The notes beneath the pieces were generated by a model. That model did no database searches. It saw only the letters and a list, made by a program, of their open reading frames with translations, and was not told where the DNA came from. Positions 1-64,000 of a DNA stretch of 64,000 nt are shown piece after piece (position 1 is the stretch's first letter; every line of letters begins with the position of its first letter). A program made the translations under genes and the position numbers. Source of the stretch: Pseudoxanthomonas kaohsiungensis (GTDB lineage Bacteria; Pseudomonadota; Gammaproteobacteria; Xanthomonadales; Xanthomonadaceae); contig NZ_PDWO01000001.1 in NCBI RefSeq assembly GCF_010211765.1, positions 372,001 through 436,000 of the forward strand, read 5' to 3'.

Positions 1-3000
1 GGCCGCGCTCCCGGTAGTACTCGTCGGCGCGGCGGTCGAGCAAGTCGTACACGACCGGGATCACCACCAGGGTCAGCAGCGTGGACACGATCAGGCCGCC
101 GATCACGGTCACCGCCATCGGCGAGCGCACCTCCGCGCCCGGGCTGCCGAACAGCGGCGCGATCGCCAGCGGCAGGAAGCCGAAGACCGTGCACAGCGTG
201 GTCATGGCGATCGGCCGCAGGCGCGAACGGGCACCCTCGACCAGCGCCGTGCGCTTGTCCACGCCCGCCTCGCGCAGCTGGTTGACCTTGTCGATCAGGA
301 TGATCGCGTTCTTGGTCACCAGGCCGACCAGCAGGATCAGGCCGATGAACACCACCACCGACACCGGGGAGCCGGTGAGGAACAGGGCGCCCACCGCGCC
401 GACCAGCGCCAGCGGGATGGTGAACAGGATCACGAACGGATGCAGCAGGGACTCGAACTGCGACGCCATCACCAGGTAGACAAGGAACACGGCCAGGCCG
501 AAGGCGAACAGCAGCGAGTTGAGCGATTCGGACAGTTCCTCGCCCTGGCCGCCGATGTGCATGCCCACGCCCGCGCCCAGCGGGTTCTCGGCCACCATGC
601 GTTCGACCTCTTCCACCGCCGTGCCCAGGTCGATGTCGCGCAGGTTGGCCGAGACGATCGCCACGCGCACCTGGTCGGCGCGGTGGATCTCGCTCGGACC
701 GGTGGTGGAGACCACGTCGGCCACCGCGGCCAGGGTCACCGGGCGGCTGCTCCCCGGATTGACGATCAGGCGGCGGATGCTCTCCACCGACGTGCGATCG
801 TCCTTCTGGGCGCGCACCAGCACGTCGATCTTGCGGTCGCGGAAGCTGTAGCGCGTGGCCACTTCGCCGCGCACCTTCTTGACCACCACGTCGGCGACCT
901 GGCGCGTGGTCAGGCCCAGCGAGGCGGCGCGCTCCTGGTCGAAGCGGATCTGGATTTCGGGGAAGCCCTGCTCCACGGTTGAGGTCACGTCGGCGTAATG
1001 CGGGTTGGCGCGCAGCAGCGCCGCCAGCTTCTGGCCCGCGTGCTCGATGCCGGCCAGGTCCTGGCCACGCAGTTCCACCTCCAGCGGCGTGGACGAACTC
1101 AGCAGCTGCGGCCGGCTGAAGTCGACCTGCACCGCGGGCTGGTCCTTCAGCGTCGCGCGCAGCGCCTCGGTGGTGCGCGCCTCGACTTCGGCGTTGCCGC
1201 CGTTGGCCATGACCACGGTCAGCTTGCCGATGTTCTCGCCGCTTTCGGTCGGGTTGGCGTCCAGCCGGGTACCGCTGCCGCTGACGCCGTACAGGCTCTG
1301 TACCCCCTCGGCGCCGGCGTGCTTCTGCTGCAGGCTCCGCACCAGCGCGTCGGTCTGCGCCAACGGCGTTCCCGGCGGGAGCTTGACCGTCATTTCGAAG
1401 CGGTCCTGGGCCAGCTGCGGGATCAGGTCCGCGCCCAGCTGCGGGACGACCAGCAACGCGGCGACGAACGCCGCCCCGGCCAGCCCGAGCACGCGGCCCG
1501 GGCGGTCCAGTGCCCCCGGCAGCAGTTTCATGTAACCCGACTCGGCACGGTGGTACGGCGACATGGCCAGGTCACTGGCCTTGCGCATGACCGGGCCGAC
1601 CACCGCCACAAGCCCGCGCCAGGCGCGGACCAGCAGCCAGGCCACGCCGAGGAAGGCGCCACGGATGCCGGCTCCGAGCCCGCGTCCGGTGGCTGCCATC
1701 GGCTTCTGCCAGCGCGACGCGGGGCGCCACTGCGGATGCGGGGCCTCCTCGGGGAACGCCAGCGGCGGCCGCCCCTTGAGCGAGCTGAGCATCGGGATCA
1801 GCGTCATCGACACGACCAGCGAGATGGCGATGGCGATCGCCACCGTCAGCGCTTGGTCGCGGAACAGCTGCCCGGCGATGCCCTGCACGAATACCAGCGG
1901 CAGGAATACCGCGATCGTGGTCAGGGTCGAGGCGACCACCGCCATGCTCACCTCGCGGGTACCGGCGATGGCCGCCTCCAGCACGCCCAGGCCGCGTTCG
2001 CGCGCCTTGGCGATGCTTTCCAGGACCACGATCGAGTCGTCCACCACCAGGCCGGTGGCCAGCGCCAGGCCGCCGAGCGACATCACGTTCAGGCTCAGGT
2101 CCAGCTGGTCCATGAAGAAGAACGTGGTGATGATGGAAACCGGCAGCGACAGGCTGATCACGAACGTGCTCCAGCCGTCGCGCAGGAACAGGAAGATGAT
2201 CAGGATCGCCAGCATGCCGCCGATCACCGCGTCCTTCTTGACGTCGGCGATGGCGTGCTCGATGAACAGCGACTGGTCGTCGATGATGGTCAGCTCGACG
2301 TCCGGCGGCACCTGCTTCTTCAGCTGCTCCAGCCGCGCCTTCAGCGCCTTTGCAGTGGCCACGGTATTGGCGTCGCCCTCCTTGTAGATCGCCAGTTCGA
2401 CCGCTTCCTTGCCGGCCAGGCGGATCACCGCCTCGCGCTCCTTGAAGCCCTGGCGCACGTCGGCGACGTCCTTCAGCCGCACCGGCATGCCGCCGGCGAC
2501 CGCGCTGCTGCCGCCACCGGACGAGGCGCTCTGCACCGAAGCCGCGGCCGCCAGCACGCTGGCGTCGCCGGAGGCGGCGGCGATCGCCGCCATCTGCTGC
2601 GCCGCCGAGCTGGCCGCGTTGTCGCCGCCGCTCTGGGTGGTGACCAGCATCTCGCGGATCTCGTCGACCGAGGCGAACTGGTTGACCGTGCGCACCAGGT
2701 AGCGCTGCGAGCCTTCCTCCAGGCGGCCGCCGGAAATGTTGATGTTCTCCTGCTGCAGGCGCTGGATGACGGTGTCGATCGGCAGGTTCAGCTGCGCCAG
2801 CTTCTGCTGGTCGATGTCGACCTGGATCTCGTCCTCCAGGCCGCCGCCGACCTTGACCGCGGCCACGCCGGCGACCGGCTCGAGCTTCTTCTTGAGGTCC
2901 TCGTCGGCATAACGGCGCAGCTCGGTGAGCACGCGCACGCTTTCGCCTTCGGTGGTCGAATCGGCGTTGCCGGACAGCGCGACGCGCAGGATCGGCTCGG

Positions 3001-3457
3001 TCGACGGATTGAAGCGCAGCAGCACCGGCGCCTTGGCTTCCAGCGGCAGGAACTGCGCCAGCAGCTCCATCTTGTCGCGGACCTCCAGGCTGGCCTGGTC
3101 CATGTCCGTGCCCCAGGCGAACTCCAGCACCACGTCGCTCTGGCCGGTGCGCGAGACCGACTTGAGCTTGCGCAAGTTCTTGACCACGCCGACGGTCTCT
3201 TCGACCGGCTCGGTGATCAGGGTTTCGATCTCCAGCGGCGCCGCCCCGGTGTACTCGGTGCGCACGGTGAGGGTCGGATAGCTCAGGTCGGGCAGGAGGT
3301 TGACCTTGAGGCTGTTCAGCGAGATCAGGCCGAACAGCACCATGGTCACGGTGATCATCGCGATGGTCACGCGACGCCGGGTGGAGAACTCGACCAGTCC
3401 CCCGCCCAGCCTGCCATCCCCTGCCGCGTCGTGCGGCGCGTGGTCGGGAGCGCTCAC
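1..3457 (-). CDS. RND multidrug efflux pump, inner-membrane permease (C-terminal end cut by window edge)
   Basis: This is an HAE1/AcrB-type proton-driven drug exporter of the inner membrane. About 1152 codons are visible, and only the extreme C-terminus, after ...DRRADEYYRERG, lies outside the window. The proton-relay residues are present: the Asp pair in TM4 (LVVDDSIVVLES) and the Lys of TM10 (LVTKNAIILID). The start is a GTG at 3457 that overlaps the TGA of the upstream adaptor gene (GTGA), so the two are translationally coupled. An Ala/Ser/Gly-rich low-complexity insert (about 2495-2645) interrupts the first porter region. The outer-membrane channel gene is not in the window. The family call is secure; the substrates cannot be read from the sequence. 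Confidence 0.93.
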   Translation of the reverse strand, partial: MSAPDHAPHDAAGDGRLGGGLVEFSTRRRVTIAMITVTMVLFGLISLNSLKVNLLPDLSYPTLTVRTEYTGAAPLEIETLITEPVEETVGVVKNLRKLKSVSRTGQSDVVLEFAWGTDMDQASLEVRDKMELLAQFLPLEAKAPVLLRFNPSTEPILRVALSGNADSTTEGESVRVLTELRRYADEDLKKKLEPVAGVAAVKVGGGLEDEIQVDIDQQKLAQLNLPIDTVIQRLQQENINISGGRLEEGSQRYLVRTVNQFASVDEIREMLVTTQSGGDNAASSAAQQMAAIAAASGDASVLAAAASVQSASSGGGSSAVAGGMPVRLKDVADVRQGFKEREAVIRLAGKEAVELAIYKEGDANTVATAKALKARLEQLKKQVPPDVELTIIDDQSLFIEHAIADVKKDAVIGGMLAILIIFLFLRDGWSTFVISLSLPVSIITTFFFMDQLDLSLNVMSLGGLALATGLVVDDSIVVLESIAKARERGLGVLEAAIAGTREVSMAVVASTLTTIAVFLPLVFVQGIAGQLFRDQALTVAIAIAISLVVSMTLIPMLSSLKGRPPLAFPEEAPHPQWRPASRWQKPMAATGRGLGAGIRGAFLGVAWLLVRAWRGLVAVVGPVMRKASDLAMSPYHRAESGYMKLLPGALDRPGRVLGLAGAAFVAALLVVPQLGADLIPQLAQDRFEMTVKLPPGTPLAQTDALVRSLQQKHAGAEGVQSLYGVSGSGTRLDANPTESGENIGKLTVVMANGGNAEVEARTTEALRATLKDQPAVQVDFSRPQLLSSSTPLEVELRGQDLAGIEHAGQKLAALLRANPHYADVTSTVEQGFPEIQIRFDQERAASLGLTTRQVADVVVKKVRGEVATRYSFRDRKIDVLVRAQKDDRTSVESIRRLIVNPGSSRPVTLAAVADVVSTTGPSEIHRADQVRVAIVSANLRDIDLGTAVEEVERMVAENPLGAGVGMHIGGQGEELSESLNSLLFAFGLAVFLVYLVMASQFESLLHPFVILFTIPLALVGAVGALFLTGSPVSVVVFIGLILLVGLVTKNAIILIDKVNQLREAGVDKRTALVEGARSRLRPIAMTTLCTVFGFLPLAIAPLFGSPGAEVRSPMAVTVIGGLIVSTLLTLVVIPVVYDLLDRRADEYYRERG

Positions 3458-4599
3458 TGCTTGCTACCGGCGGTCTTGGCGGCGGCGGCGTCGGCCACGG
3501 CCTTGGCCGGCGCCTCGGCGCCGATGACCTGCACCGCGCTGCCCTCGCGCAGCGCGACCTTGCCGGCGGTCACGACCTGGTCGCCGGGCTTGAGGCCCTC
3601 GCGGACTTCGATCCACTCCCCATCCACGTAGCCGACCTTGACCGGCACGCGCGCGGCCTTGCCTTCGCGGATCACGAACAGGGCGGGGTCGCCGTCGTCG
3701 AGCAGGCCCACGCGCGGCACCACCAGCGCATTGGGGCGCTGGTCGTAGTCGATGCGGATGCGGCCGAACATGCCCGGCTGCAGTGCGTCGCCGCCATTGA
3801 ACGCGCTGATCACGCGGAACGTGCCGCTGCCGGCGTCCACCACCGGCGCGACCCGGTCGACCACGCCTTCGAAGGTGCGGCCCGGCAACGCGTCGACCTG
3901 CATCAGCACCGGCTGGCCGGCCTTCATCGTCGCCAGCTCGCGCTCGGGCACGTTGAGCGTGGCTTCCAGGCGGGAGTCGTCGACGATGCGGAAGATCGGG
4001 GTATTGATCTGGACGAAGTTGCCGGGCTTGATCGAACGCGAGGCCACCACGCCGGCGATCGGCGCTGTCACGGTCGTGTACGAAAGCTCGAGCGTGGCCA
4101 TGTTGTACTGGGCACGCGCGTTTTCCAGGTCGTAGCGCATCTGGTCGACCTCGCCGGCGCTGATCAGCTGCTGGGCGACCAGCTGCTGCGCGCGGCGGTA
4201 GTTGTTCTCCAGCTTGCGCAGCTGGGCCTGCGCCTGGGCCACGGCCAGCCGCGCACGGTCCGGGTCGAGCCGGACCAGCGGCTGGCCGGCCTTGACCTGC
4301 TGGCCTTCCTGTACCAGCACCGCCAGGGCGACGCCGGAGGTCTTGGCCACGACCTGCGATTCGGCCAGCGGCTCGAGCGCGGCGGTGCCGGTGTAGCTGG
4401 CCGCGATCGGCCGGTTGGCCGCCTTCACCACCTCCACCGGGATCGCCTCGACTTCCGGCTCCTTGGCCTGGGCCTCGCCCGGGCCACCCTCCCCTTTCTT
4501 GCAGGCGGTCAGCGCGGTGGCAAGCACGAAGGCAACCGCAGCAGCGCGCATTCCGTGGCGCCGGCGGGGGGTATGGCGAGTGGCCATGGCGATATCCAT
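3454..4599 (-). CDS. RND efflux periplasmic adaptor (membrane fusion protein), lipoprotein
   Basis: This HlyD/AcrA-type adaptor links the inner-membrane pump to an outer-membrane channel. The N-terminus has a basic region, a hydrophobic stretch and a lipobox (ALTAC, Cys at about residue 33), so it is probably a lipoprotein. A lipoyl/barrel-sandwich half (VLVQEGQQVKAGQPLVRLD) is followed by a helical hairpin, the second half (TVTAPIAGVVASR) and beta-barrel and membrane-proximal domains. The length of 381 residues is normal. The annotated ATG is the longest form; ATG codons at residues 5 and 17 would both keep a signal peptide. It is first in an operon with the pump, with a 4-bp overlap. Confidence 0.92.
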   Translation of the reverse strand: MDIAMATRHTPRRRHGMRAAAVAFVLATALTACKKGEGGPGEAQAKEPEVEAIPVEVVKAANRPIAASYTGTAALEPLAESQVVAKTSGVALAVLVQEGQQVKAGQPLVRLDPDRARLAVAQAQAQLRKLENNYRRAQQLVAQQLISAGEVDQMRYDLENARAQYNMATLELSYTTVTAPIAGVVASRSIKPGNFVQINTPIFRIVDDSRLEATLNVPERELATMKAGQPVLMQVDALPGRTFEGVVDRVAPVVDAGSGTFRVISAFNGGDALQPGMFGRIRIDYDQRPNALVVPRVGLLDDGDPALFVIREGKAARVPVKVGYVDGEWIEVREGLKPGDQVVTAGKVALREGSAVQVIGAEAPAKAVADAAAAKTAGSKQ

Positions 4600-4623
4600 A
4601 TGAGTCGGTGGCAGGGGGTGTGA

Positions 4624-4653
4624 TCAGGTGTTGTATGCAAGTAGATCACCTGA
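4624..4653. promoter_or_regulatory. Candidate operator upstream of the efflux operon
   Basis: TCAGGTG (4624-4630) and its exact reverse complement CACCTGA (4647-4653) flank 16 nt that contain, on the minus strand, a -10-like TTGCATACA. The site lies 25 bp upstream of the adaptor start. Such a palindrome over a promoter is typical for TetR- or MarR-type control of RND pumps, but no regulator gene is in view and the site is inferred only from symmetry and position. Confidence 0.3.
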
Positions 4654-4728
4654 ACAGTCGCGCGCCATGCGCCGAAGGTCATGGATACCGGTGGCGCGCC
4701 TCCGTTCGACCGGGCGCACGGACGCAGG

Positions 4729-4758
4729 TTCCGGTCGCGTGAATGCTGAGGCTATACT
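4729..4758 (+). promoter_or_regulatory. Putative promoter of the cytochrome pair
   Basis: A good -10 hexamer TATACT (4753-4758) lies 18 nt downstream of a weak -35 (TTCCGG, 4729-4734), about 70 bp before the first cytochrome start. Confidence 0.4.
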
Positions 4759-4827
4759 GCGGCGGCTTCGTGACCGGCCCCGGCCGGCACGACCGCCCTA
4801 CTTCCGCGACCGACCCCGGACCACCGA

Positions 4828-5235
4828 ATGATGCGCCCGCTGCCGCTAGCCGCCTGCCTTGCCCTGGTCACCGCCCTGCCCTTCGCCGCCGTCGCCCAGG
4901 ATGCCGCCCAGCCGGCCGCCGCACCGGCCACCACCGAAGCCGCTCCCGCCGCTCCTGCTGCACCCGCCGCGGCGGGCGCCCTGGTCGGCGACCCGAAGAC
5001 CGGCCACCAGCTGACCTACACCTGCCAGGGTTGCCACGGCATCACCGGCTACAAGAACGCCTATCCGAGCTTCAAGGTGCCGCTGATCGGCGGCCAGTCG
5101 GCCGAATACCTGGCCCAGGCCCTGCACGAATACCGCGACGGCACCCGCAAGCACCCGACCATGCAGGCCCAGGCCCAGAGTTTCTCGGACCAGGACATCG
5201 CCGACATCGCCGCCTTCCTGTCCACCCTCAAGTAA
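4828..5235 (+). CDS. Periplasmic monohaem cytochrome c (c4/c553-like)
   Basis: This is an exported electron carrier of 135 residues. A signal peptide (about residues 1-23, ending AVAQD) leads into an Ala/Pro-rich linker. The haem-binding motif CQGCH is at residues 66-70, and a likely axial Met is at 112 (HPTMQAQ). The C-terminal helix (SDQDIADIAAFLSTLK) is typical of class I cytochromes of the c4/c5 type. It sits 13 bp upstream of a second cytochrome of the same build, and the two probably share a transcript. The redox partner is unknown; a terminal oxidase or peroxidase is possible. Confidence 0.9.
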   Translation: MMRPLPLAACLALVTALPFAAVAQDAAQPAAAPATTEAAPAAPAAPAAAGALVGDPKTGHQLTYTCQGCHGITGYKNAYPSFKVPLIGGQSAEYLAQALHEYRDGTRKHPTMQAQAQSFSDQDIADIAAFLSTLK

Positions 5236-5248
5236 GCAGCCGCCCCCA

Positions 5249-5692
5249 ATGACGACAGCCGTGACCGCCCAGCGTCTCGCCATCGCCCTGCTCGCCGCCC
5301 TCGCCCTGGCGGCCTGTTCCGGACAGGAAAGTTCCCACGCCCCCGCCGAAGGCGAGGCGCAAGCCACCCAGAGCTCGTCCGCCGGCCTGCCCGACGGCCG
5401 CGTCGCCATCGGCGAGCAGCTGGCCAATGCGAAGGGCAAGGCCACCGGCCAGAGCTGCATCGACTGCCATGGTCCGGACGGCAATGCGCCGATCGACTCG
5501 ACCTATCCCAAGCTCGGCGGCCAGTACGCCGACTACCTGGCCCATGCGCTGCAGCAGTACCGCAAGGAAGAGCGCCAGCACGCGCTGATGACCCCGCAGG
5601 CCGCCGGCCTGAGCGACCAGGACATCGCCGACCTGGCCGCCTTCTTCGCCTCGCGCCCGGGCCAGCTGCGCGACCTGCACGGCGTGCACTGA
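5249..5692 (+). CDS. Monohaem cytochrome c lipoprotein (c4/c553-like)
   Basis: This is the second small class I cytochrome of the pair, 147 residues long. The N-terminus ends in a lipobox (LAAC, Cys 23), so the protein is probably membrane-anchored, unlike its soluble upstream neighbour. The haem motif CIDCH is at residues 70-74 and a candidate axial Met is at 114 (HALMTPQ). The two neighbours share the pattern YPxxxx-GGQxAxYLxxAL and SDQDIAD, so they look like a duplication. A strong hairpin terminator follows. Confidence 0.9.
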   Translation: MTTAVTAQRLAIALLAALALAACSGQESSHAPAEGEAQATQSSSAGLPDGRVAIGEQLANAKGKATGQSCIDCHGPDGNAPIDSTYPKLGGQYADYLAHALQQYRKEERQHALMTPQAAGLSDQDIADLAAFFASRPGQLRDLHGVH

Positions 5693-5719
5693 GACACCGC
5701 GGCGACACCGGCTTCAAGC

Positions 5720-5743
5720 GAAGGCCCGCGCAAGCGGGCCTTC
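5720..5743 (+). terminator. Hairpin terminator after the cytochrome pair
   Basis: The stem GAAGGCCCGC / GCGGGCCTTC is a perfect 10-bp pair with a GCAA tetraloop, 27 bp after the cytochrome stop. The T-tract is short (TTCTCGTT). Confidence 0.7.
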
Positions 5744-5794
5744 TCGTTCCCGGGATAAATCGACCGAGAGCGCAGGCTCCGGATGGGGCCGCCA

Positions 5795-5890
5795 TGCCAT
5801 GCGGGTATGGCTTACCCCTCGGGACGGCATCCTGCCTTTACGAGGGGCCGTGGCACATCCCTGTGCCACTTGCGCCATACCCGCATGGCA
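5795..5890. repeat. Structured intergenic repeat, copy 1 (three-way-junction fold)
   Basis: A perfect 17-bp inverted repeat (TGCCATGCGGGTATGGC at 5795-5811, reverse complement at 5874-5890) encloses two further hairpins. Hairpin A pairs CCCCTCG (5815-5821) with CGAGGGG (5841-5847) and has an inner GGCA/TGCC. Hairpin B pairs GTGGCACA (5850-5857) with TGTGCCAC (5862-5869). The same internal sequence, with a different but still fully paired outer stem, recurs at 50072-50165. It lies between genes and encodes no convincing protein. Confidence 0.8.
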
Positions 5891-6202
5891 CGACGTCCCC
5901 GGGCGCTTCAACGCCGCAGCTTCGATCAGACAGGCGAAGCAACAAGCGACTCCGACAAGACGCGATGGGGCTTTTCGGTAGGGCGCGGGCTTGCCGGCGA
6001 CTCGGGCATCCTGGTCGCAGGGGTGCCTCTCGTGCCCACGCCATCGCGTCGCGGCCAGGTCGTCTCGACGAATGCACGACGATACCCCCAGGACGTGGTA
6101 CGCCACGGCCTGTGTCGCAGCCGATAACCCGGCCCGCTTCCGCGCTCGTCCATGGACAGTCTTGTCGACCGTCCGCTCACCGCGGCACGGCACAATGCAG
6201 GC
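5891..6202. other. Gene-free stretch with a degenerate repeat
   Basis: No credible gene was found here. From 5978 it carries a degraded copy of a GTAGGAGC...CTTGCCGGCGAC repeat (here GTAGGGCGCGGGCTTGCCGG) that is better preserved at 50238-50356. A -10-like CACAAT (6191-6196) lies directly before the ABC transporter start. Confidence 0.5.
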
Positions 6203-8083
6203 ATGGCCGCCTCCCCCGCCCCTTCGCCCAAGCCGCGCCGTGAACGCGGCAACCCCAGCCTGCGCGAACGCTTCGACGCGATGCGCAACCTGCCGCCGTT
6301 CCTGCGCCAGATCTGGCAAACCAGCCCCGGCCTGACCCTGACCAGCCTGGGCCTGCGCCTGCTTCGGGCCCTGCTGCCGGTGGTGATGCTCTACATCGGC
6401 AAGCTGATCATCGACGAGGCGATCCGCGTGGTCGGCCTCGACCTGCAGTTCGAGGGCCTCGGCCAGGCCCTGCGCGGCGGCGAACTCGACCACCTGCTGT
6501 GGCTGCTCGGGCTGGAGCTGGCGCTGGCCGTGGCCTCGGACCTGCTCGGCCGGCTGGTGAGCTACGCCGACGGCCTGCTCTCGGAACTGTTCACCAACGC
6601 CAGCAGCGTGCGCCTGATGGAACATGCGGCGACCCTGGACCTGGAGGACTTCGAGGACCCGGACCTGCAGGACAAGCTCGACCGCGCCCGGCGCCTGACG
6701 ATGAGCCGGATGAACCTGATGAGCCAGCTGTTCGGCCAGGCGCAGGACGCGGTCACCGTGGTCGCGTTCGCCGCCGGCCTGCTGGTCTATGCGCCCTGGC
6801 TGATCCTGCTGCTGGCCGTCGCCCTGGTGCCGGCGTTCATCGGCGAGGCGCACTTCAACGCGCTGGGCTACTCGCTCAACTACCAGTGGACGCCGGAGCG
6901 CCGCCAGCTCGAATACCTGCGCCAGACCGGCGCCAGCGTGGAAACGGCCAAGGAGGTGAAGATCTTCAACCTCCACCGCTTCCTGGTCGGGCGCTACCGC
7001 GCGCTGGCGGAGAAGTTCTACCTCGCCAACCGCGCCCTGGCCCGGCGCCGCGCCTTCTGGGGCGCGCTGCTGGCGGCCCTGGGCACGCTCGGCTACTACG
7101 TCGCCTACGCCTACATCGCGTGGCGCACGGTCACCGGCGACTTCAGCATCGGCGACCTGACCTTCCTCGCCGGCAGCTTCCGCCGCCTGCGGCAGTTGCT
7201 TGAGGGGCTGCTGGTCGGGTTCTCGCAGGTCGCCGGGCAGGCGCTGTACCTGGACGACCTCTACTCGTTCTTCGAGATCGAGCCGGAGATCGCCTCGCGC
7301 CCGGATGCGATCCCGGTGCCGCGGCCGATCGAGCGCGGCTTCGTGTTCGACAACGTCGGCTTCCGTTATCCGGGCGCGGACGGGTGGGCGCTGCGGGGCG
7401 TCGGCTTCGAGCTGCATGCCGGCGAAGTGCTGGCCCTGGTCGGGGAGAACGGCGCCGGCAAGACCACCCTGGTCAAGCTGCTGGCGCGGCTGTACGAGCC
7501 GGACGAAGGCCGCATCCTGCTTGACGGCCGCGACCTGCGCGACTACGACCTGGACGACCTGCGCGCCAACATCGGAGTGATCTTCCAGGACTTCGTCCGC
7601 TACCACCTCACCGCCGGCGAGAACATCGGCGTGGGCCGGATCGAGGCGCTGGACGATGGCGCACGCATCCGCGACGCCGCGCGGCAGGCGATGGCCGATG
7701 CGACGATCCAGGCGTTGCCGCTGGGCTACGACCAGGTGATCGGCCGCCGCTTCAAGAACGGCATCGACCTGTCCGGTGGCCAGTGGCAGAAGATCGCCAT
7801 CGCCCGCGCCTACATGCGCGACGCGCAGGTGATGATCCTGGACGAACCGACCGCCGCGCTGGATGCGCGCAGCGAGTTCGAGGTGTTCCAGCGCTTCAAG
7901 GAGCTCTCGCAGCGGCGCACCGCGGTGCTGATCTCGCACCGCTTCTCGAGCGTACGCATGGCCGACCGCATCCTGGTGCTGGCCGGGGGCCGGGTCGAGG
8001 CCAGCGGCACCCATGACCAGCTGATGGCCCAGGGCGGGCGCTATGCGGAGTTGTTCGAACTGCAGGCCGCCGGCTATCGTTGA
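6203..8083 (+). CDS. ABC transporter, fused membrane and ATPase domains
   Basis: This is a half-size exporter of 626 residues. The N-terminal part is a six-helix-type membrane domain. The C-terminal nucleotide-binding domain has Walker A GENGAGKTT (from about residue 414), signature LSGGQ (about 523), Walker B VMILDEP and an H-loop (ISHRF). The ATG at 6203 was chosen because the 17 residues encoded from an upstream ATG at 6152 look non-conserved and a -10-like CACAAT ends 6 bp before it. The pattern fits the MsbA/peptide-exporter-like group; the substrate is not evident. The gene for a sugar dehydrogenase follows after 7 bp. Confidence 0.88.
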   Translation: MAASPAPSPKPRRERGNPSLRERFDAMRNLPPFLRQIWQTSPGLTLTSLGLRLLRALLPVVMLYIGKLIIDEAIRVVGLDLQFEGLGQALRGGELDHLLWLLGLELALAVASDLLGRLVSYADGLLSELFTNASSVRLMEHAATLDLEDFEDPDLQDKLDRARRLTMSRMNLMSQLFGQAQDAVTVVAFAAGLLVYAPWLILLLAVALVPAFIGEAHFNALGYSLNYQWTPERRQLEYLRQTGASVETAKEVKIFNLHRFLVGRYRALAEKFYLANRALARRRAFWGALLAALGTLGYYVAYAYIAWRTVTGDFSIGDLTFLAGSFRRLRQLLEGLLVGFSQVAGQALYLDDLYSFFEIEPEIASRPDAIPVPRPIERGFVFDNVGFRYPGADGWALRGVGFELHAGEVLALVGENGAGKTTLVKLLARLYEPDEGRILLDGRDLRDYDLDDLRANIGVIFQDFVRYHLTAGENIGVGRIEALDDGARIRDAARQAMADATIQALPLGYDQVIGRRFKNGIDLSGGQWQKIAIARAYMRDAQVMILDEPTAALDARSEFEVFQRFKELSQRRTAVLISHRFSSVRMADRILVLAGGRVEASGTHDQLMAQGGRYAELFELQAAGYR

Positions 8084-8090
8084 CGGCCTT

Positions 8091-9299
8091 ATGCCCCGCA
8101 CCGGACAACGACGCATGCGCCCGCCCCACGCCTCCGCCGCCCTCGCCCTCGCCGTCTGCTTCGGCCTGGCCGCCTGCAAGCCCGCCCAGGAGGCCGCACC
8201 GGCATCCACGCCCGCCGCCGCCGGCGAACCGGCCCGGACCCTCGCCACCGAGAAGGGCGAAGCCCGGTTGAGTGTGGTCGCGCGCGGACTGTCGCACCCG
8301 TGGGCACTGGCGCCATTGCCGGGCGGCGGATTCCTGGTCACCGAACGCGGCGGCACCCTGCGCCGCGTGGCCGCCGACGGCAGCGTCTCGGCACCGCTCG
8401 CCGGCGTGCCGGAGGTGTCCGCGCGCGGCCAGGGCGGCCTGCTCGACGTCGCCCTCGCACCCGACTTCGCGCAGAGCCGGCGCATCTACCTCAGCTACGC
8501 CGAGCCTGGCGACAACGGCCTTGCCGGCACCAGCGCCGCCTACGCCACCTTGGGCGAGGCCGGCCTGGAGGACGTGACCGTGTTCTACCGGCAGGAGCCG
8601 AAGGTCAATGCCGAGAACCACTACGGCTCGCGCTTCGCCTTCGACGGCCAGGGCCACGTCTTCATCAGCCAGGGCGAGCGCACCATGCGCATGATGTCCC
8701 AGGAGCTGGACAAGCTGCAGGGCAAGCTGGTGCGCCTGAACCTGGACGGCAGCGTGCCGGAGGACAATCCCTTCGTCGGCCAGGACGGCGCGCGGCCGGA
8801 AATCTGGAGCTACGGTCACCGCAACTCGCAGGGCCTGGCCATCGATCCCCGCACCGGCACGCTGTGGGAAGTCGAGCACGGACCGCGCGGCGGCGACGAG
8901 ATCAACCTGCCGCAGCCCGGCAGGAACTACGGCTGGCCGATCGTCACCCACGGCATCAACTACTCCGGCCAGCCGATCCCCGAGGCGGTAGGCAAGGAGA
9001 AGGAAGGCATGGAACCGCCCCACTTCGTGTTCGAGGTTTCCCCCGGGCTGTCGGGGATGGCGTTCTACACCGGCCAGGCGGGCAAGCCCTGGAACGACAG
9101 CCTGTTCCTGGGCGCGCTGGCGCAACGCAACCTGATCCGGCTGCAGCTCGAGGGCGACCGCGTCGTGGCCGAGGAGCGACTGCTCCAGGACCTGGGCGAG
9201 CGCATCCGCGACGTGCGCGTGGCCGCCGACGGCAACCTGTACCTGGTCACCGACGAAGAAAACGGCAAGCTGTTGAAGCTGGAGCCACCGCAGGCCTGA
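8091..9299 (+). CDS. PQQ-dependent aldose sugar dehydrogenase-type lipoprotein
   Basis: This is a six-bladed propeller protein of the soluble glucose / aldose sugar dehydrogenase family (YliI/Asd-like), which oxidises sugars with pyrroloquinoline quinone. The signal peptide ends in a lipobox (GLAAC). Family motifs are visible: GLSHPWALAPLPGGGFLVTE, RGQGGLLDVALAPDF, ENHYGSR, YGHRNSQGLAIDP and HGPRGGDEIN. An alternative start at 8115 gives a shorter signal peptide. Whether this organism makes PQQ cannot be seen here. It is probably cotranscribed with the ABC transporter upstream. Confidence 0.9.
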   Translation: MPRTGQRRMRPPHASAALALAVCFGLAACKPAQEAAPASTPAAAGEPARTLATEKGEARLSVVARGLSHPWALAPLPGGGFLVTERGGTLRRVAADGSVSAPLAGVPEVSARGQGGLLDVALAPDFAQSRRIYLSYAEPGDNGLAGTSAAYATLGEAGLEDVTVFYRQEPKVNAENHYGSRFAFDGQGHVFISQGERTMRMMSQELDKLQGKLVRLNLDGSVPEDNPFVGQDGARPEIWSYGHRNSQGLAIDPRTGTLWEVEHGPRGGDEINLPQPGRNYGWPIVTHGINYSGQPIPEAVGKEKEGMEPPHFVFEVSPGLSGMAFYTGQAGKPWNDSLFLGALAQRNLIRLQLEGDRVVAEERLLQDLGERIRDVRVAADGNLYLVTDEENGKLLKLEPPQA

Positions 9300-9413
9300 G
9301 CCGCTCCCCTGGCGCTCCATCGCCGGCAGCCGCCGGCACGGAGCGGCCGGCACGCTCCGCACCCACCGGCCTGGCGCCCTGATCCTGCGCAAGGCCGGCC
9401 CCGGCCGGTCGGC

Positions 9414-9419
9414 TACAAT
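9414..9419 (+). promoter_or_regulatory. Candidate -10 box of fpr
   Basis: TACAAT lies 31 bp before the fpr start. No convincing -35 is seen at the expected distance. Confidence 0.35.
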
Positions 9420-9450
9420 ACGCGGCGAACATCCCCACGCCGCATACCCG

Positions 9451-10233
9451 ATGTCCTCCGCCTACGGCACCGAAACGGTGCTCGACGTCCGTCACTGGAC
9501 CGACGACTACTTCAGCTTCACCACCACCCGCGACGACGGTTTCCGCTTCGAGAACGGCCAGTTCGTGATGATCGGGCTGGCCACCGAGGGCGGCAAGCCG
9601 CTGCTGCGCGCCTATTCGATTGCCAGCGCCAACTGGGAAGAGCAGCTGGAGTTCTTCAGCATCAAGGTCCCCAACGGCCCGCTGACCTCGCGCCTGCAGC
9701 ACATCCAGCCCGGCGATACGGTGCTGGTCGGGCGCAAGCCCACCGGCACCCTGCTGATCAGCGACCTGCATCCGGGCCGCAACCTGTACCTGCTGGGCAC
9801 CGGCACCGGCCTGGCGCCATGGCTGTCGGTGGTCAAGGATCCGGAAACCTACGAGCGCTTCGAGCGCGTGGTCCTGTGCCACGGCGTGCGCAGCGCCGGC
9901 GACCTGGCCTACCGCGATTACTTCGAGAAGGAGCTGCCCAACCATGAGCTGCTGGGCGAGATCATCCGCGAGAAGCTGCTGTATTACCCGGCCGTCAGCC
10001 GCGAAGACTTCCCCAACCACGGCCGCCTGACCGACCTGATGGCCAGCGGCCAGATGATGCGCACGCTGGGCCTGGACCCGCTGGCGGCCGAGCACGACCG
10101 CGCCATGATCTGCGGCAGCCCGCAGATGCTGGCCGACTTCCGCGCCCTGCTCGATGGACGCGGCTTCACCGCCTCGCCGCGGATCGGCACCCTGGGGCAG
10201 TACGTGTTCGAGCGCGCCTTCGTCGAGAAGTAA
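9451..10233 (+). CDS. fpr: Ferredoxin--NADP reductase
   Basis: This flavoenzyme moves electrons between NADPH and ferredoxin or flavodoxin, and in bacteria it is linked to oxidative stress and Fe-S repair. The 260 residues match bacterial FPR. The FAD-binding motif is RAYSIAS (about residues 53-59), the nucleotide-binding motif is GTGTGLAPWLS (about 113-123), CGSP is near the C-terminus, and the end FVEK is typical of the bacterial subclass. The gene converges on a glutathione peroxidase with only 13 bp between the stop codons. Confidence 0.95.
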   Translation: MSSAYGTETVLDVRHWTDDYFSFTTTRDDGFRFENGQFVMIGLATEGGKPLLRAYSIASANWEEQLEFFSIKVPNGPLTSRLQHIQPGDTVLVGRKPTGTLLISDLHPGRNLYLLGTGTGLAPWLSVVKDPETYERFERVVLCHGVRSAGDLAYRDYFEKELPNHELLGEIIREKLLYYPAVSREDFPNHGRLTDLMASGQMMRTLGLDPLAAEHDRAMICGSPQMLADFRALLDGRGFTASPRIGTLGQYVFERAFVEK

Positions 10234-10246
10234 GGCGCCGGCCTTG

Positions 10247-10741
10247 TCAGCGCGGCGGCCGGGCCAGTGCCCGGTCGATCGCGCCCAGCAGCGCCTCCGG
10301 GCGCGTGCGCGGTGCGTAGCGCGCCAGCACCCGGCCGTCGCGGCCAACCAGGAACTTGGTGAAGTTCCACTTGATCGCGCCGGTGCCCAGCAGGCCGCGC
10401 TTCTCGCGCCGAAGCCAGGCCCACAACGGATGGGCGCCGGGGCCGTTGACCTCGACCTTGGCGAACATCGGGAAGGTCACCCCGAAGTTGAGCGCGCAGA
10501 AATCGCGGATCGCCGCTTCGTCGCCCGGCTCCTGGTGGCCGAACTGGTCGCAGGGGAAGCCCAGCACCGCCAGGCCCTGCCCGCTGCGCTCCCGCCACAG
10601 CTGCTCCAGCCCCGCGTACTGGGGGGTGAAGCCGCAGCGCGAGGCGACGTTCACCACCAGCAGTACCTGTCCGGCGAATTCGGACAACGGCCGCTGGTGG
10701 CCGTCGATGTCGGTGGCGGTGAAATCGTAGGCGACGGTCAT
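10247..10741 (-). CDS. Glutathione peroxidase (Cys type)
   Basis: This peroxidase of 164 residues reduces hydroperoxides with a thiol donor. The active-site tetrad is visible: Cys36 in NVASRCGFTPQY, Gln70 in FPCDQFGHQEP, and Trp125/Asn126 in KWNFTKFLV. Cysteine replaces the selenocysteine of animal enzymes, as is usual in bacteria, where many such proteins actually use thioredoxin. The ATG at 10741 starts exactly at the conserved N-terminus (MTVAYDFTATDIDG). The gene is monocistronic and convergent with fpr. Confidence 0.95.
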   Translation of the reverse strand: MTVAYDFTATDIDGHQRPLSEFAGQVLLVVNVASRCGFTPQYAGLEQLWRERSGQGLAVLGFPCDQFGHQEPGDEAAIRDFCALNFGVTFPMFAKVEVNGPGAHPLWAWLRREKRGLLGTGAIKWNFTKFLVGRDGRVLARYAPRTRPEALLGAIDRALARPPR

Positions 10742-10889
10742 GGGCGGTTCGCGGAGGATTCGAGGCCAGCATAGCCCGCCGCCGGCGGAAGGTGTCTGGC
10801 CTTGGCCCTGTCGCCAGCCCCGGAAACAGCACGGCCAGCCAAACGCCTGGTCTCCGGCTTCGTGGATCGCACCGCGCTTCGAGACGCCC

Positions 10890-10913
10890 GGGACCGGGAC
10901 CGGGACCGGGACC
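10890..10913. repeat. GGGACC simple repeat (4 units)
   Basis: There are four perfect tandem GGGACC units, followed by CGGGCCGGGCCCG, in the 265-bp gap between the divergent peroxidase and M3 peptidase genes. No other clear signal was recognised in the gap. Confidence 0.8.
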
Positions 10914-11006
10914 CGGGCCGGGCCCGCGCCCGTGTCTTTCGTCACGGGCGGTCGCCCCGGCGGGCGGGTTAGATTCAACGGAATCTTTCCCGCAGGATCC
11001 GTTGTA

Positions 11007-13196
11007 ATGAAGAAGACCGGCCTTTACCTGGCGCTCGCCGCCGCCCTTGGACTTGGCATGACCGCCTGCAACCGCACCGAAAGTCCCGCCGCCGGCGCCA
11101 CCGCCGAGCAGGCCGCCCCGGCCACCCAGGACAACCCGTTCTTCGTGCAGAGCGAACTGCCGCTGCAGTACCCGCACTTCGACCGGATCAAGGACAGCGA
11201 TTTCGGCCCGGCCTTCGACGCCGGCATGGCCGAGCAGCTGAAGGAAGTGGAGGCGATCGCCAACAATGCCGAGGCGCCGACCTTCGACAACACCATCATC
11301 GCGATGGAGAACAGCGGCCAGGTCCTCGATCGCGCCGCCACCGTCTTCTTCAACCTGTCCAGCACCGACACCAACGACGCGCGCAAGAAGCTCGACGCCG
11401 ACTACTCGCCGAAGTTCGCCGCCCACCGCGATGCGATCTACCTGAACGGCAAGCTGTTCGAGCGCGTGCAGGCGCTGTACGACCAGCGCGACACCCTCGG
11501 CCTGGACGCCGAAGGCCTGCGCCTGGTCGAGCGCTACTACACCGACTTCGTCCGCGCCGGCGCCAAGCTGTCCGACGCCGACAAGGCCAAGCTCAAGGAC
11601 ATGAACGCGCAGCTGGCGACGCTGGGCACCCAGTTCGACCAGAACGTGCTCAACGAGGTCAACGCCTCGGCGGTAACCTTCGACAGCGCCGACGCGCTGG
11701 CCGGCTCGTCCGAAGCGCAGATCGCCGCGGCCGCCGCCGAGGCCAAGAAGCGCGGGCTGGACGGCAAGTACGTGGTCACCCTGCTCAACACCACCGGCCA
11801 GCCGCCGCTGACCTACCTGAGCAACCGCGATGCGCGGCAGAAGATCTTCGAGGCGTCGATCGCCCGTGGCAGCCGCGGCAACGAATACGACAACACCGGC
11901 GTGGTCGCCCAGGTGATCAAGCTGCGCGCCGACCGCGCCGCCCTGCTCGGCTACCCGAACCACGCGGCCTACGCGCTGGAAGACGCCACCGCCAAGACCC
12001 CGCAGGCGGTCAACGACATGCTCGGCAAGCTGGCCCCGGCCGCGGTGGCCAACGCCACCCGCGAGGCGGCCGAGCTGCAGAAGATGATCGACCAGGAGCA
12101 GGCGGCCAAGGGCGAGCCGACCTTCCAGCTGGAGCCGTGGGACTGGGCCTACTACAGCGAGAAGGTCCGCGCGGCCAAGTACAACTTCGACGAGTCCCAG
12201 CTCAAGCCGTACTTCGAGATGAAGAACGTGCTGGAGAACGGCGTTTTCTTCGCGGCAACCCAGCTGTACGGGATCACCTTCAAGGAGCGCACCGACCTGC
12301 CCAAGTACCGCGAGGACACCTGGACCTACGACGTCTTCGACGCCGACGGCAAGCAGCTGGCGATCTTCATCTTCGACCCGTACGCGCGCGAATCCAAGCG
12401 CGGCGGCGCGTGGATGAACTCCTACGTCTCCCAGTCCAAGCTGCGCGGCACCCAGCCGGTGGTGGCCAACCACCTCAACATCACCAAGCCGGCCGACGGC
12501 CAGCCCACGCTGATGACCTGGGACGAGGTCACCACCACGTTCCACGAGTTCGGCCACGCCCTGCACGGCATGTTCTCCGACGTGACCTACCCGTACTTCA
12601 GCGGCACCAGCGTGCCGCGCGACTTCGTCGAGTTCCCCTCGCAGGTCAACGAAATGTGGGCCGACTGGCCGTCGATCCTGGCCAACTACGCCAAGCACTA
12701 CCAGACCGGCGAGGCGATGCCGCAGGCGCTGCTGGACAAGGTCCTGGCGGCGAGCAAGTTCAACCAGGGCTTCGCCACCACCGAGTACCTCGGCGCGGCC
12801 ATGCTCGACCAGCGCTGGCACCAGCTCGGCGCCGACAAGGTGCCCGACGCGGCCGGGGTGATGCCGTTCGAGGCGCAGGCGCTGAAGGACGACGGCATCT
12901 ACTTCCGCCCGGTGCCGCCGCGTTACCGCACCCCGTACTTCAGCCACATCATGGGCGGCTACGCGGCCGGCTACTACGCCTACATCTGGTCCGAGGTGCT
13001 GGACGCCAACACCCAGGCCTGGATCCGCGCCAATGGCGGCCTCAAGCGCGAGAACGGCGACCGCTTCCGCGCCACCCTGCTCTCGCGTGGCGGCAGCAAG
13101 GATGCGATGCAGCTGTTCCGCGACTTCGCCGGCCACGACCCGAAGATCGAGCCGCTGCTGGAGAAGCGCGGGCTGGACGCGGCGCCGCCGCGCTGA
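11007..13196 (+). CDS. dcp: M3 family zinc metallopeptidase, dipeptidyl carboxypeptidase-like lipoprotein
   Basis: This exported M3 peptidase has 729 residues and removes dipeptides from the C-termini of peptides. The signal peptide ends in a lipobox (LGMTAC), so it is probably anchored to a membrane, whereas E. coli Dcp is soluble. The zinc motif HEFGH is at residues 513-517 (TTFHEFGHALHGMF), with the downstream family motif FVEFPSQVNEMWADW. The true start is the ATG at 11007, where the signal sequence begins. A hairpin terminator follows. Confidence 0.93.
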   Translation: MKKTGLYLALAAALGLGMTACNRTESPAAGATAEQAAPATQDNPFFVQSELPLQYPHFDRIKDSDFGPAFDAGMAEQLKEVEAIANNAEAPTFDNTIIAMENSGQVLDRAATVFFNLSSTDTNDARKKLDADYSPKFAAHRDAIYLNGKLFERVQALYDQRDTLGLDAEGLRLVERYYTDFVRAGAKLSDADKAKLKDMNAQLATLGTQFDQNVLNEVNASAVTFDSADALAGSSEAQIAAAAAEAKKRGLDGKYVVTLLNTTGQPPLTYLSNRDARQKIFEASIARGSRGNEYDNTGVVAQVIKLRADRAALLGYPNHAAYALEDATAKTPQAVNDMLGKLAPAAVANATREAAELQKMIDQEQAAKGEPTFQLEPWDWAYYSEKVRAAKYNFDESQLKPYFEMKNVLENGVFFAATQLYGITFKERTDLPKYREDTWTYDVFDADGKQLAIFIFDPYARESKRGGAWMNSYVSQSKLRGTQPVVANHLNITKPADGQPTLMTWDEVTTTFHEFGHALHGMFSDVTYPYFSGTSVPRDFVEFPSQVNEMWADWPSILANYAKHYQTGEAMPQALLDKVLAASKFNQGFATTEYLGAAMLDQRWHQLGADKVPDAAGVMPFEAQALKDDGIYFRPVPPRYRTPYFSHIMGGYAAGYYAYIWSEVLDANTQAWIRANGGLKRENGDRFRATLLSRGGSKDAMQLFRDFAGHDPKIEPLLEKRGLDAAPPR

Positions 13197-13216
13197 TCCC
13201 ATCGCCCTGCCACATC

Positions 13217-13244
13217 GACTGCGCCACCTCCGGGTGGCGCAGTC
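13217..13244 (+). terminator. Hairpin after dcp
   Basis: The stem GACTGCGCCACC / GGTGGCGCAGTC is a perfect 12-bp pair with a TCCG loop, 20 bp after the stop. It is followed by GTTTCC rather than a full T-run. Confidence 0.6.
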
Positions 13245-13259
13245 GTTTCCGGCGCCGGG

Positions 13260-13305
13260 TTTTCCACAGGCGGTGTGGATGACGCCTGCACAAAGCTGTG
13301 GATAA
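13260..13305. promoter_or_regulatory. Cluster of three DnaA boxes
   Basis: Three matches to the DnaA box TTWTNCACA lie in 46 bp. TTTTCCACA (13260-13268, plus strand) is perfect. TCATCCACA (13274-13282, minus strand) has one mismatch. TTATCCACA (13297-13305, minus strand) is perfect. The first two also form a small inverted repeat. They lie in the gap between convergent dcp and cfa, so they do not look like a promoter element. They could titrate DnaA or mark a replication-linked site. Confidence 0.55.
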
Positions 13306-13389
13306 TCGCCGGCGCGCCAGGCGTGGCGCGGCTGTCAAGATGACTGGCGTTTTTTTCGCCGCCGGTGCCGGTGGCCGCGCGCCCGGGCC

Positions 13390-14511
13390 TCAACGCGGCG
13401 CGAGGTAGCCGCCGGGCACGCCCCGCGGCGACAGCACCAGTTGCCAGAGCTGCGCGCGCCGCGTGCGGAAGCTGGCCATCGCACCGGCCAGGTAGAACCG
13501 CCACATGCGCCGGAAGCGCTCGTCGTAGCGTGCGTCCAGTCGCGGCCAGGCGGCCTCGATGTTGGTCCGCCAGGCCTGCAGGGTGCGGTCGTAGTCGGTG
13601 CCGAAGTTGTGCCAGTCCTCGACCACGAACAGGCCTTCGCTGGCGGAGGCCACCTGCGCGGCCGACGGCAGCATCGAGTTGGGGAAAATGTAGCGGGCGA
13701 TCCAGGGATCGGTGTGGTGGGTCGAGACGTTGCGGCCGATCGTGTGCAGGAGGAACAGTGCATGCGGCGGCAGGCAGCGCTGGACCACCTCGAAATAAGT
13801 GCGGTAGTTGCGGTCGCCGACGTGCTCGAACATCCCGATCGAGAACGCCGCATCGAAGGGTTCATCGAGCTCGCGGTAGTCCTGCAGGCGGATCTCCACC
13901 GGCAGCCCGGCGCAGAGCTTGCGCGCGAAATCGGCCTGTTCGCCGGAGATGGTCACGCCCACCCCGGCAACGCCGTAGCGTTGCGCCGCGAACTTGAGCG
14001 CCTCGCCCCAGCCGCAGCCGATGTCGAGCACGCGCATGCCGGGCCGCAGCTCGAGCTTGCGGCAGACCAGGTCCAGCTTGGCCTCCTGCGCCGCATCCAG
14101 GTCGCCTGCCTGGCGCCAGTAACCGCAGCTGTAGACCAGCCGGGAGCCGAGCATGGCCGCGTACAGGTCGTTGCCCAGGTCGTAGTGGCGCTTGGCCACT
14201 TCGGCGCTGCGCGTGCGCGACTGGCGGTTGGACAGGCGCGCCAGCAGCGCGTCGCCGACCTCGGCCAGTGCATGGACGCGCTCGTCCAGGCGTGCGTCGA
14301 TCAGGCGGGCAAGGAAACCGTCCAGCGAACGCGCATCCCACCAGCCGTCCATGTACGACTCGCCGAGCCCGAGCGACCCCTGCGCCAGGAGGCGCGCGTA
14401 AAGCCGGTCGTCGTGTACCTGCAGGTCCCAGTCGCGTCCACCGTCCACGCGCACGCCCGCTTCGTCGAGCAAGGCCTCGATCCGGCGGCGCGAGCGCGAT
14501 GCGGCGGACAT
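13390..14511 (-). CDS. cfa: Cyclopropane-fatty-acyl-phospholipid synthase
   Basis: This enzyme transfers a methylene group from S-adenosylmethionine to unsaturated fatty acyl chains of membrane phospholipids, usually in stationary phase or under acid stress. The 373 residues match the family. The N-terminal lipid-binding part (GLGESYMDGWWD) is followed by the SAM motif VLDIGCGWGE at residues 161-170, then by GVTISGEQ, FEHVGDRNY and the IARYIFPNSMLP segment. It is the last gene of a minus-strand run after the DUF3298 lipoprotein, 12 bp downstream of it. Confidence 0.95.
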   Translation of the reverse strand: MSAASRSRRRIEALLDEAGVRVDGGRDWDLQVHDDRLYARLLAQGSLGLGESYMDGWWDARSLDGFLARLIDARLDERVHALAEVGDALLARLSNRQSRTRSAEVAKRHYDLGNDLYAAMLGSRLVYSCGYWRQAGDLDAAQEAKLDLVCRKLELRPGMRVLDIGCGWGEALKFAAQRYGVAGVGVTISGEQADFARKLCAGLPVEIRLQDYRELDEPFDAAFSIGMFEHVGDRNYRTYFEVVQRCLPPHALFLLHTIGRNVSTHHTDPWIARYIFPNSMLPSAAQVASASEGLFVVEDWHNFGTDYDRTLQAWRTNIEAAWPRLDARYDERFRRMWRFYLAGAMASFRTRRAQLWQLVLSPRGVPGGYLAPR

Positions 14512-14523
14512 GGGACGGTCGGC

Positions 14524-15369
14524 CTAGGGTACGAACAGCGGACTCACATCGGGCGCCAGGAGCGGCTTGAGCACCGCCGCCGGCACCTCCACGCGTTGCA
14601 CGCCGTCGGCGTACGGTCCGACCTGGTAGGGCGGGAACACGAAACGCAGCGCGGCGATGCGGCCGTCGGCCGCCGGCACCGGTTCGAACTGGGCGAAGTT
14701 CTCGGGTACCGGACGGGTGCCCTCGTCGATCATGCGGAGCGCCACGGCCAGCAGCCGCTCGCGATCGCCGGATTCGAGCGCCTCGTCGGCGGCGCGCGTG
14801 TGCGCCGCTGCACCCAACTGCTCGCCGACGTAATCGGCCACCGACCGCCAGCCTTCGGGCGAGGCCAGCAGGTCCTGCGCGGTCAGCATGCGCTGCTGGC
14901 GCGGCAGCCAGACGAACCTGGCCAGCAGGGGCTGGCCATGGGCACCGCCGGTGTACAGGCTGCCGTCGGCCGCCACCGCCACCACCTCGCTGCTGCGCAT
15001 CACCTCGCGGAAGCCCAGCGACAGCTCGTAGGGCGCGGTCGGCTTTTCCCGCAGGCCGGACACGGCCTGCATCAGTTCGGCGCGGGCCGCCTCGGCGTAA
15101 CCGTGGAGGGCGCGGGCCAGTCCCGGGTCGGCGGCCGCGCCCGGCGGGTAGCTGATCCCGACCACGTAACGCGGGTCGGTCTCGATCACATCCTCCAGGG
15201 AGACCGGCGCTTCGGCGGCCGCCACGGGAGCCGAAGGTTCCGGCGCGGCCGCGGCGGCGGGCCCCGGATCGGGGGTCGCCGGGACCGGGTCGTTCCCGCG
15301 CTGGCAGGCTGCCGCCGCAGGCAGGAGCAGCAGGGCGAGGACGATCCGGATGGGGCGGTTCAGGGTCAT
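14524..15369 (-). CDS. DUF3298-type lipoprotein
   Basis: This lipoprotein of 281 residues has a signal peptide and lipobox (AAAC, about residue 22), then an Ala/Pro-rich linker. The folded part resembles the DUF4163/DUF3298 (RsiV/PdaC-associated) pattern, including the helix-turn segment LTAQDLLASPEGWRSVADYVGEQL and the C-terminal FPPYQVGPYADGVQRVEVP. Its function is not known; relatives bind lysozyme or sit next to deacetylases. The ribosome-binding site AAAGGAGGTG directly precedes the ATG. Confidence 0.8.
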   Translation of the reverse strand: MTLNRPIRIVLALLLLPAAAACQRGNDPVPATPDPGPAAAAAPEPSAPVAAAEAPVSLEDVIETDPRYVVGISYPPGAAADPGLARALHGYAEAARAELMQAVSGLREKPTAPYELSLGFREVMRSSEVVAVAADGSLYTGGAHGQPLLARFVWLPRQQRMLTAQDLLASPEGWRSVADYVGEQLGAAAHTRAADEALESGDRERLLAVALRMIDEGTRPVPENFAQFEPVPAADGRIAALRFVFPPYQVGPYADGVQRVEVPAAVLKPLLAPDVSPLFVP

Positions 15370-15425
15370 GCGGCACCTCCTTTGTGCAATACGGAAAGCC
15401 TGCCGACCGCAGGCCCGGGGAGCGG

Positions 15426-15710
15426 TCAGCCGGCCACCATTCCGGCGTACGCCGGATGGCGGGCGACCCAGGCACGTGCATAGGCGCAGGCGGGAACAAC
15501 CCGCCAGCCCTGCTCCCGTGCATGTTCGAACGCCGCCCGCACCAGGTGTCCGGCGATGCCGCGGCCGCCAATGGCGGCCGGGACCCCGGTGTGATCGATC
15601 ACCAGCCTGCCGTCCTGGACGCGGTAGACGAGCTCGGCCTGGTGGCCTTCCACCTCCACGTGGAAGCGCTGGCGGCCGGGGTCATGCTCCACGGAGGGAA
15701 GGTCGGTCAT
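15426..15710 (-). CDS. Small GNAT-type N-acetyltransferase (YjdJ-like)
   Basis: At 94 residues this belongs to the minimal GCN5-related acetyltransferases (Gcn5-related family, COG2388-like). The acetyl-CoA loop is visible as GVPAAIGGRGIAGHLVRAAFEHAREQGW, followed by VVPACAYARAWVARHP, the usual C-terminal strand-helix. A GAGGAG ribosome-binding site precedes the ATG. The substrate is unknown. It lies 56 bp upstream of the DUF3298 gene on the same strand. Confidence 0.85.
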   Translation of the reverse strand: MTDLPSVEHDPGRQRFHVEVEGHQAELVYRVQDGRLVIDHTGVPAAIGGRGIAGHLVRAAFEHAREQGWRVVPACAYARAWVARHPAYAGMVAG

Positions 15711-15891
15711 GGCGGCTCCTCGGAGGGTGGCGGCAGAAGGCGACGTCCTGCGTCACATTCTGGCCTGAACACCGCCAAAGCGGGGTGACGACATTGCTGA
15801 ACAGGTGGCTGCGGCGGGCTTACGGGTTGGCACGGGTTGTGCGTTGATTCAGGCAAGCGATACCGAGCCAGATTCTGCAGGGAACCTCACC

Positions 15892-16059
15892 ATGAATGCA
15901 CTGGAACACAACAGCCCGACCGACTTCGCCAGCGATTCCTCGCTGCTCGAAGGTCTCTACCAGCTCGTCGTCAACGGCCACACCGATGGCTGGGAGTTCG
16001 AGCAGCTCGACAGCGTGGTCTACGAGCGGCTCAAGCACGCCTACGCCGTGACCAACTGA
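15892..16059 (+). CDS. Hypothetical small acidic protein (55 aa)
   Basis: I do not recognise this protein. It starts MNALEHNSPTDFASDSSLLE and continues with an amphipathic, acidic sequence ending ERLKHAYAVTN, with no signal peptide, Cys pair or membrane segment. The ATG follows GCAGGGAACCTCACC, which contains a plausible AGGGA ribosome-binding site. A strong terminator 45 bp after the stop supports a real, separately transcribed gene. It lies alone between two minus-strand genes. Confidence 0.6.
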   Translation: MNALEHNSPTDFASDSSLLEGLYQLVVNGHTDGWEFEQLDSVVYERLKHAYAVTN

Positions 16060-16103
16060 AGGGGGAAGGACGAAGCAGCGCGGAAACGCGCGCTTGCGTC
16101 CGG

Positions 16104-16137
16104 GGGCAGCTCCGTCGGCGGCGGGGCTGCCCTTTTT
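16104..16137 (+). terminator. Rho-independent terminator
   Basis: GGGCAGC (16104-16110) pairs with GCTGCCC (16126-16132) around a GC-rich loop, and TTTTT follows immediately. It ends the small 55-residue gene. Confidence 0.75.
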
Positions 16138-16145
16138 GTTGATGG

Positions 16146-16985
16146 CTACCGGTGATCGCGCTTGCGCTGGTTGCGCCGGTCATGGGTGCTGACGCTGCCC
16201 TGGATGGCCCGCATCCGGCTTTCCCCGGCGTGCAGTTCGCGAAGCCTGGCCTCGGCCTCGGCCGATGCGTGGTCGGCAGCGCCGACGGCCTGCGGCGCGG
16301 CGTGCGGATCCTCCAGTTGCCTCCATGCGGGCGTTTCCCGGGCCTGCTCCTGGTGCGCCTGCAACAGTTCGCGGGTACGGGCCAGCGCCTGTTCCGGGGT
16401 CAACGGCGGCGCCTTGCGGCGGCCTCCCGCGGCGGGGCGCACCGCCTTGCGCGACTTGGCTCCGGTGGCGGCGCGGCGTGACGGCATCACGGCCTTCGAC
16501 GCCGCCTTCTTCGCGATCGCAGCCTTCTTCGGTGCCCCCGCCTCGACCACCGTCCTCGTGCCGGTGGATACCTTCCCGGTCGATGCGTTCCTGGTGGCGA
16601 CTTTCCTGGTCGCGGTCTTCCTGGTCGCGGTCTTCTTCGTCGCGCTCTTCTTCGCGGCAGTCTTCCGGGCGGCAGACTTCTTGCTCGCAGACTTCTTGAT
16701 GGCAGGCTTCTTTGCTGCGGTCCTCTTGGCTACAGCCTTCTTGGTCGCGGCCTTCCTGGCGACACCCGACTTCTTCGCCACCACGCCCTTGGCCGCAGAT
16801 TTCCTGGCCGTAGCCTTCTTGGCCGTAGCCTTGAGCGGCTTCTTCGTGGCGAGCTTGCGCGTGGCCGCACCCGCTCCCGATCTTGCGGCAGCCTTCTTCG
16901 CCGGCGCCTTGCGCGCCGGCCTGGCCGCTTTACTGGATGTCGCCGACTTGCCGCCGGCAGGGGTCCGCTTGCTCCGGGTTGCCAT
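16146..16985 (-). CDS. Histone H1-like / AlgP-like Lys-Ala-rich protein
   Basis: This DNA-binding-type protein has 279 residues. Residues about 20-190 are an irregular array of KKxA/AAKK/ATRK units (for example KKSAARKTAAKKSATKKTA), like the C-terminal tail of histone H1 and the AlgP family. The last 85 residues differ: TPEQALARTRELLQAHQEQARETPAW looks helical and acidic/amphipathic. A strong ribosome-binding site (GAGGAGGCGGAG) precedes the ATG. The likely role is nucleoid binding; a specific regulatory target cannot be inferred. Confidence 0.8.
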   Translation of the reverse strand: MATRSKRTPAGGKSATSSKAARPARKAPAKKAAARSGAGAATRKLATKKPLKATAKKATARKSAAKGVVAKKSGVARKAATKKAVAKRTAAKKPAIKKSASKKSAARKTAAKKSATKKTATRKTATRKVATRNASTGKVSTGTRTVVEAGAPKKAAIAKKAASKAVMPSRRAATGAKSRKAVRPAAGGRRKAPPLTPEQALARTRELLQAHQEQARETPAWRQLEDPHAAPQAVGAADHASAEAEARLRELHAGESRMRAIQGSVSTHDRRNQRKRDHR

Positions 16986-17053
16986 CTCCGCCTCCTCTGG
17001 CCTGGACGCGGATCACCGTGGCATGCCCCGCATTCACGCCAGGTGAGCGCGAC

Positions 17054-17674
17054 TCAGAGGTTGAAGCTCGGATTCAGCAACTGCTCCATGAACACCTGCA
17101 CCAGGCGCGGCTCCATGGCCAGCATGAACATGACGCCGAACGCCGCGCCGGCCAGGTGCGCGCTGTGGTTGATCCGGTCGCCGCCCTTGCGGTCCATCCA
17201 GATGCTGTAACCGACGTAGAACACCGCATAGAGGATCGCCGGCGCCGGGATGAAGAACACGAAGATCAGCGACCACGGCGAAATCAGGATGAAGGCGAAC
17301 AGCACCGCCGACACCGCGCCGGAGGCGCCGAGGCTGAAGTAGTTGGGATTGGCGTGGTTCTTCAGGTAGCTGGGCAGGATCGAAACCACCAGCGCCGCCA
17401 GGTAGAACAGCGGATAGGTCAGGGCGCTGCCGGTCAGCTCCCGCATCACCTGCTCGATCAGCCGACCGAAGAAGAACAGCGTGATCATGTTGAACAGCAG
17501 GTGCGGGAAGTCCGCATGCAGGAACCCGTAGCTCACCAGGCGCCAGTACTCGTGCCGCCTCGAGACGGCCGGCGGCCACAGGATCAGCCGGTCGACCAGG
17601 CGGCGGTCCTTGAACGCCAGCCACGACACCAGCGCGGTGGCGGCGATCAGGATGAGGGTGACGGGAGACGACAT
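17054..17674 (-). CDS. Rhomboid family intramembrane serine protease
   Basis: This is a six-helix membrane protease of 206 residues. The catalytic Ser is in NYFSLGASGAVSAVLF (GxSG) and the His is in INHSAHLAGAAFG. The TM2 motif HLLFNMITLFFFG supplies the oxyanion-hole residues. The W-R motif of loop 1 is present as EYWRLVSYGFLHADF. It starts 9 bp after the stop of the peptide transporter gene and is probably cotranscribed. The physiological substrates are unknown. Confidence 0.93.
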   Translation of the reverse strand: MSSPVTLILIAATALVSWLAFKDRRLVDRLILWPPAVSRRHEYWRLVSYGFLHADFPHLLFNMITLFFFGRLIEQVMRELTGSALTYPLFYLAALVVSILPSYLKNHANPNYFSLGASGAVSAVLFAFILISPWSLIFVFFIPAPAILYAVFYVGYSIWMDRKGGDRINHSAHLAGAAFGVMFMLAMEPRLVQVFMEQLLNPSFNL

Positions 17675-17683
17675 CGGGCGGCC

Positions 17684-19303
17684 TCAGGCGACGCGGTAGT
17701 TGTCCTGCATCGGGTAGCGGCGCGCGTAGGCGGCGAACGCCAGCGCGGCCACGAACGCGAAGCCGGCGAAGAAGAACATCAGGAAGGCGTTCTCGCTCAA
17801 CCCGGTGCCGGCGATGCGGCCGAGCACGGCTTCGTTGCGGATGCCGAAATTGGTCAGCAGTACCCACAGGCTGCCGAACGTGCTGGTGAGGTACCAGAAC
17901 GCCATGATCACGCCCTTCATGGCGTGCGGCGCCTGGCTGTAGGCGAATTCCAGCGCGGTCGCCGAGACCAGCACCTCGCCGAAGGTCAGCAGCAGGTAGG
18001 GCAGCGCCTGCCAGGTCAAGGAGACCTGCTGCCCCCCGTCGAGCCACAACTGCAGGGCGCCGGCCACGATCCAGGACAGGCCGGAGATGGCGATGCCCCA
18101 GCCCATCCGGCGCAGCGCCGTCGGCTCCCAGCCCAGCCGGCGCAGGGCCGGATACAGGACCAGGTTGTTGAACGGGATCAGCAGCATCACCAGCAGCGGG
18201 TTGAGCGCCTGCATCTGCGCGGCGTCCTTGATCAGCCAGCTCGGCCACCAGGCGGCGTGGTGCGGGATCACCATCTCGCGCCCCTGGATGATCCAGGTCG
18301 ACGCCTTCTGGTCGAACAGCGACCAGAACGGGGTCACCAGCGCGAATACGATCAGGATGCGCAGCACCGCGCGCACGCCGTCGACCGCCGCGTCCGGATG
18401 CAGGCCGCGCGCACGCTCGAGCTGCATCGACGCGCCCCAGCCGCCGAACGCGATCACCACGCCCAGCGCCAGGCACGCGGAGATGACGAACCCGAAGTCC
18501 GGCCACCATGCGGGGGCGGCACCGGCCAGCGACAGCGCCCACAGGCCCAGCAGCGCGACCGCCAGCGCCAGGCCGGCCATCGCCGCGAAATAGCCGGGCC
18601 GGCCTTCGCCTTGGCGCTGCGTGCGCAACGCGGTCTTGACCACTTCGAAGAAGCCATGCGGATCGTTGCCCGACGGCGGCACGTGGACGTAATGGCGGCG
18701 CCCCAGCCAGAACACGAAGGTGGCGATGAACATCAGCACGCCCGGAATACCGAACGCCACCGCCGGCCCCCAGTGCCGCAGGAACAGCGGCGCCAGCAGC
18801 GAGGCGAAGAACGAGCCGAAGTTGATGATCCAGTAGAAGGCGTCGAAGACCAGCTTGGCCTTGGACTTGTTGCTCTGGTCGAACTGGTCGCCGCAGAAGG
18901 AGACCACCAGCGGCTTGATCCCGCCCGAGCCCAGGGCGATGAGGAACAGGCCGGTGTAGAAGCCGGTGGCGTTGTTCTCGAACAGCGCCAGGCAGGCATG
19001 GCCGGCGCAGTAGACCAGCGAGAACCAGAGGATGGTGTGGTACTTGCCGAAGTAGCGGTCGGCCAGCCAGCCGCCGAGCAGCGGGAAGAAGTACACGCCG
19101 ATCACGAACATATGGAATATGTCCTTGGCGGCGGTGTCGCGCTCGGGGCCCTCGGGCAGGTAGGCCAGCAGGATGGAGCTGATCAGGAACGGCACCAGGA
19201 TGTTGCGCATCCCGTAGAAGCTGAACCGTTCGCAGGCCTCGTTGCCGATGATGTAGGAAATCTGGCGCGGCATGCGCCCGGTGTCTGCGGTGGCTGTGCT
19301 CAT
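17684..19303 (-). CDS. Proton-dependent oligopeptide transporter (POT/PTR2 family)
   Basis: This major-facilitator peptide/H+ symporter takes up di- and tripeptides and has 539 residues from the ATG at 19303. The POT motif ExxERFxxYGMR is visible as NEACERFSFYGMRNIL (about residues 20-35), and the second signature region reads YIGLFLIALGSGGIKPLVVSFCGDQF-like across TM5. The longer reading from 19429 adds an atypical Pro/Ala-rich extension and was rejected. It precedes the rhomboid gene and diverges from a secreted M14 peptidase, which fits peptide degradation followed by uptake. Confidence 0.92.
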   Translation of the reverse strand: MSTATADTGRMPRQISYIIGNEACERFSFYGMRNILVPFLISSILLAYLPEGPERDTAAKDIFHMFVIGVYFFPLLGGWLADRYFGKYHTILWFSLVYCAGHACLALFENNATGFYTGLFLIALGSGGIKPLVVSFCGDQFDQSNKSKAKLVFDAFYWIINFGSFFASLLAPLFLRHWGPAVAFGIPGVLMFIATFVFWLGRRHYVHVPPSGNDPHGFFEVVKTALRTQRQGEGRPGYFAAMAGLALAVALLGLWALSLAGAAPAWWPDFGFVISACLALGVVIAFGGWGASMQLERARGLHPDAAVDGVRAVLRILIVFALVTPFWSLFDQKASTWIIQGREMVIPHHAAWWPSWLIKDAAQMQALNPLLVMLLIPFNNLVLYPALRRLGWEPTALRRMGWGIAISGLSWIVAGALQLWLDGGQQVSLTWQALPYLLLTFGEVLVSATALEFAYSQAPHAMKGVIMAFWYLTSTFGSLWVLLTNFGIRNEAVLGRIAGTGLSENAFLMFFFAGFAFVAALAFAAYARRYPMQDNYRVA

Positions 19304-19454
19304 CGGCGGTACGGCTGCAAAAGAAGCCGAGGGTACCCGAAGAGCGGGCGGCACCGGAACCGCCGGGGAGCCCGGCACGCGCCACGGCGCAAGCGCGTGG
19401 CTGCCTGCGGTGCGCCACGCTGGCATCATGGGCCACCCCCCGCCGGAATCCCCG

Positions 19455-21290
19455 ATGTCCCGCCGCTACCGCCCGTCGAGCCCCTCCCCGACCCGTGCGC
19501 TGGCCTGCTCGGCCGCCCTGCTCGCCGCGTGGGCCTCCAGGGCCGCGGCCCCCGCCCCGGCGCTTGCGGCCGCGCCTGCCGAGCCGCTGACGACCGTGGC
19601 CGAGCGCAGCGGCTTCCAGCACACCGGACGCTACGAGGAGGTCGCCACGCTGGCCGCCGCGTTCCAGGCGCGTTATCCGGACCGTGTCGCCGCGCGCAGC
19701 TTCGGTACCACCCCCGAGGGCCGGCCGATGCAGCTGCTGGTGGTGACCGCGACCGGTGCGTTCGACGCGGCCGAGGCCCGCCGCCGCGGGCTGCCGGTGG
19801 TACTGGTCCAGGGCGGCATCCACGCCGGCGAGATCGACGGCAAGGACGCCGGCTTCCTGGCCCTGCGCCAGGTGCTCGAGGGCCAGGCCGCGCCCGGCGC
19901 GCTGGACAAGGTGGTGTGGCTGTTCGTGCCGGTGTTCAACGTCGACGGCCACGAGCGCTTCGGCGCCTGGAACCGCCCCAACCAGCGTGGCCCGGTGGAG
20001 ATGGGCTGGCGCACCACCGCGCAGAACCTGAACCTCAACCGCGACTACCTCAAGGCCGACGCGCCGGAGATGCGCGCGATGCTGCGCCTGGTGCAGGAGT
20101 GGGATCCGCTGGCGATGGTCGACCTGCACGCCACCAACGGCGCCCAGTTCGAGCACGACATCTCGTTCCAGGTAGAGCCCCTGCATGCCGGCGATCCGGC
20201 GCTTCGCGCCATCGGCCGGCAGTGGCGCGACGCGGTGATCGACGACGCCCGGCGCCACGGCTCCCTGCCCCTCCCGTTCTATCCCTCGTTCGTGATCCAG
20301 GACGACCCCGCCTCCGGCTTCGAGGACGGCGTGGCGCCGCCGCGCTTCTCGCATGGCTATTTCCTGCTGCGCAACCGGCTCGGCATGCTGGTGGAGACGC
20401 ACTCCTGGAAGCCCTACCCCGAGCGCGTACGGACCACGCGCAACGCGATCGTCTCGGTGCTGGGGCAGATGGCGCGGCACGGCGCGCAGTGGCGGCACAC
20501 GGCATTGGACGCCGATGCGCGCGCCACGCGGCTGGGTGGCCAGGAGGAACCACTGGCATGGAAGGCGACGCAGGATTCGCGCACGGTCGATTTCCGCGGC
20601 TACGCCTACACCCGCACGCCCTCGGACGTGTCCGGCGCACTGATGACCCGCTACGACGAAACCCGGCCGCAGGTCTGGCAGGTGCCGTTGCGCGACCAGG
20701 CCGTTCCCGTCCTGACCGCCGTCGCACCGGCGGCCGGCTACCTGGTGCCGCCGGCCTGGGCGGAGTTCGTGCAGCCGTCGCTGGAGGCGCACGGCGTCGC
20801 CTTCCAGCGGCTCGCCGCGGACTGGCCGCAGGCGCCGGTACAGGCGTTCCGGGCCGACCGCGCCAGGACCGATGCGACCTCCACCGAGGGCCGCCAGCGC
20901 CTGGCGCTCGAAGGCGCCTGGAAGCGCGAGCCACGCGACGTCGGCACCGGCGCGCTGTTCGTGCCGGTCGCGCAGCCGCTTTCGCGCCTGGTGCTGGCGC
21001 TGCTCGAGCCGCAGGCGCCCGACTCACTGGCCGCGTGGGGCCGCTTCAACCTCGCCTTCGAGCGCAAGGAATACATGGAAGACTACGTGGCCGAGGACGT
21101 GGCGCGGCGGATGCTGGCGGCCGATCCTGCGCTTCGCGCCGAGTTCGAGCGCCGCGTGGCGGCCGATCCGGCCTTCGCCGGCGATCCCGCCGCGCGCCTG
21201 GACTTCTTCTACCGCCGCCATGCGTCCTGGGACGAGCGCTACGGCCTGTATCCGGTTCTGCGCCTGGACCAGCCGCCGCCGGGCACCTGA
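19455..21290 (+). CDS. Secreted M14 family zinc carboxypeptidase
   Basis: This exported peptidase of 611 residues has a signal peptide of about 40 residues ending near AAAPAPALAAAP. The M14 zinc site is HAGEIDGKD (His123, Glu126), with the later His in VDLHATNGAQFEHD and the substrate-binding NLNRDYLKADAPE (the NR motif). A long C-terminal region of about 200 residues has no family I recognise. It diverges from the peptide transporter and is followed by an exported endonuclease/phosphatase-fold gene after 24 bp. Confidence 0.9.
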   Translation: MSRRYRPSSPSPTRALACSAALLAAWASRAAAPAPALAAAPAEPLTTVAERSGFQHTGRYEEVATLAAAFQARYPDRVAARSFGTTPEGRPMQLLVVTATGAFDAAEARRRGLPVVLVQGGIHAGEIDGKDAGFLALRQVLEGQAAPGALDKVVWLFVPVFNVDGHERFGAWNRPNQRGPVEMGWRTTAQNLNLNRDYLKADAPEMRAMLRLVQEWDPLAMVDLHATNGAQFEHDISFQVEPLHAGDPALRAIGRQWRDAVIDDARRHGSLPLPFYPSFVIQDDPASGFEDGVAPPRFSHGYFLLRNRLGMLVETHSWKPYPERVRTTRNAIVSVLGQMARHGAQWRHTALDADARATRLGGQEEPLAWKATQDSRTVDFRGYAYTRTPSDVSGALMTRYDETRPQVWQVPLRDQAVPVLTAVAPAAGYLVPPAWAEFVQPSLEAHGVAFQRLAADWPQAPVQAFRADRARTDATSTEGRQRLALEGAWKREPRDVGTGALFVPVAQPLSRLVLALLEPQAPDSLAAWGRFNLAFERKEYMEDYVAEDVARRMLAADPALRAEFERRVAADPAFAGDPAARLDFFYRRHASWDERYGLYPVLRLDQPPPGT

Positions 21291-21314
21291 TTCCGAACGA
21301 CCCGCGAGCCTGAC

Positions 21315-22178
21315 ATGAGCCTCCCGCCCCGCCTCGCCGTACGACTGCTGCTCTGCGCCGTGCTGCTGCCGGCGCTGGCGGGGGCCGCAGCCAAGGCAGG
21401 AGGCGAGGCGCGCGCCGCCGCGCCTGAATTCACCCTGGTCACGCTCAACCTGTACCACGACCGCGACGACTGGCCGAAGCGCCGCGTGCAGATCGTGAAC
21501 ACCCTGCGTGCGCTGGAACCGGACGCGATCGTGCTGCAGGAGGTGCTGCAGCACGAGGGCCTGCCCAACCAGGCCACCTGGCTGGCGCGGGAACTGGGTT
21601 ACCACTGGCACTTCGTCACCACCGATCCCCCCAGCCACGCCCGTCGCTACGGCAACGCGCTGCTGAGCCGCCAGCCGCTGATCGAGCAGGGCGAGACCCT
21701 GCTGCATCCGCTCGACGACCACCGCACCGCCGGCATGGCCCGGGTGCTGGTCGACGGCCGGCCGCTGAACCTCTACTTCACCCATCTCCACTCGGCACCC
21801 GACGGCGGCGCCATCCGCGCCGGGCAGCTCGCCGACCTGATGGCGTATGTCGAGGCCACGTCCGACGGCATCGCTTCGGCGATCGCCGGCGACTTCAACG
21901 CCGAGCCAGGCGCCCCCGAACTGGCCGCGCTTCGCGAAGGCTGGGACGACGCCTGGGCCGCGCTGCATCCCGACGTCGACGAGGAAGCGGCGAGCACGCT
22001 CAATCCGGCCTACTTCGCCAGCCCGGCCCGGATCGACCACGTCTTCCTCCAGCGCGGACTACTGCACCCGCTGAAGGCCGAGTTGCTGTTCACCACGCCC
22101 GATGCCGCAGGCACGTGGGCGTCCGACCACCGCGGCCTGCGGGTCCGCTTCCGCATCGACGATCCGGCCACGCACTGA
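21315..22178 (+). CDS. Exported endonuclease/exonuclease/phosphatase family protein
   Basis: This metal-dependent phosphodiesterase or phosphatase has the DNase I fold, 287 residues and an N-terminal signal peptide (to about residue 33). Motifs in order are TLVTLNLYHD (Asn), DAIVLQEVLQ (the metal-binding Glu), FTHLHSAP, AGDFNAEPG (Asp/Asn) and ASDHRGLRVRF (Asp/His near the C-terminus). All catalytic positions are present. The substrate (nucleic acid, lipid headgroup or sugar phosphate) cannot be told from sequence. Confidence 0.9.
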   Translation: MSLPPRLAVRLLLCAVLLPALAGAAAKAGGEARAAAPEFTLVTLNLYHDRDDWPKRRVQIVNTLRALEPDAIVLQEVLQHEGLPNQATWLARELGYHWHFVTTDPPSHARRYGNALLSRQPLIEQGETLLHPLDDHRTAGMARVLVDGRPLNLYFTHLHSAPDGGAIRAGQLADLMAYVEATSDGIASAIAGDFNAEPGAPELAALREGWDDAWAALHPDVDEEAASTLNPAYFASPARIDHVFLQRGLLHPLKAELLFTTPDAAGTWASDHRGLRVRFRIDDPATH

Positions 22179-22293
22179 CCCGGGCAGGCGCGTGCACCCG
22201 TCGTCGGTTTAATGCTTTGCATACATCGCCTTCGCGCCGGGCAGGAGCGGGCGAGGCCATGCTGGCGTGGCCAACCCAACATGGAGGTATCCG

Positions 22294-22860
22294 ATGAGTC
22301 ACCTGACCGGCAAGCGCGTCGCCATCCTCGCCAGCAACGGCTTCGAGGAATCCGAACTGCTCGAACCGATGCGTGCATTGCGCGACCATGGCGCGGAAGT
22401 GGACGTCGTCTCGCCCGAGAGCGGCAGCATCCAGGGCTTCCGCCACTTCGACCGCGGCCAGAGCGTGCCGGTCGACCGCGATGTCGCCGAGGCGAGCGCG
22501 GCCGACTACGACGCGCTGGTGATCCCCGGCGGCCTGTTCAATCCCGATGCGCTGCGCCACGACGCCGATTCGATCCGCTTCACCCGCGCCTTCTTCGAGG
22601 CCGGCAAGCCGGTCGGCGCGATCTGCCATGGGCCGTGGGTGCTGGTGGATGCGGACGTCATCGACTCGCGCGAGCTGACCTCCGTGCCCAACATCCATCG
22701 CGACCTGGAGAATGCGGGCGCCCGCTGGGTCGACCGCGAAGTGGTGGTCGACCAGGGCCTGGTCACCAGCCGCACGCCTAAGGACCTGCCGGCCTTCTGC
22801 GCCAAGCTGGTGGAGGAAATCGCCGAAGGGCGCCACGCCGGCCAGGCGGCCTCGGCATGA
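22294..22860 (+). CDS. DJ-1/PfpI family protein (type 1 glutamine amidotransferase-like)
   Basis: The protein has 188 residues and belongs to the PfpI/YhbO branch, whose members act in stress protection as proteases, deglycases or chaperones. The nucleophile is Cys111 in GAICHGPWVL, and the upstream Glu is in NGFEESELLEP. A good ribosome-binding site (GGAGG, 22284-22288) fixes the ATG at 22294. Its stop overlaps the start of the lysozyme inhibitor gene (ATGA), so the two form an operon. Confidence 0.92.
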   Translation: MSHLTGKRVAILASNGFEESELLEPMRALRDHGAEVDVVSPESGSIQGFRHFDRGQSVPVDRDVAEASAADYDALVIPGGLFNPDALRHDADSIRFTRAFFEAGKPVGAICHGPWVLVDADVIDSRELTSVPNIHRDLENAGARWVDREVVVDQGLVTSRTPKDLPAFCAKLVEEIAEGRHAGQAASA

Positions 22861-23363
22861 GGCCTGCGGCGCCGAGCGGCAGGGACGATCGTCGCGCGGT
22901 GCGCGCATGCGCACCGTGGCGCCTGGCGGCAGTGGCATGCCTGGCGGTGGCGGCGAGCGCCTGCGGCCGCGACGACCAGGCCGCACCCGGACCCGCGACC
23001 GATCCGCCGCCAGCCGATACCGCGGTGATGCGGCCAGCGCCGGCCTCGCCGGCGACCGAGGCCGCCCTGCCTGCGTCTTCGCCGCCACTGCTGCCGCCGG
23101 GCGGTCCGGCGACCCCGGCGCAGGCGCAATGGAAGTGCGCCGACCAGCGGATCGCCGTGCGCCTGGATGCCGCCTCGCAAAGCCTCAGCCTGGTCCACGA
23201 GCGCGGCCAGCTGGCGCTGCCACGGCGCGAAGCGGCGTCCGGCGCCCGCTATGCCGACGCCAATGGCAACGAGTTCTGGGACAAGGGCGATACCGCCACG
23301 CTCACGCTCTCCGGCACGCCGCCCCGCGCCTGCACCCGGGTCGAGAACGGTCTCGCGGACTGA
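22857..23363 (+). CDS. MliC-like lysozyme inhibitor lipoprotein
   Basis: This is a lipoprotein of 168 residues. The signal peptide ends in a lipobox (AASAC, about residue 36), a Pro/Ala-rich linker follows, and the last ~75 residues match the MliC/C-type lysozyme inhibitor domain: WKCADQRIAVRLD, then REAASGARYADANGNEFWDKGDTATLTL. The ASGARY loop is the part that inserts into the lysozyme active site in known family members. Two Cys (WKC and RACT) can form the domain disulfide. It is translationally coupled to the PfpI gene. Confidence 0.85.
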   Translation: MRPAAPSGRDDRRAVRACAPWRLAAVACLAVAASACGRDDQAAPGPATDPPPADTAVMRPAPASPATEAALPASSPPLLPPGGPATPAQAQWKCADQRIAVRLDAASQSLSLVHERGQLALPRREAASGARYADANGNEFWDKGDTATLTLSGTPPRACTRVENGLAD

Positions 23364-23405
23364 GCGCCTCCGCCAGGCGCGCTGACGGCGCCCGCATGCG
23401 CAGAG

Positions 23406-23430
23406 GCCCGCCCGGGATGCGCGGGCGGGC
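23406..23430. terminator. Hairpin between convergent genes
   Basis: GCCCGCCCG (23406-23414) pairs with CGGGCGGGC (23422-23430). It lies in the 96-bp gap between the convergent mliC-like and htpX genes and has no T-tract, so it may act weakly in both directions. Confidence 0.4.
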
Positions 23431-23459
23431 GTCGTGGCCCCGGCGTGCCGCCGGTGGAA

Positions 23460-24335
23460 TCAGGCGGCGGTCGAGGCGCGCAGCGCGGCGATCCGCTCGG
23501 CCAGCGGCGGGTGGCTCATGAACAGCTTGCGCAGGCCCTGGCCCACGCCACCGGCGATGCCGAAGGCCTCCACCTGGGCCGGCAAGGTGCTCTGGCCGTG
23601 GTTCTGCGACAGTCGCTCGAGCGCGGCGATCATCTTCTGCCGGCCGGCCAGCTGCGCACCACCGGCATCGGCCCGGAATTCGCGGCGACGCGAGAACCAC
23701 ATCGCGATCATGGTCGCGAACAGGCCGAACACCATCTCCAGCACCATCACGATGGCGAAGTAGGCCAGGCCGCGACCCTCGCCTTCCCGGTTGCCCGACA
23801 GGAAACTGTCGACGATGCCGCCGACCACGCGCGCCAGCACGATCACGAAGGTGTTGAGCACGCCCTGCAGCAGGGCCATGGTCACCATGTCGCCGTTGGC
23901 CACGTGCGCGACCTCGTGGCCCAGCACCGCCTCGGCCTCGTCGGCCTCCATCTGCCGCAGCAGCCCGGTGGAGACGGCCACCAGGGCGTTGTTGCGGTTG
24001 GCGCCGGTGGCGAACGCGTTGATCTCCGGCGCGTCATAGACGGCGACCTCCGGCATGCCGATGCCCGCGGCCTGCGCCTGCCGCTGCACGGTGGCCACCA
24101 GCCAGCGCTCGGTCTCGTTGCGCGGCTCGGTGATGACGTGCGCGCCGGTGGCGCGCTTGGCCAGCCACTTGGACATCAGCAGCGAGACCAGCGAGCCGCC
24201 GAAGCCGAACAGCGCGGCCATCACCAGCAGCCCACCCATCTGGTTCGGGTTCACGCCCAGGAAGGACATGATGATGCCGGCCAGGAACAGCACGGCCAGG
24301 TTGGTGGCGAGGAACAGGGCGATACGGCTGAACAC
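23460..24335 (-). CDS. htpX: HtpX, membrane zinc metalloprotease (M48B)
   Basis: HtpX degrades misfolded inner-membrane proteins, working alongside FtsH. From a GTG at 24335 the protein has 291 residues and starts [12 protein letters not shown], as in the family; a GGAG ribosome-binding site precedes it. Two N-terminal membrane helices are followed by the zinc motif HEVAH (residues 140-144), two further hydrophobic segments, and the third ligand in [13 protein letters not shown]. The gene ends near ERIAALRAS, typical of HtpX. Confidence 0.96.
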
Positions 24336-24415
24336 GGCAATTCTCCGGGGGGTTGGCTTGTCGCCGGAGTTATGGGAGCGGGCCGGCTTGAAATCAAGCC
24401 ATCGCCGCCGCGACC

Positions 24416-25384
24416 ATGGCCCGGATGCAGGACGCGCCCACCCCACCCCGCCCGCCGCGCAGCGGTTCGCCCGACACGCCCGCCGGCACGGGCTACCGAG
24501 GGCGATTCGCCCCTTCGCCCACCGGGCCGTTGCATTTCGGCTCGCTGCTGGCGGCGTTCGGCAGCTGGCTGCTGGCCCGGCATGCCGGCGGCCAGTGGCA
24601 GGTGCGGATCGAGGACCTGGACCCGCCGCGCGAGGTCGCCGGTGCGGCGCAGGCGCAGCTGGACACCCTGGCCGCCTTCGGGCTGGAACCGGACCTGCCG
24701 GTGGCCTGGCAGAGCGAACGCCATGCGCTGTATCGCGCGGCGCTGGACCGCCTGCTCGCCGGGGGACGGGCGTTCGCCTGTTCCTGCAGCCGCAGCGAAC
24801 TGGCCGCCCAGGGCGGCATCCATCGCCACTGCGTCGCCACCGCGGCGCGGCCGCGCCCCGCCTTCCGGCTGCGGGTGGCCGACGGCAGCGTGGTCGCCTT
24901 CGACGATGCCCTGCAGGGACCGGTGCGGCAGGACGTCGCCAGCGAGGTCGGCGACTTCGTGCTGCTGCGCGCCGACGGCTGCTGGGCCTACCAGCTGGCG
25001 GTGGTGGTCGACGACGCCGAGCAGGGCATCACCGACGTGGTCCGCGGCGCCGACCTGCTCGATTCCACGCCGCGCCAGATCCTGCTGCAGCGCGCGCTCG
25101 GCCTGCCGACCCCGCGCTACCTGCACCTGCCACTGGTGGTGGACGCGCACGGACACAAGCTGTCCAAGTCCAGCGCCGCGATGCCCGTGGACGCCGGCGA
25201 CCCGCTGCCGGCGCTGCGCCTGGCCTGGTCGCTGCTGGGCCAGGATCCGGCACCGTTGCGGGGCATCGCCGGCCGCGATGCACTGCTGCGGTGCGCGCGC
25301 CACGCCTTCGATCCGATACACCTGACGCCGCGCTTGCACTTTCATCAGGCCACCACTACAACTGCGATGGAACAGCCTGAATAG
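24416..25384 (+). CDS. gluQ: Glutamyl-Q tRNA(Asp) synthetase
   Basis: This paralogue of glutamyl-tRNA synthetase charges glutamate onto the queuosine base of tRNA(Asp). The 322 residues contain the HIGH-like motif ([12 protein letters not shown]), the GluQ zinc region (CSCSRSEL...HRHC) and a KMSKS-like motif (HKLSKS). The tRNA anticodon-binding domain is absent, as expected. Starts at 24416 or 24425 are both possible. It diverges from htpX and is followed after 27 bp by an acetoacetyl-CoA reductase gene. Confidence 0.94.
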
Positions 25385-25411
25385 CCATCAAGAGCCTCCG
25401 GGAGGGGTCCA

Positions 25412-26152
25412 ATGAACAGTCGCGTCGCGTTCGTCACCGGCGGCACCGGCGGCATCGGTACGGCCATCTGCAAGAAGCTGGCCGACATGGGCCACCGCGT
25501 GGCCACCAACTACCGCAACGAAGAGAAGGCCAAGGCCTGGCAGGCGCAGATGAAGGCCGACGGCTACGACATCGCCCTGGTCAAGGGGGACGTGACCTCG
25601 CCGGACGAAGCCCAGGCGATGGTCGCCGAAGTGGAAAAGACACTCGGCCCGGTGGAGATCCTGGTCAACAACGCCGGCATCACCCGCGATGGCACCTTCC
25701 ACAAGATGACGGCGCAGCAGTGGAACGACGTCATCAACACCAACCTCAATTCTGTGTTCAACGTCACCCGCCCGGTGATCGAGGGCATGCGCGAGCGCAA
25801 GTGGGGGCGGATCATCCAGATCAGCTCGATCAACGGCCTCAAGGGCCAGTACGGCCAGGCCAACTACGCCGCGGCCAAGGCCGGCATGCACGGCTTCACC
25901 ATTTCGCTGGCGCGCGAGAACGCCAAGCTGGGCATCACCGTCAATACGGTCTCGCCCGGCTACGTGGCCACCGACATGGTCATGGCCGTCCCGGAAGAGG
26001 TGCGCGCCAAGATCGCCGCCGACATCCCGACCGGGCGCCTGGGCAAGCCCGAGGAGATCGCCTATGCGGTCGGGTTCCTGGTCGACGACCAGGCCGCGTG
26101 GATCACCGGCTCCAACCTCGACATCAACGGCGGCCACCACATGGGCTGGTGA
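25412..26152 (+). CDS. phaB: Acetoacetyl-CoA reductase
   Basis: This short-chain dehydrogenase reduces acetoacetyl-CoA to (R)-3-hydroxybutyryl-CoA with NADPH, the step before polyhydroxybutyrate synthesis. The 246 residues carry the cofactor motif TGGTGGIG (9-16), NNAGITRDGTFHKM, the catalytic Ser in ISSINGLKGQYGQ, Tyr152 and Lys156 (YAAAK), and the family-specific ending INGGHHMGW. The ribosome-binding site GGGAGGGG is strong. PhaR lies 86 bp downstream. The synthase genes (phaC/phaE) are not in the window. Confidence 0.94.
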   Translation: MNSRVAFVTGGTGGIGTAICKKLADMGHRVATNYRNEEKAKAWQAQMKADGYDIALVKGDVTSPDEAQAMVAEVEKTLGPVEILVNNAGITRDGTFHKMTAQQWNDVINTNLNSVFNVTRPVIEGMRERKWGRIIQISSINGLKGQYGQANYAAAKAGMHGFTISLARENAKLGITVNTVSPGYVATDMVMAVPEEVRAKIAADIPTGRLGKPEEIAYAVGFLVDDQAAWITGSNLDINGGHHMGW

Positions 26153-26238
26153 GGGTCAAGCCGGACCTGCGGCAGTTGCATGCGCTGCTGCGGTGCGCCA
26201 TGCTCGGCCCCTCTTGAAGTCCAGTCCGCGAGCGCCCG

Positions 26239-26757
26239 ATGGCCGCCACCCGCATCATCAAGAAGTACCCGAACCGCCGGCTCTACGACACCGAGATTTC
26301 CAGCTACATCACCATCGAGGACGTGCGCCAGCTCATCCTCGACGGCGAATCGTTCGAGGTCCGCGACGCCAAGAGCGGCGAGGACCTGACCCGTTCAGTA
26401 CTGCTGCAGATCATCGCCGAGCAGGAGCAGGACGGCGAACCGATGCTGTCTACCCAGCTGCTGAGCCAGATCATCCGCTTCTATGGCGACTCGCTGCAGG
26501 GCTTCATGGGCAACTACCTCGAGCGCAGCATGACGCTGTTCCTCGAGCAGCAGCAGACCTTCCGCCAGCAGATGGGCAACCTGCTCGGGCAGACGCCGTG
26601 GACGGCGATGAACCAGCTCACCGAGCGCAACCTGGAACTGTGGCAGGAATTCCAGCGCGGCCTGGCGGGCAACCTGGGCCGGCCCACCGGCACCGGCGCC
26701 GGAACGCGCGGCGAACCGGAGCGCGGCAGCGGCACCAGCGGCAAGCCCCGGCGCTGA
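26239..26757 (+). CDS. phaR: Polyhydroxyalkanoate synthesis repressor PhaR
   Basis: PhaR binds DNA and PHA granules and controls phasin and PHA synthesis genes. The N-terminal DNA-binding domain is conserved (RIIKKYPNRRLYDTEISSYITI, residues 5-26), followed by the helical PHB-accumulation regulatory region (SQIIRFYGDSLQGFMGNYLERSM). The C-terminus is a Gly/Arg-rich disordered tail. At 172 residues it is of normal size. Its position next to phaB supports the call. Confidence 0.95.
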   Translation: MAATRIIKKYPNRRLYDTEISSYITIEDVRQLILDGESFEVRDAKSGEDLTRSVLLQIIAEQEQDGEPMLSTQLLSQIIRFYGDSLQGFMGNYLERSMTLFLEQQQTFRQQMGNLLGQTPWTAMNQLTERNLELWQEFQRGLAGNLGRPTGTGAGTRGEPERGSGTSGKPRR

Positions 26758-26825
26758 AGTCCGCCAGGCGCGGCCTGCCGCGCTTCCCTCGCGCGCCACG
26801 AGGGCCCGGATCGGACCCGGGCCGC

Positions 26826-26911
26826 GTAGAGCGGGGCTTGCCCCGCTGCCCTGCGGCTAAGCCAGGCGACCGGCGCCCGACGCCCGTGCAGCGGGGCAAG
26901 CCCCGCTCTAC
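26826..26911. repeat. Palindromic repeat pair (GTAGAGC family), inverted
   Basis: A 24-bp unit with core AGCGGGGCTTGCCCCGCT lies at 26826-26849 and its exact reverse complement at 26888-26911. The pair can form one large stem or two separate hairpins. It sits between the convergent phaR and M48 genes and probably serves as a terminator. Further copies occur at 41501-41559 and 52773-52920. Confidence 0.85.
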
Positions 26912-26939
26912 ATCCTTCCCTGCAGGGACCAGCCCCGCC

Positions 26940-27833
26940 TTACCGGCAGAACTTCTGGCGGTATTCCATGGCCTTGGGCATCAGCGACTGCAGCGTCTGG
27001 ATCCGCGTGCCCGGGTTCGGATGGGTCGAGGCGAACTCCGGTGGCGCCTCCCCGCCCGACGACTGGCTCATGCGCTCCCACAGGCCGATGGACTGCTGCG
27101 GGTCGTAGCACGCCGCCGCCGCCAGCATCAGGCCGACCTCGTCGGCCTGGGTCTCGTGGGTGCGCGCGTACGGCAGCAGGTAGCCGTAGCCCATCGCCGC
27201 CATCACCATCTGCTGCTGCTGCGGATCCATGCCGCTGGCCGCGCCTGCCATCTGCCCGATCTGCGCCAGCTTCTGCTGGCTCATCCGCTGCGCGCCGTGC
27301 CGCAACAGCGCGTGGGCGATCTCGTGCCCCATCACCACCGCCATCGCGTCCTCGGTCTGCGCCACCGGGATCAGCCCGGTGTAGACCGCCATCTTGCCGC
27401 CCGGCAGGCAGAACGCGTTGGCCTGGTCGGACGGGATCACGTTGACGTCCCATTCGAACTGGCGCCAGTGCTCCGGCGCGGCCATGCCGTGCTCGGCGGC
27501 CAGTTCGGCCGTAACCTCCGGCACCTTGGCGATCAGGCGTTGGGCGATCGCGGCAACCTGCTGCGTGGTCGGATCGCTCTTCGGCAGCGGCCGCTCCTGC
27601 GAGAGGATCTCCTGGTACGCCTGCAGGCCCATCGCCCGCTCCTCGTCCGGGCCGATCGAGCCGTCGATCAGCACGGTCTCGCCCGTGTAGGGATCCTCGG
27701 TGCGGTTGGTGAAGTAATAGCAGCCGCCGTAGACCAGGAAACCGAGCAGGATCAGCCAGCGCAGGCTGCCCAGGCCGACGCCACGGCGGCGCGGCGCCTG
27801 GCCTCCGGACTGGCCGAACGGATCGTTGCGCAT
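26940..27833 (-). CDS. M48 family metalloprotease, membrane-anchored (LoiP/BepA-like)
   Basis: This envelope zinc protease has 297 residues. A single membrane helix (about 24-40) follows a basic N-terminus, so the catalytic part faces the periplasm. The zinc motif HEIAH is at 170-174 (VVMGHEIAHALLRHG), and the third ligand is in YARTHETQADEVGLML. The substrate-side motif STHPNPGTRIQTL is typical of the LoiP/YcaL/BepA group. An AAGGAG ribosome-binding site precedes the ATG. It starts 16 bp after the SUMF1-type lipoprotein gene and is likely cotranscribed. Confidence 0.92.
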   Translation of the reverse strand: MRNDPFGQSGGQAPRRRGVGLGSLRWLILLGFLVYGGCYYFTNRTEDPYTGETVLIDGSIGPDEERAMGLQAYQEILSQERPLPKSDPTTQQVAAIAQRLIAKVPEVTAELAAEHGMAAPEHWRQFEWDVNVIPSDQANAFCLPGGKMAVYTGLIPVAQTEDAMAVVMGHEIAHALLRHGAQRMSQQKLAQIGQMAGAASGMDPQQQQMVMAAMGYGYLLPYARTHETQADEVGLMLAAAACYDPQQSIGLWERMSQSSGGEAPPEFASTHPNPGTRIQTLQSLMPKAMEYRQKFCR

Positions 27834-27849
27834 CGCTCCACTCCTTCTG

Positions 27850-29709
27850 TCAGATGCCGCGCACCAGGCGGAAGCCGATGCGCGCGTTGGTCATGTCCGA
27901 GTCCATCGAGGCCCGCCAGGCCGAGCGCGTCTGTTCCGGCGAACCGGACCAGACGCCGCCGCGGATCACCCGCGACCGGCAGCCGGGATTGAACCAGGCC
28001 GCACCATCGGCCGGCGCCCGCCGGTAGCTGGCGTGCCAGCAGTCGGCGACCCATTCGCTGACATTGCCGGCCAGGTCGTGAAGGCCCCATGCATTGGCCT
28101 GGAAGCGCCCGACCGGCGCCGGCCCCCAGTAGCCGTCACCGAAGCCGATGAAGGCGTTGTTCCAGGTCCGGCCGCTGGGTGAAACGTCGTTGCCGCCGGC
28201 GAAGTTGCCCGAGCCTGCCGGCGGCACGGCCGCGTCCCCCCAGGGGAAGCGGCCCTGGCTGCCGGCACGCAGTGCGTATTCGAACTCCGCCTCGCTGGGC
28301 AGGCGGTAGTGGCGGCCGGTCTGCTCCGACAGCCACGCCGCATAGGCCTCGGCGTCGCGCACGCTCACGTGCAGTACCGGATCGTCCGGGTCGGCCGGGC
28401 GGCCGTCGTAGCCTGATCGCCAGTCCGCGCCACTGCGCCGGGCGAAGTTGCCGCTGCGCTCGTCGTAGACGATCGAGTTGCCGCGGCGGGTGGCACGCGG
28501 CCGCGCGCCCGCCTGGGCGACGAAGCGACCGAACTCGGCCACGGTCACCTCGGTCAGCGACATCGAGAAGCCGCGGTCGAAGCGCACGTAATGCGCCGGC
28601 CGCTCGGCGTCGCTGGCGCCGGGCTCGGTGTCCAGCGCGCCCATCCGGAACGCACCGTGCGGCACCACCACCATCTGCGGCCCGCGGCTGCCGTCGCGCA
28701 AGGCGTCGGTGAAGACCTGGCCTGGGCGGAAGGCGCCGTAATGCGTGGCCAGGTCGATCCGCTGGCGAAGCTGCGCGGCGACCGGATCACCGTGTGCGGC
28801 GATCTGCAGGATCTCGGCCAGGCGCGCACGCGCGTCGCGCAGGCCGTCGCCGCGGACCAGGTCATGCAGCGCGGCGTCGCGCAGCGCCAGGATGCGCGCA
28901 TTGCGCGCGGCCTCGAGCCGGGCACGGGCATCGGCCACCGCGCCGGCCTCGTCCTCGCGCACCGCCTGTGCGTGGCCGAGCCAGCGCTCGGCGCCGCCGA
29001 AGTCCAGGCTTGCCGTGGCCTGCTCGGCCCGGCCGATCGCCGCGCTCTCGACCGCGGCCCGTCCCTGCAGCGCCCGCGGATCGTTCGGCCGCAGCGCCAG
29101 CGCGTCGCGGAAATAGGCCAGCGCGCCGTTGCCCTGTTCGCCCAGGCGGCCGGCGCGCAGGTCTTCGTCGCCGGCGCGAACGAGCGCCGACAGGCGCCGG
29201 GCGGCATCGACGTCGCGTTGCAGTTGCTGCACCTGCGGATCCTCCGGTGCCAGCACGCGTGCCACCGCGGCCAGTTGTTCGCTGCGGGCCAGCGCCTGGG
29301 GATCGGTCGCCGACCCGGCCAGGGCATCACCGGCCTCGGCCAGCACCCGCGCGCGCGCGCGCTCCAGGCCACGGCGCGCCGCCCGGTCGTCCGCATCGGC
29401 CTGCAGCAGCGCCAGGTAGATCGGCACTGCCGCATCGGCGTCCTCGAACAGGCGCCCGTCCTCGAGCGCCTGCGCCGCCTGGTCGCGCCAGAGACGACGG
29501 TCGCGTTCGCCGAGGGCGACCGCCGGCGGCCTCCAGACCCCGACCACCGCAAGGCTTTCGTCACCACTGACCGTGACGCTCGGGCGCTCCACGCCCGCCT
29601 CCGCCGCCTGCTCGGCGGGCAGCGGAGCGGCTGCCTGGGGCGCGCGACTGCAGGCGCAGGCCGCCAGCAGCAGGCCCGTCCACAACAGCAGCTGCCCACT
29701 CGCGCGCAA
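27850..29709 (-). CDS. SUMF1/formylglycine-generating-enzyme-like domain lipoprotein
   Basis: The protein has 619 residues when started at a TTG (29709) that has a near-perfect AGGGAGGGGC ribosome-binding site; the start at 29769 lacks one. A lipobox (LAAC) is at about residue 18. Residues ~30-360 are Ala/Arg-rich and helical, probably TPR-like. The last ~260 residues are a SUMF1/FGE fold: MVVVPHGAFRMG, LTEVTVAEFGRFV, YRLPSEAEFEYALRAG, WGLHDLAGNVSEWV and RGGVWSGSPEQTRSAWRAS. The copper-binding active-site Cys pair of true FGE is not seen in the RGGVW segment, so it is more like PvdO-type or structural members. Its client is unknown. Confidence 0.85.
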   Translation of the reverse strand: MRASGQLLLWTGLLLAACACSRAPQAAAPLPAEQAAEAGVERPSVTVSGDESLAVVGVWRPPAVALGERDRRLWRDQAAQALEDGRLFEDADAAVPIYLALLQADADDRAARRGLERARARVLAEAGDALAGSATDPQALARSEQLAAVARVLAPEDPQVQQLQRDVDAARRLSALVRAGDEDLRAGRLGEQGNGALAYFRDALALRPNDPRALQGRAAVESAAIGRAEQATASLDFGGAERWLGHAQAVREDEAGAVADARARLEAARNARILALRDAALHDLVRGDGLRDARARLAEILQIAAHGDPVAAQLRQRIDLATHYGAFRPGQVFTDALRDGSRGPQMVVVPHGAFRMGALDTEPGASDAERPAHYVRFDRGFSMSLTEVTVAEFGRFVAQAGARPRATRRGNSIVYDERSGNFARRSGADWRSGYDGRPADPDDPVLHVSVRDAEAYAAWLSEQTGRHYRLPSEAEFEYALRAGSQGRFPWGDAAVPPAGSGNFAGGNDVSPSGRTWNNAFIGFGDGYWGPAPVGRFQANAWGLHDLAGNVSEWVADCWHASYRRAPADGAAWFNPGCRSRVIRGGVWSGSPEQTRSAWRASMDSDMTNARIGFRLVRGI

Positions 29710-29799
29710 GGCCCCTCCCTTCCGTTCCGGCCGCCGACGGCGGTTTGACGTTAGGCTATCGCAGCCCACGCAGGCAAACGAACGCCAACCGGAACCGAC

Positions 29800-30894
29800 G
29801 TGTCAGAACCCCTCTGGATCGACCAGCCCGCCGAGCTCCTGCGCCGGCTGGAAAGCGCCCCGCCCCGCATCGGGCTGGATACCGAATTCATCCGCGAACG
29901 CACCTACTGGCCGCGACTGGCGCTGGTCCAGATGGCGGTGGGAGCGGAAATCCTGCTGGTCGATCCGCTGGTGCCGGACATGCCCGCCGCCATCGCCGCC
30001 TGGCTCGATGCGCCCGGCGTGCTCAAGGTCATGCACAGTGCCAGCGAGGACCTCATCGCGTTCAAGTGCGCCTGCGACACCCTGCCACGGCCGATGTACG
30101 ACACCCAGGTCGCCGCCGCGCTGGCCGGCATCGGCAGCGGGCTCGGCTACCAGAAGCTGGTCGGCCAGGTGGCCGGCATCACGCTGCCCAAGGGCGAAAC
30201 CCGCTCGGACTGGTTGCGCCGCCCGCTCAGCGCGGCCCAGCTGGAGTACGCTGCCGACGACGTGCGCCACCTCGACGCGCTGTACGCGGCCACCATCGAG
30301 CGCCTGGACGCGCTCGGCCGCAGCCGATGGCTGGCCGAAGACATGGAGCGCACCTTGGCCAACGCGGCGCGCGAGGAAGGCGAAGCCTGGCCGCACCTGT
30401 CGCTGCGCGCCGCGCAGTTCCTGGACGGGGACGGGCAGCGGCGCCTGCTGCGGCTGCTGCGCTGGCGCGACCGCTACGCGCGCGAGCAGGACCACCCGCG
30501 CAGCTGGGTGCTCGACAACGAACTGGCGGTCCTGCTGGCGCGCGACCCGCCCGCCGACGGCGACGCCCTGAAGCGCCAGCTGGACGCCACCCCGAAATCG
30601 CCCCGACGCCTGGCCGACGCGATCTGGCAGGCGCTGGTCACCCCGCTGCCCGACGAGGCGGCGATGCCGGCGCCGGCGCCGGAGGCGGACCGCAACGCGA
30701 TCAAGCGCCTGCAGGATGCCGTCGCCCGCCGCAGTGCGGAGCTGGGCCTGCCCGATGGCGTGCTCGCCTCCCGCCGCTACCTGGAGGCGCTGCTGGAAGG
30801 CGGACAGTGGCCACCGGCGCTGCAGGGCTGGCGGCGCCACGAGCTGGAACCCGCACTGGCCCCCCTGTTGGCACCCAAGGCCGGTGCAGGCTAG
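29800..30894 (+). CDS. rnd: Ribonuclease D
   Basis: RNase D is a 3'-5' exoribonuclease that trims tRNA precursors and other structured RNAs. The 364 residues begin at a GTG (29800). The DEDD active site is visible: [10 protein letters not shown] (Asp, Glu), [12 protein letters not shown] (Asp) and [11 protein letters not shown] (Tyr/Asp). A helicase/RNase D C-terminal (HRDC) region (around [20 protein letters not shown]) and a second HRDC-like repeat follow. Its stop codon is inside the promoter of the downstream tRNA-Ala gene, 35 bp away. Confidence 0.95.
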
Positions 30895-30897
30895 AAT
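30868..30897 (+). promoter_or_regulatory. Promoter of tRNA-Ala, overlapping the end of rnd
   Basis: TTGGCA (30868-30873) and TAGAAT (30892-30897) are 18 nt apart. The TAG of the -10 box is also the rnd stop codon. The expected start point is about 26 bp before the tRNA. Confidence 0.65.
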
Positions 30898-30929
30898 TCC
30901 CGCCTCGCACAGGTGTCCTGTCGCACCGT

Positions 30930-31005
<76 letters not shown>

Positions 31006-31012
31006 TATTTCC

Positions 31013-31038
31013 AAAGCCCCGCTCCGGCGGGGCTTTTT
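31013..31038 (+). terminator. Rho-independent terminator after tRNA-Ala
   Basis: AAAGCCCCGC / GCGGGGCTTT is a perfect 10-bp stem with a TCCG loop, followed by further T residues, 7 bp after the tRNA. Confidence 0.85.
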
Positions 31039-31105
31039 CATTCCTGCCCGCAATGGACCGCTGCCGCACGCCGGCTGGCTAAGATCGGGGTCCCCTTCCG
31101 CGAAC

Positions 31106-32359
31106 ATGCAGATGCGACCGCACGCCTTCCTCCTGCTCCTGGCCGCCTCCGGCATCCTGCCGGCCGCGGCCGCGCCCGCCACGGTCGCGCGCCTGGCGGC
31201 GCTGCCCGATGGCGCCACGCCCACGCCTGCGGTACACAGCGGCCGCACCGTCGCCAGGGAAGGCGGCATGCTGGCCTACCAGTGGCCCGGGTTGTACTTC
31301 GAAACCCGCTTCGAAGGCCGGCGGCTCGATTTCGCCACCGGCCCGGGCGAGGTGATCCTGCACCTACGGGTCGATGGCGCGCCGGTGGCGACGCTGGAAC
31401 GCCCGGAGCCGGGCGCTTACCGCATCGACGGACTCGACGATGGGCCGCACGAAGTGCGGATCGAGGTGGCGACCGAAAGCCAGGCCGGGCCCAACCGCTT
31501 CGACGGCTTCTTCCTGCCGCCCGGCAGCCGCGCCCTGCCGGTGCCGGCGCGCGCGCGCCGGATCGAATTCATCGGCGACTCGCACACCGTGGGCTACGGC
31601 AACCTGTCGACCCAGCGCGAATGCAGCGAGGCACAGGTATGGGCCAGCACCGACAACACCCGCGCCTTCGGTCCCCGGGTCGCACGGCACTACGACGCCG
31701 ACTACCGGGTGAACGCGATCTCCGGCCGCGGCGTCGTGCGCAACTACGGCGGCGGGCCCGGCGACACCCTGCCGCAGGCCTGGCCGTGGCGGCTGTTGGA
31801 CCATGGCACGGCCGACACCGGCGGCGACGGATGGCAGCCGCAGGTGGTGGTCATCGCCCTGGGCACCAACGATTTCTCCACGCCGTTGCGGCCCGGCGAG
31901 CGCTGGCCGGACCGGCCCGCGCTGCACGCCGACTACCAGCGCGCCTATGTCGCCTTCGTGCGTTCCCTGCGCTCGCGCTACCCCGGCGCGCACTTCGTGC
32001 TGTGGGCCACCGACCGGGCCGAAGGCGAGATCCGCGAACAGGTCGAGCGCGTGGTCGCCCGCCTGCACGAGGGCGGAGAGCGGGCGGTCAGCTTCCTGCC
32101 GGTGGCCGGCCTGGACATGGGCGGCTGCCACTGGCATCCCTCGCTGGCCGACCACGCGCGCATCGCCGATGCGCTGGTCCGGCACCTGGACGCGCTTGCG
32201 GTCGGCTGGCCGCGGTCGCCGCACCCCACCGCTCAGGACGACGGCAGCGTCCAGCGTGACGCATCGCCCCACGGCCGCCGCTGGCGGAACAGCACCAGGT
32301 ACACACCGGCCGTCCACGCCAGTCCCGCCGCCCAGCCGGCGAGCACGTCGGACGGGTAA
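31106..32359 (+). CDS. Exported SGNH hydrolase, carbohydrate esterase family 2-like
   Basis: This is a predicted polysaccharide deacetylase-type esterase of 417 residues. A signal peptide (about 1-22) is followed by a beta-sandwich (LAYQWPGLYFETRFEGRRLDF) and then the SGNH domain: the nucleophile in IEFIGDSHTVGYGN, GTNDFS, and a C-terminal CHWHPSLADH bearing the His. This two-domain order matches CE2 acetylxylan esterases. The last ~42 residues run antisense through the end of the convergent PAP2 gene (127 bp overlap) and look unconserved. Confidence 0.85.
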   Translation: MQMRPHAFLLLLAASGILPAAAAPATVARLAALPDGATPTPAVHSGRTVAREGGMLAYQWPGLYFETRFEGRRLDFATGPGEVILHLRVDGAPVATLERPEPGAYRIDGLDDGPHEVRIEVATESQAGPNRFDGFFLPPGSRALPVPARARRIEFIGDSHTVGYGNLSTQRECSEAQVWASTDNTRAFGPRVARHYDADYRVNAISGRGVVRNYGGGPGDTLPQAWPWRLLDHGTADTGGDGWQPQVVVIALGTNDFSTPLRPGERWPDRPALHADYQRAYVAFVRSLRSRYPGAHFVLWATDRAEGEIREQVERVVARLHEGGERAVSFLPVAGLDMGGCHWHPSLADHARIADALVRHLDALAVGWPRSPHPTAQDDGSVQRDASPHGRRWRNSTRYTPAVHASPAAQPASTSDG

Positions 32360-32946
32360 TGCACGCCCAGGTACAGCCGGGACAGGCCGACCAGGCCGGT
32401 GAACGCCAGCGCCAGGACCAGCACCGGCCAGCGCCAGCGCGTGCCCCAGGCCAGCAGGACGACGACCGCGGCCAGGGTCATCGAGCCCATCGCATGGCCG
32501 CTGGGGAAGCTGAAGCTGCTCTCCGGCGCGATGGATTCCCACAGCGATGGCCGGTCGCGGCGGAAGAACGCCTTGGTCCCCAGGTTGAGCAGGCCGGATC
32601 CGGCCAGGGCGACGATCGCGAAGCTGGCCTCGCGCCAGCGCCGCGCCACCAGCAGCGCCAGGCACAGCGCGATGTCGGCGGGGATCACGCCCCAGGCATA
32701 GCCGACGCGGCTGACAAAGACGAAGAACGCATCCAGCCGGGGGCCGGCCCGTTGCTGGAGCCACAGCAGCAGCGCATCGTCGAGGACCATCGCCTCCAGC
32801 TCGTGGACCTCGTCGGCCAGTTCGGCGAACACCCACAGCGGCAACAGCAGGCCGACGAACAGCAGCCCCAGCAGGGCCAGGTTGCCGCGCAGCACCGCCG
32901 CCAGCGACGACAGGCGCGAGAGCGGCTCAGCCGGCTTTCCGGGCAT
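32233..32946 (-). CDS. PAP2 family membrane phosphatase
   Basis: This is a lipid phosphatase of the phosphatidic acid phosphatase 2 superfamily, 237 residues, with about six membrane helices. All three signature motifs are present: [22 protein letters not shown] and [17 protein letters not shown]. Likely substrates are phosphatidate, undecaprenyl pyrophosphate or phosphatidylglycerophosphate. The start overlaps the last 20 bp of ispG, so the two are probably cotranscribed. Its 3' end overlaps the convergent CE2-like gene. Confidence 0.93.
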
Positions 32947-34195
32947 ACCGGCTTTCGACGTACTCGTCGATCAGGGCCACGAATTCGGTGGCGATGTTCT
33001 CGCCCTTGAGCGTGACCTTCTTTTCGCCGTCGATGAACACCGGCGCCGACGGCGCCTCGCCGGTGCCCGGCAGGGAGATGCCGATGTCGGCGTGGCGCGA
33101 CTCGCCCGGGCCGTTGACCACGCAGCCCATCACCGCCAGCGACAGGTTCTCCGCGCCGGGGTGCGAGATGCGCCATTCCGGCATCTTCGCCCGCACGTGT
33201 TCCTGCACCGTCTTGGCCAGTTCCTGGAAGAACGTGCTGGTGGTACGGCCACAGCCCGGGCAGGCGGTGACCATCGGCGTGAACGCGCGCTGCCCGGTGG
33301 TCTGCAGCAGTTCCTGCGCCACCACCACCTCGGCGGTGCGCGACTGGCCGGGCTCGGGCGTGAGCGAGATGCGGATGGTGTCGCCGATGCCCTCCTGCAG
33401 CAGCACCGACAGCGCCGCCGCCGAGGCGACGATGCCCTTGCTGCCGATGCCGGCCTCGGTCAGGCCCAGGTGCAGCGCAAAGTCGCTGCGCGCGGCCAGG
33501 TCGCGGTAGACCGCGATCAGTTCCTGCACGCCGCTGACCTTGCAGCTGAGCACGATGCGCTCGGCCGGCAGGCCCAGTTCCACGGCGCGGTCGGCCGACT
33601 CCAGCGCCGACAGGATCAGCGCTTCGCGCAGCACGCGGCCGGCATCCCACGGTTCGGCGCGGGCATGGTTCTCGTCCATCAGCCGCGCCGCCAGGGCCTG
33701 GTCCAGCGAGCCCCAGTTGGCGCCGATCCGGACCGGCTTGCCGTACTCGATCGCCTTCTCGATGATCGAGGCGAACTGGGTGTCCTTCTTCTTGCCGAAG
33801 CCGACGTTGCCGGGATTGATCCGGTACTTGGCCAGCGCCTCGGCACACGCCGGCTCGCCGGCCAGCAGCTGGTGGCCGTTGTAGTGGAAGTCGCCGATCA
33901 AGGGCACGTCCACGCCCATCATCAGCAGCTTCTCGCGGATGCGCGGGATCGCGGCGGCCGCCTCGGGCGTGTTCACCGTCAGCCGCACCATCTCCGAACC
34001 GGCCCGCCACAGCTCGGCGACCTGCCTGACCGACCCGGTCACGTCGGCCGTGTCGGTATTGGTCATCGACTGGACCACCACCGGCGCGCCGCCGCCGACG
34101 GCGACGCCGCCGATCATGACCTGGCGGGTGGGACGGCGCGGCCAGGGCGCGGCCGAGGCGGGAGGCGTGGGTCGGGTGATGGCGTCGTGCTGCAT
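32927..34195 (-). CDS. ispG: 4-hydroxy-3-methylbut-2-enyl diphosphate synthase (flavodoxin)
   Basis: IspG (GcpE) catalyses the penultimate step of the MEP isoprenoid pathway with a [4Fe-4S] cluster. The 422 residues fit the bacterial enzyme. Cluster ligands are Cys312, Cys315 ([12 protein letters not shown]) and Cys358 ([15 protein letters not shown]), with Glu365. The N-terminal barrel motif [12 protein letters not shown] is also present. On the minus strand a -10-like TAGAAT ends 6 bp before the ATG, so the transcript may be leaderless. Confidence 0.97.
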
Positions 34196-34301
34196 GCACG
34201 CATTCTAGACGGGCCGCGGCAACGACGCCCCAACCGTGTGCGCGCCGGCGGCCGGCCGCCCCCGCACGCGCGGACGCCGCGGCGGGCCGGCGCCCGCCGG
34301 C

Positions 34302-37205
34302 TCAGGACAGCCGTCGGGCCGCCGGGCGCCCGAGCAGGAAGCCCTGCCCGCAATTGCACCCCAGTTCCAGCAAGGTGTCGCGCTGGGCGTCGGTCTCCAC
34401 GCCCTCGCCCACCGTCTCGATGCCCAGGGTCCCGGCCAGGGCCAGGATCGCGCGCACCAGGGCCAGGCTTTCCTGGCGCCCGCCGTCCTCGTCCAGCCCG
34501 GCCACGAAACTGCGGTCGATCTTCAGTCCGGAGATCGGGAAGCGGTGCAGGTAGGACAGCGCCGAGAAACCGGTGCCGAAATCGTCCAGCTGCGCCTGCA
34601 CGCCGTGTTCGCGCAGGGTGTTGAGGATGCGCAGCGTGCGCGGCGCGTCGTCCAGCAGCGCGACCTCGGTGATCTCCACCCGCAGCCGTGCCGGGTCGGC
34701 ATCGGCCGATTCGAGCAGGCCCAGCAGGCGGTCGGCGAAATCCGGCGAGCGGAAATGGCGCGGCGAGACGTTCACCGATACGTAGCCGTTGCCGCCGCGG
34801 GCCAGCTCGCCGATGACCTGCTCGTACAGCAGCCAGTCGACCTGCTCGATCAGCCCGCTCTCCTCGCCCAGGGCGATGAACGCGGCCGGCGCCAGCAGGC
34901 CGCGGCGCTCGTGCTGCCAGCGCAGCAGCGCCTCGTGGCCGATCACCTCGCCGTCCTCCAGGCGCACGATCGGCTGGTAGTACGGCAGGAAGTCGCGGCT
35001 GATGATCGCCCGGCGCAGGTCCGCTTCCAGGTCCAGGCTGCGCACCGCCTGCTCGCGCATGTCCTCGTCGAAGATCGCGTAGCGGTCGCGGCCTTCGTTC
35101 TTGGCCCGGTACATGGCCGCGTCCGCGTCGCGCAGCAGCTCCTCGCCGGTGTTGTAGCGCGGGTGCCAGAGAGCAATGCCCATGCTCGCCGACGGGAACA
35201 GCTCGCGCCCGGCCACCCACAGCGGCCGACCGATCAGCGCCAGCAGCCGCGGCGCCAGGTCGCGCACGCTGTCGCCGCCGTCCGGGCAGCTGACCAGGAT
35301 CGCGAACTCGTCGCCGCCCAGGCGCGCGACCACGTCCTCGGCGCGCATCGCGGAAACAATGCGCTTGGCCACCTCGACCAGCAGCTCGTCGCCGGCGGCG
35401 TGGCCGATGCTGTCGTTGACCAGCTTGAAGCGGTCCAGGTCCAGGAACAGCACCGCGAACGGCATGCCATCGCCGAACTGCGCCCGCTCGATCGCGCTGG
35501 CCATGCAGTCGAGCAGGTAGGCGCGGTTGGGCAGCCCGGTGAGGGTGTCGTGCAGGGCCTGGTGGGTCAGCCGCTCCTCCGCGCGCATGCGCTCGCCGAT
35601 CTGCGCCACCAGCTGCTCGTTGGCCTCCTCCAGCTCGGTAGTGCGCTCGATGACGCGCCGCTCCAGCTCGGCGTGGGCCGCGCGCAGGCGCTCCTGCGAA
35701 CGCTGCCGGGCCAGGCCGTTGCTGATGTTGTGGGCGACGAAGGTCAGCAGGCGCTGGTCGTCGGCGCTGAACCGGATGTCGGCCGTGTAGCTCTGCACTG
35801 CCAGGACCCCGACCACCTCGCCGTCGCGGTGCAGCGGCACGCCCAGCCAGCTCCAGGCCTGGATCCCGTACTCGTGGATCTCGCCGGCGGCGGCGAGGCG
35901 GTCGATGTCGCAGCGGTCGGCGAGCAGGGCTTCGCGGATGCGCAGCACGTACTCGGTCAGGCCGTTGCTGAGCCGCCGTGCGGGCCGGTGGTCGCCCTTC
36001 TCGTCGACCGAGTAGACGAACTCGATCGACTGCTGGTCGTCGCTGAGCAGGGCGATGTAGAAGTTGCGCGCGTAGATGAGCTCGTCCACCGCCGCGTGCA
36101 CCTTGGCGTAGTACTGCTCCAGCGACTCTGAGCTCATCGCCATCTCGGTGATGCGGAACAGCGCGTGCTGCAGGCGCTCGGCGCGCTGCCGCTCGACCAC
36201 CTCCTCCTGCAGTTCGCGGTTGGCGTGCTGCAGCTCGACCGTGCGCTCGTGCACGCGGCGCTCGAGCTCGACCTGCGCCTGGCGGCGGTCCAGCGTGGTG
36301 AGCACGTGCTGCGCCACGTAGCCCAGCAGTGCGCGGTCCTCGTCGGTGTAACTGGCCGGGCGGTCGTAGCTCTGCACCACGATCGCGCCGCAGACCTGTT
36401 CGCCGCGCTTCATCGGCACGCCCAGCCAGTCCTGGCTGTCCGGCCCCTGGATCGCGCTGTACTCGACCTGCAGCTTCCGCCGGATCAGGTTGGACGGCCC
36501 GCGCAGCGCGCGCCCGTGGCGCAGCAGGGCGAAGGTCAGGCTGTGCGGCATGTCCGACTCGGTCCACTCGTGGTCCGGGTCCGGCTGGTAGTCGTCGGCC
36601 TCGTCGGCGAAGTAGATGAAGCGCAGCGACTCGCGCTCCTCGTCGTAGGTGACGATGTAGCAGTTGGGCGCGTACATCAGCGAGCCGATGATGGCGTGCA
36701 GCCGGTGCAGCATCTCGCCCATCTCGACCTCGGCGCTGGCCAGCTCGGCGATCTCGTACAGCGCCTGCTGCAACTGCCGCGACTTCTCCAGCGCTTCCAT
36801 CCGCGCCTGCGCGCGGGTGGCCTCGAGCGCCGATTCCAGCAGCGTCCGCGCCGTCGCCAGCCAGGCCTCGCGCGCGGCCGGATCGAAGGGACCGCCGAGC
36901 CGCGCCACCAGCGACAGTCGCGCATCCTCGGCGTCGTGCCAGGCCAGCGAGAGCGTGTCCGGCTCGTTGCCCAGCGATCCCGCCTCGACCAGCGCCAGCT
37001 CGAGCCGCCGCGCCGGGCCGGCCTGCATCACCGGCTCCATCAGGAAATGGCTGCCCAGGGTGGCGTCGCGCCAGCCCACCGCCAGCTGCGCCGTCGCCGG
37101 CAGCAGCGCACGCAGCGCCACCACCGCGCGCTCCAGCGGCGTGCGCGGACCGGCTGCCGCGATTGGCGCCTGCGGTGCGCTCTCAACTGTGCCTGCTGGA
37201 CTCAT
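34302..37205 (-). CDS. GAF-GAF-GGDEF-EAL cyclic-di-GMP signalling protein
   Basis: This cytoplasmic protein has 967 residues from the ATG at 37205. Two GAF domains (about residues 140-310 and 345-500, each with a WLGVP core) are joined by coiled coils. A diguanylate cyclase domain with intact GGDEF (about 630-634) and an EAL phosphodiesterase domain follow (EALLRW near 757, DDFGTGFSALSYL, GEGVET). Both catalytic motifs look intact, so the protein could make and break c-di-GMP. The open frame continues upstream to 38765, but that part is antisense to the sigma-factor operon. Confidence 0.92.
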   Translation of the reverse strand: MSPAGTVESAPQAPIAAAGPRTPLERAVVALRALLPATAQLAVGWRDATLGSHFLMEPVMQAGPARRLELALVEAGSLGNEPDTLSLAWHDAEDARLSLVARLGGPFDPAAREAWLATARTLLESALEATRAQARMEALEKSRQLQQALYEIAELASAEVEMGEMLHRLHAIIGSLMYAPNCYIVTYDEERESLRFIYFADEADDYQPDPDHEWTESDMPHSLTFALLRHGRALRGPSNLIRRKLQVEYSAIQGPDSQDWLGVPMKRGEQVCGAIVVQSYDRPASYTDEDRALLGYVAQHVLTTLDRRQAQVELERRVHERTVELQHANRELQEEVVERQRAERLQHALFRITEMAMSSESLEQYYAKVHAAVDELIYARNFYIALLSDDQQSIEFVYSVDEKGDHRPARRLSNGLTEYVLRIREALLADRCDIDRLAAAGEIHEYGIQAWSWLGVPLHRDGEVVGVLAVQSYTADIRFSADDQRLLTFVAHNISNGLARQRSQERLRAAHAELERRVIERTTELEEANEQLVAQIGERMRAEERLTHQALHDTLTGLPNRAYLLDCMASAIERAQFGDGMPFAVLFLDLDRFKLVNDSIGHAAGDELLVEVAKRIVSAMRAEDVVARLGGDEFAILVSCPDGGDSVRDLAPRLLALIGRPLWVAGRELFPSASMGIALWHPRYNTGEELLRDADAAMYRAKNEGRDRYAIFDEDMREQAVRSLDLEADLRRAIISRDFLPYYQPIVRLEDGEVIGHEALLRWQHERRGLLAPAAFIALGEESGLIEQVDWLLYEQVIGELARGGNGYVSVNVSPRHFRSPDFADRLLGLLESADADPARLRVEITEVALLDDAPRTLRILNTLREHGVQAQLDDFGTGFSALSYLHRFPISGLKIDRSFVAGLDEDGGRQESLALVRAILALAGTLGIETVGEGVETDAQRDTLLELGCNCGQGFLLGRPAARRLS

Positions 37206-37397
37206 GCATCCCCGACGGCCACCCCACGGCGCCAGCATAGCGCGGCGGCGCGACGGCCTGCGTCCAATAACCCCGGCAGGTCCGCCCGGACGTTGGTCGA
37301 AGGCATGACCCCGCCCCACGCCCGGGCCCACGCCCGCCCGACCCGGACCCGACGCCGCCCGCTTGCGTCGCCCGCCGCGGCCCGTAGTCTGTCGGCC

Positions 37398-37955
37398 ATG
37401 GAACAGCCCGTGGCCGCCACCACCGATGACGCGCTGATGCTCGCCTGGGCAGCCGGCGACGCCTCGGCGTTCGAGGTCCTCTACGGCCGCCACCGCGGCC
37501 CCCTGTTCCGCTTCCTGCTGGCCCAGCTTCGCGACCGGCCGCTGGCCGAGGAGCTCTACCAGGACGTGTGGCAGCGTGTGATCGCCGCCCGTGCCACCTG
37601 GCGGCCGGAGGCCGCGTTCGCGACCTGGCTCTACCGGATCGCCCACAACCGGCTCAACGACCACTGGCGCGCGCAGCGCCACCGTCCGCCGGCACCACTG
37701 GACGCCGAACTGCGCACCGCCGCCCTGGCCGACCCCGAGCATCCCGGTTCGGTGGCCGAGCAGCACGAGCAGCGGCAGCGGTTGCAGCAGGCCCTGGACG
37801 AGTTGCCCGACGAGCAGCGCGAGGCCGTGCTCCTGCGCCTGCAACAGGAGCTGAGCCTGGAAGAGATCGGCCGGATCACGGGCGTCGGCCGGGAAACCGT
37901 CAAATCGCGGCTGCGCTACGCGCTGGACAAGCTGCGCGCGAGGCTGAATCCATGA
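37398..37955 (+). CDS. ECF RNA polymerase sigma factor
   Basis: This sigma-70-family extracytoplasmic-function factor has 185 residues. Region 2 is LLYQDVWQRVIAARATWRPEAAFATWLYRIAHNRLND-like (LAEELYQDVWQRV, WLYRIAHNRLNDHWR). Region 4 is LDELPDEQREAVLLRLQQE...LEEIGRITGVGRETVKSRLRYAL, a helix-turn-helix. The stop overlaps the start of a membrane protein gene (ATGA) that is probably its anti-sigma partner. Its target genes are unknown. Confidence 0.93.
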   Translation: MEQPVAATTDDALMLAWAAGDASAFEVLYGRHRGPLFRFLLAQLRDRPLAEELYQDVWQRVIAARATWRPEAAFATWLYRIAHNRLNDHWRAQRHRPPAPLDAELRTAALADPEHPGSVAEQHEQRQRLQQALDELPDEQREAVLLRLQQELSLEEIGRITGVGRETVKSRLRYALDKLRARLNP

Positions 37956-39067
37956 ACCCACGCCACGACCCCCTCGACCACGAAGAGCGCGCGCTGGCGC
38001 GCCTGCTGCCCGGCGACGATGCCGTCGCACCGGATGCGGCAGTGGACGCGCGCATTCTCGCCGCCGCGCGCGAATCGCTCGGCGTGCCGCCGCCGGCCGC
38101 CGGCCGCGCGCCGCACCGGTCCGGCGCCGCGCGGCGGCCACGCCGTGGCTGGCCGGTGGCGCTGGGACTGGCGGCCTCGGTGACGCTGGCGGTCGGAGTC
38201 GCCTGGCAGTTGCGCGAGCCGCCCCTGCCCGCCATCGCGCCGGCGACCGCCCCGTCGGCGAAGCCAGCCGGCGATGCTGCGCAGGCGCCGGTCGCCCGGG
38301 CGCCAGCGCCTGCCGCCACCGCGCCTGCCATGGCGGCAACCGACGCCGAAGCCGGCCCTGCCCCTGCGGAACACGATGCAGCGGTCGCCGCTGCAGGCGC
38401 GCGGACGACGCAACGCCAGGAGAAGGCAGGGCGCCAGGCCGAGGCATCGGCCACTGCGGCAGTGGCCGAAGCCGGCGCCGACGCCCACTCCGAAGACACG
38501 CAGGCCGCCACGGCCGCCGCGATGCAACGCCCCGCACAGCGCCAGGAAAAGGCCGGCCGCCAGGCCGAGGCGCTGGCCGCGAGCGAAGCCGAACGGGCAC
38601 GTGCGCACCAGGCGGCCACGGCTGCCGCCGTGCAGCGTTCGACCCAGCGCACCGAGAAAGCCGCCCGCCAGGCGATGGCGCCGCCGCCGCCGCCGCCCGC
38701 ACCGATAGCCGAGCCGCGTGCCACCGCCGTCTCCCAGCAACCCTCGCCGCCCGCCCCGCCGGCACCGGTCTCCGTCCGTGCCGCGCCGGCGCCCGCGGCG
38801 GCGGGCGCCCGTCCGGACGAACATGGCGGCGGATTCGCTCCCGACCCGCCGGTGGCCGTCGCGGCCGAGGCGGGCGACCTGTCGATCACCGCAGCGGCGA
38901 ACGTGGTCGACGACGATGCACGCCTGCCGCCATCGCAGTGGCTGCAGCGCATCCGCGAACGCAGCGGCCGCGGCGAGACCGCACTGGCGCGCGCGAGCCT
39001 GGCGCGTTTCCTCGAGGTCCATCCGCAGGAACCGGTGCCGGCGGACCTGCGGCCCCTGCTGCCCTGA
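37952..39067 (+). CDS. Probable anti-sigma factor / membrane protein with Ala-Pro-rich tail
   Basis: The protein has 371 residues. A short N-terminal region (to ~60) without a Cys/His zinc motif is followed by one membrane helix (WPVALGLAASVTLAVGVAW), a long low-complexity Ala/Pro region and a C-terminal helical part (PPSQWLQRIRERSGRGETALARASLARFLEVHP). The tail contains three copies of the unit QRQEKAGRQAEA (two near-identical, one diverged to QRTEKAARQAMA). The assignment rests on coupling to the sigma gene; no anti-sigma domain is recognised with certainty. Confidence 0.65.
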   Translation: MNPRHDPLDHEERALARLLPGDDAVAPDAAVDARILAAARESLGVPPPAAGRAPHRSGAARRPRRGWPVALGLAASVTLAVGVAWQLREPPLPAIAPATAPSAKPAGDAAQAPVARAPAPAATAPAMAATDAEAGPAPAEHDAAVAAAGARTTQRQEKAGRQAEASATAAVAEAGADAHSEDTQAATAAAMQRPAQRQEKAGRQAEALAASEAERARAHQAATAAAVQRSTQRTEKAARQAMAPPPPPPAPIAEPRATAVSQQPSPPAPPAPVSVRAAPAPAAAGARPDEHGGGFAPDPPVAVAAEAGDLSITAAANVVDDDARLPPSQWLQRIRERSGRGETALARASLARFLEVHPQEPVPADLRPLLP

Positions 39068-39097
39068 TCCGCTCCCGGGGCCGGCCGGGCGTGCCGG

Positions 39098-39103
39098 TAC
39101 AAT
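39098..39103 (+). promoter_or_regulatory. Candidate -10 box of the yigZ-like gene
   Basis: TACAAT ends 9 bp before the start codon, which would leave a leader of about 3 nt. No good -35 is seen. Confidence 0.35.
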
Positions 39104-39112
39104 GCGCGCGGA

Positions 39113-39715
39113 ATGACCGACACCCTCGCCGCCCCGGCCACCCACGCGCTCGAAGTCCGGCACAGCCGCTTCCTTGCCCATGCCGCCCCGGTCGACGCCC
39201 CCGCCGCGGCGATGGCGTTCATCGCACGCGCGTCCGAGCCGGAGGCGACCCATAACTGCTGGGCCTGGCGGATCGGCCAGGAGTACCGCTCCAGCGACGA
39301 CGGCGAGCCGGCCGGCACCGGTGGCCGGCCGATCCTGGCCGCGATCGATGGCCAGGGCTGCGACCGCGTCGCCGTGGTGGTTACCCGCTGGTACGGCGGG
39401 ATCAAGCTCGGCGCCGGCGGCCTGGTCCGCGCCTATGGTGGAACCGCTGCCGAATGCCTGCGCCTGGCCGAACGCCGCCCGCTGGTGGCGATGGCCGCGC
39501 TCGAGCTGGCCTGCGCGTTCGAGGACCTGGGCGCGGTCCATGTCGCCCTGGCGGCGCATGCGGCGGAAAAAACCGGCGAGCGGTTCGAGGCCGATGGCGC
39601 CCACCTGTCGCTGAGCCTGCCCGCCGCCAGGGTCGAGGCCCTGCAGGCGCGCCTGCGCGATGCGACCCGCGACCGGGTCCGCTTCACCACCCCTGTTTCC
39701 GTGGAGATCCACTGA
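39113..39715 (+). CDS. yigZ: YigZ/IMPACT family protein
   Basis: This conserved cytoplasmic protein has 200 residues. The IMPACT domain shows the signatures THNCWAWRIG, SSDDGEPAGTGGRPIL and VVVTRWYGGIKLGAGGLVRAYGG. A C-terminal DUF1949-like ferredoxin fold follows. Eukaryotic IMPACT affects translational control; the bacterial role is poorly known, although some relatives are described as peptidase- or ribosome-related. The stop TGA shares one base with the ATG of the ABC exporter gene. Confidence 0.93.
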   Translation: MTDTLAAPATHALEVRHSRFLAHAAPVDAPAAAMAFIARASEPEATHNCWAWRIGQEYRSSDDGEPAGTGGRPILAAIDGQGCDRVAVVVTRWYGGIKLGAGGLVRAYGGTAAECLRLAERRPLVAMAALELACAFEDLGAVHVALAAHAAEKTGERFEADGAHLSLSLPAARVEALQARLRDATRDRVRFTTPVSVEIH

Positions 39716-41493
39716 TGGACCAGCCCGCTGCCGAGGTCACCGGCGAACGCGAAGGACGCCTGCGCCGGCTGGGCAGCCTGCGCACGCTATGGCCGTTCGT
39801 GCGTCGCCACCGCGGCCTGTTCTTCGCCTGGCTGCTGGCGCTGGCGGTGTCCTCCTCGGCCACGCTCAGCCTGCCGGTGGCGGTGCGCTACATGATCGAC
39901 CACGGCTTCGGCGGCGGCAGCCAGATCAACCTGGCCTTCGGCCTGCTGTTCGTGGTGGCGGTGGTCCTGGCGGCAGCCACGGCGGCGCGGTTCTTCTTCG
40001 TGTCACTGCTGGGCGAAAAGGTCGTCGCCGACCTGCGCGGCCAGCTCTACGCGCACCTGATCGGCCTCGACCCGGCCTTCCACGACCGCAGCCGCAGCGG
40101 CGAGCTGGTCTCGCGGCTGTCGGCCGACAGCGAACTGCTGCGCAGCGTGATCGGCACGACCATGTCGGTGGCCCTGCGCAGCAGCGTCACCGTGGTCGGC
40201 AGCCTGGTCATGTTGTTCGTGACCAGCCCGCACCTGGCGGCTTACTCGCTGGTCGGGATCCCGCTATCGGTGCTGCCGATCGTGCTGGGCGCGCGGCGCC
40301 TGGAGAAGGCATCGCGCGCCAGCCAGGACCGGGTGGCCGATGCCAACGCCCTGGCCGCCGAGACCCTGGGCGCCGTGCGCACGGTCCAGGCGTACGCACG
40401 CGAACCCTACGAACAGGCGCGCTTCGGCAAGGCGCTGGAGGTGGCCGTGGCGACCGCGCGTCGCCGCATCGGTGCGCAGGCGGCGGTCACCGCCGCGGCG
40501 ATCGTGCTGGTGTTCGGTGCGATCGTGCTGGTGCTGTGGTCCGGTGCGCACCAGGTGATCGACGGCACGATGAGCGCCGGCACGCTGGGCCAGTTCGTGC
40601 TCTATGCCCTGATCGGCGGTGGCTCGGTCGGCGCGCTGGCCGAGGTCTGGAACGAACTGCAGCGCGCCGCCGGCGGCATGGGTCGGATCTCCGAGCTGCT
40701 GCACGAGCAGCCGCAGGTGGCCGCACCGGCGCGGCCGGTCGCGCTGCCGGCGCCGCTGCGCGGCGAGATCCGCTTCGAAGAGGTGGTGTTCCACTATCCG
40801 GAACGTCCCGATGCCGCGGCATTGAACGGGTTCGACCTGCACGTGCGCCCCGGCGAGACGGTGGCCCTGGTCGGTCCCTCCGGGGCCGGCAAGAGCACCG
40901 TGCTGTCGCTGCTGCTGCGCTTCCACGACCCGCAGTCGGGCAGCGTGCGGCTCGATGGCATCGACCTGCGCGACACCGATCCGGCCTGCGTCCGCGCCCG
41001 CGTGGCGCTGGTGCCGCAGCAACCGGTGCTGTTCGCCGCCAGCGCGATGGACAACATCCGCTATGGCCGGCTCGAGGCCAGCGACGCGGAGGTGCGCGCC
41101 GCCGCACGCGCGGCCGAGGCCGACGGCTTCCTCGAGGCGCTGCCGCAGGGATACGCCAGCGAGCTGGGCGAGCGCGGCTCGCGCCTGTCCGGCGGCCAGC
41201 AGCAGCGCGTGGCGATCGCCCGGGCGCTGCTGAAGGACGCGCCGGTGCTGCTGCTGGACGAGGCGACCAGCGCGCTGGACGCGCAGAGCGAACGCGCGGT
41301 CCAGCACGCGCTGGAGAACCTGATGCGCGGCCGCACCACCCTGGTGGTGGCCCATCGCCTGGCGACCGTGCTGCGGGCGGACCGGATCGTGGTGATGGAC
41401 CAGGGCCGGATCATCGCCGAAGGCACCCACGAGCAACTGCTCGCGCAGGGCGGCCTGTACGCGGAGCTGGCGCGGCTGCAGTTCCTGGATTGA
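39715..41493 (+). CDS. ABC exporter, fused membrane and ATPase domains (MsbA-type)
   Basis: This half-size exporter has 592 residues. The membrane domain (six helices, residues ~30-330) contains the coupling segment AETLGAVRTVQAYARE. The ATPase domain has Walker A GPSGAGKSTV, the Q-loop region VPQQPVLF, signature RLSGGQQQRVAIARAL, Walker B VLLLDEATSALD and the H-loop VVAHRL. The pattern is that of lipid or multidrug exporters of the MsbA/LmrA group. It is translationally coupled to yigZ and followed by a palindromic repeat pair. Confidence 0.92.
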   Translation: MDQPAAEVTGEREGRLRRLGSLRTLWPFVRRHRGLFFAWLLALAVSSSATLSLPVAVRYMIDHGFGGGSQINLAFGLLFVVAVVLAAATAARFFFVSLLGEKVVADLRGQLYAHLIGLDPAFHDRSRSGELVSRLSADSELLRSVIGTTMSVALRSSVTVVGSLVMLFVTSPHLAAYSLVGIPLSVLPIVLGARRLEKASRASQDRVADANALAAETLGAVRTVQAYAREPYEQARFGKALEVAVATARRRIGAQAAVTAAAIVLVFGAIVLVLWSGAHQVIDGTMSAGTLGQFVLYALIGGGSVGALAEVWNELQRAAGGMGRISELLHEQPQVAAPARPVALPAPLRGEIRFEEVVFHYPERPDAAALNGFDLHVRPGETVALVGPSGAGKSTVLSLLLRFHDPQSGSVRLDGIDLRDTDPACVRARVALVPQQPVLFAASAMDNIRYGRLEASDAEVRAAARAAEADGFLEALPQGYASELGERGSRLSGGQQQRVAIARALLKDAPVLLLDEATSALDAQSERAVQHALENLMRGRTTLVVAHRLATVLRADRIVVMDQGRIIAEGTHEQLLAQGGLYAELARLQFLD

Positions 41494-41500
41494 GGCGGGG

Positions 41501-41559
41501 GCAGCCGGGCAAGCCCGGCCCTACCCGGAGCGGACGTAGAGCGGGGCTTGCCCCGCTGC
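41501..41559. repeat. Palindromic repeat pair (GTAGAGC family), inverted, with a variant stem
   Basis: The unit at 41536-41559 is identical to the one at 26826. The partner at 41501-41524, in the opposite direction, has core GCCGGGCAAGCCCGGC, where both arms of the palindrome have changed together. It fills the gap between the convergent ABC exporter and aidB genes and likely terminates both. Confidence 0.8.
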
Positions 41560-41586
41560 TTCCGCGGCGAACCGGAACACGCCCGC

Positions 41587-43242
41587 CTACCGCGGAAGGG
41601 CGCGGGCGAGGATCGGGCCGAAGTCGATGTCCACCGGCAGCGTGCCCAGCGCCTGCCCGTGCTCGCCGCCGAGCCGGCTGCGCAGGAACGCTTCCGCCAG
41701 CGGGCTGCCTGCTTCCAGCAGCACCGCCCCCTGCAGGACCAGCGCCAGCCGTTCGACCAGCGCCCTCGCCTGCGCCTCCACGCCCTCGCCGCCGCCCGCC
41801 AAGCCCGCGCCCAGGCGCGCGGCTTCGTGCTCGAGCAGCGGGTGGCGCGCCGCAGCGCGTGCCAGCGTCGCCTGCAGGGCCTGTGCGCACGCGGGTTCGC
41901 GCGACAGCGCGCGCAGCACGTCCAGGCACTGGATGTTGCCGCTGCCCTCCCAGATCGAGTTGAGCGGCGCCTGCCGGTACAGCCGCGGCAGGATCGATTC
42001 TTCCACGTACCCGGCGCCACCCAGGCACTCCTGGGCCTCGTTGACCACCGCCGGCGCGCGCCGGCACAGCCAGTACTTGCCGGCGGCGGTGGCCACCCGC
42101 GCCAGCGCGGCGGCGTGCGGATCCGATGGCGCCGCATCCACCAGCGCGGCCACGTGCAGGGCCAGGGCGGTGGCCGCCTCCGACTCGATCGCCAGGTCGG
42201 CCAGCACGTTGGCCATCAGCGGGTGCGCCGCCAGCGGCCGGCCGAACGCGACCCGGTGGCGCGCGTGGTGCAGCGCCTGCGCCAGCGCCATCCGCACCTC
42301 CGCCGCAGCGCCGAGCATGCAGTCCAGGCGGGTCAGCATCACCATCTCGATGATGGTGGCCACCCCGCGCCCCTCCTCGCCCACACGCCAGGCCAGCGCG
42401 CCGCAGAACTCGACCTCTGACGAGGCGTTGGCCCAGTCGCCGAGCTTGTCCTTCAGGCGCATCAGCCGGAACGCGTTCTTCGCCCCGTCCGGCAGGCGCC
42501 GCGGCATCAACAGGCAGGTCAGGCCGCCGGGCGCCTGCGCCAGGACCAGGAAACCGTCGGACATCGGCGCCGAGAAAAACCACTTGTGCCCGACCAGCGC
42601 ATAACCATCGCCGGACGCCAGCGGCGTGGCGGTGGTGGCGTTGGCGCGCACGTCCGAACCGCCCTGCTTCTCGGTCATGCCCATGCCCAGGGTGATCCCG
42701 GCCTTCTCGCTCGCCGCCACGTCCCGCGGGTCGTAATGCGGCGCAGCCGCCTTGTCGGCCCAGTCGCGCAGCGACGGTTCGCGGCGCAGCACCGGGACGG
42801 CGGCGTGGGTCATGGTCAGCGGGCAACTGGTGCCGGCTTCGACCTGGTGGTGCAGGTAGCTGAGCGCGGCGCGGGCCACGTGGGCGCCGGCGCCGGGCCG
42901 GTGCCAGGACAGGCCGGCCACGCCATGCGCCTTGGCCAGTTCCATCAGCCGGTGGTAGGCCGGGTGGAATTCCACCGTGTCGATGCGCTGGCCGTGGCGG
43001 TCATGCGTGCGCAGGCGCGGCCGATCGCGATTGGCGTCAAAGCCCAGCCGGTACAGCTCGTCGCCAGCCAGGCGCGCATAGCCCTGCAGGCCATCGCGGT
43101 ATCCGTCGGCGCCACCGCGGGCCACCCCCTCGCGCAGGGCGATGTCATCGGCCCACAGGTCGCGCGGCTCGAACGCCGGCGGCACCGGGCCCACGCGATG
43201 GGTCTCGAACGGCGGCAGGTCCTGCGCGGATGGTTCGGACAT
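41587..43242 (-). CDS. aidB: AidB-like acyl-CoA dehydrogenase
   Basis: This flavoprotein of the AidB branch of acyl-CoA dehydrogenases has 551 residues. E. coli AidB is part of the adaptive response to alkylation and binds DNA. Motifs include MTEKQGGSDVRANAT (FAD/substrate loop), the YALVGHKWFFSAPMSDGFLVLA strand typical of AidB, and LGGAGYVEESILPRLYRQAPLNSIWEGSGNIQ. Size and motifs separate it from ordinary acyl-CoA dehydrogenases of ~380 residues. It lies 49 bp downstream of the FimX-like gene on the same strand. Confidence 0.9.
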   Translation of the reverse strand: MSEPSAQDLPPFETHRVGPVPPAFEPRDLWADDIALREGVARGGADGYRDGLQGYARLAGDELYRLGFDANRDRPRLRTHDRHGQRIDTVEFHPAYHRLMELAKAHGVAGLSWHRPGAGAHVARAALSYLHHQVEAGTSCPLTMTHAAVPVLRREPSLRDWADKAAAPHYDPRDVAASEKAGITLGMGMTEKQGGSDVRANATTATPLASGDGYALVGHKWFFSAPMSDGFLVLAQAPGGLTCLLMPRRLPDGAKNAFRLMRLKDKLGDWANASSEVEFCGALAWRVGEEGRGVATIIEMVMLTRLDCMLGAAAEVRMALAQALHHARHRVAFGRPLAAHPLMANVLADLAIESEAATALALHVAALVDAAPSDPHAAALARVATAAGKYWLCRRAPAVVNEAQECLGGAGYVEESILPRLYRQAPLNSIWEGSGNIQCLDVLRALSREPACAQALQATLARAAARHPLLEHEAARLGAGLAGGGEGVEAQARALVERLALVLQGAVLLEAGSPLAEAFLRSRLGGEHGQALGTLPVDIDFGPILARALPR

Positions 43243-43291
43243 GGCGTCCCTCCTCCCGACGCGGCCGGCGGCTTCGACGCCGCTGCCGCGG

Positions 43292-45358
43292 TCAGCTGAA
43301 GTCGAAGTTCATCGCCGCCCCCACCGGAGCGACGAATCCACCGGCGACGTAGTCGACGCCCGCGCTGAACAGCTGGCTCAATGCCTGCGCGTCGTCGACG
43401 TCCTCGGCCAGGGTGGCGATGCCCTCGTCGCGCGCCCGGGCGGTGATCTCGCGGACCTTGTCCTGCGCTTCCCCTGGCCGGCCGATCTCGGCAGTCAGGC
43501 CCGGATCGATCTTGAGGAACGAAGGCTTGAAGTGGGCCAGCAACTGGAAGGAGTCCAGGCCGGAGCCGAACTGCTCCAGGCCGACCCGGCAGCCCAGTGG
43601 CGACACCGCAGCGAGGAACTGCTGCGCGTTGCGCAGGTGGGTGAACACCTTGGCTTCCGGCGCCTCCAGCCACAGGCGCTCGCCCGGCACGCCATGGGCC
43701 GCCAGCTCCTTCCGGATCAGGTCGACCATCGTGGCGCTGGCGAACGAGGCCGGGCTGATCCGGACCAGCATGCGCGTCTGGCGGCCGGCGCGCTCGCGCT
43801 CGCCCAGCGTGGCGATGGCGTGGCGCACCACCCACAGGTCGATCTCGCCGAGCAGGCCATGTTCCTCGGCGATGCCGAGGAAGCCCGACGGGGTGACCAG
43901 CTCGCCGTTGGCGTCGACCCGCAGGTGCGCCTCGTAGAGCTCGCCCGGCTCGCCCTGCAGGCTCATCACCGGCTGGTAGTGCAGGACGAAGCCTTCACCG
44001 ACCAGGGCCTCGCGGATGCGGGTCACCCACAGCGCCACGCGCTCTTCCTCCGCGCGGTCGGCCGCGCCCGGGTCGAACACCTGCACCGTGTTGCCGCCGA
44101 GCTCGACCGCCGCACCCAGGCACTGGTTCGCCCGCGACAGGATCTGCGGCACGCTGGCGATCTTCTCGCCCACCTGCACGCCGCCGATGCTCGCGGTCAC
44201 GGTCACCGAGCGGGCGCCCACGCTGAAGACATGGGTGGCGAATGCATCGCGCAACGCATCGGCCGCCGCGCGGGTCCGCGCGTGGTTGCCCTCGAGCAGC
44301 AGGGCGAAGCTGTGCTCGCCGAAGCGCGCGGCCTTGACGTTGGCATCGATCGTGCTGCGCACGCGCTCGGCCAGCGCCGCGACCAGCGCATCGGCCGAGT
44401 CCAGGCCGATGTCCGGCAGCAGGCGCGCGTAGTGGTCGGGCTCGACCAGCAGGAAGCCGTACTGGCCGCCATCGCGGCCGACCGCGGCCACCGCGTCCTC
44501 GAGCAGGTGCATGAACGTGGGCCGGTTGAGCAGGCCGGTGACCTGGTCGCGGCGGCGCAGTTCCTCGACCTCGCGCGCCAGCTCCGGGTCCAGTTCCTCG
44601 CGCCGGCGGAACACCACCTGCACGCACGGCTCGCCTTCGTAGGTGGCAGTGGCGAACTCGAGCTTGGCCGGGAAGGTGCTGCCGTCGACGTGGCGCGCCT
44701 CCATCAGGTACTCCGGCGGCGGCGGCTCGCCCTTGGACAGGGACTTGAGCAGCTGCTTGAAGCCGTCGATGTGCTGCGGACCGACCAGGTCCAGCAGCGA
44801 CATGCCCTCGACCTCGTCGAACGCCTCGAACCCGAACATCTCCAGGTAGGCGTCGTTGGCACGGATGTGCATGCCTTCGTGGATGTAGGCCACCGGGTCG
44901 CGCGAGGAGGCGATCAGCGAATCGCAGCGCCGCTCGGTCTCGCGCAGCTGCGCCTCCAGCCGGCGCAGGCCACGCCGCGCGTCGAGGTCGGCCCATTCGC
45001 GGCGGACCGTTTCCAGCAGGTGCTCGGGCCGGTGCTTGAGCACCAGCGCGCGCGCGCCGCCGCCGAGCGCGCCCAGCACCGCGGCCTCGTCGATCCGGTC
45101 GACCATCAGCAGCAGCGGCAGGTCCTTGCCGCTGGCGGCCACCTGGGCGCGGACCTGGTCCAGCGGCATCGCCGCCGAGTCGACCGCCACCACCAGGTCC
45201 ACCGCCTGGCTGGTCACCATGTGCGCCAGTTCGGCGGCGTTCTGCGGCCGCAGGGGCCGCACCGCGATGCCGCCGTTGCGCAGGGTGCTGACGATCGCTT
45301 CGGCGTCTTCCACGCGGTCGTCGACGATGAGCAGGCGGATCGCGGTGTCTTTCTGCAT
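43292..45358 (-). CDS. fimX: FimX-like c-di-GMP receptor (REC-PAS-GGDEF-EAL, degenerate)
   Basis: The protein has 688 residues from the ATG at 45358. Domains in order are a receiver-like domain (LLIVDDRVEDAEAIV), PAS (~140-260), a degenerate GGDEF (GEHSF at ~347) and a degenerate EAL (YEAHLRV at ~476, with EQFGSGLDSF in place of DDFGTG). Size, order and loss of both catalytic motifs match Xanthomonas and Pseudomonas FimX, which binds c-di-GMP through its EAL domain and controls type IV pilus assembly with PilZ and PilB. The symbol is inferred from this match. Confidence 0.75.
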   Translation of the reverse strand: MQKDTAIRLLIVDDRVEDAEAIVSTLRNGGIAVRPLRPQNAAELAHMVTSQAVDLVVAVDSAAMPLDQVRAQVAASGKDLPLLLMVDRIDEAAVLGALGGGARALVLKHRPEHLLETVRREWADLDARRGLRRLEAQLRETERRCDSLIASSRDPVAYIHEGMHIRANDAYLEMFGFEAFDEVEGMSLLDLVGPQHIDGFKQLLKSLSKGEPPPPEYLMEARHVDGSTFPAKLEFATATYEGEPCVQVVFRRREELDPELAREVEELRRRDQVTGLLNRPTFMHLLEDAVAAVGRDGGQYGFLLVEPDHYARLLPDIGLDSADALVAALAERVRSTIDANVKAARFGEHSFALLLEGNHARTRAAADALRDAFATHVFSVGARSVTVTASIGGVQVGEKIASVPQILSRANQCLGAAVELGGNTVQVFDPGAADRAEEERVALWVTRIREALVGEGFVLHYQPVMSLQGEPGELYEAHLRVDANGELVTPSGFLGIAEEHGLLGEIDLWVVRHAIATLGERERAGRQTRMLVRISPASFASATMVDLIRKELAAHGVPGERLWLEAPEAKVFTHLRNAQQFLAAVSPLGCRVGLEQFGSGLDSFQLLAHFKPSFLKIDPGLTAEIGRPGEAQDKVREITARARDEGIATLAEDVDDAQALSQLFSAGVDYVAGGFVAPVGAAMNFDFS

Positions 45359-45530
45359 GCGTAAGGGCCAGGGAACCTGTCGGGCGCCGGGGGGCGCGGC
45401 AACCGGTTTAATACACGATGCCCGCCGGAGCGTCCATGCCGCGCCGCGTGAAAGCCGACGCCGTTGGCGGCTGCACCATGCGGCCGCGCGCACTACCATG
45501 GCCGGCCTGGCAGGCACGGGTCGCGGCAAG

Positions 45531-46043
45531 ATGGGCATCGAGATCGAACGCAAGTTCCTGGTCGCCGGCGATGGCTGGCGCGCCGGCGCCGAGCGCGTGC
45601 AGGCGATGGCGCAGGGGTACCTGAACGACCTGGGCGCGGTCGAGGGCGGCACGCAGAAGGCCTCGGTGCGGGTGCGGATCGAGGGCGACCGCGCCTTCCT
45701 CAACCTGAAGTCGCGCGAGCTGGGCCATACCCGGCAGGAATTCGACTACCCGCTGCCGGTGGAGGACGCACGCCAGTTGCTCGCGCTGTGCGTCGGCGGG
45801 CTGGTGGAGAAGCGGCGCCACTACGTGCGCCACGCCGGCCACCTGTGGGAAATCGACGAGTTCCTAGGCGCCAACGCCGGGCTGGTGGTGGCCGAGCTCG
45901 AACTGGATTCGGCCGACGAGGCCTTCGTCCGCCCGGCCTGGCTCGGCGAAGAGGTCACCGACTCGCCGCGCTACTACAACCTGGCCCTGGCCGGACGCCC
46001 GTATTCGCAATGGTCCCCTGCCGAGCGCGACGGCTCCCGGTAG
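45531..46043 (+). CDS. CYTH domain triphosphatase-like protein
   Basis: The 170-residue protein is a single CYTH tunnel-fold domain. The metal-binding signature is at the very N-terminus (MGIEIERKFLV, ExExK), followed by VRVRIEGDRAFLNLKSRE, RQEFDYPLP, KRRHYVRH and WEIDEFLGANAGLVVAELEL. Such small bacterial members hydrolyse inorganic triphosphate or other triphosphates; adenylate cyclase or thiamine triphosphatase activity is less likely but not excluded. It diverges from the fimX-like gene. Confidence 0.88.
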   Translation: MGIEIERKFLVAGDGWRAGAERVQAMAQGYLNDLGAVEGGTQKASVRVRIEGDRAFLNLKSRELGHTRQEFDYPLPVEDARQLLALCVGGLVEKRRHYVRHAGHLWEIDEFLGANAGLVVAELELDSADEAFVRPAWLGEEVTDSPRYYNLALAGRPYSQWSPAERDGSR

Positions 46044-46186
46044 CCGCCCGGCGCGGCGGCGACAGCGGCAGCGGAACCACGACGGCGTCGCCCGCGCCGG
46101 CGCCATCGCCTCGCCGGCACGGCCGGCTCCGGCAGGACCGGTGCACCGGCTTGCCCGCGGCGCCTCGCGCCCCCATTGTCCCGTCC

Positions 46187-46873
46187 ATGAGAATCGACAT
46201 CTGGTCCGACGTGGTCTGCCCCTGGTGCTGGATCGGCAAGCACCGCTTCCAGCGCGGCCTGGACCTGTTGGGCCCGGGGGCGCCCGCGGTCGAGGTCCAC
46301 TGGCACCCCTTCCAGCTCGACCCCGACGCCGGCACCGATCCGGTGCCGCTGCGCCAGGCCTACGCGGCCAAGTTCGGCGGTCCCGAGCGCACCGAGCAGA
46401 TCCTGTCGTACACCCAGTCCACGGCACGCGCCGAGGGATTGCCGATGGACTTCAGCCGTGGCCAGGTGCGGGTCACCACCCTGCCCGCGCATCGGCTGAT
46501 GTGGCTGGCCGCGCGCGAGGGCGACGCAGGGGCAGTCGGCGAGGCCCTGTTCCGCGCCCACTTCGCCGAGGGCCGCAACCTGGCCGATCCGGCGACGCTG
46601 GTCGAGGCCGGCGCCGCCGGCGGCCTGGCGGCCGAACGCATCCGCGCCTGCCTCGACTCGGACGAAGGCCTGGCCGAGGTCCGCGCGGAGCTGGCCCAGG
46701 CCCAGGCGATGGGCATCCGCGCGGTGCCGACCTTCGTCATCGACGGCCGCCATGCGGTCCAGGGTGGGCAGGCGCCCGAGGTGTTCGCCCAGGCGCTGCG
46801 CCAGGCCATGGCCGGGTCGGCAGCGGCCACCGCCGCCGGCGAGGCCTGCGGCCCGGACGGCTGCTCCGTGTAG
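46187..46873 (+). CDS. DsbA family oxidoreductase (FrnE-like)
   Basis: This cytoplasmic thioredoxin-fold protein has 228 residues. The active-site CPWC is at residues 11-14 (WSDVVCPWCWIGKHRF), and the cis-Pro region is AVPTFVIDG. This matches FrnE / 2-hydroxychromene-2-carboxylate isomerase-like proteins, which act as disulfide isomerases in stress. A C-terminal extension ends CGPDGCSV, giving an extra CxxxxC pair. The stop codon TAG lies inside the left arm of an inverted repeat. Confidence 0.9.
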   Translation: MRIDIWSDVVCPWCWIGKHRFQRGLDLLGPGAPAVEVHWHPFQLDPDAGTDPVPLRQAYAAKFGGPERTEQILSYTQSTARAEGLPMDFSRGQVRVTTLPAHRLMWLAAREGDAGAVGEALFRAHFAEGRNLADPATLVEAGAAGGLAAERIRACLDSDEGLAEVRAELAQAQAMGIRAVPTFVIDGRHAVQGGQAPEVFAQALRQAMAGSAAATAAGEACGPDGCSV

Positions 46874-46962
46874 GGGCCGATTCATCGTCGACGCGACGCC
46901 GCAGGCACAGGCGACGCCGCCACCGTGCCGACGCCCGTGTCGCCGATGAATCGGCTCCTGCA
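46869..46962. repeat. Long inverted repeat with imperfect 24-bp arms
   Basis: TGTAGGGGCCGATTCATCG... (from 46869) is the near-complement of ...CGATGAATCGGCTCCTGCA (to 46962). The inner part also pairs partly (GACGCGACG / CGTGTCGCC). It overlaps the stop codon of the FrnE-like gene and probably ends its transcript. It resembles the GTAGGAGC repeat at 50238. Confidence 0.7.
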
Positions 46963-47068
46963 ATGCCGAGGCGGCGATCATCCGGCATCCGGGCCGTGCC
47001 GCCATGAATGCCCGCATCTGCGACAATGCCCCGGCGCGCGGTCCGCGCGTGATACGGAGTTCCCACGC

Positions 47069-48067
47069 ATGCTCGTGATCGGCGTCGCCGGCACCGAACT
47101 GACCGCGCAGGAGCGCGACTGGCTGCAGCACGATGCCGTCGCCGGCGTGATCCTGTTCAAGCGCAATTTCGCTTCGCGCGACCAGGTGGCCGACCTGTCG
47201 GCCGCCATCCGTGCCGCCGCGCCGCGGCCGCAGCTGGTCTGCGTGGACCAGGAAGGCGGACGGGTGCAGCGCTTCCGCGACGGCTACAGCGACCTGCCGC
47301 CGCTGCAGCGCTTCGGCGAACTGTACGCCGGCGACCCGCAGGCCGCCCTCGCCCTGGCCGAGGAACACGCCTGGCTGATGGCCAGCGAAGTGCGCGCCAG
47401 CGGCGTGGACCTGAGCTTCGCGCCGGTGGTCGACCTGGCCCGCGGCAACCGCGCGATCGGCGATCGCGCCTTCAGCGACGATCCGCAGGTCGTCGCCGCA
47501 TTCACCCGCGCCTACGTGCGCGGCATGCACAGCGTCGGCATGGCCGCCACGCTCAAGCACTTCCCCGGGCACGGCACCGTGCTGGAGGACACCCATTTCG
47601 ACGACGCGGTCGATCCGCGCCCGCTGGATACCTTGCGCGCCGAAGACCTGGTGCCTTTCGTCGCCGGCATCGAGGCCGGCGCCGACGCGGTGATGATGGC
47701 GCACGTGGCCTATCCGCAGGTGGCGCCGGAGCCGGCCGGCTATTCCCGGCGCTGGATCGAGGAGATCCTGCGCGCGGAGATGGGTTTCCGCGGCGTGGTC
47801 TTTTCCGACGACATCGGCATGGCCGCCGCGTTTTCCGCCGGCGGGGTCCGGTCGCGCATCGACGCGCACCTGGATGCCGGCTGCGACGTGGTCCTGGTCT
47901 GCCACCCCGAGCTGGTCGAGGAGTCGCTGCGCGCGGTCGAGGGCCGTGCCCTCAACACCGCCGCCCTCGCCGGCCTGCTCGGCCGCGGCGCGCTCGGCTG
48001 GGACGGCCTGCTCGCGGACGCACGCTACGGCGCTGCGCAGGCGCGGCTGCCGGCATCGGCGGCGTGA
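47069..48067 (+). CDS. nagZ: Beta-N-acetylhexosaminidase NagZ
   Basis: NagZ removes GlcNAc from anhydromuropeptides in cytoplasmic cell-wall recycling, which can influence beta-lactamase induction. The glycoside hydrolase family 3 protein has 332 residues. The motifs KHFPGHG (~163-169, with the catalytic His) and DVDQEGGRVQRF-like VCVDQEGGRVQRFR are present, and the nucleophile Asp is in VVFSDDIGMAA. A GGAG lies 10 bp before the ATG. It begins a run of genes with hpt and the phosphorylase. Confidence 0.95.
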   Translation: MLVIGVAGTELTAQERDWLQHDAVAGVILFKRNFASRDQVADLSAAIRAAAPRPQLVCVDQEGGRVQRFRDGYSDLPPLQRFGELYAGDPQAALALAEEHAWLMASEVRASGVDLSFAPVVDLARGNRAIGDRAFSDDPQVVAAFTRAYVRGMHSVGMAATLKHFPGHGTVLEDTHFDDAVDPRPLDTLRAEDLVPFVAGIEAGADAVMMAHVAYPQVAPEPAGYSRRWIEEILRAEMGFRGVVFSDDIGMAAAFSAGGVRSRIDAHLDAGCDVVLVCHPELVEESLRAVEGRALNTAALAGLLGRGALGWDGLLADARYGAAQARLPASAA

Positions 48068-48107
48068 CGCCCCTCCTTCCCTTCCCACTTTCCGGTAGCC
48101 CCCTACG

Positions 48108-48692
48108 ATGTCCGAACTGCTGATCGCCGAAGTCCTGGAAAAATCCGACCTCCTGGTCGACCGACCCGCCATCGACGCGGCCATCTCGACCATGGCCGAC
48201 GCCATCGCACGCGACTACATCGGCGACGTGCCGCCGCACCGCCTGGGCGACAGCTTCGTGCCGGTGTTCCTGACCGTGATGCACGGCGCCCTGCCGTTCG
48301 CCGGCCAGTTGGCGCTGGCACTGGGCGCGCGCGGCCTGGACCTGCAGTTCGACTACCTGCACGCGACCCGCTACCGCGGCACCAACCAGGGCGGCGAGCT
48401 GGTCTGGAAGCACCGGCCGGCCACGTCGCTGTACGGCCGCCGGGTGCTGATCGCCGACGACATCCTCGACGAGGGCCACACCCTGGCCGAGGTGCGCCGC
48501 TGGTGCATCGAGCAGGGCGCCACCGACGTGCGCATCGCCGCGCTGACGGTCAAAGACCACGACCGCTGCGTGGCCGGCCTGAAGGCCGACTACGTCGGCC
48601 TGCACCTGCCCGACCGCTACGTGTTCGGCTTCGGCATGGACTACCACGAGCAGGGCCGCAACCTGCCCGGCATCTACGCGCTGAAGGACTGA
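48108..48692 (+). CDS. hpt: Hypoxanthine-guanine phosphoribosyltransferase
   Basis: This enzyme salvages hypoxanthine and guanine to IMP and GMP with PRPP. The 194 residues carry the PRPP-binding motif VLIADDILDEGHTL (113-126) and the early loop TVMHGALPFAGQL. It lies 40 bp after nagZ and 7 bp before the phosphorylase gene. Thioinosine phosphorylase releases hypoxanthine, so this neighbour is the next step of the same salvage route. Confidence 0.94.
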   Translation: MSELLIAEVLEKSDLLVDRPAIDAAISTMADAIARDYIGDVPPHRLGDSFVPVFLTVMHGALPFAGQLALALGARGLDLQFDYLHATRYRGTNQGGELVWKHRPATSLYGRRVLIADDILDEGHTLAEVRRWCIEQGATDVRIAALTVKDHDRCVAGLKADYVGLHLPDRYVFGFGMDYHEQGRNLPGIYALKD

Positions 48693-48699
48693 GCCGGGA

Positions 48700-49440
48700 A
48701 TGGACATCGCGCTGGCAGTGATCGGCGGCACCGGCGTCTACCGCCTGGCGACGCTGGAGGACGAGGAAGCCCGCCAGATCGACACACCGTACGGCGCTCC
48801 CTCCGGTCCCCTGCGGATCGGTCGGCTGGGCGAGGTGCGCATCGCCTTCCTGGCCCGCCATGGTGAAGGCCACGCGCTGCCGCCGCACAAGGTGAACTAC
48901 CGCGCCAACCTGTTCGCGCTCAAGCAGGCTGGCGCCCACCGGGTGCTGGCGCTCAATACCGTCGGCGGCATCACCGACGCCTACGGCCCGCGCGTACTGG
49001 CCTGCCCGGACCAGCTGGTCGACTACACCTGGGGGCGCGAGTCCACCTTCTGGGATGGCGAAGGCGAGGCGCTGCACGTGGACTTCGGCCATCCGTACAG
49101 CCCGATGTTCCGGCACAAGCTGCTGGCGGCGGCGCGGGTCACCGGCGTGCGCGTGGTCGATGGCGGCTGCTACGGCGCCACCCAGGGGCCGCGGCTGGAA
49201 ACCAATGCCGAGATCGCGCGCATGCGCCGCGATGGCTGCGACCTGGTCGGCATGACCGGCATGCCCGAGGCGGCGCTGGCACGCGAACTGGGGCTGGAAT
49301 ATGCCTGCCTGGCGATCGTGGCGAACTGGGCGGCCGGGTGCGGCGACGCGCAGGAGATCACCCTGGCCGAAGTGCTGGACAACGTCGCCGCCGCCTCGGC
49401 GGGGCTGCCGGAACTGGTCGGCGAACTGGCGCGCGGCTGA
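48700..49440 (+). CDS. S-methyl-5'-thioinosine phosphorylase
   Basis: This purine nucleoside phosphorylase (MTAP/PNP class 2 family) has 246 residues and cleaves 5'-methylthioinosine to hypoxanthine and methylthioribose-1-phosphate. Visible motifs are VIGGTGVYRL, FLARHGEGHALPPHKVNYRAN (phosphate site), NTVGGI, GATQGPRLET and VGMTGMPEAALARELGLEYACLAIV. The MTGMPEA wording and coupling to hpt favour thioinosine over thioadenosine as substrate, as in Pseudomonas. That choice is inference. Confidence 0.88.
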   Translation: MDIALAVIGGTGVYRLATLEDEEARQIDTPYGAPSGPLRIGRLGEVRIAFLARHGEGHALPPHKVNYRANLFALKQAGAHRVLALNTVGGITDAYGPRVLACPDQLVDYTWGRESTFWDGEGEALHVDFGHPYSPMFRHKLLAAARVTGVRVVDGGCYGATQGPRLETNAEIARMRRDGCDLVGMTGMPEAALARELGLEYACLAIVANWAAGCGDAQEITLAEVLDNVAAASAGLPELVGELARG

Positions 49441-49442
49441 TC

Positions 49443-49466
49443 GGCCGCGGCCGCGGCCGCGGCCGC
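49443..49466. repeat. GGCCGC simple repeat (4 units)
   Basis: Four perfect GGCCGC units directly follow the phosphorylase stop. They form overlapping palindromes (NotI-like sites) and are followed by the small hairpin CGTTA/TAACG. Confidence 0.8.
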
Positions 49467-49502
49467 GTTAGCGGTAACGCCGGCAACCGTCCGGTGCACG
49501 GA

Positions 49503-49531
49503 TTGTCAGCGGCGTTCCACATTTGCATACT
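49503..49531 (+). promoter_or_regulatory. Promoter of the cold-shock gene
   Basis: TTGTCA (49503-49508) and CATACT (49526-49531) are 17 nt apart. This predicts a leader of about 45 nt before the start codon. Confidence 0.6.
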
Positions 49532-49582
49532 CCGCCTCGCGGCAGCCGCCGCGCATCCGTCAATCAAGGACTTCGCAGCATC

Positions 49583-49789
49583 ATGGCCAACGGTACCGTC
49601 AAGTGGTTCAACGACGCCAAGGGATTCGGCTTCATTTCGCCGGAAGATGGCAGCGCGGACGTGTTCGCACACTTCTCCGCGATCAACTCCAAGGGCTTCC
49701 GTTCCCTCAGGGAAGGACAGCGGGTGAGCTACGAGGTCACCCAGGGCCCGAAGGGTGCGCAGGCATCGAACATCACCCCGCTCGACTGA
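49583..49789 (+). CDS. CspA-family cold-shock protein
   Basis: This single-stranded nucleic-acid chaperone has 68 residues. Both RNA-binding motifs are intact: KGFGFISP (RNP1, 13-20) and DVFAHFS (RNP2, 26-32). The protein starts [17 protein letters not shown] like E. coli CspA. It is monocistronic, with its own promoter and strong terminator. Confidence 0.96.
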
Positions 49790-49816
49790 CCGCGCACCGC
49801 GCAGTCGCACGCAGGG

Positions 49817-49844
49817 AACCCCGCCGCATGGCGGGGTTTTTTTT
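49817..49844 (+). terminator. Rho-independent terminator of the cold-shock gene
   Basis: AACCCCGCC / GGCGGGGTT is a 9-bp stem with a GCAT loop, followed by a run of T residues. Confidence 0.93.
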
Positions 49845-50071
49845 ATGGGGTTCCTCAAGGTACGGATGGTCTCTGTCCGGATGGCTGGATCGGCTTCACT
49901 TCTCGCACCAGAAGCGCTGAGCCTGCGGGTGCATCCGCTAGGAGCAGGGCGCTGGCTGCGGCGGGCGCTGGCTGTCGCAGAGCACTGGCTGAGGCCGGCG
50001 CAGGCTGAGGTAGGGCGCTGGCTGTAACAGACGCCGGCCGGGGAGAGCGCGGCACCGGCGGGGGCCGCCGT
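49845..50071. other. Gene-free, low-complexity stretch
   Basis: No gene was recognised. Between about 49949 and 50030 the words GCGCTGGCTG, GCACTGGCTG and GCGCAGGCTG recur irregularly (at least five times), giving degenerate direct repeats with A/T-poor character. Confidence 0.5.
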
Positions 50072-50165
50072 CCTGCCGGGGTATGGCTTACCCCTCGGGA
50101 CGGCATCCTGCCTTTACGAGGGGCCGTGGCACATCCATGTGCCACTTGCGCCATACCCCGGCAGG
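50072..50165. repeat. Structured intergenic repeat, copy 2 (three-way-junction fold)
   Basis: The outer arms CCTGCCGGGGTATGGC (50072-50087) and the exact reverse complement (50150-50165) enclose the same two hairpins as copy 1: CCCCTCG/CGAGGGG (50091-50097, 50117-50123) and GTGGCACAT/ATGTGCCAC (50126-50134, 50137-50145). Compared with copy 1 at 5795-5890 the inner part is almost identical. The distal half of the outer stem differs, yet stays fully paired. Confidence 0.8.
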
Positions 50166-50237
50166 CCGACGTCCTCGGGCGGCGTGATGGGCATGGCTTC
50201 GATCGGCGAACTTGCGGCCATGGCTGCTCGCTGCTCT

Positions 50238-50356
50238 GTAGGAGCACAGCTTGCCGGCGACACCGGCGTCGGCATCACGAAAGCGCCGCCTGTGCCGAGG
50301 GCGTCGCGTCGCGGGCGCCCTTACACGGACGCATGTCCGGACTCCCCGGCTCCTAC
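50238..50356. repeat. GTAGGAGC...GCTCCTAC inverted-end repeat
   Basis: GTAGGAGC (50238-50245) and GCTCCTAC (50349-50356) bound 119 bp containing CTTGCCGGCGACACCGGCG. It is a member of the 'TAGGAGC' intergenic repeats common in Xanthomonadaceae and Pseudomonas. It follows the structured element by about 70 bp, as a degraded copy does after copy 1. The rest of 50357-50469 holds nothing recognisable. Confidence 0.7.
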
Positions 50357-50469
50357 AAAGGTGCAGGCACCGAAGCCATGGCAGTGCGGTCTGCTTCGCC
50401 ATTTGCTGCCGGTCCGGGCCAAGCGACGACCAGCCTGTTCGTCGTCGCTGTTGCCCAGCAGCGCCGCTG

Positions 50470-51261
50470 TCATGGCCCCTGCGCCTCTTCGTGCAGGAAC
50501 GCGCCATGGCGCAGGAACTGCAGCGTCTGGCCGATGACCACGTCGTTGACCACCATGAAGGTGTGGTTCACCGGCAGCACCAGGAAGTCGTGCATCCCCT
50601 CGACCCTGGCCCGTTCCACCGCCACCTTGCCGTCGTTCTCGCCGGGGATCCGGCTCGCCAGCACGCTGTCGATCGCAGTCTGCTCGTTGTCGCTGATGAC
50701 GCCGAGCGGGAAGTCCACCGGCCCCAGCCGCGCCGGCAGCCCCTCCGGCCCGGTCACCAGCTGCGCCCCGGCCGGGCCGTTGATCCGGTCATAGAGCGCG
50801 GTGCCCGCCAGCGCGTCGGCCACTTCGCTGCCCTGGTTCGGCGGGCCGAGCATCACCACCCGCCCCAATCCGTCGACCGCGCCGGACTGCAGGTAGTAGC
50901 GCAGCAGCAGCCCGCCCATCGAGTGGGTGACGAAATGGATCGTGTGCGCACCGGACTGGCGGCACGCCCGGACCCCGTGCGGGATCGCGTCGCGCGCCGA
51001 CACCTCGATGGTCTGGCTCTGCGACGGATAGTCGATGTTGACGGTGGCGTAGCCGGCCTGGCGCAGGACCGCCTCGATCCTGGCCATCGAGCGGTGGGTC
51101 CGGCCAAGGCCGTGCAGCAGGACCACGCACTGGCCCTCGACGGGCGCCAGCTCCGGATCCGCTGCAGCCGGCGGCGCGGCGTAGGCGGATGCCATCGCAA
51201 GCAGCGCCGCGCAGCCGAACACGAAGCAACATGCATGGCTCCAAACACGCTTGCTGCGCAT
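50470..51261 (-). CDS. Exported alpha/beta hydrolase (lipase/esterase-like)
   Basis: The protein has 263 residues and a signal peptide ending near MASAYAAP. The lipase fold is clear: the oxyanion loop VVLLHGLGRTHRSM, the nucleophile elbow THSMGG (Ser), LGPPNQGSEVADAL, and a C-terminal NHTFMVVN with the likely His. It resembles the triacylglycerol-lipase / PGAP1-like group. The ribosome-binding site is GAGGGAG. It diverges from another exported alpha/beta hydrolase gene. Confidence 0.9.
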   Translation of the reverse strand: MRSKRVWSHACCFVFGCAALLAMASAYAAPPAAADPELAPVEGQCVVLLHGLGRTHRSMARIEAVLRQAGYATVNIDYPSQSQTIEVSARDAIPHGVRACRQSGAHTIHFVTHSMGGLLLRYYLQSGAVDGLGRVVMLGPPNQGSEVADALAGTALYDRINGPAGAQLVTGPEGLPARLGPVDFPLGVISDNEQTAIDSVLASRIPGENDGKVAVERARVEGMHDFLVLPVNHTFMVVNDVVIGQTLQFLRHGAFLHEEAQGP

Positions 51262-51455
51262 GCCGCGCTCCCTCGTCCCGCTTGCCTTGCCGGCACTTTA
51301 TATCCGCGGTGCCGGCCGGACGCCGGGGGGATGGCAACGGCTTCGTCCGCAGCGGCGCTCTGCTACAACGGGCCGAACGGGGACGGGCGTGGCCGTCGTG
51401 GCCTCGGCCGCGGGAAGAACGACGCCCTGCTCCAACCAGCCGCCGAGGTTCCGCG

Positions 51456-52751
51456 ATGATCCGCTTCGCCTTATGCCTGGCCTGCCTGCTCCTGCTCAGC
51501 GCCTGCCAGCCACCGGTGCGCCTGATGCCGGCGCCGGCGATCTTCCTCAACGGCGAGCACAACCTGTTCGCGGCCAACGCGCACCTCGACAGGAGCAGCC
51601 AGATCGAGGTGTTCTACGCGACCAACCGGCTGGCATTCGGCCCGTCCGCCGCGCCGGCGTATACCGTCTTCCCCGGCGACGAGCTGCGCATGGGCGTGGC
51701 CACCCTGGACATCGGTGGCGGCGGCCGCAGCTGGGACTGGCTCTACGAGCAGTCCACCCAGGCCTCGGCCGAGCGACGCCCGCAACTGCTGGTGAACTCG
51801 ATGGACCCGCAGGCCACGGTGCCGCTGGGCGGCAGCGTCGACGCACCGGGCGAGGCGGCACTGGCGTATTTCCGACGCATCGACGAGGCCCTCGCGCAGG
51901 CGGCCGATCCTGACCTGACCATCTACGTGCATGGCGCCAACACCAGCGTCGGCCGGGCCACCGCGCAGGCGGCGCAGTACCGGCACTTCACCGGGCGGAA
52001 CTCCGTGGTGTTGTCGTTCCTGTGGCCGTCGGCGGAAAACTTCATGCGGTTCTCGCACGACGTGTCCAAGGCCGGCGAGACCGCCCCGGCCTTCGCGCAA
52101 CTGGTGCGGATGCTGGCCAGGCACACGCGTGCGCGCCACATCAACGTGATCGCCTACAGTTCGGGGGCGATGGTCGCCTCGCCGGGCCTGGCCCTGCTGG
52201 GCACGCCGGCGCCCGGCTACGACCCGGCGTCGGTGCGCCTGGGCGAGGTCTACTTTCCCGCGCCGGACGCCGATTTCCGCCGGTTCGTCGGCGAGCTGCA
52301 GGCCTACCACGGGTATCCGCGCCGGGTGACGGTCACGGTGAACATGCGCGACTCCGTGCTGGTGCTGTCGCGCCTGCACCAGCGCGGCTCGCGCGCCGGC
52401 CGGCCCGACCCGTCCGAACTCGGCCCGGAAGATGCGCAGTGGATGGTCGAGGCATCGCAGCGCCTCGATTTCGACCTGATCTCGGCGCGCGCCGGCGACC
52501 TGCCCGGCATGGACCGGCGCTCGCACGTGTTCTGGTACGACCACCCGTGGGTCAGCAGCGACGTGCTGCTGAAGATGCTGTTCCACTTCGAGCCCGGACA
52601 GCGTGGACTGCAGCGCAACCGCAGCGAGGCCGGCCTGCAGTACTGGACATTCCCGCAGGACTACGAGACGCGGCTGGACGCGGTCATGGACGGACTTGTC
52701 CGCACCGCTGCGGCGCAGGCGCAGCAGGACGAGAAGACCTCGACGCAGTAG
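51456..52751 (+). CDS. DUF900-type alpha/beta hydrolase lipoprotein
   Basis: This lipoprotein has 431 residues, with a lipobox in LLLLSAC (about residue 17). The core belongs to the DUF900 alpha/beta hydrolases: IEVFYATNRLAFG, LTIYVHGANTSVGRATAQAAQ, VVLSFLWPSAENF and the nucleophile region INVIAYSSGAMVAS (Ser in YSSGA). A late FWYDHPWVSSDVL carries the candidate His. The function is unknown; family members act on esters or lipids. The array of palindromic repeats after its stop probably ends transcription. Confidence 0.85.
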   Translation: MIRFALCLACLLLLSACQPPVRLMPAPAIFLNGEHNLFAANAHLDRSSQIEVFYATNRLAFGPSAAPAYTVFPGDELRMGVATLDIGGGGRSWDWLYEQSTQASAERRPQLLVNSMDPQATVPLGGSVDAPGEAALAYFRRIDEALAQAADPDLTIYVHGANTSVGRATAQAAQYRHFTGRNSVVLSFLWPSAENFMRFSHDVSKAGETAPAFAQLVRMLARHTRARHINVIAYSSGAMVASPGLALLGTPAPGYDPASVRLGEVYFPAPDADFRRFVGELQAYHGYPRRVTVTVNMRDSVLVLSRLHQRGSRAGRPDPSELGPEDAQWMVEASQRLDFDLISARAGDLPGMDRRSHVFWYDHPWVSSDVLLKMLFHFEPGQRGLQRNRSEAGLQYWTFPQDYETRLDAVMDGLVRTAAAQAQQDEKTSTQ

Positions 52752-52772
52752 GGCCCGTCGCCGTGCTGCAGC

Positions 52773-52920
52773 GTAGAGCGGGGCTTGCCCCGCTGCCCAC
52801 GCTGCAGGCGCCGTAGAGCGGGGCTTGCCCCGCTGCCCACGCTACAAGCGTCGTAGAGCGGGGCTTGCCCCGCTGCCCAACCGCCCGGCCAGCCTATCAG
52901 CGGGGCAAGCCCCGCTCTAC
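52773..52920. repeat. Tandem 40-bp repeat array of the GTAGAGC palindrome (3 direct + 1 inverted)
   Basis: The 24-bp unit (core AGCGGGGCTTGCCCCGCT) starts at 52773, 52813 and 52853, exactly 40 bp apart, with near-identical linkers (CCCACGCTGCAGGCGC and close variants). An inverted copy lies at 52898-52920. It lies between the convergent DUF900 and macroglobulin genes. The linkers are similar to each other, so this is not a CRISPR array. Confidence 0.9.
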
Positions 52921-53018
52921 GGATGACAGGCGCTCCAGCGGCACACCCCCGCTCCACGACCAGGCGGGACCATCGGCGGGGCAATGCCCCGCCTCCTGGC
53001 CGGCGATGCCACCCGCCC

Positions 53019-56000
53019 TCAGGGGGGCGTCACCGTCACCTGCGCCGGGCGTGCCACGCCGGTGCCGCGCAGGGTGGGCCGGTACATGTCCTCGGCCTGC
53101 GGCGGCGGCACCGTGTAGGTGCCCGGAGTGACCGCGCGCACCAGGTAGTACAACCGCGCGGTCGTACCCTGGCCCAGCGCCAGCGCCGCCGCGTAGCGGT
53201 CGTCGCGGTACTCCTCGTGGCGCAGGTCGGCCTGGCCGGCGCGGTCGGCGAGCGCCACGCCCTCGATGCCCACGCCGTCCCACTGCGCGGCGTCGCCCAG
53301 GTTGAGGTTCTCGGCCTCCAGGCCCGCCGGCAGCAGGTCGGTGACCAGCGCATCGGGCATCGCTTCCTGGGCCTGCACGGTCAAGCGCGCCACCAGCACC
53401 TGGCCCTCCTCGAGCGCACCGCCCTTCCACGGCGTGCCGTCGGTCAGGAACCAGTCGCGGACCACGCCCACCTGGCGGCGGTCCTCGGCCGGTGGCTTCT
53501 GCGGGATGCCGGCGACCTCGATGCTGGCGTAGAACGGGCCGCCCCCGGGCTCGAACCGCAGGCCGCGCGCCAGCGCGGCATGGTCGAGCCGGCGGGTGAG
53601 GCTGGCCGCCGGCTGCAGCACCTGCGCGTCGCCACCGGCCAGCAGCCGCCCGCCGAGCTTGCGCCCGTCGCCGGCGTCCAGCGCGCGTCCCAGCCGGGCC
53701 ACGGCCATCTGCTCCTGGGTACTGAGCCACATCCGGCCCTGGTCGTCGCGGCGGGCCTGCAGCGCGCGGGCCAGGTCGACAGCGCGCGCGTCGTACTTCG
53801 CCTCGGCCCTGCCGCGCTCGTGCAGCAGCGCCACCATCAGCGCGTCGTCGCGAATGCGGCTGCCGTAGTCGCCCAGCCACGGCGGCCGCTGCTCAGGATC
53901 GCGGGCGAAGCCGTCGGCGATCGCCGCCGCCCCGCGCTTGCCATCGCCCTGCAGGGCCAAGGCCAGGCCCAGCTGGACCAGCGGCAGGCCGGTGAGGCTG
54001 CTGCCCTTCTCCTGGTCGTACATCGCGCGCAGGGTGCCCAGCGGGGCGCGGTTGACCCGAGCCAGCACGTAGCCGGCGTAGGCGCGGTTGGCGAAGCGCA
54101 GGTGTTCGCGGTGGTCGCGGCCGTAGAACTGCGCGCCACCGGACAGCAGGTCTTCGGAGAGCCGGTCCAGCGCCTTCTGCAGCACGCCATCGGGCACGGC
54201 GAAGCCGGCCTCGCGCGCGTCGAGCAGGAAGTCGACGATGTACGGGGTCAGCGCCGGCTCCGCGTCGCCCTCGCCACCCCACAGCGAGAAGTGCCCGTTG
54301 CCCGTCTGCATCGCGGCCAGGCGGCCGAACGCACCTTCCATGCGCGCACGCCGTGCCGGTGCGTCCAGCACCGGGCCGCCGAGCCGCTGTGCGGTCTGCG
54401 GATCCATCACCAGCGCCGCATAGCCCTTGCTGGTGGTCTGTTCGGCGCAGCCGTAGGGATAGTCGAGCAGGCCCTGCAGCGCCGAGGCGAACGGGATCGG
54501 CGGCGTGGCGGTCACCCGCAGGCGCACGTCGACGGTATCGGCGATCAGGCCATCGGCCAGCGCGGCATCGAGCACCAGCGGCGCGCCGTCCTCCAGCACC
54601 CGCGTCTGCGCGCGCAGGACGCCCGGCCAGGCCGCGCGCACCGGCAGGTCGTAGCGCCGGTCAACGGCGTAGCCGCCGCCGTCCACGCGAACGCGCACCT
54701 GCGCCACGGAATTGCCCGGCTGCGCGAGCAGCGGGAACTCGAGCGTGGCCTTGGCGCCGTCCTCCAGCCGCAGCCGGCGCTGGCCCTCGCCCACGGCCAG
54801 CGGACCCTCGCCTTCCACGCGCACCCGGAACTCGCCGGCGCTGCCGCTGAAGTTCTGCAGGTCCAGGCTGACCGTGCCGCGATCGCCCGGGGCCAGCACC
54901 CGCGGCATGCCCGCTTCGGCCACCACCGGCGCGCGCACCAGCACCTCGCCGTCGCGCTTTCCGTAACGGTCGTCGGCATAGACCAGCACCGACACCCGCA
55001 GGGTGCCGTTGAAGTCGGGCAGCGGCAGCTTCAGCCGCGCATTGCCCTGCGCGTCCAGCGCCACCGGCCCGGAGAACAGGTCCACGGTCTGCACCCGCGC
55101 GGTCGGCCGCCGCGCCTGCGGCAGCGCGTCGAGCGCCAGGTCGCCACCGAACCGCATCCGCGCGCTGCCGCCGTCGAAGCTCTCGATCACGCGTCCGTAG
55201 ACGTCATAGGCATCGGTGGCCAGCCGGCGCTGGGCGAAGAAATGCGCGTTGGCGTCCGGGACCGGGAAACGGGTGATGTTGAGGATGCCCACGTCCACCG
55301 CCGACACGGTCACGTGCGCCTGCCGCCCGGCCAGCTGCGGCGCGCTGACGGTGACCGGCAGGTCCTGTTGCGGCCGCATCTGCGCCGGGACCTTGAGCCC
55401 CACGGCGACCCTGCGGTCGTCGCGCCGCATCGGCACGTGGGCCACGCCGACCGCGCGCGCCGGCGTCACCTGGCTGGTCGCCGAGCCGCCGCGGAACACC
55501 AGCGCGGTGACATAGACGTCGTGTCGCTCCCAATCCTCGGTGACCGGGACCTCGAAGGTGCCCGACGCCTTGCCGTCCTTGCCGCGCACCTCGATCTCGT
55601 GCACGTAGAGCAGGCGGTCGCTCTCCACCATGAGGACGCCGCGACCGGCATGCGGCGGGGTCACGGTCACCTTGAGCGTATCGCCGGCACGATAGGCGGT
55701 GCGGTCCAGGGCCAGCTTGACCTTGTCCGGGCGCGCATCGGGGCCGCGGTTGTCGTCGCCCCAGCTCCAGCCGGCGCGGAACGGGTAGCGCATGGTCAGG
55801 CCGGTCGAGGGGTCGAGCACGTCGACCCGGTACTCGCCCCACTCCACCGGGAAATCGAAGCGGGCCGCGGTCGCGCCAGCGTCGAGCGTGCGCGTTTCCA
55901 CGTTCTCGAAGCGGCGGGTGAAGTCGTAGTCCCAGCCGCCGTCGTCCTGGTAGCGCCAGTGGTAGTCGCGCAGCTCGCGCACCAGCGTGACCTTCAGCCC

Positions 56001-57980
56001 GCCCGCCGGTTCCGGCCGGCCCTGCGCGTCCACGCGCACCAGTTCGAAGCGGGCGCTGGCGTTGGCATCGGCGCCGTCGTCCGGGTCGAACAGCGGACGC
56101 ACCCCGACCAGCGCCGGCGCAGGCCACAGCACGCGCTGCAGGTTCCGGTTCACCGGGCGGCCACCGCTCTCGTGCACGCTGCCGGCGAGGGTCACCAGCA
56201 CCGGCGTGGCGGCGCGCGTCGCTTCCTCCGGCAACGGCAGCGAGGCCTCGATGCGTCCCCGCGGATCGAACGCCTGGTCGAGCACGTCGCGCGGCTCCTT
56301 CGGCAGTTCCACGGTCGGGTCGCCGAAGGAATAGCCCGGCAGTCCATCGAGCGGTTCGCGAGCCACGGCCAGCGCCATCTTCGCGGTGAAACGGTTGCCC
56401 GCCGCCGGCGCGCCGTACAGGTAGGCCGCATCGGCCTGCAGCTTCAGCGGCTCGCCCGGGCGCAGGGTGGCCTGCTCCTTCGGCGTGGACAGTTCGAGCT
56501 TCAGGCGCTCGGGCAGGAACTCCTCGATCCGCAGGGTCATGCCCTGGACCACGTCCTTGCCGGCCGGGTCGGTGCGGAACTCGACCTGCCAACGCCCGGT
56601 CGGCGCGTCGGCCGGGATCGCCTGCTCGAAGGCGTAGTAGCCCTGCGCACCCGGGTCGAGCCGCGTCTCGCGGAACACGCGGCCGTCCGGCTGTTTGAGC
56701 CGCAGGAACAACGGCTGGCCGCGGCCGCCCGCCGGCAGCGGCAGTGCCCGGCCGTCGTCGTCGCGCAGCAGCGCGCTGATCCGCACCGTCTCGCCGGGGC
56801 GGTAGAGGTCGCGCCCGGACCAGGCGAACACGTCGAACGCGGCCTGCGCGCGCCCGCCCACCGCGAACTCGGACAGGTCCAGTGCCGGCTGGTTGAACGG
56901 GAGCAGGGACACGTCCTTGCCGCGGCGCGCCACCAGCACGTGGCCGGCGTCCAGGGTGTATTCGAGCAGCGCGTTGCCATGGCCGTCGGTGGCCGACTTC
57001 AGCAGCGCCTCGCCCCTGGCATCGAGCACGCGCAACTCCACCCCGCTCAGCGGCGCTCCATCGTGCAGCGAGGCGGCATGCACGAACACGGTGTCGCGAT
57101 AGGCGCGCGCATGCAGGCCGATGTCGCTGACGGTGAAGAACGCGGTGTCGTACTGGTCGCTGAACTGCCCGACCCGGCGCAGCACCGCGAAGTACAGGCC
57201 CGGCTGCTGCAGCTCGGCGATCTCCTGCAGCGGCAGGTAATTGAGCACGCGTTCGTTGCGCTCGCCGCCCAGGACGAAGCGGTTGAGGTAGACCGGCTCG
57301 GCCAGGTCGCGCAGCGGCGCCTCGTCGCCGTAGTCGCGGTCGAGCTCCCAGCCGCCACGACGGCCGCCGCGCTGGAACTGGGCGAAGAAGCGCGGCAGTT
57401 CGGACTCGCGCACGCGCAGGAACTCGACGTCCACCTCCGGCACGTTCACCGACACCACCGGCAGGCCACGGCTGTCGCGCGCCGGCAGCACGCTGCCCTG
57501 CGAAGCGAAGCCGGCCACCGGATCCAGCTCGCCGGTGTGCACGGTCTTTTTCAGCGGTGCGGCCAGGCGGCTGCCATCGGCAGCCAGCAGGCCCGCGGCC
57601 ACGGTCACGGTGTAGTCGCGCGCCGGCTCCACGTAGGGGTAGCGCAGGGTCCTGCCGTCGTCCGACAGCGACCAGCCGCTGTCCCCGGAACCGGCCGGCT
57701 CGACCGTCAGCAGCCGGTCGAACTCCTGGGTGCCGACCAGGGGCCGCGAGAATTCCAGCGCCAGCGCCAGGCTGCCCTCGTGCTGGTCCGGCCAGGCACG
57801 GACCAGGCCGAAACCGCTGACTTGCTCGCGCTTGGCCTGCAGCTTCTCGCCACCGGCCTCGGGCAGCTGCCCGCCGGGATCACGGCTGCACCCGGCCAGG
57901 GCGAGCAACAGCGCCAGGCATCCCGCCACCATCCCGCCGGAGAACCGGCCCCCGTTCCCCCTGCCCACCGTCGCCGCCAT
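53019..57980 (-). CDS. Bacterial alpha-2-macroglobulin, thioester-containing lipoprotein
   Basis: This periplasmic protease trap has 1653 residues. The signal peptide ends in a lipobox (LALAGC). MG-type beta-sandwich domains repeat through the N-terminal two thirds. The thioester motif is present (YPYGCAEQTTS, Cys1178 to Gln1181), followed by the alpha/alpha toroid domain. The ATG at 57980 has a GGGAG ribosome-binding site 8 bp upstream; a GTG at 57989 has none. Family members bait and covalently trap attacking proteases. The usual partner pbpC is not adjacent. Confidence 0.93.
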   Translation of the reverse strand: MAATVGRGNGGRFSGGMVAGCLALLLALAGCSRDPGGQLPEAGGEKLQAKREQVSGFGLVRAWPDQHEGSLALALEFSRPLVGTQEFDRLLTVEPAGSGDSGWSLSDDGRTLRYPYVEPARDYTVTVAAGLLAADGSRLAAPLKKTVHTGELDPVAGFASQGSVLPARDSRGLPVVSVNVPEVDVEFLRVRESELPRFFAQFQRGGRRGGWELDRDYGDEAPLRDLAEPVYLNRFVLGGERNERVLNYLPLQEIAELQQPGLYFAVLRRVGQFSDQYDTAFFTVSDIGLHARAYRDTVFVHAASLHDGAPLSGVELRVLDARGEALLKSATDGHGNALLEYTLDAGHVLVARRGKDVSLLPFNQPALDLSEFAVGGRAQAAFDVFAWSGRDLYRPGETVRISALLRDDDGRALPLPAGGRGQPLFLRLKQPDGRVFRETRLDPGAQGYYAFEQAIPADAPTGRWQVEFRTDPAGKDVVQGMTLRIEEFLPERLKLELSTPKEQATLRPGEPLKLQADAAYLYGAPAAGNRFTAKMALAVAREPLDGLPGYSFGDPTVELPKEPRDVLDQAFDPRGRIEASLPLPEEATRAATPVLVTLAGSVHESGGRPVNRNLQRVLWPAPALVGVRPLFDPDDGADANASARFELVRVDAQGRPEPAGGLKVTLVRELRDYHWRYQDDGGWDYDFTRRFENVETRTLDAGATAARFDFPVEWGEYRVDVLDPSTGLTMRYPFRAGWSWGDDNRGPDARPDKVKLALDRTAYRAGDTLKVTVTPPHAGRGVLMVESDRLLYVHEIEVRGKDGKASGTFEVPVTEDWERHDVYVTALVFRGGSATSQVTPARAVGVAHVPMRRDDRRVAVGLKVPAQMRPQQDLPVTVSAPQLAGRQAHVTVSAVDVGILNITRFPVPDANAHFFAQRRLATDAYDVYGRVIESFDGGSARMRFGGDLALDALPQARRPTARVQTVDLFSGPVALDAQGNARLKLPLPDFNGTLRVSVLVYADDRYGKRDGEVLVRAPVVAEAGMPRVLAPGDRGTVSLDLQNFSGSAGEFRVRVEGEGPLAVGEGQRRLRLEDGAKATLEFPLLAQPGNSVAQVRVRVDGGGYAVDRRYDLPVRAAWPGVLRAQTRVLEDGAPLVLDAALADGLIADTVDVRLRVTATPPIPFASALQGLLDYPYGCAEQTTSKGYAALVMDPQTAQRLGGPVLDAPARRARMEGAFGRLAAMQTGNGHFSLWGGEGDAEPALTPYIVDFLLDAREAGFAVPDGVLQKALDRLSEDLLSGGAQFYGRDHREHLRFANRAYAGYVLARVNRAPLGTLRAMYDQEKGSSLTGLPLVQLGLALALQGDGKRGAAAIADGFARDPEQRPPWLGDYGSRIRDDALMVALLHERGRAEAKYDARAVDLARALQARRDDQGRMWLSTQEQMAVARLGRALDAGDGRKLGGRLLAGGDAQVLQPAASLTRRLDHAALARGLRFEPGGGPFYASIEVAGIPQKPPAEDRRQVGVVRDWFLTDGTPWKGGALEEGQVLVARLTVQAQEAMPDALVTDLLPAGLEAENLNLGDAAQWDGVGIEGVALADRAGQADLRHEEYRDDRYAAALALGQGTTARLYYLVRAVTPGTYTVPPPQAEDMYRPTLRGTGVARPAQVTVTPP

Positions 57981-58009
57981 GCGCCGCACTCCCTGCCCGC
58001 GTTGCAGCG

Positions 58010-58015
58010 AGTATA
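58010..58015 (-). promoter_or_regulatory. Candidate -10 box of the macroglobulin gene
   Basis: On the minus strand TATACT lies 29 bp upstream of the ATG. No matching -35 is clear, so the gene may also be read from the kinase operon 57-66 bp upstream. Confidence 0.35.
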
Positions 58016-58046
58016 GGCGGCACCGGCCAAGACCCGGCGCGTCAGG

Positions 58047-59561
58047 TCATCCGCGCCCGCGCAAGGCCTCGGCGACCGCCTCGAACAGGCGGTGCATCCC
58101 CAGCGGCTGCGTCAGCCGCAGCAACGGCATCGTCGCCGGCACGAGCGAGGCGTCGAGCGGCGCATCCTCGTCCTCGATCACGATCGCCGGTCCCTCGTAG
58201 CCGGACTCGTGCATGGTGGAGAGCAGCCGTTCGGCCGGGAACAGCTCGATTCCGCTGTCGACCAGGACCACGTCGGCCGAACCGGTCTCCGCCCAGCGCC
58301 GCAGCGCGGCGGCGCCATCCGTCGCCAGTTCCGGCCGGTAGCCCTGGCTGACCAGGGCGTTGCCGATCAGGCTCATGCGCGAGCCTTCGCGGATCACCAG
58401 CAGGATCCGCTCGCCCTGGCCGAGGACCGTGACCGGCGCCTCCTCGACCTCGGGGCCGGACTCGTCCACCGCGGCAGGCAGCCACAGCTCGAAACGCGTG
58501 CCCTGGCCCGGCGCGCTGTCTACCCCGATGCGGCCGCCCAGGCTCTCGATGATGCGCTTGCACGACACCAGCCCCAGGCCGGTACCGCCGGGCTTGGTGG
58601 TGAAGAACGGGGTGAACAGGTTCTCCCGGGTATGGGCGTCCATCCCGTTGCCGGTGTCGGCCACCACCACGCGCACGCCCCCGTCGGCCTCTGCCGCCGA
58701 CAGTTCCAGGCGCCCGCCGGCGGGCATGGCCTGGATCGCGTTGAGGCACAGGTTGAGCAGGCATTGCTGCAGCTCGGTGTAGTTCGCGTCGAGGACCAGC
58801 TCGGGGTCGGCCAGCTCCACCTCAAGTTCGACCGTGCGCGGCAGGCTGCCCTTGAGCAGCAGCTGCACCGCATGGAACAGGTCGGCCAGCCGGAAGCGCT
58901 CGCTGGCGCGTCGCGAACCGCGCACGAAGGACAGCATCGACTCGGCCATCTCGTGCCCGCGCCGGCCGCACTCGGCCACGACCTTGGCCAGCTGGTGCAG
59001 GCGCGGGTCCTCGCTGCGCTGGGCGATCAGGTCCGGCACGATCAGCAGCGGCTGCAGGATGTTGCGCAGGTCGTGGCTGAGTCCCGCGGCCAGCAGCGAC
59101 AGGCTTTCCAGCCGCTGGCTGCGCATCAGCTCGGCTTCCACGCGCGCGCGCTCGGCCTCGGTCCGGGCTTCGCGCAGCGCGCGTTCCACCGCGGCCGGCA
59201 GGCGCGCGCTGCTGTGCTTGAGGATGTAGTCGTTGGCGCCTTCGCGCAGCGCGGCGACCGCCACGTCCTCGCCGATCGTGCCCGAGACGAAGATGAAGGG
59301 CAGCCCCGGCGCCTGCCCGCGCACGATCCGCAGCGCCTCGTGCCCGGAGAAGCCGGGCATCGACAGGTCCGACAGGACGATATGCGGATCGAAGTCCGCC
59401 AGCGCATGCCGCAGGCCCTTCTCGTCGTCCACCCGCAGGTAGTCCGCGGCCAGGCCGGCCTCTTCCAGCTGCATCTGCAGCAACTCCGCGTCCTCCGGCG
59501 AATCCTCGACGAACAGGACCCGGAAGCGCGCGTCGCTGCTGATCGCCCGCAGTGGCGCCAT
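58047..59561 (-). CDS. Hybrid histidine kinase (REC-HK-REC-like)
   Basis: This cytoplasmic protein has 504 residues and no sensor or membrane region. It begins with a receiver domain (phospho-acceptor Asp65 in IVLSDLSMPG, Lys in NDYILKHS). A His box (AAGLSHDLRNILQPLL) and a complete HATPase domain follow (NLCLNAIQAM, VADTGNGMD, GGTGLGLVSCKRI). A C-terminal receiver-like domain (ILLVIREGSRMSLIGNALV) lacks the acidic pair and reads VVLVDSGIEL at the acceptor site. It is the third gene of the two-component operon, 2 bp after the response regulator. Confidence 0.9.
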   Translation of the reverse strand: MAPLRAISSDARFRVLFVEDSPEDAELLQMQLEEAGLAADYLRVDDEKGLRHALADFDPHIVLSDLSMPGFSGHEALRIVRGQAPGLPFIFVSGTIGEDVAVAALREGANDYILKHSSARLPAAVERALREARTEAERARVEAELMRSQRLESLSLLAAGLSHDLRNILQPLLIVPDLIAQRSEDPRLHQLAKVVAECGRRGHEMAESMLSFVRGSRRASERFRLADLFHAVQLLLKGSLPRTVELEVELADPELVLDANYTELQQCLLNLCLNAIQAMPAGGRLELSAAEADGGVRVVVADTGNGMDAHTRENLFTPFFTTKPGGTGLGLVSCKRIIESLGGRIGVDSAPGQGTRFELWLPAAVDESGPEVEEAPVTVLGQGERILLVIREGSRMSLIGNALVSQGYRPELATDGAAALRRWAETGSADVVLVDSGIELFPAERLLSTMHESGYEGPAIVIEDEDAPLDASLVPATMPLLRLTQPLGMHRLFEAVAEALRGRG

Positions 59562-59563
59562 GT

Positions 59564-60007
59564 TCAACCTTCGCCCACCGGCGGTTCGTTGATCACCGCC
59601 CAGAACTTGCCCAGGGTCTTCACGGCCGCGAAGAACTGGTCGATGTCCACCGGCTTGACCACGTAGGCGTTGACGCCCAGGTTCCAGCTGCGGACCAGGT
59701 CGCTCTCCTCGCGCGAGGACGAGAGGATCACCACCGGCATCCTGCGCAGGCGCTCGTCGGCGCGGATGCGCTGCAGCACTTCCAGCCCGTCCATGCGCGG
59801 CATCTTGATGTCCAGCAGCAGCACCGCCGGGTCCTCGTCGGAACGGTCGGCGAAGCGGCCCTTGCGGTGCAGGTACTCCATCGCCTCGACCCCGTCCTCG
59901 ACGTGGACGATCGGGTTGGCCAGGTTCGCCTCGCGCAGCGCATCGACCGCCATTTCGGCGTCGGCGAGGCTGTCTTCGGCCAGCAGGATGGTGCGGATCG
60001 CGCTCAT
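59564..60007 (-). CDS. Single-domain response regulator (Rcp1-like)
   Basis: The receiver-only protein has 147 residues. It has the acidic pair (LLAEDSLADAEM), the acceptor Asp66 (VLLLDIKMPRMDG), Thr/Ser (VVILSSSREE) and Lys (AYVVKPVDIDQF). The shape resembles regulators paired with phytochrome-like kinases. There is no output domain, so it must act by protein contact or phosphorelay. Its start overlaps the stop of the kinase gene by 4 bp (ATGA). Confidence 0.94.
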   Translation of the reverse strand: MSAIRTILLAEDSLADAEMAVDALREANLANPIVHVEDGVEAMEYLHRKGRFADRSDEDPAVLLLDIKMPRMDGLEVLQRIRADERLRRMPVVILSSSREESDLVRSWNLGVNAYVVKPVDIDQFFAAVKTLGKFWAVINEPPVGEG

Positions 60008-61833
60008 GCAAGGATCTCGTTCGTGGAGGTGGCGTCCTGCGCGGGCAGGACGAAATGGAACGTGGCGCCCTGGCCCGGGGCGGATTCGGCCCAGACCCGG
60101 CCGCCATGGCGCGCGACCACCCGGCGCACGCTGGCCAGGCCGATGCCCGTGCCGGGGTAGTCGCTGGCCTTGTGCAGCCGCTGGAACACGCCAAACAGCT
60201 TGCCGGCGTACTCCATGTCGAAGCCGACGCCGTTGTCGCGGACGCTGAAGTGCAGCTCGCCGGCAGGCGTGGTCTCGCACGCCACCTCGACGATGGCCGG
60301 CTCGCTGCGCGCGGAGTACTTGACCGCGTTGCCGAGCAGGTTGAGCCAGACCTGGCGCATCATGTTCTCGTCCGCGATCACCACGGGCAACGGCGCGATG
60401 CGCCATTCGATCCGGTGCGAGGCCATGCCCTCCCCGGCATCCGCCTCGCGGTTCGCGTCGAGCACCGCCCGCGTTTCCTGGACCAGCGACTGCATGTCCA
60501 CCGCCTGCAGCTTCATCGCGTGGCGGCCCAGACGCGAGTAGACCAGCAGGTCGTCGATCAGCGACGACATGCGCCGGGCCGAACCCCCGATCACCTCGAG
60601 GTAGTGGGCGCCCTTCTCGTCGAGTCCTTCCCCCAGGTGGCGCGAAAGCTTGTCCGCGAATCCTGCCACATGGCGCAGGGGCGCACGCAGGTCGTGCGAC
60701 ACCGAATAGCTGAACGCTTCAAGTTCCCGGTTGACTTCGGTCACCTGCTCGACCTTGCCCTCCAGCTGCCGGTTGAGGTCGCCGATCCGCTGCTGCGCCG
60801 CCTTCTGCGCGCTGATGTCGCTGACCGTCATCAGCACCACCTCGTCCTCGCGGTCGGGCAGCTGCATGCGCCGCGCGTTGAGCAGCATCGTCCGGCTCAC
60901 GCCGTCGGAGGTGCGCTGCACGTGCTCGAAATCCCACAGCTCGCGGCCGCGGCTGAGCACCTCGGTCAGGCGCTGGCGGATGACCGGGTCGCGCCAGGCG
61001 CCGTGCCCGATCTCGTCCAGGCGCTCGGGCATCTGCCCGTCCTCGCCCGCGTACAGCTCGGCGAAGGCGGTGTTGTGCATGAGCACTCCCAGGTTGGCGT
61101 CCAGCAGCACGATCGGCTCGCGCACGGTCTGGACCACGGCCAGCGCCCTGCCGCTGGCGCGCACCAGCTCCTCTTCCGAGGCGGTGCGCCGCTGCTCCAT
61201 GCGGTACAGCAGGTAGATCACCGCGCCCATCAGCGCCAGCTGGGCCAGCAGCGCGGCCAGGCCGAGCTGGCGCACGCGCGTCCGCTGCAGTTCCGCGTAG
61301 GCGCTGCGCTCGGCCAGCAGGCCGCGTTCGTTGCCGAGGAAGTCGCTGAACAACTGGCGCACGGCGTACTGGCCGTACAGCTCGTCGACGAGCCGATCGC
61401 GCTCGGCCGGGGCGACGCCCATCGCCAGCCGACGGGCGACGTCCACCCGGCGTATCACCATGCTCTGCAGCCGGCCGATCAGCACCTGCTGCTCGGGATT
61501 GTCGCGAGTCATCGCGGTCAGCTGCTGCAGTTGCGGGTCGATCCGCGAGATCGCCTCCTCCAGCCGCCCGCTCAGAACGGGATTGCGGCCGCCCACGCTC
61601 ATCGCCAGCCCCAGCGAGTCCATTTCCCGGATCAACGCTTCCAGCCCCCGCGCGACCGCCTCGACCTCCTGGGTATGGCGGACCCAGCGGTCGGCCTCCT
61701 CGCTCCCGGCCGTCCACTGGCGGATCAGCAGGAACGGCACCAGCAGGATCAGGACGACCGCCGACACCAGCAGCGGCAGGCGCCAGCGCACATAGGAGTG
61801 GGTGACTCGGTCCTGCAAGATCGGCCTCTGCAA
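60004..61833 (-). CDS. Membrane sensor histidine kinase (CHASE3-PAS-HisKA-HATPase)
   Basis: The protein has up to 609 residues. Two membrane helices (LPLLVSAVVLILLVPFLLI and AALLAQLALMGAVIYLLY) flank a periplasmic CHASE3-like helical domain of about 160 residues. A PAS domain (PIVLLDANLGVLMHN), the His box (FSYSVSHDLRAPLRHV, His380) and an HATPase domain (NLLGNAVKYSA, DNGVGFDM, GTGIGLASVRRVV) follow. The start is uncertain: this TTG falls inside a good promoter -10, and a TTG at 61818 with AGAGG upstream may be used. It is first of a three-gene operon. Confidence 0.9.
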   Translation of the reverse strand: MQRPILQDRVTHSYVRWRLPLLVSAVVLILLVPFLLIRQWTAGSEEADRWVRHTQEVEAVARGLEALIREMDSLGLAMSVGGRNPVLSGRLEEAISRIDPQLQQLTAMTRDNPEQQVLIGRLQSMVIRRVDVARRLAMGVAPAERDRLVDELYGQYAVRQLFSDFLGNERGLLAERSAYAELQRTRVRQLGLAALLAQLALMGAVIYLLYRMEQRRTASEEELVRASGRALAVVQTVREPIVLLDANLGVLMHNTAFAELYAGEDGQMPERLDEIGHGAWRDPVIRQRLTEVLSRGRELWDFEHVQRTSDGVSRTMLLNARRMQLPDREDEVVLMTVSDISAQKAAQQRIGDLNRQLEGKVEQVTEVNRELEAFSYSVSHDLRAPLRHVAGFADKLSRHLGEGLDEKGAHYLEVIGGSARRMSSLIDDLLVYSRLGRHAMKLQAVDMQSLVQETRAVLDANREADAGEGMASHRIEWRIAPLPVVIADENMMRQVWLNLLGNAVKYSARSEPAIVEVACETTPAGELHFSVRDNGVGFDMEYAGKLFGVFQRLHKASDYPGTGIGLASVRRVVARHGGRVWAESAPGQGATFHFVLPAQDATSTNEILA

Positions 61834-61858
61834 TAGGGGCCGCCCGGCGGCCGGTCAA
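61830..61858 (-). promoter_or_regulatory. Promoter of the two-component operon
   Basis: On the minus strand TTGACC (61858-61853) is followed after 17 nt by TATTGC (61835-61830), at the 5' end of the sensor kinase gene. Confidence 0.5.
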
Positions 61859-61947
61859 CGGAGGATCATGCCTGCAGCGGGCGGGGTTTGTTAAGGCCAG
61901 CCGCGTGAAGGCATGTGAAGGCGAAGCGCGGGCGCGTCCCGGACATG

Positions 61948-61974
61948 AAAAAAAGCCGGCTGTGAAGCCGGCTT
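61948..61974 (-). terminator. Rho-independent terminator after tRNA-Val
   Basis: On the minus strand AAGCCGGC / GCCGGCTT forms a stem with a TTCACA loop, followed by a T-run, about 9 bp past the CCA end of the tRNA. Confidence 0.9.
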
Positions 61975-61982
61975 CTCTGACC

Positions 61983-62057
61983 TGGTGGGCGGTACAGGGA
62001 TCGAACCTGTGACCCTTGCCGTGTGAAGGCAATGCTCTACCGCTGAGCTAACCGCCC
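61983..62057 (-). tRNA. tRNA-Val (anticodon CAC)
   Basis: The 75-nt cloverleaf folds fully: acceptor GGGCGGT/ACCGCCC, D stem GCTC/GAGC, anticodon stem TTGCC/GGCAA with loop TTCACAC (anticodon CAC, codon GUG) and T stem ACAGG/CCTGT. CCA is encoded. Confidence 0.97.
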
Positions 62058-62096
62058 GAAATCTTGGGTATCCGCATCGCTCGATGCGGGGTGCGC

Positions 62097-62125
62097 ATGT
62101 TAAATGGACGCCGCAATCCGGTCAA
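62097..62125 (-). promoter_or_regulatory. Promoter of tRNA-Val
   Basis: On the minus strand TTGACC (62125-62120), 17 nt, then TAACAT (62102-62097), about 40 bp before the tRNA. A small palindrome (GCATCG...CGATGC) lies in the transcribed leader. Confidence 0.7.
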
Positions 62126-62245
62126 CGCCGGCGGACGGCCATCGCGAACGCCTGGCGCAAAGGGGTAGCCCGGCCCACTTCCAGCCAGCCTGCGCCACCG
62201 GTCTGGCTGACTTGACGGCCGCCGGGTATGGAGACGCCTGCCCGG

Positions 62246-63880
62246 TCAGGCCTTGCTCCGGCGCAGGGCGTCCACCCGGGCCGGCGGCTGGAACGCGTCG
62301 CTGCGCGCCTCGGCCCAGAAGTCGTGGAAGACCGCATGCCCGGGGATGTGCTCGAGCAGCTCGCCCGGGCGCAGGTAGCGGTACAGCGCCGCCAGCGACC
62401 GGATCTCCACCGGCGATACCCGGCGCAGGATGTGTTCCGGGCCCAGGTCGGAGGGGTGGACCAGGCCTGCGGCGCACAGCAGGTCGCGCAGCGCGCGCAG
62501 CGTGTTGTCGTGGAAATTGCGCACGCGGGCGGCCTTGTCGGCCGGGTCCAGGTGCTTCCAGCGGTGCGGGTTCTGGGTGGCGATGCCGGTCGGGCAGCGG
62601 TCGGTGTGGCAGCTCATCGACTGGATGCAGCCGAGCGCGAACATGTAGCCGCGCGCCGCGTTGCACCAGTCCGCGCCCAGCGCCAGGGTGCGCGCGATGT
62701 CGAAGGCGCTGGTGATCTTGCCCGCGGCCGCCACCCGCACCCGGTCGCGCAGCCCCAGGCCGACCAGGGTGTTGTGCACGAGCAGCAGCGCCTCGTGCAT
62801 CGGCACGCCGATGTGGTCGATGAACTCGGCCGGGGCCGCGCCGGTGCCGCCCTCGGCGCCGTCGACGACGATGAAGTCCGGCAGCAGGTCCGGCGCCAGC
62901 GACGCGCTCTCGTGCATGGCCTTGGCGATGCCGAACCATTCCCAGGGATGGCCGATCGCCAGCTTGAAGCCGACCGGCTTGCCGCCCGACAGCTCGCGCA
63001 GGCGGGCGACGAATTCCAGCAGGCCGATCGGCGTGGAGAAGGCCGAATGGCTGGCCGGCGACACGCACTCCACGCCCACCGGCACGCCGCGGGTGGCGGC
63101 GATCTCGGCGCTGACCTTGGCCGCAGGCAGGACCCCGCCGTGCCCGGGCTTGGCCCCCTGCGACAGCTTGACCTCGATCATCCGCACCTGCGGCCGCGCG
63201 GCCTGCTCGGCGAAGCGGACCGGATCGAAGCGGCCGCCAGCGTCGCGGCAGCCGAAGTAGCCCGAGCCGATTTCCCAGACCAGGTCGCCGCCGTTCTCCA
63301 GGTGGTACGGCGAGATCGAGCCCTCGCCGGTGTCGTGGTAGAAGCCGCCGCGCCGGGCGCCCTCGTTGAGCGCGCGTATCGCGTTGGCCGACAGCGAACC
63401 GAAGCTCATCGCCGAGATGTTGAACACGCTGGCCGCGTAGGGTTGCGTGCGGCCGGCGCCGACCACGATCCGGAAGTCGTGGCTCGCGATCCGGGTCGGC
63501 GCCAGCGAGTGGTTGATCCATTCGTAGTCCACGGCGTACGGGTCCTGCAGCGAACCGAACGGAACCACGTCCATCACGTTCTTGGCGCGCCGGTACACCA
63601 GCGTGCGCTGCTGGCGCGAGAACGGCGCCTCGGCGGTGTCGCTTTCGATGAAGTACTGGCGCATCTCCGGGCCCACGGATTCGAGTCCATAGCGGAAATG
63701 GGCCAGGATCGGGTAGTTCCGGCGCAGCGTGGTCCGGGTCTGCAGCAGGTCCCAGGTGCCCAGCACCACGAGCAGCCCGCCGGACGCCACGCCCCACCAC
63801 CAGCCGGGCCAGCGCAGCGCCAGTGGTATCGACGCCAGCAGCACTATCCAACTGGCGATATAGGCCGAATAGCGGCTCAT
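62246..63880 (-). CDS. FMN-binding glutamate synthase family protein
   Basis: The protein has 544 residues and matches the stand-alone synthase domain related to the GltB large subunit. Two N-terminal membrane helices (residues ~6-45) anchor it. Motifs include ISAMSFGSLSANAIRALNEGA, IEVKLSQGAKPGHGGVLPAAKV, FIVVDGAEGGTGAAPAEFIDHIG, VAAAGKITSAFDIARTLALGAD and CIQSMSCHTDRCPTGIATQNP (Cys-rich segment for an iron-sulfur cluster). No amidotransferase domain is present, so it may not make glutamate from glutamine; the true reaction is unclear. Confidence 0.9.
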   Translation of the reverse strand: MSRYSAYIASWIVLLASIPLALRWPGWWWGVASGGLLVVLGTWDLLQTRTTLRRNYPILAHFRYGLESVGPEMRQYFIESDTAEAPFSRQQRTLVYRRAKNVMDVVPFGSLQDPYAVDYEWINHSLAPTRIASHDFRIVVGAGRTQPYAASVFNISAMSFGSLSANAIRALNEGARRGGFYHDTGEGSISPYHLENGGDLVWEIGSGYFGCRDAGGRFDPVRFAEQAARPQVRMIEVKLSQGAKPGHGGVLPAAKVSAEIAATRGVPVGVECVSPASHSAFSTPIGLLEFVARLRELSGGKPVGFKLAIGHPWEWFGIAKAMHESASLAPDLLPDFIVVDGAEGGTGAAPAEFIDHIGVPMHEALLLVHNTLVGLGLRDRVRVAAAGKITSAFDIARTLALGADWCNAARGYMFALGCIQSMSCHTDRCPTGIATQNPHRWKHLDPADKAARVRNFHDNTLRALRDLLCAAGLVHPSDLGPEHILRRVSPVEIRSLAALYRYLRPGELLEHIPGHAVFHDFWAEARSDAFQPPARVDALRRSKA

Positions 63881-64000
63881 CCCGTCTCCCGCGAATGGCG
63901 TGGCGGCCCCCAGTCTAGCGGGGTCGGGTCGTGATGCCCTCCAGGGGAGCACACGCCCTGGGGAGGGGTGATGCAGCCGACGACCGGCGCGGGCGAGCAC
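63881..64000. other. Edge region, possible start of a plus-strand gene
   Basis: Only 120 bp remain. A GGAGGGG followed by ATG at 63971 (MQPTTGAGEH...) could be the beginning of a gene cut by the window edge; there is too little to judge. Confidence 0.2.

Follow-up and report, generated by a model that had tools for sequence, protein, structure and literature searches.

A dispersed GGA-hairpin repeat of Pseudoxanthomonas with a conserved fold: a probable divergent TwoAYGGAY-type RNA and candidate RsmA ligand

ERIC, YPAL and similar elements are dispersed, long, intergenic imperfect palindromes, and by description the element reported here resembles them. In its plan it also recalls TwoAYGGAY (RF01731, Rfam clan CL00106), a structured RNA in which an outer stem and a junction carry two adjacent GGA-loop hairpins, and which shares its clan with PrrB/RsmZ. 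TwoAYGGAY was reported from the human gut, gamma-proteobacteria and Clostridiales (Weinberg et al. 2010), and CsrA binding has been predicted for it, with validation announced as to come (PMC4333381; excerpts of PMC3733652, PMC7652899, PMC7694677 and PMC2864571 supply further background). CsrB/CsrC, RsmX/Y/Z and the Xanthomonas RNA RsmU have multiple GGA hairpin loops as well, yet these are discrete small RNAs, whereas the element is a repeat present in dozens of copies with two sites each. RsmU, described in its report as novel and limited to Xanthomonas, arises by processing of an mRNA 3' untranslated region and binds and sequesters RsmA, so that 3'-end RNAs of such a kind have precedent; its binding in vitro survived the change of all four predicted GGA motifs.

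Among the literature matches listed, none linked CsrA or RsmA to dispersed repeats, save for small RNAs of Escherichia coli rRNA operons, which are made in three near-identical copies via readthrough and have a reported interaction with CsrA (PMC8144298). These are comparable by description, but they are operon-linked and three in number, in contrast to the dispersed structured repeat here. The GTAG and CGTC REPs, BIMEs and TIR families of RAYT-like transposases, as far as the excerpted reports describe them, share with the element an intergenic palindromic nature, dimers in opposite orientation and a location at gene ends. The element differs from these palindromes in its length of about 95-155 nt, its three-way junction and its conserved GGA tips.

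A repeat family with a conserved fold

The window, a 64,000-nucleotide stretch of the Pseudoxanthomonas kaohsiungensis genome (G000), holds two copies of the element. The initial annotation had described them as folding alike, with near-identical inner parts and a distal outer stem swapped on both sides between the copies, and sequence and folding bear out its coordinates and each of these points. In copy 1, the fold and covarying columns define a 17-bp outer stem (arms 5795-5811 and 5874-5890) that encloses two hairpins read on the minus strand. Hairpin 1 ends in CAGGAUG at 5828-5834, a tip of the CsrB-repeat type assigned from sequence, published consensus and conservation; hairpin 2 spans 5850-5869 by sequence and fold, and its tip CAGGGAUG (5856-5863) corresponds to the published consensus of a hexaloop ANGGAU closed by C-G. 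Copy 2 is built in the same way, with a 16-bp outer stem (arms 50072-50087 and 50150-50165) and a minus-strand hairpin 2 (50126-50145) given by sequence and fold, a hairpin 1 tip CAGGAUG (50104-50110, minus strand) given by sequence and published consensus, and a hairpin 2 tip CAUGGAUG (50132-50139, minus strand) given by published consensus.

The extent of about 95 nt first proposed holds for the folded core but not for the conserved unit, which is longer and includes flank motifs that are GGCTYCGG-like and GGCTTCGATC-like in the own-genome alignment. With approximate ends, this unit covers 5775-5927 for copy 1, an A-type element placed by the alignment of 52 own-genome copies, and 50050-50205 for copy 2, likewise from the own-genome alignment; the corresponding covariance model matches are G000:C11:377771-377906 and G000:C11:422047-422182. 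The RNA of the A-type element is presumed to be the minus strand, on which both units are annotated. A separate hairpin resembling an intrinsic terminator precedes copy 1, and a GTAG-type REP palindrome (50237-50358), a separate repeat family recognized by its sequence, lies downstream of copy 2 and outside the element. Neither window copy has a convergent partner among the model matches or in an A/C profile scan of its flanks, and Rfam at gathering threshold reports only two tRNAs in the whole window.

The two copies are members of a large family. BLAST returned 43 matches in the genome, including two that are antisense arms of the element itself, and a first covariance model (R1), built from 39 A copies, returned 93. 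Of these, 68 are places that score above 56 bits, and the remaining 25 echo them in antisense; the 68 are a lower bound, as 150 of 2809 candidates were scored. A relative, G014, also yielded 93 model matches, 67 of which by our count are not antisense echoes. The window copies therefore belong to at least 68 places and are no two-copy coincidence. An alignment of 52 own-genome copies, from which a copy truncated at the end of its locus and copies sharing the same middle were left out, resolves related subfamilies A, B and C with a common plan and common flank motifs. The element is thus a repeat family with conserved structure. It had been proposed that structural selection, rather than simple duplication, explains the paired copies; the structural part of that proposal stands, but duplication is nevertheless part of the story because the element is a high-copy dispersed repeat.

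Several measures speak to the fold, a covarying outer stem around a three-way junction with two hairpins. The shuffle z-score of copy 1 is -8.5 on the plus and -11.0 on the minus strand, that of copy 2 is -7.9 and -9.4, respectively, and none of 200 shuffles was as stable as either copy on either strand; folding energies on the minus and plus strands are -89.2 versus -78.2 kcal/mol for copy 1 and -81.6 versus -76.4 kcal/mol for copy 2. Across 39 own-genome copies, 98.1% of cells are paired and 21 of 41 pairs have changed on both sides, with a covariation score of 0.341 compared to 0.122 when shuffled and at most 0.076 with partners slid (0/500 shuffles reach the score). In 60 matches from other genera, all outside the model's training copies, 95.1% of pair cells are paired, both sides have changed in 35 of 41 pairs and the covariation score is 0.641 (0.154 shuffled, at most 0.086 with partners slid), in an alignment that was fitted to the model's structure and is biased towards it. 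Selection on structure is therefore strongly supported, as the initial annotation had argued from two copies, now within the genome and across genera. Across the genome-wide set, the outer stem proves to be a paired component of the element and not an unpaired or target-site sequence.

GGA tips, strand and relation to TwoAYGGAY

According to a review, as excerpted, CsrB repeats read CAGGA(U/A/C)G, SELEX yields the consensus RUACARGGAUGU and RsmE targets a hexaloop ANGGAN; bridging spans 10-63 nt with an optimum above 18 nt, and the stems favored in SELEX have mostly four or fewer contiguous pairs. The minus-strand tips of the element read CANGGAUG in hairpin 2 and CAGGA(U/C)G in hairpin 1, or CA(N)GGA(U/C)G overall, and 25 nt separate the two GGAs of copy 1. 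The element thus has the features of a CsrA/RsmA site, namely GGA in the loop, A(N)GGAN closed by C-G and at least two sites within 10-63 nt, on stems that are longer than those favored by SELEX.

The GGA tips are conserved. All 97 A copies (44 from G000, 53 from G014; profile matches of at least 45 bits, excluding five place-repeating loci and one locus, L014, with a core identical to that of L015) carry at least two CA(N)GGANG motifs, and the 65 C copies (profile matches of at least 60 bits) carry two in 61 cases and one in 4, with the reservation that covariance and profile searches favor copies with intact tips. Among hairpins of at least 7 bp at the G014 loci, 139 GGA-tipped hairpins and 6 others fall inside elements, which were profile-picked, as opposed to 3 and 174 in the flanks. 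In the 58 full rows from other genera, tip positions account for many of the invariant columns, whereas the stem columns vary. GGA motifs also occur on at least one strand in 60/60 further model-matched loci (49 from other genera, 11 from the same genus), counted anywhere in the stretch and so in some cases outside loops. These loci and the cross-genus copies were unfiltered for the tip motif, though the model that located them covers the tips; the A2 set was pre-filtered by the motif and is not independent evidence. At least two cross-genus copies (L264 and L286) have lost the GGA of tip 1.

Mismatches lean towards the GGA strand as the RNA, though not cleanly. At 29 pairs predicted on both strands, the strand read in the initial annotation has 44 A.C and 8 G.U mismatches, in 12 versus 2 columns, and the cross-genus outer stem has 18 versus 2; A.C mismatches on that strand are wobble pairs on the GGA strand. 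The consensus fold is also more stable on the GGA strand, at -68.5 versus -59.5 for A copies and -74.6 versus -61.3 for C copies. Against this, all 41 model pairs taken across genera have more G.U (67) than A.C (32), largely owing to three columns, in a structure that was drawn for the TCC strand, and in the C copies A.C exceeds G.U by just 14 to 7. Because the copies are related, the mismatch cells are not independent.

The initial annotation found the element to fit no feature class it recognized. This is not upheld, as the strand opposite to the one it read has the TwoAYGGAY plan with CsrA/RsmA-type GGA loops. The link to TwoAYGGAY is shown by architecture and by model comparison, with several departures: the two loops are not both AYGGAY, since hairpin 1 of A copies is mostly AGGA(U/C) and most A-type copies lack the variable loop base of TwoAYGGAY there, and hairpin 2 of A copies has AGGGAU no less often than AUGGAU. 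High-copy convergent dimers are a further feature of the element, one that goes unmentioned in the excerpted TwoAYGGAY literature.

In the bacterial family surveyed, which we take to be the Xanthomonadaceae (class Gammaproteobacteria), R1 has matches in 29/149 genomes and 13/54 genera, including its own genus, and 120/149 genomes, including G016 of the same genus, gave none, with 22 candidates scored per genome so that counts of matches are lower bounds. Presence is patchy, and the element is therefore not a general need of RsmA. An exact 26-mer scan of genome contigs gave no match, and a looser sequence pattern found 49 stretches, all in Pseudoxanthomonas. A second model, R2, had matches in 6/369 genomes across the class, of which three belong to other families (lower bounds, at 9 candidates scored per genome), and the relatives found in these three families score 62.4, 61.9 and 58.7 bits against RF01731, whose gathering threshold is 43 bits. 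RF01731 itself reaches E<=0.01 in 32/149 genomes of the bacterial family and passes its cut-off in 5/149 (lower bounds, at 17 candidates scored per genome). It gave no match at E<=0.01 in the P. kaohsiungensis genome, the Pseudoxanthomonas genomes in the scan stay below 43 bits (best among the six listed 42.0, in G013), and no Pseudoxanthomonas match appears among the loci scored against RF01731 alongside the relatives from other families. In G013, G059 and G122, the sub-threshold RF01731 match adjoins an R1 match, as expected if one half of a dimer is closer to TwoAYGGAY. Because the relatives in other families pass the threshold and the Pseudoxanthomonas copies tested do not, we call the element a divergent TwoAYGGAY-type RNA and not a member of RF01731. 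As a separate observation, G149, G027, G086 and G103 have core-only RF01731 matches (positions about 44-113 or 49-107), many per genome and mostly below the cut-off, which suggests further families of twin-GGA-hairpin repeats.

Three matches to the CsrA family occur in the genome. The best scores 94 bits, and its product aligns with the solved carbon storage regulator 1y00 (E 1e-26), so a canonical RsmA is encoded. The explanation we consider best, with a probability of roughly 0.58, is that a divergent TwoAYGGAY-type RNA has been amplified as an intergenic repeat that would bind RsmA through its GGA loops.

Alternative readings: mobile DNA, REP-like palindromes and arm turnover

The element could instead be non-autonomous mobile DNA, a MITE- or TIRtron-like palindromic dimer moved by a single-strand transposase, with hairpins and tips that act as DNA signals and an RNA role that is incidental. 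Copy number and arrangement are in line with such mobility, which we nonetheless judge unlikely. Of the 68 own-genome places, 44 are joined in 22 convergent pairs whose spacers measure 85-220 bp; there is one tandem pair and no divergent pair. In G014, 49 of 55 fetched loci consist of facing A and C copies, with one of two facing A copies and five that fit neither description. A MITE would be expected to show terminal inverted repeats with a target-site duplication; the dimers supply inverted ends. Presence also varies between species. The copy-2 gap holds an A-B dimer in G004, an A copy with a REP palindrome in G000 and a REP palindrome only in G014, and is near-empty in G002 and G009; the copy-1 gap holds a full A-C composite in G014 and is near-empty in several other genomes. 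Self-complementary TIR families of RAYT-like transposases have been reported in Stenotrophomonas, and the variable part of the outer stem (alignment columns 29-43) has only 2 G.U cells in own-genome copies, both of which also favor a DNA element. On the other side, the gaps of relatives are too diverged to define a target duplication or to set element boundaries, and mobility leaves the strand-biased mismatches and the CsrA loop consensus unexplained.

Transposase genes lend this reading no help. At 25 Y1-transposase (PF01797) loci from 17 genomes of the genus, the flanks (mostly 1.5 kb) contain no A, B or C sequence, and two of the three own-genome PF01797 loci carry their own GTAG REPs instead. 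We rejected a Y1/RAYT transposase as the mobilizer on this lack of association, and the palindrome-end-dependent mobility raised at first as an option gains no positive support. Equally rejected was a GTAG REP/REPIN moved by RAYT, as no GTAG foot was seen in the aligned own-genome copies and no element lies beside the PF01797 loci. An integron attC site was considered too and set aside. At L042 and L043 (contigs C33 and C14), RAYT-type Y1 transposase genes are surrounded by their own GTAG REPs, of two different families; at L041 (C8:466-792), a Y1 transposase gene sits between inverted copies of about 24 bases, beside an IS3-like element near a contig end.

Other sequences accompany the elements. 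By eye, most of 22 printed G014 composites (of 44; L146-L170) have one to three GTAG REP palindromes in the A-C spacer, which gives the spacer the look of a place where REPs land by preference. Many elements (L006, L009, L149, L158, L164 and others) are immediately flanked on the outside by short tandem repeats with a unit of about 6 bases (CAACCG, GCGGTT and the like), and the head segment of the element occurs alone, repeated 2-4 times, upstream of an A element at L049 and L164 in G014 and at L010 and L033 in G000.

Gene context bears on a less probable reading, one to which we attach little weight: that the element is an ordinary REP/BIME-like palindrome, a bidirectional terminator or mRNA 3'-end stabilizer that acts without RsmA. 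The elements avoid divergent gene gaps, which also counts in favor of the RsmA reading and is the same bias that reports on REPs describe, with 2/54 G014 loci and 2/41 distinct G000 places in such gaps compared to 9/26 of the window gaps longer than 60 bp; these counts, from a home-made gene finder, take in 54 of the 55 loci of G014 and, for the 50 loci of G000, 46 rows, five of which repeat a place. The 54 G014 loci are distributed as 18 between two plus-strand genes (++), 17 between facing genes (+-), 16 between two minus-strand genes (--), 2 in divergent gaps and one unassigned. Extreme fold stability suits a terminator or stabilizer too, but termination or stabilization needs no GGA loops conserved in both hairpins across genera, and a separate terminator-like hairpin precedes copy 1. 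In co-directional gaps of G014, the A half lies in either orientation about equally, and an oriented terminator was rejected on this inconstancy.

Sixteen gaps, matched by both flanks, have elements in both G000 and G014, and at the 15 compared the A elements are 0.64-0.83 identical (mostly at or below 0.76), whereas their best same-genome paralogs reach 0.82-0.985; the cross-genome partner is the best match only at L145/L217. Elements are thus either homogenized within a genome or replaced at preferred sites. A further reading, in which template switching or gene conversion at DNA hairpins would keep the arms complementary with no selection involved, would fit this within-genome homogenization and the blockwise replacement of arms between copies with the same core, but would leave the conserved unpaired loops, the junction letters and the strand-biased mismatches unexplained, and we regard this as very improbable.

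A possible role in RsmA control

If the element is an amplified TwoAYGGAY-type RNA, transcription of the GGA strand, RsmA binding and a regulatory effect would follow a route that we infer from its architecture. The strand opposite to the one first read would be transcribed, as 3' untranslated sequence of a gene or as a small RNA. The long outer stem would then present the three-way junction and its two hairpins, with loops CANGGAUG and CAGGA(U/C)G, which could serve as docking sites for one RsmA/CsrA dimer. In convergent dimers, transcription from either side would give one GGA-bearing half, and the likely effect would be titration of RsmA, or its recruitment to mRNA 3' ends. Both genes next to copy 1 run antisense to its GGA strand; readthrough from those genes therefore cannot produce it, and this copy needs transcription of its own or may be silent. 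The roughly even split in orientation of the A half in co-directional gaps of G014 likewise counts against this route.

A bolder extension, which we think less likely than not, is a distributed, genome-wide RsmA sponge in Pseudoxanthomonas and its relatives, in which some 70 or more copies per genome, with two docking hairpins each and often in convergent dimers that work either way, would replace dedicated CsrB/RsmYZ genes and tune RsmA by copy number. The dozens of natural variants per genome make the predicted CsrA binding of TwoAYGGAY directly testable. If true, the amplified TwoAYGGAY-type reading would join dispersed palindromic repeats with global post-transcriptional regulation, two subjects that are usually kept separate.
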